Shown: in pieces, positions 1 through 25,410 of the stretch
Position numbering within the stretch: position 1 is the stretch's first letter
How the letters are laid out: every line of letters starts with the position of its first letter
IMG/VR virus record: IMGVR_UViG_3300042154_001017
Coordinates: 1-25,410 of that record
Origin: a virus
Length of the DNA stretch: 25,410 nucleotides
Strand: one strand, 5' to 3'
Made by a program: the position numbers and the translations under genes
Notes under the pieces: generated by a model
The model's database searches: none
Told to the model about the DNA's origin: nothing
Seen by the model: only the letters and a program-made list of their open reading frames with translations

Positions 1-141
1 AACTGGTTCGTGTCCGAAGGACAGGTTCAAGAAGCGGCTACCATTGAGGCTAAGGCTAACCAAGTCCTTGAGCAAGAGTACGACAAGTACCTCCGTCAGC
101 AGGGTCAGAACAGCAGGATTAACATGACAAACACTTACTAA
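1..141 (+). CDS. C-terminal end of a phage structural protein (partial)
   Basis: An open frame runs from the first base of the window to TAA at 139-141 and gives 46 residues with no stop. The 5' part lies outside the window. The visible end is hydrophilic and helical in character (rich in E, Q, K and A), ending in NMTNTY. It sits 4 bases before the next start and heads the structural operon. By position before tail genes it could be a head-tail adaptor or tail tubular protein A (T7 gp11-like), but that is inference from order only. No domain can be recognised in so short a piece. Confidence 0.75.
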   Translation, partial: NWFVSEGQVQEAATIEAKANQVLEQEYDKYLRQQGQNSRINMTNTY

Positions 142-145
142 TACA

Positions 146-445
146 ATGGCTAACATCTCATTCTCATCTCCGTTTATTCGTGGCTTCATTCATAGTGAAG
201 TCTCTGTAGGCACATCTGCTTCGACAGCCCTTGCCACCGCTACGACCCCAGAAAGACGGGTCAGCGTCATCATCCAGAATCAACACGCTACTGCCTTGTT
301 GACTGTTGTTTTTGCCGATACAGGCACGACTGGTTTAAAGGTCAAGGCTGGCGAAAGCATCTCCTTGGACAACTACAACGGCATTGTCCGCTGTGTTTCT
401 GACACCGCCTCTACGCCCGTCCATATCGCCTACGCTGTTTGCTAA
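146..445 (+). CDS. Small beta-rich phage structural protein, unknown role
   Basis: The 99-aa protein starts at an ATG 4 bases after the preceding stop, with no Shine-Dalgarno sequence. Alternating hydrophobic residues (VSVIIQNQ, LLTVVF, GLKVKAGESISL, VHIAYAV) and Gly/Thr turns suggest a small beta-sandwich, as in decoration, head-fibre or tail-accessory proteins. There is no signal peptide or membrane segment. The TAA stop shares one base with the ATG of the next gene (TAATG), suggesting translational coupling. I recall similar short proteins beside tail genes in environmental podophages, but cannot name a family. Minor virion protein is an inference from context. Confidence 0.8.
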   Translation: MANISFSSPFIRGFIHSEVSVGTSASTALATATTPERRVSVIIQNQHATALLTVVFADTGTTGLKVKAGESISLDNYNGIVRCVSDTASTPVHIAYAVC

Positions 446-1404
446 TGGGCGTTGACTTCAATAGGATAGACATAGGCATCTCGTCTGGCACTAGCCGTAA
501 CGGGTTTAACACTATTGTGTCTAGTCCTAGTGGAAGTTTCCCGCCAGAGGGTTTTTCTTCTTTGCTTGAAGGTGTTGTTTATCCTGTTGCTGAAGGTGGA
601 GAGATGGTTGAAGTTACAGAACTAAGTAATTTTTACCCTTCTCAGATTTGCGATGTCGAGCGTTGGCACAATGGAGCAGGAGGTTTTTACACCAACTGGA
701 GTACTGTCAGTAACATCGAGTATTCGTTTGCTGTTTTTCATACAGTAACTGAAACGCAAACCCCTGTTGAAATGCTAGAGCCAAACCTAGGAAACTACTT
801 TGACTCCGAGGTTCGGACTGTTTCGTACACGCACGATGGAACAGGTTATTATTCGATTACTACAGGAGATTGGGGTTATTATTCCTACGGAACAAGCGTC
901 ACTACCGCATTTGATTATAATCAGCAGAATGAAGTGCCAGCAGAAAGCGGCTATTATTTTAACAATGGAAAAGCAGTTACATATGTATGGGACGGAAGTG
1001 GAGGCATTATGGATTCCGTAACAGGCTCATTCTTTCCCAACAATACTTTCATTATTGATGTTTCTCAGATTACTGAAGTCCCAGCGGATAGCGGTGTTTT
1101 CCATAGTAACGGCAAATACACTAGGTATAACTGGAATGGTTCTGGTGGGTATACTGCATTAACAAATCAAGGTTCTTTCTACGCCAATAATACATTTATT
1201 TATACTGCAGGCAATCCAACAGAAGTACCGACTGGAAGTAGTAATCTTTACGATAGTGGAACGACTACAACTTACAAGTGGAATGGTTCTGGTGGGTATA
1301 CAGCAACAAGCGGTGGTTCATTTTATGCCTATGGCACTTACATCACCGATGACGGAACTATTTATTATTACTGGGATGGTACTGGAAACTACTACTTTGT
1401 CTGA
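445..1404 (+). CDS. Repeat-bearing tail/adhesin-like protein
   Basis: The 319-aa protein is taken from the ATG at 445 that overlaps the upstream stop (TAATG); a TTG two codons earlier is a weaker choice. The protein is rich in Y, G, S, T and N and has almost no Lys or Arg. Three clear repeats of 48-49 aa begin at residues 163, 211 and 260, each with the pattern EVPxxS, then YxWxGSGG, then GSFY, then TxI. Two more diverged copies lie upstream, around residues 56 and 107 (WHNGAGGFY and YTHDGTGYY). Aromatic, Gly-rich tandem repeats in a tail cluster fit a surface-exposed receptor-binding or carbohydrate-binding protein. No enzyme motif is visible. Tail role is inferred from location and composition. 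Confidence 0.8.
   Translation: MGVDFNRIDIGISSGTSRNGFNTIVSSPSGSFPPEGFSSLLEGVVYPVAEGGEMVEVTELSNFYPSQICDVERWHNGAGGFYTNWSTVSNIEYSFAVFHTVTETQTPVEMLEPNLGNYFDSEVRTVSYTHDGTGYYSITTGDWGYYSYGTSVTTAFDYNQQNEVPAESGYYFNNGKAVTYVWDGSGGIMDSVTGSFFPNNTFIIDVSQITEVPADSGVFHSNGKYTRYNWNGSGGYTALTNQGSFYANNTFIYTAGNPTEVPTGSSNLYDSGTTTTYKWNGSGGYTATSGGSFYAYGTYITDDGTIYYYWDGTGNYYFV
931..1366 (+). repeat. Three tandem 48-49 aa coding repeats in the tail/adhesin gene
   Basis: Units begin at 931, 1075 and 1222 (periods 144 and 147 nt). The protein pattern is EVP..S, Y.W.GSGG, GSFY, T.I. Units two and three share an identical 23-nt block at 1132-1154 and 1279-1301, so their duplication is recent or they are being homogenised. 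More diverged copies occur upstream, around 610 and 760. Confidence 0.8.
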
Positions 1405-1417
1405 ACCAGCGTAACCA

Positions 1418-1603
1418 ATGACTCCTGCTCCTAAAACACTCCCCAAAGGCTGGGTTGCCTTCGTGCAGGGCAAGAAAGCCCAACTAATTTCTGAACTCAC
1501 CAAAGTCGGCAAATACTACGGACAACTCACCCTTGTCGCCAAGCCCACCGAGGCTGAACTCAAGGCTGAACTCACTAAACTCAAAATCTCTTTACCCGAA
1601 TGA
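1418..1603 (+). CDS. Small basic phage protein, unknown
   Basis: This 61-aa protein starts 13 bases after the preceding stop and ends in TGA inside an ATGA overlap with the next small gene. It is Lys-rich (about 11 Lys). The N-terminal half contains GWVAFVQGKKAQLISELTKVGKYYG; the C-terminal half is a short amphipathic helix (PTEAELKAELTKLKISLP). There is no signal peptide or catalytic motif. It lies between tail genes and is codirectional with them, so a minor structural or assembly role is possible. The antisense frame at 1318-1512 looks like a shadow, with no codirectional context. Confidence 0.7.
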   Translation: MTPAPKTLPKGWVAFVQGKKAQLISELTKVGKYYGQLTLVAKPTEAELKAELTKLKISLPE

Positions 1604-1707
1604 TTACTCTTATTATCGCTACAGTCACCTTCCTAGGTGGCGTTTATGTCGGTGCTAGATACGCTGACAAGATTAAGGCTGTCTGGTACTCTATCGTTTC
1701 TAGATAA
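1600..1707 (+). CDS. 35-aa single-span membrane micro-protein
   Basis: An ATG at 1600-1602 overlaps the previous TGA (ATGA), and the frame ends in TAA at 1705-1707, whose last A is the first base of the next ATG (TAATG). It fills exactly the space between two genes that would otherwise be an unexplained 103-base gap. The product starts MITLIIATVTFLGGVYVGAR, a hydrophobic helix with a small-residue GG/G pattern, followed by a short basic, aromatic tail (KIKAVWYSIVSR). This topology suits a single-pass inner-membrane protein. The function is unknown; coupling at both ends is the main support. A holin-related or morphogenesis role would be a guess. Confidence 0.65.
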   Translation: MITLIIATVTFLGGVYVGARYADKIKAVWYSIVSR

Positions 1708-3317
1708 TGCCTAATGAATACCAAAAGGACGGAGACATAGGATTTATCGGGCTTAACAGCCGTGATAACCCTAGTGCTTTGCCTCAAGGTATCGTTAGTC
1801 AGTCTCAGAACTTCAGATTAGACAGAGGTGTTGCTACTGTCCGCAAGGGTATGCAACGCAAGACCATAGGTGCTCTGGTCGGGCAGACTGTCTATGGCGT
1901 AGGAACTTACATAAACAGCACAGGGCAGGAAATCATTGTTTGCGTAGTATCAAATGGGCTGTTTACCTACAATCCTCAGACAGAATTACTTTCCGCTAAG
2001 ATAAACTTTCCTGCTGGAGAGACTATTACAACCCAAGACGGGTGTGATGTAGTTACGGCTATAGACAAAATTTATATTAGCCGTGGGTTCAGCAAGCGTC
2101 CTTTAGTCTGGGATTTAAATGTCACTATAACTGCACTTGCAGTAAGCCCTCACGCTGGACATCAGTTCCCTAACTGTGCAGGGATGCTTTACTACGCCAA
2201 TCGTCTAATTGTTATCGGGAAACATCACGCAGAACTCAACGCCCTTCGTGACAACGACACTATTTCAGTAAGCAACTTTCTAGACTTCACACATTGGGAT
2301 GCCGTTGACGCATTTACTGTGAACAGCGGTAGCAATGACCAAGTAGTTGGTGTTGCCCCTTGGACTCTAAACGAGTTTTTGATATTTATGCGTAACAGCA
2401 TATTCTATGTCAATGTAGGCAACAATAGATACGCCACAGGTGACGGACTTTCAACAGACTCTTATGTAGCAACCCTAGCCACGGACATCGGTTGCTCTGC
2501 CAGAAAATCTGTCGTACAGGCTGGTGGCGGTGTGTTCTTCTTGTCGGACAATGGTGTGTACTTCCTGCAACCCCAACCAGCCTCTGCTGAGTCGATGAAG
2601 TTGCTCACAATGGCTGACCCTATTTCGTCCCCTATTGACGATGTCATTCAGCGAATCAATAAAACCTATGCTTATCGTTCTGTTGCTACCTATTGGAACA
2701 ACAGGTACTATCTTGCAGTACCGCTTGATTCCTCTGTCGATAACAATGCTATTCTGGTATATAATTTCATCCTAAGACAATGGGAGTCCGTTGATACATA
2801 CCCTGCTGGTTTTGATGTATTTGACTTTGTTGTTGCTAAAAAGGACAACCAAAGACGAATGTATGGGGTAGATACAGACCAAGGAATATTCCTTATGGAG
2901 CAATTAAATTGGGATGAATATGGGGCTTCTACTGGAGAACCTCTTCTTCCTTTTTATCTTCCTGCTACATTAAGTCAGTTTACATTCACATCTAATGTCA
3001 TTAATGCTATTCTTAAAACAAGGCGTTATTCGTTCAATAGCATTGGAGACAAGCGTTTCAGCACAGCAGAGACTGAAATGGTTTCTGACGCTGGCTCTCA
3101 AGTCCAAACAGTCGCAGAGGTATTTAATCCAGATATTGTGTCTGTTGTTGACAACTTTGGTGCTGAATCTACGGAAGACTCCGCAAGAAGGGCTACTATC
3201 CGTAAAATTGGCACAGGAATTCAACTTAAATATACTTCCCTTAACCTAAGACCTTCCATCCGTTCAGCGTATATCTACGCAACAATCCAAAAACAAACCA
3301 ACACTTCTAAGACATAA
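1707..3317 (+). CDS. Podovirus-type tail protein (tubular/nozzle-like)
   Basis: The 536-aa protein starts at the ATG overlapping the micro-gene stop. Its N-terminus (GFIGLNSRDNPSALPQG, then NFRLDRGVATVRKG) resembles what I recall of podophage tail proteins in the slot of T7 gp12, the tail tubular protein B or nozzle, which is built from beta-propeller-like repeats. The body is beta-rich with recurring short strands (VYGVGTYI, IYISRGFSKRPLVWDL, YYLAVPLD, ILVYNFILRQWESVDTYPAG); the last resembles a propeller blade motif. It is shorter than T7 gp12 (about 790 aa). No signal peptide or membrane span is present. The family assignment rests on the N-terminal pattern and gene order, so it is moderate. 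Confidence 0.7.
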   Translation: MPNEYQKDGDIGFIGLNSRDNPSALPQGIVSQSQNFRLDRGVATVRKGMQRKTIGALVGQTVYGVGTYINSTGQEIIVCVVSNGLFTYNPQTELLSAKINFPAGETITTQDGCDVVTAIDKIYISRGFSKRPLVWDLNVTITALAVSPHAGHQFPNCAGMLYYANRLIVIGKHHAELNALRDNDTISVSNFLDFTHWDAVDAFTVNSGSNDQVVGVAPWTLNEFLIFMRNSIFYVNVGNNRYATGDGLSTDSYVATLATDIGCSARKSVVQAGGGVFFLSDNGVYFLQPQPASAESMKLLTMADPISSPIDDVIQRINKTYAYRSVATYWNNRYYLAVPLDSSVDNNAILVYNFILRQWESVDTYPAGFDVFDFVVAKKDNQRRMYGVDTDQGIFLMEQLNWDEYGASTGEPLLPFYLPATLSQFTFTSNVINAILKTRRYSFNSIGDKRFSTAETEMVSDAGSQVQTVAEVFNPDIVSVVDNFGAESTEDSARRATIRKIGTGIQLKYTSLNLRPSIRSAYIYATIQKQTNTSKT

Positions 3318-3319
3318 CT

Positions 3320-4297
3320 ATGACACAAATTTCTAAAGGCGAAACATTTACGGACGGGCAACAAGTAACTGGCAATCGTCTTAATCAATTGGTTGATGCG
3401 TCAACGCTCCTTGTTGGTGCAATTACAGCCCAGCCAGCAATTGCAACTAATGGAGTTGCATCTACAGATGAAATGTTAATTAATGACGGAGGAGTACTCA
3501 AAAAGACTACAGTCTCGTCTTTGCTTAACAGCGGACTTGCAATTACAACTAGCGGAATCACAACCAGTTCAGTCACATCTTCTTCTGGTGGGCTTGCTTT
3601 AAACGCACCATCTGGTCAAATAATTACTACCAACAGGTCTTTAAATGTTACTGGTGCAATTAGTTCTACTGGAGCATTGGGAGTTAGCGGTCTTCTTACT
3701 ACTTATGCTGGTGGAACAATGGGAGGAACTTTTGACTTCAATAACGCAGTTAACTTTAATTCAACTGGCACAGTTACATATGCTGGAACAAACAATTTTA
3801 CAGGAATACTACAAGTTAATGGAAGCACAGTTTATGCGTTAAAGGAGATTTACGAAGAAAATATTGCTAGAGCAACAGCCCCTACTGCAAACACAGAAGC
3901 AACAGTTTGGTTTGCCGCTTCTAGTGGTACAGGTGTTCAAAAAATCGGGGGGGCGGGGTCGTCTGAAATTTGGGTTATTGAGATTGATTTATCTCTGTGG
4001 AATCAAAACGCAGGACAAACTGTTGTTAGACTTTGCTCAGAAACTGGAGTTACAATAGCCGCTGGTTTAAGGTCGTTCTTTTATAATGCTGTTGCTAACG
4101 AAGTTACTAACACTACATTAAGAGTTGTCTTAGGAGCAGGGACAACTTCGTCTTGGAATAATTTAAACCTTAGAATAAAGTCCACTACGGCAAATGTGGT
4201 TATTTCTCCATCCGCTACAGACATTACATCATATCCAGATAATGCTCTTTATTCAGCAACTTCTAAATTTAGAATATATAAATACGCTACAGCCTAA
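3320..4297 (+). CDS. Tail fibre protein
   Basis: The 325-aa protein begins 2 bases after the previous stop. The N-terminal ISKGETFTDGQQVTGNRLNQLVDAS segment resembles the N-terminal region of many phage fibres. Residues about 60-175 are low in charge and rich in S, T, G, N and I with short repeated strands (ITTSGITTSSVTSSSGG, LNVTGAISSTGALGVSGLL), as in trimeric beta-helical fibre shafts. The C-terminal third (from about 180, after LKEIYEENIARA) looks globular and may carry the receptor-binding tip. Composition is AT-rich except for an odd G7 run at 3947-3953. The stop overlaps the next ATG by one base (TAATG). Confidence 0.75.
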   Translation: MTQISKGETFTDGQQVTGNRLNQLVDASTLLVGAITAQPAIATNGVASTDEMLINDGGVLKKTTVSSLLNSGLAITTSGITTSSVTSSSGGLALNAPSGQIITTNRSLNVTGAISSTGALGVSGLLTTYAGGTMGGTFDFNNAVNFNSTGTVTYAGTNNFTGILQVNGSTVYALKEIYEENIARATAPTANTEATVWFAASSGTGVQKIGGAGSSEIWVIEIDLSLWNQNAGQTVVRLCSETGVTIAAGLRSFFYNAVANEVTNTTLRVVLGAGTTSSWNNLNLRIKSTTANVVISPSATDITSYPDNALYSATSKFRIYKYATA

Positions 4298-4710
4298 TGT
4301 TCCTTTCAAAACTAAAAGCCTTCGTCAACGAGCACCGCACACACGGGCGTGGTGAGGCTTTTGGCTTTGATGACATCACGACTGAGACCTACCTCAAGTG
4401 GGCTTTCTCGCACGACTACCTGTTGCTCGTCCAGAACGGACAGGACATCAGCGGTATTGCCATAGTTTACCCTGTAAAGGATACATCCAGCGAGGATGCC
4501 CTTACCACCTTTAACTACAAGATTCCTAGGGACAGGGAGCATTTATATTCCCTGTGCGTTATGGACATGATTTCGCTCGATTCAGAGTCTACGAAAAGCC
4601 TTGTAAATCAATTTAAAACCCGTTACCCGCATTGGGACTGCTGTAAGAAGTGGGCTTTGCGTTTTGGTAATCTTAAAGAAATAACTAACCAATATATCGA
4701 CCTTTTATAA
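4297..4710 (+). CDS. Small internal-virion-like protein in T7 gene 13 position
   Basis: This 137-aa protein begins at the ATG overlapping the fibre gene stop and ends 2 bases before the next start. I see no diagnostic motif. The central DYLLLVQNGQDISGIAIVYPV looks like a beta-hairpin with the hydrophobic pattern seen in acetyltransferase-type folds, but the Q/RxxGxG acetyl-CoA loop is absent. Its length is almost that of T7 gp13 (138 aa), and it precedes genes matching T7 gp14, gp15 and gp16 in order. T7 gp13 is needed for assembly of the internal core. The assignment is by synteny and size only. Confidence 0.65.
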   Translation: MFLSKLKAFVNEHRTHGRGEAFGFDDITTETYLKWAFSHDYLLLVQNGQDISGIAIVYPVKDTSSEDALTTFNYKIPRDREHLYSLCVMDMISLDSESTKSLVNQFKTRYPHWDCCKKWALRFGNLKEITNQYIDLL

Positions 4711-4712
4711 CA

Positions 4713-5705
4713 ATGGGAAAAACAAAGAAAATACAAGCACCTAAGCCTAGAGACTATAAGCAGGAAATGCTTGACTCGATGGCTGGGCAGGAAGCCATCC
4801 AGCCACGCCTTCTAGCCTTAGAAAAGCAGTACCAGCCGCTGTACCAGAAACTCCAACAGGAGATGATGGACAGGCAGATGGAGTACCAGTTAGACTCCTA
4901 CGGCAAGGCTATCCCGAAGTCTGCTGAGTTAAGCGGACAGTTTGCAAGGGCTATGAGTCCCGTTTACGGGGAGATGGGTGTCTTGGCTCAAGACGCATAC
5001 AGACAGGGCATGGGAGAACCCGCTATGGGGCTTTACGACACCATGATTGCCTCTGCCCAGACTGACCTCAACGCTGGTCGGAACTTGACCCCAGAACAGG
5101 AACGGGCGGCTCAACAGGCGGCTAGACAGGCTATGGCGGCTAGAGGGCTTACGGGTAACCAAGCGGTTGCCCAAGAGGTGATGAACACCTACCAGATGCA
5201 GGATGCCCGTGAAAACAGGGCTAGGCAGTTTGCTAGCACAATGTACGGGACTGGACAGGGCAACTTCCAGAACGCTATGGCTACCTATGGTAACCCTATG
5301 ATGCAACAGGCTAACGCCTATTCTCCTGCTAATCTCTACGGCAATGCTTATCAGATGTCGCAGGGTCTTGGTGCTCAAATCTTTAATCCAGAATCCCAGT
5401 ACAACGCTAACCTCATCACGGCTAACCGCAAGGAGGCTATGGATGTCGCCATTGCTAACCAACAAGCCGCTAACGCCAAGTCTAGCGGTATAATGAGCAT
5501 GGTTGGTACAATTGGTGGGGCAATGCTGGGTGGTCCTCTCGGTGCATCTTTAGGTGCAAGTCTTATGGGTGGTGCTGGTGCTAAGGGTGGTACTATTGCA
5601 GGAGCATCTACAACCCCTTCTCAAGCCTCATTTACCTCTAACCTAGGAAACACTCAGTCTTCTTACCTAAATCAATTTAACGGCATGGGATACAGAGGAC
5701 AATAA
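4713..5705 (+). CDS. Internal virion/ejection protein, T7 gp14-like position
   Basis: The 330-aa protein is rich in Q, M, A and G. Residues 1-120 are polar and helical with many Gln (KQYQPLYQKLQQEMMDRQMEYQ). Residues 120-260 are Ala/Gln/Asn/Tyr-rich (AAQQAARQAMAARGLTGNQ and several NAYSPANLYGNAY-like stretches). Near residues 262-292 lies a Gly/Ala-rich hydrophobic segment (MVGTIGGAMLGGPLGASLG) that could insert into a membrane. A Gln-rich helical body followed by a glycine-zipper-like segment is typical of small podovirus ejection proteins such as T7 gp14, which forms an outer-membrane channel during DNA injection. It is longer than T7 gp14 (196 aa). Neighbours of matching order support the call. 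Confidence 0.75.
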   Translation: MGKTKKIQAPKPRDYKQEMLDSMAGQEAIQPRLLALEKQYQPLYQKLQQEMMDRQMEYQLDSYGKAIPKSAELSGQFARAMSPVYGEMGVLAQDAYRQGMGEPAMGLYDTMIASAQTDLNAGRNLTPEQERAAQQAARQAMAARGLTGNQAVAQEVMNTYQMQDARENRARQFASTMYGTGQGNFQNAMATYGNPMMQQANAYSPANLYGNAYQMSQGLGAQIFNPESQYNANLITANRKEAMDVAIANQQAANAKSSGIMSMVGTIGGAMLGGPLGASLGASLMGGAGAKGGTIAGASTTPSQASFTSNLGNTQSSYLNQFNGMGYRGQ

Positions 5706-5708
5706 TTT

Positions 5709-7898
5709 ATGGCTTCTTCTTTTGGCAGATATCAAGGTGGCATCGAGGCTTCTACTGGAAACCTTGTTCCAGCCGCTGGGCAGATGGCACAGCAGACCTA
5801 TGGGGCTATGGCTGGTCTTGGTCAAAACCTTGCTGAAGGCATAAAGCAGTACAACGAGAACTCCGCTAAGTCGGAGATGGCTAATCAAAAACTTCAGTCT
5901 CTTGGTCAAGCCTATGCAGAAAAGATAGCGATGTACAGCAAAGACCCAGAGATTGCTCAATCTGGAATCTTAGATGGTCTGATGGCTACTGCTAAATCAC
6001 TCTCTGAAGCACCCACTAAGGGCTTCTCTCAGAGAGCACAGATAGCGATGGATGCTGAGGCTAAACTCGCTGGCTTCGGAGGTCAACTGCAAGAAATGAT
6101 GTTCCTCAGAGGTCGTCAGATGGAGCGAGTCACTCAACAGGGTCTTGAACTAGCGGCTGGCTCTAAGACTGTCACAGACCCTAGGCTTACAAGAGAACTT
6201 AAGTTAGACCCAAACAAGACCCTTCAGCAAAACAAGGAAGGTGCATTGGCTTATCTTAACAAGGTCAGACAAGTTAATCCTAAACTTGAAGGTAGCGATG
6301 AAGACTTCCTTGCCAGCGTACTCAACGGATATGAGCAGACGGCTTCCAAGGCTGACCCTAATCTTATCCCTGCATCTGTTACCAGTTCCTTGCTTGAACA
6401 GATTGCGTCTGAAAAGCGACTTCTTAAAAGCAAGAAAGAGTCTCAGCAGACAGGTCTTGTCGAAGATTTCCTCGCCCGTGGAAAACAGTCTTCTAGGGCT
6501 GACTTTGAAAAGACCAACACAGCGGCAAGTGATGCTATGGTTGACACGACACAGAAGGCAAAGGAGTTTGCTCCTAACTGGTTGCTTGAAAGGGCAAAGA
6601 AAGAAATAGGAAGTTCAGATGTCGTTCGTTCTGGATTACAGGCTTCTGGTTCTGTTGTTGCAAGCGAAGTTCTTAATTCCATGCTTGCTAAGGTTGAGGC
6701 TGGCGGGGTTGTTACTCCCAAGGATATCAGAGAAAGCCTTATTCAGTCTGAACAAAAGAACAATCAATTGGCTAATCCAGAGCCTATCATGCCATCGTTT
6801 ACGATGGGTTCGTCTTCTCAAGCGGCGGCTTATACCAGATTGGGTTTCATGCGGACACCAGACCCCGTGTTTACTCCTGCGGCTTCTGCTATTATGAAGG
6901 CTGTTAAGGATACTAAGTTAAAGGATGACCAGCCCCTTAGTGCTAATGATGTCCTTACATTGTCTAACAAGATTTCTCCTAAGATTGACGAGTTCAAAAA
7001 GGCTTCCGATAGACTTGTTGAGCAATCTAAAAATGTCAAGTTGCCTCAAGAGCAGAAGGCTAAAGCACCTGTCCTTGAAGTCGGTGATGTTGTCCTTGGT
7101 AGCGTCACGGAAGAGCAGAAACTTGGAGTCAGAGAACGCCAGAAACAGGTCGCTGACTTCGTTACCAGCCGTATGGGTGCGATTGACCCTACCGACCCAG
7201 AGCGTAAGCGTAGAATGCCCGTGGTTGGCTTTGATAAGTTCTACGAGAGCCTTGTCCCCGAATCTGAAATCCGTGAGTTCACGACTGACAGCGGAATGCG
7301 TGTCGTTCGCATGAACGGCAAGTGGGAACAGATTAAATCTGAAAAACCGATGACCAACAAAGAACTAAGAGAGCAGAATTTTGGAGTATTCGGAAAGCAA
7401 ACAAGTCAAGGTCTTGTTCCTTCTGAAATAATCCCAGATTCTGGAGTTTTTGTTGGAGGTTTGTTTAATGGTTCTGATGCGTCTGTTACAAAATACCAAG
7501 AAGAAATTCCAAAATTAATTGATGCCCGAAGAGGTGTTAGGGAACTGCAACGGATTAATGACCTTGTTGGAGAAGCGGTTATGCCTGTTGAAAGAGGTAA
7601 GGCTTTGGTTGAGGAAATGAATCTTGCCGCTATGCTAAGAACTGACATCGTTGGCGTTGGTACTGTTTCTAACTACGAACAGAAGTTAATTAAGGATGTT
7701 ACAGAAAGGTCTGTTAATTTCTTCTCGCTTGAGGCTCAAGACAGAGCCGTCTTGATTGCATTAGCACAACGAGTTGATAGGCGTATCAAGAATCTATCTG
7801 CCGTTCATGGCTTGACAACAATCATTAAAGATGACACAGGTGGTAATAAGTACCAAGCCCTTCGTGAGCAATATCTGAGGGAAAAGGGAATATTATAA
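5709..7898 (+). CDS. Internal virion/ejection protein, T7 gp15-like
   Basis: The 729-aa protein starts 3 bases after the preceding stop; an AGAGGAC stretch lies about 10 bases upstream. It is almost entirely polar and alpha-helical in character, with heptad-like stretches (residues about 35-160, 230-300, 400-460 and 630-700) and no signal peptide, cysteines or enzyme motif. Length is close to T7 gp15 (747 aa), a tubular core protein that leaves the capsid with the DNA and spans the periplasm. Upstream is the gp14-like gene and 4 bases downstream the giant gene in the gp16 slot. Recognition rests on order, size and helical composition, not on sequence identity. Confidence 0.75.
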   Translation: MASSFGRYQGGIEASTGNLVPAAGQMAQQTYGAMAGLGQNLAEGIKQYNENSAKSEMANQKLQSLGQAYAEKIAMYSKDPEIAQSGILDGLMATAKSLSEAPTKGFSQRAQIAMDAEAKLAGFGGQLQEMMFLRGRQMERVTQQGLELAAGSKTVTDPRLTRELKLDPNKTLQQNKEGALAYLNKVRQVNPKLEGSDEDFLASVLNGYEQTASKADPNLIPASVTSSLLEQIASEKRLLKSKKESQQTGLVEDFLARGKQSSRADFEKTNTAASDAMVDTTQKAKEFAPNWLLERAKKEIGSSDVVRSGLQASGSVVASEVLNSMLAKVEAGGVVTPKDIRESLIQSEQKNNQLANPEPIMPSFTMGSSSQAAAYTRLGFMRTPDPVFTPAASAIMKAVKDTKLKDDQPLSANDVLTLSNKISPKIDEFKKASDRLVEQSKNVKLPQEQKAKAPVLEVGDVVLGSVTEEQKLGVRERQKQVADFVTSRMGAIDPTDPERKRRMPVVGFDKFYESLVPESEIREFTTDSGMRVVRMNGKWEQIKSEKPMTNKELREQNFGVFGKQTSQGLVPSEIIPDSGVFVGGLFNGSDASVTKYQEEIPKLIDARRGVRELQRINDLVGEAVMPVERGKALVEEMNLAAMLRTDIVGVGTVSNYEQKLIKDVTERSVNFFSLEAQDRAVLIALAQRVDRRIKNLSAVHGLTTIIKDDTGGNKYQALREQYLREKGIL

Positions 7899-7902
7899 TT
7901 TT

Positions 7903-10900
7903 ATGGCTGAACTTTACGAATCCCCCAAGCAGTATATTTCCCTTGGAGGGCAATCTGGAACTGCATCTGATGCACCTCCCAGCATCGAAAGCATCATAGA
8001 TAGCCTTCCTGCGGACGAGCGTGAGGAAGCGTTAAAGTACATAACAGCCCCTCCTACTGGCGAGGAAGTAGCCAGAGCGATGGCTCAGAAGAACGCCAAT
8101 GGCGAACTGATGGACATGACCTTAGAGCAATACAGGCTCTTCAAGGCTCACCAGAAGTCCAAGGAAACAGATGTCATCGGCACGATTGGCGAAGCGGCTA
8201 GTACTGTTTTTGACGAGATTTCTAAGGCGGCTGGTTCTGTCTATGACAAGCCCGTAGACTCGATGAAGAAACTTACGCCCTCTGTAATCGAGGCGTTTGC
8301 TCAAGGCACAAGAAATCTGTACGGAATGGCGGCTCAGTCTGCCGACCCTACCAGCGTATTCTTCCGAATGAAGAACGCCTTGTTAGCCAATGGCGACGAT
8401 GAAGCGGCTGAGTACCAGCAGTTTATGGAGGCTCAAGCCTTCAATCTGCATTCAATGCGTCTGATGACTGGTCAAGATACCCTTGTCATGGACAAAGATG
8501 TCATCAACCCAGAGATGACACAGGTGATGTCCTACATTGCTGACCCCACTTTGTTTATTCCGTTTGGCGGGATTGCGGCTAAGGGTGCTACGATGATTGG
8601 CATGGGCGAGAAGTTGGCTATGGCTTCTGCCCGAACTGCGGCTATCAAGCGTAACATTATGGGTGGTGTTCTCAAGTGGGGCGTTGGTGCTCCCATTGAG
8701 TTCATGGGTACTGCCGTCAGAAACACCATTGACTACGGATTAGAGCGTAGTGCTAAGGCTTTTGAGACTGTCTCTGGCATCTCTGCCGTTGAAGCAAAGA
8801 CAACCGCACAAATGTACGGCTGGACTTCTGCGACTGCGGCTATGACAGGTGCTACAATTCCTGTTCCTATTGTCGGAGATATCGCTGGTGCGATGGTCGG
8901 CTCTACTACCGCCCGTGGCGTTGGCGAGGCTATCAGTATGTTCGGTGAGCAGATGCAAAAGCAGAAGAACATAGGTCGTGGCGTTCTTGGCTATGCTGGA
9001 CAGGCTCTCAGAGACACCAAGAAAAGCGGTGTCGTTCTCTCTAAACACGCCCAAGGATTACTTAATATCATCGAGGCTGTTGACCCGTTCTTCGCCTACG
9101 CAGACGAAATCACCGCTGGTGCTTTTCAAGGTGCGGCTATCGGTGGCGGTCTAGGTTACCTCGCTGGCGGTGAAGAAGGCATGGCTGGTGGAATCGGCTC
9201 TGGCATGGCACTCGGTGCTGTCGGTGCTGGTGCTGGTAGGCTCACCTCTGACATCACAGGCAACACGAAGATGGAGCAGATTGCCATCCAGCGTAAGTTG
9301 GTCATCGAAGGACTCAAGGACGCTGGCAACGAGAATCATGTGGCTCTTGAGGCTATGGCTATTGCGGCTGAGGCTACTGGAGACAGACGATTCCAAGCCC
9401 AGATTGACGGCATAATCGCTGGTCTGGATGTCGTGAACCCCGATGCGGTCATCAAGGCGTTCAACGAGAAAGGTTACACCGAAGCGTTAACGAGCCAAGG
9501 CATCGACCCCACAACAGGAAAACTCAGAGAGAAGTCCAGAATCTTCCCCGAACTAGGTGACAGAAGAACTATCGCTGATGTGCTTGGTATCCTCAGAGAC
9601 AACGGAGGCAACTTCTCTGGAGACCCTGCTGGTTTTGAGAAGGCTATCACAACCGAAGCCAGATACAAGAAACTGAAGCCCGTCTGGGAGCGTCTGGATG
9701 ACAACGCCAAGGCTGTCCTGCTCAAGCAGATTAAGGAAAACAGCAACCCCGACTTCATCAAGTCCCTCAAGGGCAGACAGGTCAACGCTCACTTCGGTGA
9801 CCTCGCCTATGCCGAAAGACTGGCTGAGATGATTAACACCCTTAACCAGAAGAACGCTAATCTCGTCTCTGGTAAGATTGCTGAGACCCTCAAGGCTGAG
9901 ACACGCTCCGACAAGAAACTTACCCGCAGAGGTCAGATGCTTAAGGAGAAACTCCAAGCGGATGGCTATATCGACAAGGACGGCACAATCAGAAAGTCCC
10001 GCAACATGGATGTCGAAGAGACACTTCAGACTTTTGACGCTTCTGCTGGCTGGGTAAAGCGTAGGAACTCTACAGGTCAGACTGAAATATTCATCAACCT
10101 AGATAAGTTCATGGCTAAGGGCAATCGTGAGACGATGCCCCACGAACTCTTCCACTCTGTGATGAGAGACTCGGTGTTCGCCAAGGATTACTCTGACAGA
10201 CTCATCCAGAAACTTGTCGGTACATTCGACCCGCAGACGGGCAAGATGCTTGAGAAGGCTGTCGTTGACCCGACCCAACTCCAGAAGTTCATGGAAGGCT
10301 ATATCAACAGCGTCCATAGAAACCAAAGCGAAGAATTCCGTAAACGCAAGATTGATGAACTCAAAGGTTCTATCGAGGAATACAAGAAGCGTAACGACCC
10401 TAATCGTGTCGCTGACTCTACCCAGACACCGCTTGAGCATCTTGTCGAGGAGTTCGGTGCTTACTATTTCGCCAAGTTCGTGATGGACAAGCCCGTGGAC
10501 TTCCTGTTCAGAGGTGGCGAGTACAGCGGACTCAGAGCCGTCTTTGAGACATCCAAAGAGTCGTTCCTCGACTTTTGGAAGGCTAAGATAAGCAAGGACA
10601 ACCCGTCCGTCAACTTCGATAACATCGAGGGCTATGCTCTGTCCAGAGGTTTCGGCAAGGACGGCAAGAGAGCAAAGGTCACAGCCCTAGACCTCTTGAT
10701 GCAGGACATGATTCGGATGCAGTCTAACATCAACAAGGGTGGTAGATTCGACATCAGTAACCTTTCCCCAGATGCCCGTAAGAACTTTATCCAGACGCAT
10801 GGTCTGCGTGGACAGGGCTTTGAGACCATCGACAAGGCTGGCAACTTAAAGAAGCCTAAACTCCGCAGATACACAGCCGAAGAAATCCGACAGGGCAAGG

Positions 10901-13900
10901 AGATGTTCAAGGTTCTTGACTCCCTCTCTGATGCTGACCACAGGGGTGGTATGCGTAGGGATGGTGACGGCAACTGGTCTGGTAAGCCCAACACGGCTCA
11001 GATGAACGCCCTTGTGGGTACAGGCTACCTCCAGAGAGCGTGGTTCGACAGACTTACAGCCGCCTATAACATCCTTGATGGCAAGGGTTCTAATGTGGTC
11101 GAGTTCGGCTACCTTGGATACTCTGCCCACATCGGTGACGGCAACGAGCGTGTCTATGGTGCGGCTGTGCCGTTCAAGAACAGACGGGCTATCCTGCTGG
11201 ATGTTGATTTCAAGGTTCGTGCCGATGGTACGACATTTGCCAACTTCCACACACTTGACCTCAGAGTCATCGAGGCTAGAGGCAACGAGGTCTGGCGTGA
11301 CCCGCAAGTCCGTGACCTCTGGAACGGAGACAGAACCAGCATGGAGGCTGACTTCTATGCCTACCTCAGCAACGCCTCCCTTCCGTCTGGAGACATTAAC
11401 CGCAAGCCCTCCTTCCGTCTTCTTGACAGGGGTGACGGCTTAGGCGGTCAGCGTAGAGATGCTCTGCACCAGATGCTTGGCTTCCACAAGGGTTCTGACC
11501 TTCCGTACATCAACAAGCCCATCGCTGAGATTCCTGTCGGCATCCGACACAGCGTAACGACCTTCAGTAATGACGGCATCGTGGCTATGCGTACCGCTGG
11601 CAGGGAGCGTGTGGACTACAACCACCAGAACGCCCACCTAGACCTCAGCCGTAACTTCATGCCAGATGAGTTGAGGGAAGAAAAGACACCCTCTGGAGGC
11701 AAGATTCTCAAACACGCTACTGGCTATAACATCAGCAAACAGGCTGGTGAAAAGTTCAAGGTGTTTGACCCAGAGGGCAAGATGCTTGGTGCGTTTGATA
11801 CAGTCGCTGACGCTGGTCGTGCGGCTCAGAAGCACTACAATGACACCTTCGACAAGAGCGTTGAGGGCGTTGATGCACCTGTGCCTCCGACTGAGATTCC
11901 TCCGTCTAGAGTTGCTTATTTAGACAAAAATGCTTCCAATGAATTATGGAAGTCTTTTGAAGGAGAAAAGAAAAGTGAACTAATTAGTGAACTTGATAGG
12001 TGGATAATTTCTAGCGGCAAATGGGAACAAGAAGGAGTTAACTACTCAGTTGGTGAGAGAAATAACATTAACAACACAAAGATTATTGAAAGAGTTAAGC
12101 GAGCGTTAGAAGAAAATGACACTAATGTTCCAGAAAACCTCATACACGCAATGGAAGTTGCTGTTGGAATGGGAAGACAGCGTTTATTTGAAAAGGTATT
12201 AAGAGAGGCTAAAGCAAAACTTCTTACTGAATACGACCAACTGTATCCGATGGAAATCAAGTCTGCCCTGCACCCCAGACTTGCCCAAATTTTCCAAGAC
12301 TACCCGAACCTCACAGCCCAAGGTCTTCTCAAGAAGTTAGTTGTCTACGGCTCGCAGGGTAGCAGAATGTTCCAAGAAGCCACGGAGATTGGTCTTGTTG
12401 ACTTGCTGAAGTCTAAGATTCAGAAGACCACTACGCCTAGATTCCTTGAAGATGGCACACGGATTGACATGGCACAGGGCGTTACTCAGCCTAAGTTAGA
12501 CATGACCGAAATCCTAGACTTCGCTAAGTCCAAGGAAATCAAGGTAACTATTGAGGAAGGTGCTAGGGAAAGAAGTGGAATGGACACCTCTAGGTTCACC
12601 CTTGGCGGTGCTAAGGACAACTACAAGGAGACTGCTGTAAGAATCAATCCAGAGTACGCCCACGGCATTAGCGGTCATTATGGCAAGGATACCATTGTTC
12701 ACTTCCGAACCACGGAGCGTATTGACGCTGACGGCAACAGACACCTGTTCATCGAAGAAGTACAGGCTAATAATACGGATAAAAGAAAAGTATCTGGAAG
12801 ACTTACTCCAGATAGAGAATTTATAGTTAGAAGAAATGTAAGAACTCAAAAAACACTTTATAACAAAGCAAGAGAAGAAGGAATTTATGTACAAAACAGC
12901 AATGGAGAAGGTTTTGAGACTCAAAAAACTGCGTACATAAAAGCAGGGTTATGGAATAGCGAAAAATTAAATTCTGAAATAACATTATTGTTAAAAGAAA
13001 TATTCCCGTCTCAAGGTTATGATGCCGCTATGTCAAGACAAGATGCGAGGAAAGTTTTACAGGAAGGGTTAGACCATGTGTTTACCATGATAGGTACAGC
13101 AACAAGTTTTAGCGATTTCTTAAATAGACTTGAAGCAGAAACAGAATCAGTTTTTGACAAACATTTTAAAGTTTGGAAAAAGTTACGACTTAGCGATGAA
13201 TTGTTAAATCAATTTAATACAATAAAAAAGTTTGAAGTCGAACGGCAGAAATTTTACCGAACAGAAGGAATTCAAAGTCTTATAGATGAAGGACACATAA
13301 CTAATTATACTTTAGACAATCCAGACATTATGCTTGAATCTATTCAAGACAATGAGTCGTTGATTCAATTGCATGAATTAAGTTTAAGTCAAAAAGAGCC
13401 TACTCCTTTGCCGCTTACTGCCGCTAAGGACTGGACGCTCACAGGACTCAAGGGAATCATCAGACAGGCTATCCGTGACGGCTTAGATAGGATTACGCTT
13501 ACCCACCCCGATGACAGTCCTACTGTCTCGCACATGAAGGGCGATGCTCGTAAAGGACTCTACGGCAAGTTAATTCCAGAAGTCTGGGGTGCTTGGCTTC
13601 GCAAGTACGGAATCGAGATGAAGCAGACGAACAAGTTGGCTGATGCTACCATAGACACCGCCAAGGGTCAGATGGCTGAAATTACCAACAAGTTGCATGA
13701 TGCTAACAAGGCTGTTCTTGAACACTTTGAACAGGTCGGTAACATGGAAAATCCTACTGTCATCCAGAAGGTATCTGAACTTCTTGCCATGCCCGTGCAT
13801 GAGGTCGGAAGAGACATTGAAACTGTTGTACAAAAAGCCTCCGAAGGCATAAACGATGTAAAACTTAAGGCATTAATTAATGAAGTAGGAATACTTAAGG

Positions 13901-16900
13901 GTGGCGAAAAGTATCATTACGAAAAAATTAACGAGTTAAGGACAGAAGGAATCAGAGGAACATCTAAGGCTTCTGACACAGATGCTGGAATCTCCGCTGA
14001 GGCTATCGACAGAGGGATGACCTTTGAACTAAATGACCGCATCAAGCGTGATTTCCTAGACGGCAAGATAGAGACGCACATGATGCCAGCCGAGGGCGAG
14101 CAGGGTGGGCGTACCTACACGCCAGAGCAGATGTCTGGCGAGTTTATCGGAAGATGGTCAAGTGAAGTTCCAGACCTTAAAAAAGGCTTAAAACTCTATT
14201 ATGGCAAGATTCCCTCTGGCATGGGAATGGAAGGGCTTACTCTCAGAGATAAGAAAGGCGATGTAGTTGCAAATATTAAATTTGAAAGATTTGGAGATGA
14301 AGTCGCTATTGAGAAATCTGATGTCGTTCCCAAGCACCAAGGAAAAGGATATGGCTATCTTGTGTACAGCGAACTCTTAGAAAGACTAAGAAGCGAAGGA
14401 GTTAAGACTGTTTCTGGCATGGTCATAGACAATGCCGAAAGACCTATAAAAATTAGAAAGCGTCTTATTGATGTTGAGAACAGAAGAATAGGACAAAAGG
14501 ATAACACAACAATTCTTGACGCAAGATATGATGAAGAAGGAAACAAAGAAATTGATGTAGAATCCTATCTGAAAGAAAAGGCTTGGTATCAGCCCTCCGA
14601 AGAAGACGCTTACTCTGGCGGCAGGGTCTACGACTTCAACAGCAAGGAATTCAGAACAAAGTTTATTGGCAAGTGGGCTGAAGAAAACCCAGAGCGTCTC
14701 AAAGGCTATGACCTTGAGTTCATAGACAGAGGCACTAAGTACGGCACACATAATGTACGCATTCGCTTACAAGACAATTCCACAGTTGGACAGACAGAAA
14801 ATGTCGGTCACATCACGGCTGACATAGACCCTAAGACAAAAGTTGCTTCTCTAAGTAGCAACATCGGGGCGAAGTACAGAGGCAATAAACTTTCTTACGC
14901 TCTTTATAGCGAGATGGCTGAACGCCTTCGCTCTATGGGAGTGACCAAGGTTGACGGAACTATAATCAACCCCGAAGGAATTCCCATCAAGGTTCGTGAA
15001 AGGATTATAGGCAACACAAGAGTTCTGCGTGCAGACGATTCTATTGGACTTCCAATAGACTACAAACAGGGAGCAAGAATCATACAAAGAAGACAGGCAG
15101 AAAGCGGCAACACTTGGGGCGGTCTTGATGTTGTAAACGAACTAGACCCCAAGGCTCGTTATATGCCAGCGGAGGGCGAAGAACCTATCCGTCTTTCTGG
15201 CAAGAAGAAGACAATCAGCACAAAGAAGGTAAGCACAAATCAGTTTGAAACTGAAGAGGGCATCGGTAGAACCTATAACACAGACAGCCGTAAGTGGACT
15301 AATGGTTTCATTGGTAGATACGCTGAAGAAAATCCAGACAAGGTAAAGTTCCTTAAACTCAGCATGAAAAACTGGGACGGAAGAACCGATGACTACGGCA
15401 AGCGTTCCATTGAATTAAAAAACGGAAAGAATCTCGTTGGAAGGATAGACTATGAAGTCAAGAAGGGTAGCGGAGGCAAGTGGTTGCTTTCTGACCCGAC
15501 TGTTAGGGTTGAACCTAAATACAGGGGACAAGGATATTCTAATCTTCTCTATTCAGAGATGGCTGAACGGGCGAGATTCTTAGGTGCTGAAGATTTCCTT
15601 CAGAGAATTGAAAACGAACAAGCCCTTCCCATGTATGCCCAAGTCAAGACCTTTGGCTTTGGTGAGTCTAAGTTGATTGACGCAGACAGGGGTCAGTACT
15701 TTCCTCCTACCAAGGAAAACTTTGATAAACTCAAAAAACCTTTAATCGATATTCAGAAACAGGATGGCTCTTATGAGACAATGGAGGGCTATGAACCTTG
15801 GGTTCACTCTTGGAGCAAGATATTCTCTGACAGGCATTATATGCCAGCGGAATCTTCGCTCCCTAGAAGATATGATTTAGACCAAGCAATAATTGATAAA
15901 ATAAAGCCTACATTCAAATTCCCATACAAAGAACTTACTGCAAAAGAAATGTTGCAGTTTATCATAGACAACAATGGTCATATGTCTCCGCTTGCCAATG
16001 AGTTAATATCCTCGTTGGACGAACAGGGGCTTGGTGCAAGAATAGGACAACAGACTTCTACAAAAGGAAGCAGACAAGTTGGAACGGCTGGCTGGTCGTG
16101 GCACAACTACAACCCTAGCAGAAACAGGATTCATATGCTTCTTGAGCGTAAGGTTGAGGATAAGAGAAAATACACACAGATGTCTTATGAAGAACTCATG
16201 GTTGAGGAAATCCTTCATGCTGTTACCTTGGAAAAAACACCAGAACCCATCAAGCACGGCTCTACAATTGAAGACACGCTAAAGACAGTAAATAATTTCT
16301 TAAGAAACAAAGACAAATATAAGGAACAATACAGAGAAGAATGGAAAGAAGTTGCTGGTGCTAAAGAAGAGTGGTTCACGATTGCTGATGCTTACAAGAA
16401 AGTTCATCAACAAGTAGCATCTGGTAAATACCTTGATGGTACAGAATTTACAAAACAAGAAAGACATAGCATTGATTATCGTTTAAGCAATATGGGTGAG
16501 TTTGTAATAGGAATAACTCAAACCAAGGAAATACAAAGAATTCTTTCTGACATTAAAGTTCCTAAGTCTGAAACAACATTGCTTACAAAAATACTAGATG
16601 CTATAAAGTCTATTTGGAATTTTGATGACAATGTGATGGGGTCATTGCTTGAACACACTTCTGATGCTGTTGAAAAGGTAATCAGAAGAGACAAGACACA
16701 AATGGAAAGGGCAGGGACTGGAAGATTCCCGCAACGGGCTAAAGATTACTTTGGCGGTATGCCAGAATCTAAGTATATGCCAGCGGAGGGCGAGAAGGCT
16801 CTTGTTCAGAATGGATTTGAAAAGTCTGAATTGAATAAACAACTCCTTGCATCTGGTCATATTGTGCTTGGATTCGATGAACGCACATTAGAAGGCAAGG

Positions 16901-18030
16901 CTGTTGTAATCAACAATCCAGACACGATGATGACTGGAACTCTTGAAACTCCTAGCGGAAAGATTCTTGCTGAAGGAGAAGGAGGTCTTAACTTTGTTTC
17001 TAAATTCGCAGATATCTGGGCTAACTCAAAGGAAGCCAAGGCTAGAACTACAGCCAATAAACTCAAGAAAGCCCAGAAGGAAAACGGAGGCGTTACTTAT
17101 CTGTCCCTTACCAGAGGCTCTTTCGAGAACGCCCTTAACTCGCACACGGGTGCTAAGGCTGGAATGGGAATCCTTGAGTACTTCGTTGAACAAGGTTATA
17201 TCAGTCTTGAAGAGTTCAGAAACGCCTTGAAAGATTCTGGCAGAAAGTACGGCATCGAGTTCAATGCTACTAGGTCTGCGAAAGACATTCACTCTGAGAT
17301 AGCCAACAAGTTCTTCGGAGTATCTGATTCCACTTTTGAAAGGAGAGGGGACTTTGTAAAGGATGTCATCACGCATCTCGCTGAGAACGGAGAATCTGGT
17401 CACAAGAACATAGACAAGATTGCCTCCGCACTTGGTGCTAACAGGCTTGGAAGAAAGATTCAGTTCGCTCCTACGGGCATCCGTGAGGCTATCGGTCTGA
17501 TGCTTTCTGACAAGAGGGCTAATGTTGACCCCAGCCATGTGTACGCTTACATTGAAATCACAGGAAACATTTCTGTCGAGAAGACTGAGAATGGTCATAA
17601 GAGTTATCCTTGGCACATCGTCCAGCGTGACAAGAATGGAAACAAGATTAGACCTAGGATGCTTATCCCAGACAAGACCAACTATGTCACGGATGTTTTC
17701 TTAAACAAGAACAAGCAGGAAGTTCCTCGAAAGGGTGGTGCTACTAAACTTGGTAGCAATCAAGTCGGAGAAGCCTATGGCTATGTTAAGCCAGCCGCTA
17801 ATATTCCAGAAGGCAAAGAGCGTCTAAGTTGGATGCCCGCAGAAGGCTGGCGTGACTGGCAATCTGAACGCACCTCGCTTGGCTCTGTGGTCAAGAACGC
17901 TGTCGGCTATGTCATCATGGTGCAGGGCGATAAGTTCAAGGTGTACAACCCATATAAGGCAATGGTCGGCATCTACAACGACCTAGAACAAGCCAAGCGG
18001 AGAGTCCAAAGGGACGAGCCTAAGCGATGA
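7903..18030 (+). CDS. Giant modular polyvalent virion (ejection) protein, 3375 aa
   Basis: This uninterrupted 10.1-kb gene follows a purine-rich AAAAGGGAA and occupies the slot of T7 gene 16 (1318 aa). Modules seen: Gly/Ala-rich hydrophobic stretches at about 212-265, 309-345 and 403-447; HELFH at 747-751 with EEFGAYYF at 849-856, a gluzincin-like metallopeptidase pattern; a small module at about 1266-1314; a Pro-rich linker near 1322-1345; a conserved polyvalent-protein module from about 1560 (NYKETAVRI, then HFRTTERIDADGNRHLFIEE) that resumes at about 1835-1905 after an AT-rich insertion; three GNAT-like repeats at about 2072-2620; a peptidase-like module with degraded motif EEILH (2768-2772) and SNMGEF; a further module at about 2965-3305; and a C-terminal copy of the small module. 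MPAEG-type separators start at 2061, 2421, 2647, 2959 and 3311. Such proteins are typically injected with the DNA. The catalytic roles are inferred. Confidence 0.85.
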   Translation: MAELYESPKQYISLGGQSGTASDAPPSIESIIDSLPADEREEALKYITAPPTGEEVARAMAQKNANGELMDMTLEQYRLFKAHQKSKETDVIGTIGEAASTVFDEISKAAGSVYDKPVDSMKKLTPSVIEAFAQGTRNLYGMAAQSADPTSVFFRMKNALLANGDDEAAEYQQFMEAQAFNLHSMRLMTGQDTLVMDKDVINPEMTQVMSYIADPTLFIPFGGIAAKGATMIGMGEKLAMASARTAAIKRNIMGGVLKWGVGAPIEFMGTAVRNTIDYGLERSAKAFETVSGISAVEAKTTAQMYGWTSATAAMTGATIPVPIVGDIAGAMVGSTTARGVGEAISMFGEQMQKQKNIGRGVLGYAGQALRDTKKSGVVLSKHAQGLLNIIEAVDPFFAYADEITAGAFQGAAIGGGLGYLAGGEEGMAGGIGSGMALGAVGAGAGRLTSDITGNTKMEQIAIQRKLVIEGLKDAGNENHVALEAMAIAAEATGDRRFQAQIDGIIAGLDVVNPDAVIKAFNEKGYTEALTSQGIDPTTGKLREKSRIFPELGDRRTIADVLGILRDNGGNFSGDPAGFEKAITTEARYKKLKPVWERLDDNAKAVLLKQIKENSNPDFIKSLKGRQVNAHFGDLAYAERLAEMINTLNQKNANLVSGKIAETLKAETRSDKKLTRRGQMLKEKLQADGYIDKDGTIRKSRNMDVEETLQTFDASAGWVKRRNSTGQTEIFINLDKFMAKGNRETMPHELFHSVMRDSVFAKDYSDRLIQKLVGTFDPQTGKMLEKAVVDPTQLQKFMEGYINSVHRNQSEEFRKRKIDELKGSIEEYKKRNDPNRVADSTQTPLEHLVEEFGAYYFAKFVMDKPVDFLFRGGEYSGLRAVFETSKESFLDFWKAKISKDNPSVNFDNIEGYALSRGFGKDGKRAKVTALDLLMQDMIRMQSNINKGGRFDISNLSPDARKNFIQTHGLRGQGFETIDKAGNLKKPKLRRYTAEEIRQGKEMFKVLDSLSDADHRGGMRRDGDGNWSGKPNTAQMNALVGTGYLQRAWFDRLTAAYNILDGKGSNVVEFGYLGYSAHIGDGNERVYGAAVPFKNRRAILLDVDFKVRADGTTFANFHTLDLRVIEARGNEVWRDPQVRDLWNGDRTSMEADFYAYLSNASLPSGDINRKPSFRLLDRGDGLGGQRRDALHQMLGFHKGSDLPYINKPIAEIPVGIRHSVTTFSNDGIVAMRTAGRERVDYNHQNAHLDLSRNFMPDELREEKTPSGGKILKHATGYNISKQAGEKFKVFDPEGKMLGAFDTVADAGRAAQKHYNDTFDKSVEGVDAPVPPTEIPPSRVAYLDKNASNELWKSFEGEKKSELISELDRWIISSGKWEQEGVNYSVGERNNINNTKIIERVKRALEENDTNVPENLIHAMEVAVGMGRQRLFEKVLREAKAKLLTEYDQLYPMEIKSALHPRLAQIFQDYPNLTAQGLLKKLVVYGSQGSRMFQEATEIGLVDLLKSKIQKTTTPRFLEDGTRIDMAQGVTQPKLDMTEILDFAKSKEIKVTIEEGARERSGMDTSRFTLGGAKDNYKETAVRINPEYAHGISGHYGKDTIVHFRTTERIDADGNRHLFIEEVQANNTDKRKVSGRLTPDREFIVRRNVRTQKTLYNKAREEGIYVQNSNGEGFETQKTAYIKAGLWNSEKLNSEITLLLKEIFPSQGYDAAMSRQDARKVLQEGLDHVFTMIGTATSFSDFLNRLEAETESVFDKHFKVWKKLRLSDELLNQFNTIKKFEVERQKFYRTEGIQSLIDEGHITNYTLDNPDIMLESIQDNESLIQLHELSLSQKEPTPLPLTAAKDWTLTGLKGIIRQAIRDGLDRITLTHPDDSPTVSHMKGDARKGLYGKLIPEVWGAWLRKYGIEMKQTNKLADATIDTAKGQMAEITNKLHDANKAVLEHFEQVGNMENPTVIQKVSELLAMPVHEVGRDIETVVQKASEGINDVKLKALINEVGILKGGEKYHYEKINELRTEGIRGTSKASDTDAGISAEAIDRGMTFELNDRIKRDFLDGKIETHMMPAEGEQGGRTYTPEQMSGEFIGRWSSEVPDLKKGLKLYYGKIPSGMGMEGLTLRDKKGDVVANIKFERFGDEVAIEKSDVVPKHQGKGYGYLVYSELLERLRSEGVKTVSGMVIDNAERPIKIRKRLIDVENRRIGQKDNTTILDARYDEEGNKEIDVESYLKEKAWYQPSEEDAYSGGRVYDFNSKEFRTKFIGKWAEENPERLKGYDLEFIDRGTKYGTHNVRIRLQDNSTVGQTENVGHITADIDPKTKVASLSSNIGAKYRGNKLSYALYSEMAERLRSMGVTKVDGTIINPEGIPIKVRERIIGNTRVLRADDSIGLPIDYKQGARIIQRRQAESGNTWGGLDVVNELDPKARYMPAEGEEPIRLSGKKKTISTKKVSTNQFETEEGIGRTYNTDSRKWTNGFIGRYAEENPDKVKFLKLSMKNWDGRTDDYGKRSIELKNGKNLVGRIDYEVKKGSGGKWLLSDPTVRVEPKYRGQGYSNLLYSEMAERARFLGAEDFLQRIENEQALPMYAQVKTFGFGESKLIDADRGQYFPPTKENFDKLKKPLIDIQKQDGSYETMEGYEPWVHSWSKIFSDRHYMPAESSLPRRYDLDQAIIDKIKPTFKFPYKELTAKEMLQFIIDNNGHMSPLANELISSLDEQGLGARIGQQTSTKGSRQVGTAGWSWHNYNPSRNRIHMLLERKVEDKRKYTQMSYEELMVEEILHAVTLEKTPEPIKHGSTIEDTLKTVNNFLRNKDKYKEQYREEWKEVAGAKEEWFTIADAYKKVHQQVASGKYLDGTEFTKQERHSIDYRLSNMGEFVIGITQTKEIQRILSDIKVPKSETTLLTKILDAIKSIWNFDDNVMGSLLEHTSDAVEKVIRRDKTQMERAGTGRFPQRAKDYFGGMPESKYMPAEGEKALVQNGFEKSELNKQLLASGHIVLGFDERTLEGKAVVINNPDTMMTGTLETPSGKILAEGEGGLNFVSKFADIWANSKEAKARTTANKLKKAQKENGGVTYLSLTRGSFENALNSHTGAKAGMGILEYFVEQGYISLEEFRNALKDSGRKYGIEFNATRSAKDIHSEIANKFFGVSDSTFERRGDFVKDVITHLAENGESGHKNIDKIASALGANRLGRKIQFAPTGIREAIGLMLSDKRANVDPSHVYAYIEITGNISVEKTENGHKSYPWHIVQRDKNGNKIRPRMLIPDKTNYVTDVFLNKNKQEVPRKGGATKLGSNQVGEAYGYVKPAANIPEGKERLSWMPAEGWRDWQSERTSLGSVVKNAVGYVIMVQGDKFKVYNPYKAMVGIYNDLEQAKRRVQRDEPKR
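10141..10470 (+). other. HELFH metallopeptidase-like module inside the giant gene
   Basis: Residues 747-751 read HELFH in the context ETMPHELFHSVM, an HExxH zinc-binding helix with the surrounding hydrophobics expected. About 97 residues later EHLVEEFGAYYF (845-856) offers a Glu that could be the third ligand, as in gluzincins. Unlike the later EEILH module, all expected ligands are present here. Activity is inferred, not shown. Confidence 0.6.
11659..11847 (+). repeat. Internal copy of the C-terminal module (MPDE + GYxIxxxxxKFKVxxP)
   Basis: Residues 1253-1315 start with MPDE and continue ATGYNISKQAGEKFKVFDPE, then GKMLGAFDTVADAGRAAQKHY. This parallels the very end of the protein (residues 3311-3375), which starts MPAEG and continues NAVGYVIMVQGDKFKVYNPY, then KAMVGIYNDLEQAKRRV. 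Both copies share the same order: separator, GY strand, FKV strand, small turn, G strand, then an amphipathic helix. Confidence 0.7.
12770..13395 (+). other. AT-rich insertion within a conserved module of the giant gene
   Basis: Lines starting at 12781, 12841 and 13201 contain 17, 18 and 16 G+C per 60 bases (27-30%), against 31 and 29 per 60 in flanking lines at 12661 and 13441 (48-52%). The change occurs just after the strand ending FIEEVQA and ends before AAKDWTLTGLKGIIRQA, two parts that belong to one module in related polyvalent proteins as I recall them. The insert encodes about 208 lysine- and glutamate-rich residues with no recognised motif, and the reading frame is kept. Confidence 0.65.
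14080..17847 (+). repeat. Dispersed MPAEG separator motifs
   Basis: The motif occurs at 14083 (MPAEGEQ), 15163 (YMPAEGEE), 15841 (YMPAESS), 16777 (YMPAEGEK) and 17833 (WMPAEGW). Degenerate relatives are MPDE at 11659 and YQPSEE at 14587-14604. The DNA tatatgccagcggagggcga is identical at 15160-15179 and 16774-16793, and its first 14 bases recur at 15838-15851. Each occurrence sits at the border of a recognisable module, so it behaves as a linker or joint rather than part of a fold. Confidence 0.8.
14116..15690 (+). repeat. Three consecutive GNAT-like acetyltransferase repeats
   Basis: Each unit opens with Y, then FIGRW or FIGKW or FIGRY, then an acidic E.P segment, several beta strands, and an acetyl-CoA-loop-like helix followed by LYSE(M/L)(A/L)ER. 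Units start near residues 2072, 2243 and 2458. Loop motifs are QGKGYG (2146-2151), RGNKLS (2326-2331) and RGQGYS (2541-2546). The Q/RxxGxG/A consensus is intact in units one and three and degraded in unit two. Units are diverged, so this is an old triplication or repeated acquisition. Confidence 0.7.
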
Positions 18031-18335
18031 GTCCCGTAGACCCCAGCATCATAGACACAGCCGAAGAGTTTAAGAAGGGCGGCTGGATAGTGGCAGTCCT
18101 TGGTGCGTTGGGTGCTATCGCTAGGCTTATCATCACGGAGGAACGCTTCGGTTGGATACGCTGGATACGCAAGGCTCTGGCTGGTGCTATCGTAGGTACG
18201 CTGGTGTACTTCGGAATCAACTTCGCCCCTATCGACCCTATCTACAAAGGCATCATCTACTCGTCTTCTGGTGCGTTAGCCCCAGATATCTTTGAGTGGA
18301 TTAAGTCTAAGTTTATAAAAGAATCCTCTAAATGA
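18027..18335 (+). CDS. Holin
   Basis: This 102-aa protein starts in an ATGA overlap with the giant gene and ends in an ATGA overlap with the next gene. It has hydrophobic segments at about residues 18-36 (GGWIVAVLGALGAIARLII), 47-67 (ALAGAIVGTLVYFGINF) and a weaker one at 74-92, and a basic, hydrophilic C-terminus (KSKFIKESSK). Size, spans and the SSGALAPDIFEW ending resemble small phage holins that permeabilise the inner membrane at lysis. The neighbouring spanin-like gene supports a lysis cassette; the probable endolysin is on the other strand at 23102. The exact holin family cannot be fixed by eye. Confidence 0.75.
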   Translation: MSPVDPSIIDTAEEFKKGGWIVAVLGALGAIARLIITEERFGWIRWIRKALAGAIVGTLVYFGINFAPIDPIYKGIIYSSSGALAPDIFEWIKSKFIKESSK

Positions 18336-19060
18336 GTTTACAAAGCCTAGCAATACTATTTGTGTTTGTAACCTTTTGCGGATGCAGTACCGCCCCTAAA
18401 CCTTTACCCCCTGTTCCCGTTGAAACGAAAAACAAAGAGAAAGACCAGTACATCACTAGGGTCGAGGATATCGTCTCTGATTCCGCTTCTGCCCTTACTG
18501 CTGTCGTTCCTAACCTCGATAAAGGAAATGTACGAGGACTTGTCGAAGCCCAAGTGACCCGCCTCTCTGGGGTCTCTAAGCCGTCTGTTGCCAAGGTTGA
18601 GGAGTACACTCGCATCATCAAACAAAACGACTCCAAAGCCGTCCAGCAAGACAAGAAGGAGGCATCTAAGGTCGAGGCTGAGACCGATGCCCTATACGCT
18701 ATGGTAGAGCAGAAAGATTACGAATTAGCGGAGGCTCACACTAGGGCTGACGCTGAGTTCAAACAGAAGGTGCTATGGAAGTTCAGCACCGCTGGCTTAG
18801 GTTTATTTATCGCTGGCTTGATGGCAGTAGCGTTCACCCCGTTCAAGAAAAACGGAGCAATTGTTATGGGTGGCGGTGTTGTCGCTATGGCTTCCCTCTG
18901 GATATTCGACAGCCAATGGTTTACTTGGATAGCAGGAGGCTCAGTCGGTATAGTTTGCCTATCCCTGCTTGCCTTGCTTATCAAGAAACTTACTTCCAAA
19001 ACTCCTCTGGAATCACATCCACAAACACAGGAGACCGCTGACCAACATCCTCACCGATAA
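18332..19060 (+). CDS. Lipoprotein with coiled coil and C-terminal membrane spans; spanin-like
   Basis: The 242-aa protein is coupled to the holin by ATGA. Its N-terminus (SLAILFVFVTFCGCSTAP) is a lipoprotein-type signal with the likely lipidated Cys at 18, followed by a Pro-rich stretch. Residues about 86-148 are charged and heptad-like (KQNDSKAVQQDKKEASKVEAE). Three hydrophobic segments follow at about 151-170, 174-192 and 197-218, then a polar, His/Gln-rich tail. A lipidated N-terminus, periplasmic coiled coil and C-terminal membrane anchor are the layout of unimolecular spanins such as T1 gp11, which fuse outer and inner membranes. Three spans instead of one is unusual. Spanin function is inferred from topology and position after the holin. 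Confidence 0.7.
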   Translation: MSLQSLAILFVFVTFCGCSTAPKPLPPVPVETKNKEKDQYITRVEDIVSDSASALTAVVPNLDKGNVRGLVEAQVTRLSGVSKPSVAKVEEYTRIIKQNDSKAVQQDKKEASKVEAETDALYAMVEQKDYELAEAHTRADAEFKQKVLWKFSTAGLGLFIAGLMAVAFTPFKKNGAIVMGGGVVAMASLWIFDSQWFTWIAGGSVGIVCLSLLALLIKKLTSKTPLESHPQTQETADQHPHR

Positions 19061-19274
19061 TATTATTGTACATATGTTCTTCAGCCGTCTCAAAATCCAT
19101 AGCATCGTTCTCCATTAGGTTAGAGATGATACGCTCCGTAGAGTAAACGGCAACCACCCCGTTAGGAGTGTTGGTAAGCCCTACGAAGGCGTGAGCAAGC
19201 CCGTCAGCGATGACAATTTCATCGTCTAACTCAGCAAGGAATTCTTCGAGTTTTTCGTTATCTGTTTTGCTCAT
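18990..19274 (-). CDS. Small acidic phage protein, unknown; last gene of the minus operon
   Basis: The 94-aa product is acidic (start KLEEFLAELDDEIVIADGLA) with a mixed alpha/beta look and a central NTPNGVVAVYSTERIISNLM. No catalytic motif, signal peptide or membrane span is seen. It starts 17 bases inside the preceding gene on the same strand, as expected in this operon. Its last 71 bases overlap, tail to tail, the end of the spanin-like gene on the plus strand. It is real by operon continuity, but I do not recognise a family. Confidence 0.7.
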   Translation of the reverse strand: MSKTDNEKLEEFLAELDDEIVIADGLAHAFVGLTNTPNGVVAVYSTERIISNLMENDAMDFETAEEHMYNNIIGEDVGQRSPVFVDVIPEEFWK

Positions 19275-19506
19275 TTTTGATTCGGTAATGTGGAACGGGG
19301 CGGGTTACCAATCCAGAGGTAACTCTGAAATTCTTTGTTTCTACTAGCCCCGACTCAAGGTATTTCTTTAGTTTGCGATTCCCGTGTTGCTCACAGACTT
19401 TCCACGCCCTGCATAGTTCAGCCCGTGTAAAGAATCCTTTCTCTGGCTTCTCTACATTCTTCTGCAAGAAAAGTTTTTCTAATTGCTTTAACTTGTTGAT
19501 GTTCAT
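19258..19506 (-). CDS. Small basic protein, possibly winged-helix DNA-binding
   Basis: I chose the ATG at 19506 because it forms an ATGA overlap with the phosphoesterase stop. A longer frame to 19608 would run through the phosphoesterase gene and adds an Arg/Gly-rich shadow peptide. The 82-aa product is basic, begins MNINKLKQLEKLFLQKN, and contains FFTRAELCRAWKVCEQHGNRKLKKYLESGLVETKNF, a helix-rich pattern with a following strand that could be a small winged helix. The evidence for DNA binding is only charge and this pattern. It has two Cys but no zinc-finger spacing. Confidence 0.65.
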   Translation of the reverse strand: MNINKLKQLEKLFLQKNVEKPEKGFFTRAELCRAWKVCEQHGNRKLKKYLESGLVETKNFRVTSGLVTRPVPHYRIKNEQNR

Positions 19507-20240
19507 AGACCTTTGACAGAGTAGATGAATTCCTTCCCGACCCTGTGGGCTTGCCAGACCTTCCAGTCCGACCCTTGGACGAACCCGTAAGTCCAGCCCG
19601 ACCCCCACTTGCTAGTGGCTAGGCGATTCTTGGCGTAGTCGGGAGACTTGTGGCACAGGCAACCACCAGAGAAGCCTACAGCACCCATGTGCTTGCGAGC
19701 GTTGATTTGCTGGATGCTGTGTAGGTGTCCCATGATGACAGCCCCTTGGGGTTCTGCGTAATGGATTGCGTGTTCCTCCACGGCACGGATACCACAAGTA
19801 TAGCCGTGTACGAAGGCAACTTTTCCTAATCTGTGTACGCCTTCCTCAGCGTGGTAATCGTAAATCTTCTTGCATCCATTCTTCTTGAGGTGATTGCGGA
19901 TGTCGTTCTTGAGGTCGTGGCAGTAGTCTACCATCATGCCATGCGTAGAGCCATTGATAATCTGGTCTAGTCTATCGTCATGGTTTCCGTTTAAGAAAAT
20001 AGTAGGCTGGACACGGGTGATGAATTCCTTGCCAGCCTTGACATCAGCGACCAGAGATTCATCTTCTTCCTTGCGTCCTGCACCCCTGCGGATGGAACGG
20101 AAATCAAAGTTATCGCCTAGGTGGATGACCTCGTCTGGGTCGAACCATTTTAGGAATTTGAAAAACTGCTTGGCAACTTCTTCATCGATGTGGTCTCCGT
20201 GGTTATCGCCCACGGCTACGAATTTGATTAGCCTTGACAT
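19503..20240 (-). CDS. Calcineurin-like metallophosphoesterase
   Basis: The 245-aa protein carries the complete dimetal phosphoesterase signature: GDNHGD (11-16), GDNFD (42-46), GNHDD (85-89), FVHGY (144-147) and GHLH (171-174). These supply the Asp, His and Asn metal ligands of the family that includes Mre11/SbcD and serine/threonine phosphatases. There is no signal peptide, so it acts in the cytoplasm. Length fits the minimal catalytic domain without a nuclease capping domain. The upstream neighbour is a PD-(D/E)XK-like nuclease (overlap 13 bases), suggesting a nucleic-acid or nucleotide substrate, but the substrate cannot be read from the sequence. The start ATG lacks a Shine-Dalgarno sequence. 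Confidence 0.9.
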   Translation of the reverse strand: MSRLIKFVAVGDNHGDHIDEEVAKQFFKFLKWFDPDEVIHLGDNFDFRSIRRGAGRKEEDESLVADVKAGKEFITRVQPTIFLNGNHDDRLDQIINGSTHGMMVDYCHDLKNDIRNHLKKNGCKKIYDYHAEEGVHRLGKVAFVHGYTCGIRAVEEHAIHYAEPQGAVIMGHLHSIQQINARKHMGAVGFSGGCLCHKSPDYAKNRLATSKWGSGWTYGFVQGSDWKVWQAHRVGKEFIYSVKGL

Positions 20241-20653
20241 TTGTATTTGTATGCTTTGTGAAGTTGGTCGATTGGCAAGATGATTAATTTAGAGGTAGGG
20301 ATGCCATCGTGTCCTAGGTCTCCTCCGTTTTTCAACCTAGCATTAAACTTGTATGGTGTCTTAACTACCTCTTCCAAGAACGCCTTGAGGTTGTCTGTCT
20401 TGAATGTCATAATCATTGCTGGCTCATTGTTGTCCATGAAGATTTGAGACCACCAATCAGAATCTGTAGTTGAAATCCCAGACGGCTTTCCACGGGACAT
20501 ATATTCAAATACAGCATTGCCAGAGTTAATCCAGATGCCTTGCTCTGCCTTGGCTTCGACCCTTGCTTCCTTGCATCCCATCCAGACTAGCCAGCGTTCC
20601 CCTAGTTCTCCTAGGGTTAACTTGATATCGAACCTGTTGTCTTTGTTGAACAT
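20228..20653 (-). CDS. PD-(D/E)XK-like phage endonuclease (putative)
   Basis: The 141-aa protein contains GELGER (15-20), RVEAKAE (31-37) and the block GNAVFEYMSRGKPSGI (45-60) followed by STTDSDWW. An E-x-K pair on a strand, then GN..(I/F)EY..RGKPSGI and a downstream T..DWW is the pattern I associate with a phage PD-(D/E)XK nuclease family found in replication and recombination clusters. The ExK here is E33-A34-K35; the upstream acidic partner could be E16 or E19. It is shorter than many members. A role in Holliday junction resolution or DNA degradation is possible, and the annealing protein in the same operon fits. The catalytic assignment is by eye and uncertain. Confidence 0.6.
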   Translation of the reverse strand: MFNKDNRFDIKLTLGELGERWLVWMGCKEARVEAKAEQGIWINSGNAVFEYMSRGKPSGISTTDSDWWSQIFMDNNEPAMIMTFKTDNLKAFLEEVVKTPYKFNARLKNGGDLGHDGIPTSKLIILPIDQLHKAYKYKCQG

Positions 20654-20656
20654 AAG

Positions 20657-20851
20657 TTAGTTCTGGATATCAAAGGTGTCGTTACGCAAGACCTTGAATT
20701 GGTCGGTACGCATATGACGGATGACCCCGTCCTGCTCCAGCACGATAGCGAAGATGTCGTTAGACCAAGTCCCGCCATCCCGTACATACATCAGCCAGCC
20801 ATAACCGATGTCGGTATGCACAGGGATAGGGTTACGGAATTCGTGAATCAT
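20657..20851 (-). CDS. Small conserved-type phage protein, unknown
   Basis: The 64-aa protein starts in an ATGA overlap with the coiled-coil gene before it and ends 3 bases from the nuclease start. Sequence features: MIHEFRNPIPVHTDIGYGWLMYV, then RDGGTWSNDIFAIVLEQDG and a C-terminal HMRTDQFKVLRN. I recall very similar short proteins (an IPV..T..GYG..iYV.dgG..eND...V pattern, then H..tdQ) in many tailed phages, always without known function. It looks like a single beta-rich domain. There is no membrane span or signal peptide. Confidence 0.75.
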   Translation of the reverse strand: MIHEFRNPIPVHTDIGYGWLMYVRDGGTWSNDIFAIVLEQDGVIRHMRTDQFKVLRNDTFDIQN

Positions 20852-21078
20852 TTTAGGTTACGGAGATGTTCTAGGTCTTCCAGCGTCCGCATCCAGCGTC
20901 CGTGGTCGCACTCAGCCTCAATCTTCCAGTAGTTTACCCTGCCATTAAGAATCTCGATTTCTTCCTTGAGACGCTTGTTCTCCTCAGCCAAGGCACGGCA
21001 CTCGTTGCCTAGGTTCAAGACTCCTTTCGAGAGACTCTCGATGATGGTGTCGTTGATGTTGGTGGGGTAGGTTTCCAT
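20848..21078 (-). CDS. Small coiled-coil protein, unknown
   Basis: The 76-aa product has a central heptad-rich helix (residues about 24-50: NECRALAEENKRLKEEIEIL) followed by WKIEAECDHGRWMRTLEDLEHLRNL. It probably dimerises through this coiled coil. The start lies 64 bases inside the previous gene, the longest same-strand overlap in the window. The stop forms an ATGA overlap with the next gene. No enzymatic motif is present. It resembles the 52-aa coiled-coil protein at 24306 in style only. Confidence 0.7.
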   Translation of the reverse strand: METYPTNINDTIIESLSKGVLNLGNECRALAEENKRLKEEIEILNGRVNYWKIEAECDHGRWMRTLEDLEHLRNLK

Positions 21079-21269
21079 TTGTTCAGAGGTTTAGCAAAAA
21101 GGATAGCCCAGCGTTCTTTGTTGCGTTGTAACTCTTCGGAGGCTCTAGAAACCTCCCAAGCCGTTGGCAGTTTGCCAGCCAGTACGCTACCGCCTCGGTG
21201 CGAGCCTTTGACTCTGCCTCTAGGTCTACGAGAGAGTAACTGCTTTGCATAGTCGTTTACTTCGGACAT
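21015..21269 (-). CDS. Small basic protein, unknown
   Basis: The 84-aa protein is strongly basic (SRRPRGRVKGSHRGG near residues 13-27) with a helical middle (AWEVSRASEELQRNKERWAIL) and a low-complexity Pro/Thr/Ser tail that coincides with the 64-base overlap with the next gene. It starts 13 bases inside the end of the HTH gene. The basic N-terminal half suggests nucleic-acid binding, but no defined motif is present. Operon continuity supports it; the overlapping tail makes it the least certain gene of this group. Confidence 0.6.
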   Translation of the reverse strand: MSEVNDYAKQLLSRRPRGRVKGSHRGGSVLAGKLPTAWEVSRASEELQRNKERWAILFAKPLNKWKPTPPTSTTPSSRVSRKES

Positions 21270-21550
21270 AGCCTACGCTTCTGTAGGAGTTGTTTGCATA
21301 CGGAGAGTTCACGGGCAGACCTAGAGTTCTTCGGGAGGTTTAAGACCTCGTAGTAACTAAGGAGTTGCGTGTCGTTAAGTTTCCCTAACTGCTCTTCGTA
21401 GCCAGCGTCCCACTCGTTCTTGAGTGTAGGCAAGTTGTAGCGGGTCTTGCACTTGGCGATGCTCTGGTGGTTCATGTTGAACTTAGCACCCGCTTGCTTG
21501 GCGGTCAGCCCTTCGATAAGGGCTAGACGATAGGCTTCTAGGAGGGTCAT
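21257..21550 (-). CDS. Helix-turn-helix DNA-binding protein (putative)
   Basis: I use the ATG at 21550, which overlaps the upstream stop as ATGA; a GTG at 21571 would lengthen it by 7 residues. The 97-aa product opens MTLLEAYRLALIEGLTAKQA, then GAKFNMNHQSIAKCKTRYNL: a helix, short turn and recognition helix as in simple HTH domains used by phage regulators and small terminase subunits. The C-terminal half (EEQLGKLNDTQLLSYYEVL) is helical. Position in the early operon favours a regulator or a DNA-metabolism accessory role over packaging. Confidence in the HTH is moderate. Confidence 0.65.
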   Translation of the reverse strand: MTLLEAYRLALIEGLTAKQAGAKFNMNHQSIAKCKTRYNLPTLKNEWDAGYEEQLGKLNDTQLLSYYEVLNLPKNSRSARELSVCKQLLQKRRLCPK

Positions 21551-21921
21551 AGGGACTTTGTGCGTACCCACTCTTTGATTGCAGAGCCAGCCAACTTGCT
21601 GTGAACAAGATTGTCGCCAGCCTCTTCAAGCATCTTAATCTTATTCTTAGCCTCAGCCAAGTCGTTAAGAATCTGAGCAGGAAGAGGGGCGTTCAATCGG
21701 GCGATGAGTTCCTTGACATCCATAGCCAGCACCACAGCCGCCCCCTTGACGGAGTTGCTACGGCTGGTGTACTCGCTTTGGTTGGGTTGGAATGACCCAG
21801 CCGCATCTAAGATTTCTTGTGCTTTGTCCACGGGGAGACTGATGTAATTCAGTTTCTTGTTTCTATGGGAGATAGCGTGGCGTAAGTAGGAAAGCCCGTG
21901 CGACTTAATAATTCTTTCCAT
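21547..21921 (-). CDS. Phage protein of unknown function, helical C-terminus
   Basis: The ATG at 21921 gives 124 aa and a 17-base overlap with the previous gene; a TTG at 21939 would add 6 residues. The N-terminus (MERIIKSHGLSYLRHAISHR) is basic, the middle mentions SLPVDKAQEILDAAG, and residues about 70-115 form amphipathic helices (LAEAKNKIKMLEEAGDNL). No cysteines, signal peptide or catalytic motif are seen. It is next to the HTH gene and coupled to it by ATGA. I do not recognise the family. Confidence 0.7.
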   Translation of the reverse strand: MERIIKSHGLSYLRHAISHRNKKLNYISLPVDKAQEILDAAGSFQPNQSEYTSRSNSVKGAAVVLAMDVKELIARLNAPLPAQILNDLAEAKNKIKMLEEAGDNLVHSKLAGSAIKEWVRTKSL

Positions 21922-22105
21922 TCGTGTCTGCTTCAGCAAACATCTTCTGGAGTTCCTGCGTGTTCACCCGCTTCATCTTCTTGTCGATAATGAAGTTGAT
22001 GTAAGTCTGCTGGTGAATCTTGGTGGGCTTGAGGAGACGAGCGACACGACCATCGCTGAGGATGATGTACTGCGTGTCGTTGTATTGCTTGGCTTGGAGG
22101 GACAT
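21905..22105 (-). CDS. Small phage protein, unknown
   Basis: This 66-aa protein starts 19 bases after the annealing-protein stop. It contains QYIILSDGRVARLLKPTKIH, a beta-hairpin-like start with basic residues, and INFIIDKKMKRVNTQELQKM, strand then helix. The net charge is positive. I recall similar short proteins in phage early regions, where SDGRVARLLKPT recurs, but no function is known to me. It has no membrane span. Confidence 0.7.
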   Translation of the reverse strand: MSLQAKQYNDTQYIILSDGRVARLLKPTKIHQQTYINFIIDKKMKRVNTQELQKMFAEADTNGKNY

Positions 22106-22124
22106 AGGATTTTGTGGTTAGGGA

Positions 22125-22916
22125 TTAGAAGGGGACTTCGTCTTGGGTGGCAGTCGGAGGCTCGATGTCTCCGTTGGCGATAGCCCAGAGGCGTTCAGCC
22201 TCAGCCTTGACACGGAGGTCACGGGGGCTGATTTCGGTGTTGTCACCGAAGGGCTTGGGCTTCCAGACATTGGCGAAGTAGTTGAGGTCACCGAACTTGA
22301 CGCTTCGGTCAGCGGACTTCAGCGGGAGTTGAGACAGGGGAGTTCCCTTGAGGTCTCCGAAAGGAGCAACGGCTTCACCGCTAGCGGAGGGCTTGGCAGT
22401 AGGGTTAGGAATGAACTTTGTTCCAGAAGCAGTCGGCTTCGTTTCGAGTTTAACATACTCCTTCTTAGGAGCAGACTTAACCACTCGGTCGGATTCCGCA
22501 TCATCATCCTCAGTTGCGATTCCAGCAATGGAAGCAAGGCTGTATCTACGGACATAAGAATACAGGCTACCTGCTTGCTGACCAGACATACCCTTCTCAG
22601 CAGGGACGATAGCGTTGCACGAAAGCATACCTCCGTCTTCGTGGATGATGATGTTGCGGATACCAACGCCATCGATGTCACCGATGGGCATCTGGATGAT
22701 GGCAAGTCCGTGCTTCTTAGCAAGGGGCTTAAGGGCAATGAGGTGGGCTTGGAGGCTGGCATAGCGTGACTTGTGGAAGGGATTGTCGCTGTCAGCGTGG
22801 ACATCTTGGGCTTCAGAAACGAAGGCTACGAGAGCCTTGATGAGACTGACTTGTTGTTCGGGGGTGTTGTCGTGCATTTTGGTGGGATTGTAGGTGAAGA
22901 GTGAATCGGTGAACAT
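22125..22916 (-). CDS. erf: ERF-family single-strand annealing protein
   Basis: The 263-aa protein has an ERF-like core: EQQVSLIKALVAFVSEAQDV, KSRYASLQAHLIALKPLAKKHGL, then the signature QQAGSLYSYVRRYSLASIAG followed by IATEDDDAE (residues about 113-141). ERF proteins bind single strands and anneal them in phage recombination. The C-terminal half is Pro/Ser/Lys-rich and flexible, ending DEVPF, which mimics the acidic tip (DDIPF) of single-strand binding proteins. The true start may be the second Met (22877), because ERF homology begins just after it and a promoter-like TTGACA lies upstream of 22916. Partners may be the PD-(D/E)XK-like nuclease and host repair proteins. Confidence 0.85.
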   Translation of the reverse strand: MFTDSLFTYNPTKMHDNTPEQQVSLIKALVAFVSEAQDVHADSDNPFHKSRYASLQAHLIALKPLAKKHGLAIIQMPIGDIDGVGIRNIIIHEDGGMLSCNAIVPAEKGMSGQQAGSLYSYVRRYSLASIAGIATEDDDAESDRVVKSAPKKEYVKLETKPTASGTKFIPNPTAKPSASGEAVAPFGDLKGTPLSQLPLKSADRSVKFGDLNYFANVWKPKPFGDNTEISPRDLRVKAEAERLWAIANGDIEPPTATQDEVPF

Positions 22917-22922
22917 AGGTAG

Positions 22923-22954
22923 GTAGTATTACGAGAGAGGATGTGTGTCAACAT
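22923..22954 (-). promoter_or_regulatory. Candidate promoter upstream of the ERF gene
   Basis: On the minus strand TGTTGACA is followed, after 17 bases, by TACTAC and then ACCT before ATG at 22916. TTGACA is a perfect sigma70 -35 element; the -10 is poor (3 of 6). A start around 22916 would give a roughly 40-base leader to the second Met at 22877. The site lies in the last codons of the ribbon-helix-helix gene, which could autoregulate it. Confidence 0.35.
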
Positions 22955-23105
22955 CTCTTTGCAAAATAGTTCGGACATAATCTGAACGAGTCATTGAGAT
23001 TCTTGTTGACACCTTGTTGAGTAGGTTGAACAGCGACTTAGATACACGGAGTGTGAGCATAAGTTCGTGGTTGCGTGTGCGTTTCTTGGTAGTTGTTTTC
23101 TTCAT
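22929..23105 (-). CDS. Ribbon-helix-helix (Arc/CopG-type) regulator, 58 aa
   Basis: The ATG at 23105 overlaps the stop of the transglycosylase gene (ATGA), and the frame runs to TAA at 22929-22931. The product has a basic N-terminal arm (MKKTTTKKRTRNHE), a strand LMLTLRVSK, helix A SLFNLLNKVSTR, then ISMTRSDYVRTILQRDV, where S/T-R-S-D-Y-V-R begins helix B. That is the classic RHH layout (strand, helix, GxSRSExIR helix) of small dimeric repressors, with MTRSD in place of the usual turn. It fills an otherwise unexplained 185-base gap. It may repress the adjoining promoter-like sites. Recognition is good, but the regulon is inferred. Confidence 0.8.
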   Translation of the reverse strand: MKKTTTKKRTRNHELMLTLRVSKSLFNLLNKVSTRISMTRSDYVRTILQRDVDTHPLS

Positions 23106-23581
23106 CGGGAAAGGATATGGTTGGCTCTGGAAAGGATGCTCTTGCGTTTGCTGTCAAGCCAGAAAGCCTTGTGGTCGAATTCAAACTTGGACGCTCCGCT
23201 GTAACCCATGTTGTACGCCATATACAGACTGATGGGGGTGACCTTGACCTTCTGTTTACGCATCTTGTCTTCTAGGAGTAGGAAATATTGACGAGCCACG
23301 GAGCGAGAAACCACGGGGTCTAAAGCCCACTTTTTGTAATTGGTCTTCATCGTGTCGATTAGTTCTTCATCGTTGGGACGGCAGAACTTCATATAGTTGC
23401 AGGAGTCTTCCCACGCTGGCTGATGCATCTGCCAAGCACCGAGAGCCTTGCCATTGTCTCCCTTGGCAAGAAAATTAAAATTGGATTCAACCATCGCAAC
23501 TTTGTCGAGGTAATCGTCCGTGACGATAGACTTGGCTTCAGCGGAAGCGTAAGCAAGCAGGAGAGCGAGTAGGCGTTTCAT
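23102..23581 (-). CDS. Exported lytic transglycosylase/lysozyme-like, probable endolysin
   Basis: The 159-aa protein begins MKRLLALLLAYASAEAKS, a short Sec signal with a likely cut after AEA. The mature part has VAMVESNFNFLAKGDNGKAL followed by GAWQMHQPAW (catalytic Glu probably 32, and the GxxQ motif) and later YMAYNMGYSGA (120-130), the pattern of goose-type/SLT (GH23-like) enzymes cleaving the glycan strand of peptidoglycan. The signal means export by the host rather than release through the holin. It lies among replication genes on the minus strand, not with the holin at 18027. It may be the endolysin, or a wall-degrading factor acting earlier. It is coupled to the RHH gene. Confidence 0.8.
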   Translation of the reverse strand: MKRLLALLLAYASAEAKSIVTDDYLDKVAMVESNFNFLAKGDNGKALGAWQMHQPAWEDSCNYMKFCRPNDEELIDTMKTNYKKWALDPVVSRSVARQYFLLLEDKMRKQKVKVTPISLYMAYNMGYSGASKFEFDHKAFWLDSKRKSILSRANHILSR

Positions 23582-23634
23582 AGGTTGGCAGTAGAAAGAA
23601 ATGGTATTACTTGGTCAACAGGGAAAGTGAGAAA
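23582..23634 (-). promoter_or_regulatory. Candidate promoter in the only gap of the helicase-loader/lysin junction
   Basis: Reading the minus strand of this 53-base gap: TGTTGACC (complement of 23613-23620), 17 bases, TCTACT (complement of 23590-23595), then GCCAACCT and ATG at 23581. The -35 matches 5 of 6 and the -10 matches 4 of 6 to sigma70. The spacing would give an almost leaderless message. TGTTGAC recurs at the ERF promoter candidate. Confidence 0.35.
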
Positions 23635-24309
23635 TCAACCGACCCCTACAGCCCTGTAGTAATCCTTTAATCTGCGGATTAGGGCAACGCCCGTCTCCTT
23701 GTCACGATTGTCGAATCGCTCCAGAAGGGTAGAGCCGTTGAAGTTCGTGCTGATGACAGTAGCCCTACGGCTGGTGCTACGCTCGTCCACGATGGCGAAG
23801 AGGTCGGAAGCCATACGCTGGGTCAGACGCTCCTTGCCGAAGTCATCGAGGATGAGCAGGGGGCAGGAGATAAGGTAATCGATAGCAGAGCCGTGCTTGC
23901 GGTCTTCAAAGCCCTTCTCGATTACAGTTTCAAGTTTCCTCATCGTGAGGAATTCAAAGTTAAGTTGCTTGTCCTTCTTGGTCTCCTCAGCCCAGAGACG
24001 CTTGATGATTTCCCAGATGCCACGGGTCTTGCCCACGCCTGTCGTGCCGTGCAGGAGGAGTCCAGAGACATCCCCTTCGGGCTTCCAATCCAGAGCCGTC
24101 TGAATCTTGGGGTGCAGGCGGGTGACATCCGTATCTAGGAAAATCTGGGGGATGGTCGGAGGGACAGTCGAGTCAATCAGCCCAGCGTGGGCTACTCGCT
24201 CCTTGTCCAGATGCTCACGGCAATGATGCCAGCGAACCAACTTCAGAGAGCCATCGTTCTTGGCGAACAACGCACCCCTGCGTCCACAATGACAGGCAAT
24301 CTCGCTCAC
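23635..24309 (-). CDS. dnaC: DnaC/IstB-like AAA+ helicase loader
   Basis: The 224-aa protein starts with GTG in a GTGA overlap with the preceding gene. Motifs: a possible zinc-binding N-terminus (CHC at 6-8 and HHCREH at 28-33), Walker A GTTGVGKT (88-95), Walker B LLILDDFGKE (151-160), sensor-1-like ISTNF (186-190) and a conserved Arg pair in ALIRRL (209-214). These are the hallmarks of DnaC-type loaders that place a replicative helicase at an origin. Its place beside an initiator with origin-like repeats supports a replication-initiation module. No replicative helicase lies in the window, so the partner is host DnaB or a phage gene outside. The symbol is by family, not by proven orthology. 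Confidence 0.85.
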   Translation of the reverse strand: MSEIACHCGRRGALFAKNDGSLKLVRWHHCREHLDKERVAHAGLIDSTVPPTIPQIFLDTDVTRLHPKIQTALDWKPEGDVSGLLLHGTTGVGKTRGIWEIIKRLWAEETKKDKQLNFEFLTMRKLETVIEKGFEDRKHGSAIDYLISCPLLILDDFGKERLTQRMASDLFAIVDERSTSRRATVISTNFNGSTLLERFDNRDKETGVALIRRLKDYYRAVGVG

Positions 24310-24464
24310 GACTGCTTACCCTCGTCTAGTTCTTCGTCAAGTTTCTTGTCAAGGTAAGCGACATTGTTCTTCAGTCGCTCGACCTCTGACCTAAGAAAAG
24401 CGTTCTCCTTATTGAGTTCGCCAATGCGTTTCATCATAGACGCTTCTAGGGATTCTGGTTTCAT
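24306..24464 (-). CDS. 52-aa coiled-coil protein
   Basis: I chose ATG at 24464, which starts 1 base after the previous gene stop; the longer frame to 24587 would cover that gene and its extra N-terminus looks non-coding. The product is mostly one helix: MKPESLEASMMKRIGELNKE followed by NAFLRSEVERLKNNVAYLDKK, with heptad leucines, an acidic DEELDEG tail and coupling to the loader by GTGA. It could be a dimerising accessory factor for the loader, but the function is unknown. Confidence 0.65.
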   Translation of the reverse strand: MKPESLEASMMKRIGELNKENAFLRSEVERLKNNVAYLDKKLDEELDEGKQS

Positions 24465-24465
24465 A

Positions 24466-24702
24466 TTATTTAATCTTGATATGCTGTTCAAGGGTCTGCC
24501 AGCCGTCCCCGTCCACATAGGCACGGACAGTAATCGAGAGCGAGCAGTCATTCCAACTAGCATTGATAGTATAGTGTTCTCGCTCAATGCTGTGGTTGCC
24601 GTTGCTGGCTTTGATTACATCGCTGTAGTCCTCGATGTAGTTCACGATGATGTTCTCAGCCCAAGCCCCATAGCCAAGGCGATTGATTACTTCTGGGTTC
24701 AT
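24466..24702 (-). CDS. Small phage protein, unknown
   Basis: This 78-aa protein lies 7 bases after the initiator stop and 1 base before the next gene. It is acidic with a helical N-terminus (INRLGYGAWAENIIVNYIEDYSDV) and a beta-rich C-terminus (HYTINASWNDCSLSITVRAYVDG). There is no signal peptide, metal-site pattern or membrane span. It is placed between initiator and helicase loader, so it could be an accessory replication factor. That is position only. Confidence 0.65.
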   Translation of the reverse strand: MNPEVINRLGYGAWAENIIVNYIEDYSDVIKASNGNHSIEREHYTINASWNDCSLSITVRAYVDGDGWQTLEQHIKIK

Positions 24703-24709
24703 AGTGCTA

Positions 24710-25408
24710 TCAGAATGCTTCGTGGTCTCTGGCAGTCAAGACATTTGTATTACCTTTGCCAAATACTTGCTTAGGTTCAAACAGACCCTGCCAGCCTTGC
24801 TTGATGGACTGCTCGATGCTGGCGATGGACTTGGCTTCGCCCCACAGGACGAACTCCTTGCATTGAGCCTGTACGCTGGAGTCGGTGAGGGTCTTCTTCA
24901 TCTCCTTGCGATAGACCACCCAAGACCTCCAAGCCTTGAGGAAAGCCTCAGAGCCAAAGGGCAAACGAGTAATCCAAATCTGCTGTTGGACTGTATCTTT
25001 ATCCCCTTTATTATCTTCTTTATTATATGTATGCGGTTTTCCGCATCCCCCCCGTGCGGTTTTCTTCACCCCCCCCGTGCGGTTTTCCGCATCCCCCTCT
25101 GAACGGGTGACCTGTGTGCTTGCCAGAGCATCCTGTAAAGCAACTTTCTCGACTGTGCGGATGACCCTGTGACCCTCGCAGGCTACCCTGCGGATGAGCC
25201 TAGCGTCCTCAAGTTCAGACAGGATGGTCTGTAGTTGACGCACAGATAGCCCTAGGTGGCGGGATAGGTAGGCGTTTGAGGCAAAGCACCCCTCCTCGTT
25301 GTCGAGGGCATCTACGACCCCGTAGACCACCTTAGCCGTTAGGCTGATGGTAGGGGTCTGGAACACCCCAGCAGGAATCCAGACTCCCGTGAACTTAGGT
25401 TCGCTCAT
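24710..25408 (-). CDS. Replication initiator protein with winged helix (lambda O-like arrangement)
   Basis: The 232-aa protein starts at ATG 25408-25406, 2 bases inside the window. Residues about 20-75 form a winged helix-turn-helix (SLTAKVVYGVVDALDN, then ASNAYLSRHLGLSVRQLQTI, then LSELEDARLIRR). Residues about 99-140 are a hydrophilic linker containing GG, RGGCGKPH and NKEDNKGDKD; this linker is where the DNA repeats lie. The C-terminal part (AFLKAWRSWVVYRKEMKKTL) is helical and may contact the loader. Phage initiators with an N-terminal DNA-binding and a C-terminal loader-contact domain include lambda O. Adjacent helicase-loader gene and internal iterons support this. Sequence identity to O is not claimed. 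Confidence 0.8.
   Translation of the reverse strand: MSEPKFTGVWIPAGVFQTPTISLTAKVVYGVVDALDNEEGCFASNAYLSRHLGLSVRQLQTILSELEDARLIRRVACEGHRVIRTVEKVALQDALASTQVTRSEGDAENRTGGVKKTARGGCGKPHTYNKEDNKGDKDTVQQQIWITRLPFGSEAFLKAWRSWVVYRKEMKKTLTDSSVQAQCKEFVLWGEAKSIASIEQSIKQGWQGLFEPKQVFGKGNTNVLTARDHEAF
25006..25030. other. AT-rich tract next to the iterons, candidate unwinding element
   Basis: The run is 20 of 25 A or T, with a direct repeat CTTTATTAT at 25006-25014 and 25018-25026. It encodes the flexible NKEDNK part of the initiator linker and adjoins the three iteron-like repeats. That placement is where a DNA unwinding element would lie in an iteron origin. Confidence 0.55.
25032..25100. repeat. Three tandem 23-bp iteron-like repeats (putative replication origin)
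   Basis: Repeats start at 25032, 25055 and 25078, exactly 23 bases apart. The core on the plus strand is TGCGGTTTTCCGCATCCCCC in copies one and three; copy two has TGCGGTTTTCTTCA before its C-run. Copy one contains the inverted repeat ATGCGG-TTTT-CCGCAT (25031-25046), and copy three keeps its TGCGG-TTTT-CCGCA core. Because 23 is not a multiple of 3, the same DNA is read in all three frames inside the initiator gene, so conservation is at DNA level, not protein level. This is the arrangement of lambda-type iterons in the O gene. Confidence 0.75.
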
Positions 25409-25410
25409 AG

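Follow-up and report, generated by a model that had tools for sequence, protein, structure and literature searches.

A phased palindrome array inside an HTH_36-type phage initiator gene: a probable replication origin with half-sites that co-vary with the recognition helix

In this study, we analysed 25,410 nucleotides of viral DNA (IMG/VR record IMGVR_UViG_3300042154_001017, positions 1 to 25,410; this whole stretch is called the window) and found that the linker-coding part of a replication initiator gene carries three phased palindromes beside an AT-rich tract. In a comparison that covered about a hundred related phages, the geometry of this array, its AT-rich neighbour and the order of the genes around it were conserved, and the letters of the palindromes changed together with residues of the recognition helix of the initiator. 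We believe that the array very likely forms the iterons of a phage origin of replication that lies inside the gene of its own initiator, where the winged-helix domain (wHTH) would bind, the AT tract would open and the helicase would be loaded. Origins inside initiator genes are already known; the new part, as read from the compared sequences, is a readable recognition code. Neither a geometry that stays constant across HTH_36 initiators while the letters change nor a residue-to-base code was found in the open-licence literature, and an earlier description is possible.

The array and the gene that carries it

The array consists of three 23-nt copies, which start at 25032, 25055 and 25078, span 25032-25100 and are 87-91% identical to each other. 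Within each unit lies a palindrome of 14 bp, in which two 5-bp arms flank a 4-bp centre of A and T (core TGCGG-TTTT-CCGCA, 5-4-5). Read along the gene strand, the three units begin in frames 2, 1 and 0, so that the same 14-mer gives different peptides (A-ENRT, VKKTAR and CGKPHT). An earlier note on this DNA had described three repeats with a 23-bp period that ignores the reading frame and an inverted-repeat core kept in two copies, and this description agrees with our results, as the outer units are perfect and the middle unit carries two changes. The AT-rich tract with its own direct repeat, also reported there, starts at the array edge and contains the 12-bp repeat CTTTATTAT at 25006-25014 and 25018-25026. 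The features are listed in Table 1.

Table 1. Coordinates in the window of the initiator locus and the array
Feature	Position	Strand	Remark
Initiator gene, 232 aa	24710..25408	-	N-terminal winged helix, disordered linker, C-terminal helical domain
Recognition helix of wHTH (aa 56-68), specificity residues R57, Q60, T61	25205..25243	-	AlphaFold2 secondary structure and co-variation
Linker-coding stretch (aa 98-142)	24983..25117	-	contains array and AT-rich tract; predicted disordered, pLDDT <50
C-terminal helical domain (about aa 143-212)	24773..24982	-	putative contact to loader or replisome
Iteron 1 (gene order)	25078..25091	.	perfect 5-4-5 palindrome
Iteron 2 (gene order)	25055..25068	.	5-4-5 palindrome, two changes within one arm
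Iteron 3 (gene order)	25032..25045	.	perfect 5-4-5 palindrome, adjoins AT-rich tract; best-conserved unit among relatives
Spacer	25046..25054	.	homopolymeric C/G tract (G-run on gene strand)
Spacer	25069..25077	.	homopolymeric C/G tract (G-run on gene strand)
AT-rich tract, putative unwinding element	24987..25031	.	45 bp, 27% G+C vs 54% for gene
DnaC/IstB-like helicase loader	23635..24309	-	phrog_50 E 3e-18
Erf-like single-strand annealing protein	22125..22916	-	member of same conserved module

When every start in the window was scanned with a three-palindrome score (5-4-5, spacing of 21-23 bp), the array reached 28/30, an overlapping register of the same array reached 24, and independent sites reached 23 at most. 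The palindrome pattern with up to three mismatches matched six times in the window, compared with 1.9 ± 1.3 matches in shuffles, and none of 100 shuffles reached six. An extra perfect 5-4-5 palindrome (TGAGG-CTTT-CCTCA, 24937-24950) lies 95 bp away from the array, where the gene codes for the C-terminal part, and is probably due to chance.

The host gene had been taken for a winged-helix initiator, and the profile searches support this. The winged helix occupies the first 90 residues and matches Pfam HTH_36 (PF13730) with an E value of 1e-8 and 35.1 bits against a gathering cut-off of 25, which distant relatives likewise pass. Residues 17-222 match PHROG 678 (phrog_678, "replication initiation O-like") with an E value of 4.7e-21. 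The AlphaFold2 model (mean pLDDT 68) places the recognition helix at residues 56-68 and the wing at residues 72-85. The repeats lie in the linker as had been proposed, since the array codes for amino acids within the predicted disordered residues 98-142. In a structural search with the wHTH, the top PDB matches were the RepA_N initiators 4pql, 4pt7, 5kbj and 4pta (Z 8.0-9.0, rmsd 2.0-2.7 over 78-81 residues). Because a Z near 8 may reflect a common fold alone, this match was taken as a lead. A structure search by sequence profile gave no solved relative of the initiator, the RepA_N profile (PF06970) gave no match to the window protein at E 0.1, and Phage_rep_O (PF04492), for which lambda O itself scores 123 bits, was absent among its Pfam matches. 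The initiator protein found one weak match in a plasmid search.

The nearby DnaC-like loader gene was confirmed. Among relatives with a long enough locus, nearly all have both the loader and Erf downstream of the initiator. Elsewhere in the window (7903-18030, + strand), an ORF of 3375 aa contains recurring YMPAEG-like motifs and a metallopeptidase-like motif, HELFH, and resembles a giant phage polyvalent protein.

Geometry and half-sites among relatives

The relatives were 34 close ones from IMG/VR, then 80 IMG/VR loci obtained by profile search (partly from the same contigs); a further five came from bacterial genomes. The pattern of three palindromes at 22-23 bp spacing with ~45 bp of AT-rich sequence behind them is found again in relatives with protein identities as low as about 26-36%. 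The earlier note had named conservation of the period in close relatives as a check, and three units at 22-23 bp spacing are kept by nearly all intact relatives. Among 61 counted relatives, the spacings 22+23, 23+23, 22+22 and 21+21 occur 38, 21, 1 and 1 times, respectively. The three-palindrome fit of the relatives was mostly 24-30/30, compared with an average of ~20, rarely above 23, in 20 shuffles per sequence; some distant relatives have no clean three-unit fit. The first 45 nt past the array have a mean G+C of 0.26-0.31 against about 0.4-0.6 around them. Unit 3, next to the AT tract, showed 30 deviations from the consensus, compared with 58 and 75 for the other units.

When IMG/VR was searched for sequences with two exact copies of the window 14-mer, only three near relatives were returned, so the window sequence is not widespread, whereas the geometry is. 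The 14-mer was found in no paper of the open-licence literature searched. The half-site arms vary by lineage (TGCGG, GGCAA, TGCAA or TGCAG, GGAAA, GCCGA, GGATG and others; AGCTG or CCCTG in distant relatives), and the change is concerted, with the six half-sites of an array switching together between lineages. The window and relative L046 share 97% of the C-terminal domain and 74% of the N-terminal part, and their half-sites are TGCGG and GGCAA, respectively; judged from such sequences, the two parts of the initiator recombine.

The array spacers are G-runs, or C-runs in other lineages. In L083, L091-L096, L102 and L104-L111, a C-run stands on the gene strand instead of the G-run, with position and length kept. 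Whatever the frame, runs of either kind would encode Gly or Pro, residues that would suit a flexible linker.

The number of units also varies. A strict reading-frame lock on three copies was considered and rejected: among 90 arrays with a good fit, 14 probably have an additional unit, so three-copy locking is at most a tendency. In L080 (same contig as L032) and L101, a single palindrome unit remains and the frame is shifted, as after the loss of two units; this is either a real deletion or a collapsed assembly. The initiator linkers of L122, L265 and L284 (one Bacteroidetes MAG and two viral contigs) contain arrays spaced by 21 bp, which are read in a single frame because 21 is a multiple of three.

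Co-variation of the recognition helix with the half-sites

In an unbiased scan, 88 protein positions (3-90) were ranked for each half-site base by mutual information against permutations. The best predictors of bases 1, 2 and 5 were residues 60 (z 21.7, next 8.5), 57 (z 14.8) and 61 (z 10.1), respectively. All three residues are in the predicted recognition helix, mutually within about one turn. First-set sequences with R or K at residue 60 had G at base 1 in 27/27 cases, and those with Q60 had T (24) or C (3). The usual contacts of Arg with G and of Gln with A agree with these pairings.

On the best tree, built without the recognition helix and the linker, residue 60 and base 1 change 11 times each, in step, and only 2 of these contrasts are on strongly supported branches. 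The relatives recombine and are hence not independent, and helix and array can move together by recombination. Because of the few supported contrasts and this recombination, the rules were fixed and a second set was then fetched with other queries, which gave 41 new sequences with a good array fit. In this held-out set, R/K60 went with G1 in 19/19 cases and Q60 with T1 in 6/6, and G2 was found in 20/20 sequences with R57, compared with 1/21 without it. Among held-out sequences that shared less than 80% identity with the first set and with one another, the counts for R/K60-G1, Q60-T1 and R57-G2 were 6/6, 4/4 and 8/8, respectively, and below 60% identity they were 2/2, 2/2 and 4/4, respectively. 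The pairing of residue 61 with base 5 was less clear in the held-out data, where N61 occurred with A in 13 cases and with G in 7 (13/20), and this link appears weak. Since the half-sites co-vary with recognition-helix residues, the initiator very probably binds the palindrome array.

Binding model, origin reading and alternatives

In the mechanism we propose, the winged-helix domain would bind every one of the 14-bp palindromes. The simplest arrangement would be a pair with two-fold symmetry, in which each 5-bp half-site receives one recognition helix. The G at base 2 would be read by Arg57. At base 1, residue 60 would read G:C when it is Arg or Lys and T:A when it is Gln, and the inner half-site bases may be influenced by residue 61. 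Three bound units at a pitch of ~23 bp would strain and open the adjoining 45-bp AT-rich tract, and the C-terminal domain and the neighbouring DnaC-like loader would put the host helicase onto the opened tract. The linker peptide would mostly be a by-product of the array DNA; as the linker need only be flexible, the DNA could be kept for binding in any frame.

From the AT-rich tract and the neighbouring helicase loader, and by analogy with lambda O, pSK41 RepA_N and pPR9, we infer that the array functions as an origin at which dimer binding, unwinding, helicase loading and the start of replication would take place. The phased array, the AT tract on a fixed side, the best-conserved unit 3 and the nearby loader gene all point to an origin, as does the same in-gene location in lambda and pSK41 (PMC7466680, PMC5043065, PMC5703833). 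Iteron origins are built in this way as a standard, from a phased array and a neighbouring AT tract (PMC5043065). Cumulative GC skew in four near-complete relatives gave no consistent signal: the array was close to the maximum in three of them but distant in the fourth.

The earlier note had likened this arrangement to the lambda design. As a way of working, the comparison holds (iterons inside O, with the AT tract next to them), but as sequence homology it fails, since BLASTP between lambda O and the window initiator detected no similarity (E 6.8) and Phage_rep_O is missing. In both phages, the initiator gene contains frame-independent iterons, which have inverted repeats around a centre rich in A (PMC7466680, PMC5043065), and a helicase-loader gene follows downstream. 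Lambda has four iterons inside O, with starts 20, 24 and 23 bp apart, followed by the AT tract (PMC7466680, PMC5043065). The lambda iterons measure 18-19 bp, whereas the three in the window measure 14 bp; lambda O contains Pfam Phage_rep_O, whereas the window protein contains HTH_36; and the loader is P in lambda but DnaC/IstB-like in the window.

The RepA_N plasmid design, in which rep itself contains the origin, is no more distant than that of lambda. The RepA_N initiators of pSK41 and pTZ2162 have an N-terminal winged helix, the best structural match to the window wHTH (Z 8.0-9.0), and a central linker coded by the origin, with inverted-repeat iterons around an A tract (PMC5703833, PMC7145576). 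In contrast to the window protein, they belong to Pfam RepA_N, their plasmids have four Rep boxes, and their C-terminal domain contacts DnaG (PMC5703833). Judged from the model, the window wHTH and RepA_N would share the fold only. A further likeness is found in the hybrid Rep of the pPR9/pUSA03 type, in which a pSK41 C-terminal domain is joined to the Pfam domain that the window protein also has (PF13730, HTH_36) (PMC5703833). For example, pPR9 differs from pSK41 only in a segment of about 500 bp that includes the N-terminal domain and the origin, which were exchanged together, and pPR9 with the HTH_36 (pfam13730) domain replicates and is compatible with a pSK41 replicon (PMC5703833). pPR9 is, however, a staphylococcal plasmid with a different C-terminal domain, and it is likened to the window by the exchange of domain and origin.

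The main rival is that the palindromes are an operator only, through which the initiator autoregulates its own operon while the true origin is elsewhere; we regard this as unlikely. Many initiators autoregulate, the co-variation speaks for binding rather than for initiation, and GC skew does not mark the array. However, the array is ~320 bp inside the gene rather than at a promoter, and the sole nearby promoter-like site is at chance level. The array is also tied to the 45-bp AT-rich tract across relatives, a combination that is standard in iteron origins (PMC5043065), and the lambda and pSK41 origins occupy the same place in the gene.

It is very improbable that the repeats are RNA or single-stranded DNA hairpins for translation or transcription control or for priming, with the palindromes kept for base pairing. 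The mRNA stretch does fold better than shuffles (z -3.0), and the palindromic pairs are mostly kept. However, pairs 2-5 show no G-T preference (17/110 non-Watson-Crick pairs, about the chance share), and the G-T excess at pair 1 (20/39) is explained by T-to-C changes in Q60 lineages. Upkeep of a stem would not make its letters track recognition-helix residues, as they do. There is no U-run 3' of the array on the gene strand, and terminator-like sites are not above the shuffle level. The hairpin and terminator readings were set aside on these grounds.

That the array is a recent tandem duplication of functionless DNA in a tolerant linker is hardly credible: linkers do tolerate repeats and the window copies are 87-91% alike, but the relatives already refute it, as their units stay palindromic and co-vary with the protein, and the same spacing with different half-sites at 35-89% identity means that the array is neither recent nor drifting.

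Beyond the origin reading, we tentatively suggest that the winged helix and the array may form a portable specificity cassette, in which a few helix residues would spell the origin by a simple code across the HTH_36 group, and which phages might swap or retune against cross-recognition. The pitch may contribute: 22-23 bp is not a multiple of three, so losing one or two units shifts the frame, which would help to hold three copies. From the residue-to-base pairing follows a concrete model of binding for HTH_36 initiators, including plasmid hybrids in which domain and origin moved together, and how replicons acquire new compatibility could be turned into a direct binding test with natural variants. 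In uncultured phages, the origin could be located, and its sequence partly predicted, from the initiator protein alone.

Two cultured phages, Pseudomonas phage Cruim01 (L040) and Oceanospirillum phage GJ44 (L041), have related initiator genes with linker repeats spaced by 22-23 bp, and GJ44 also carries a TATAACAAAGAAGATAACAAAG tract.
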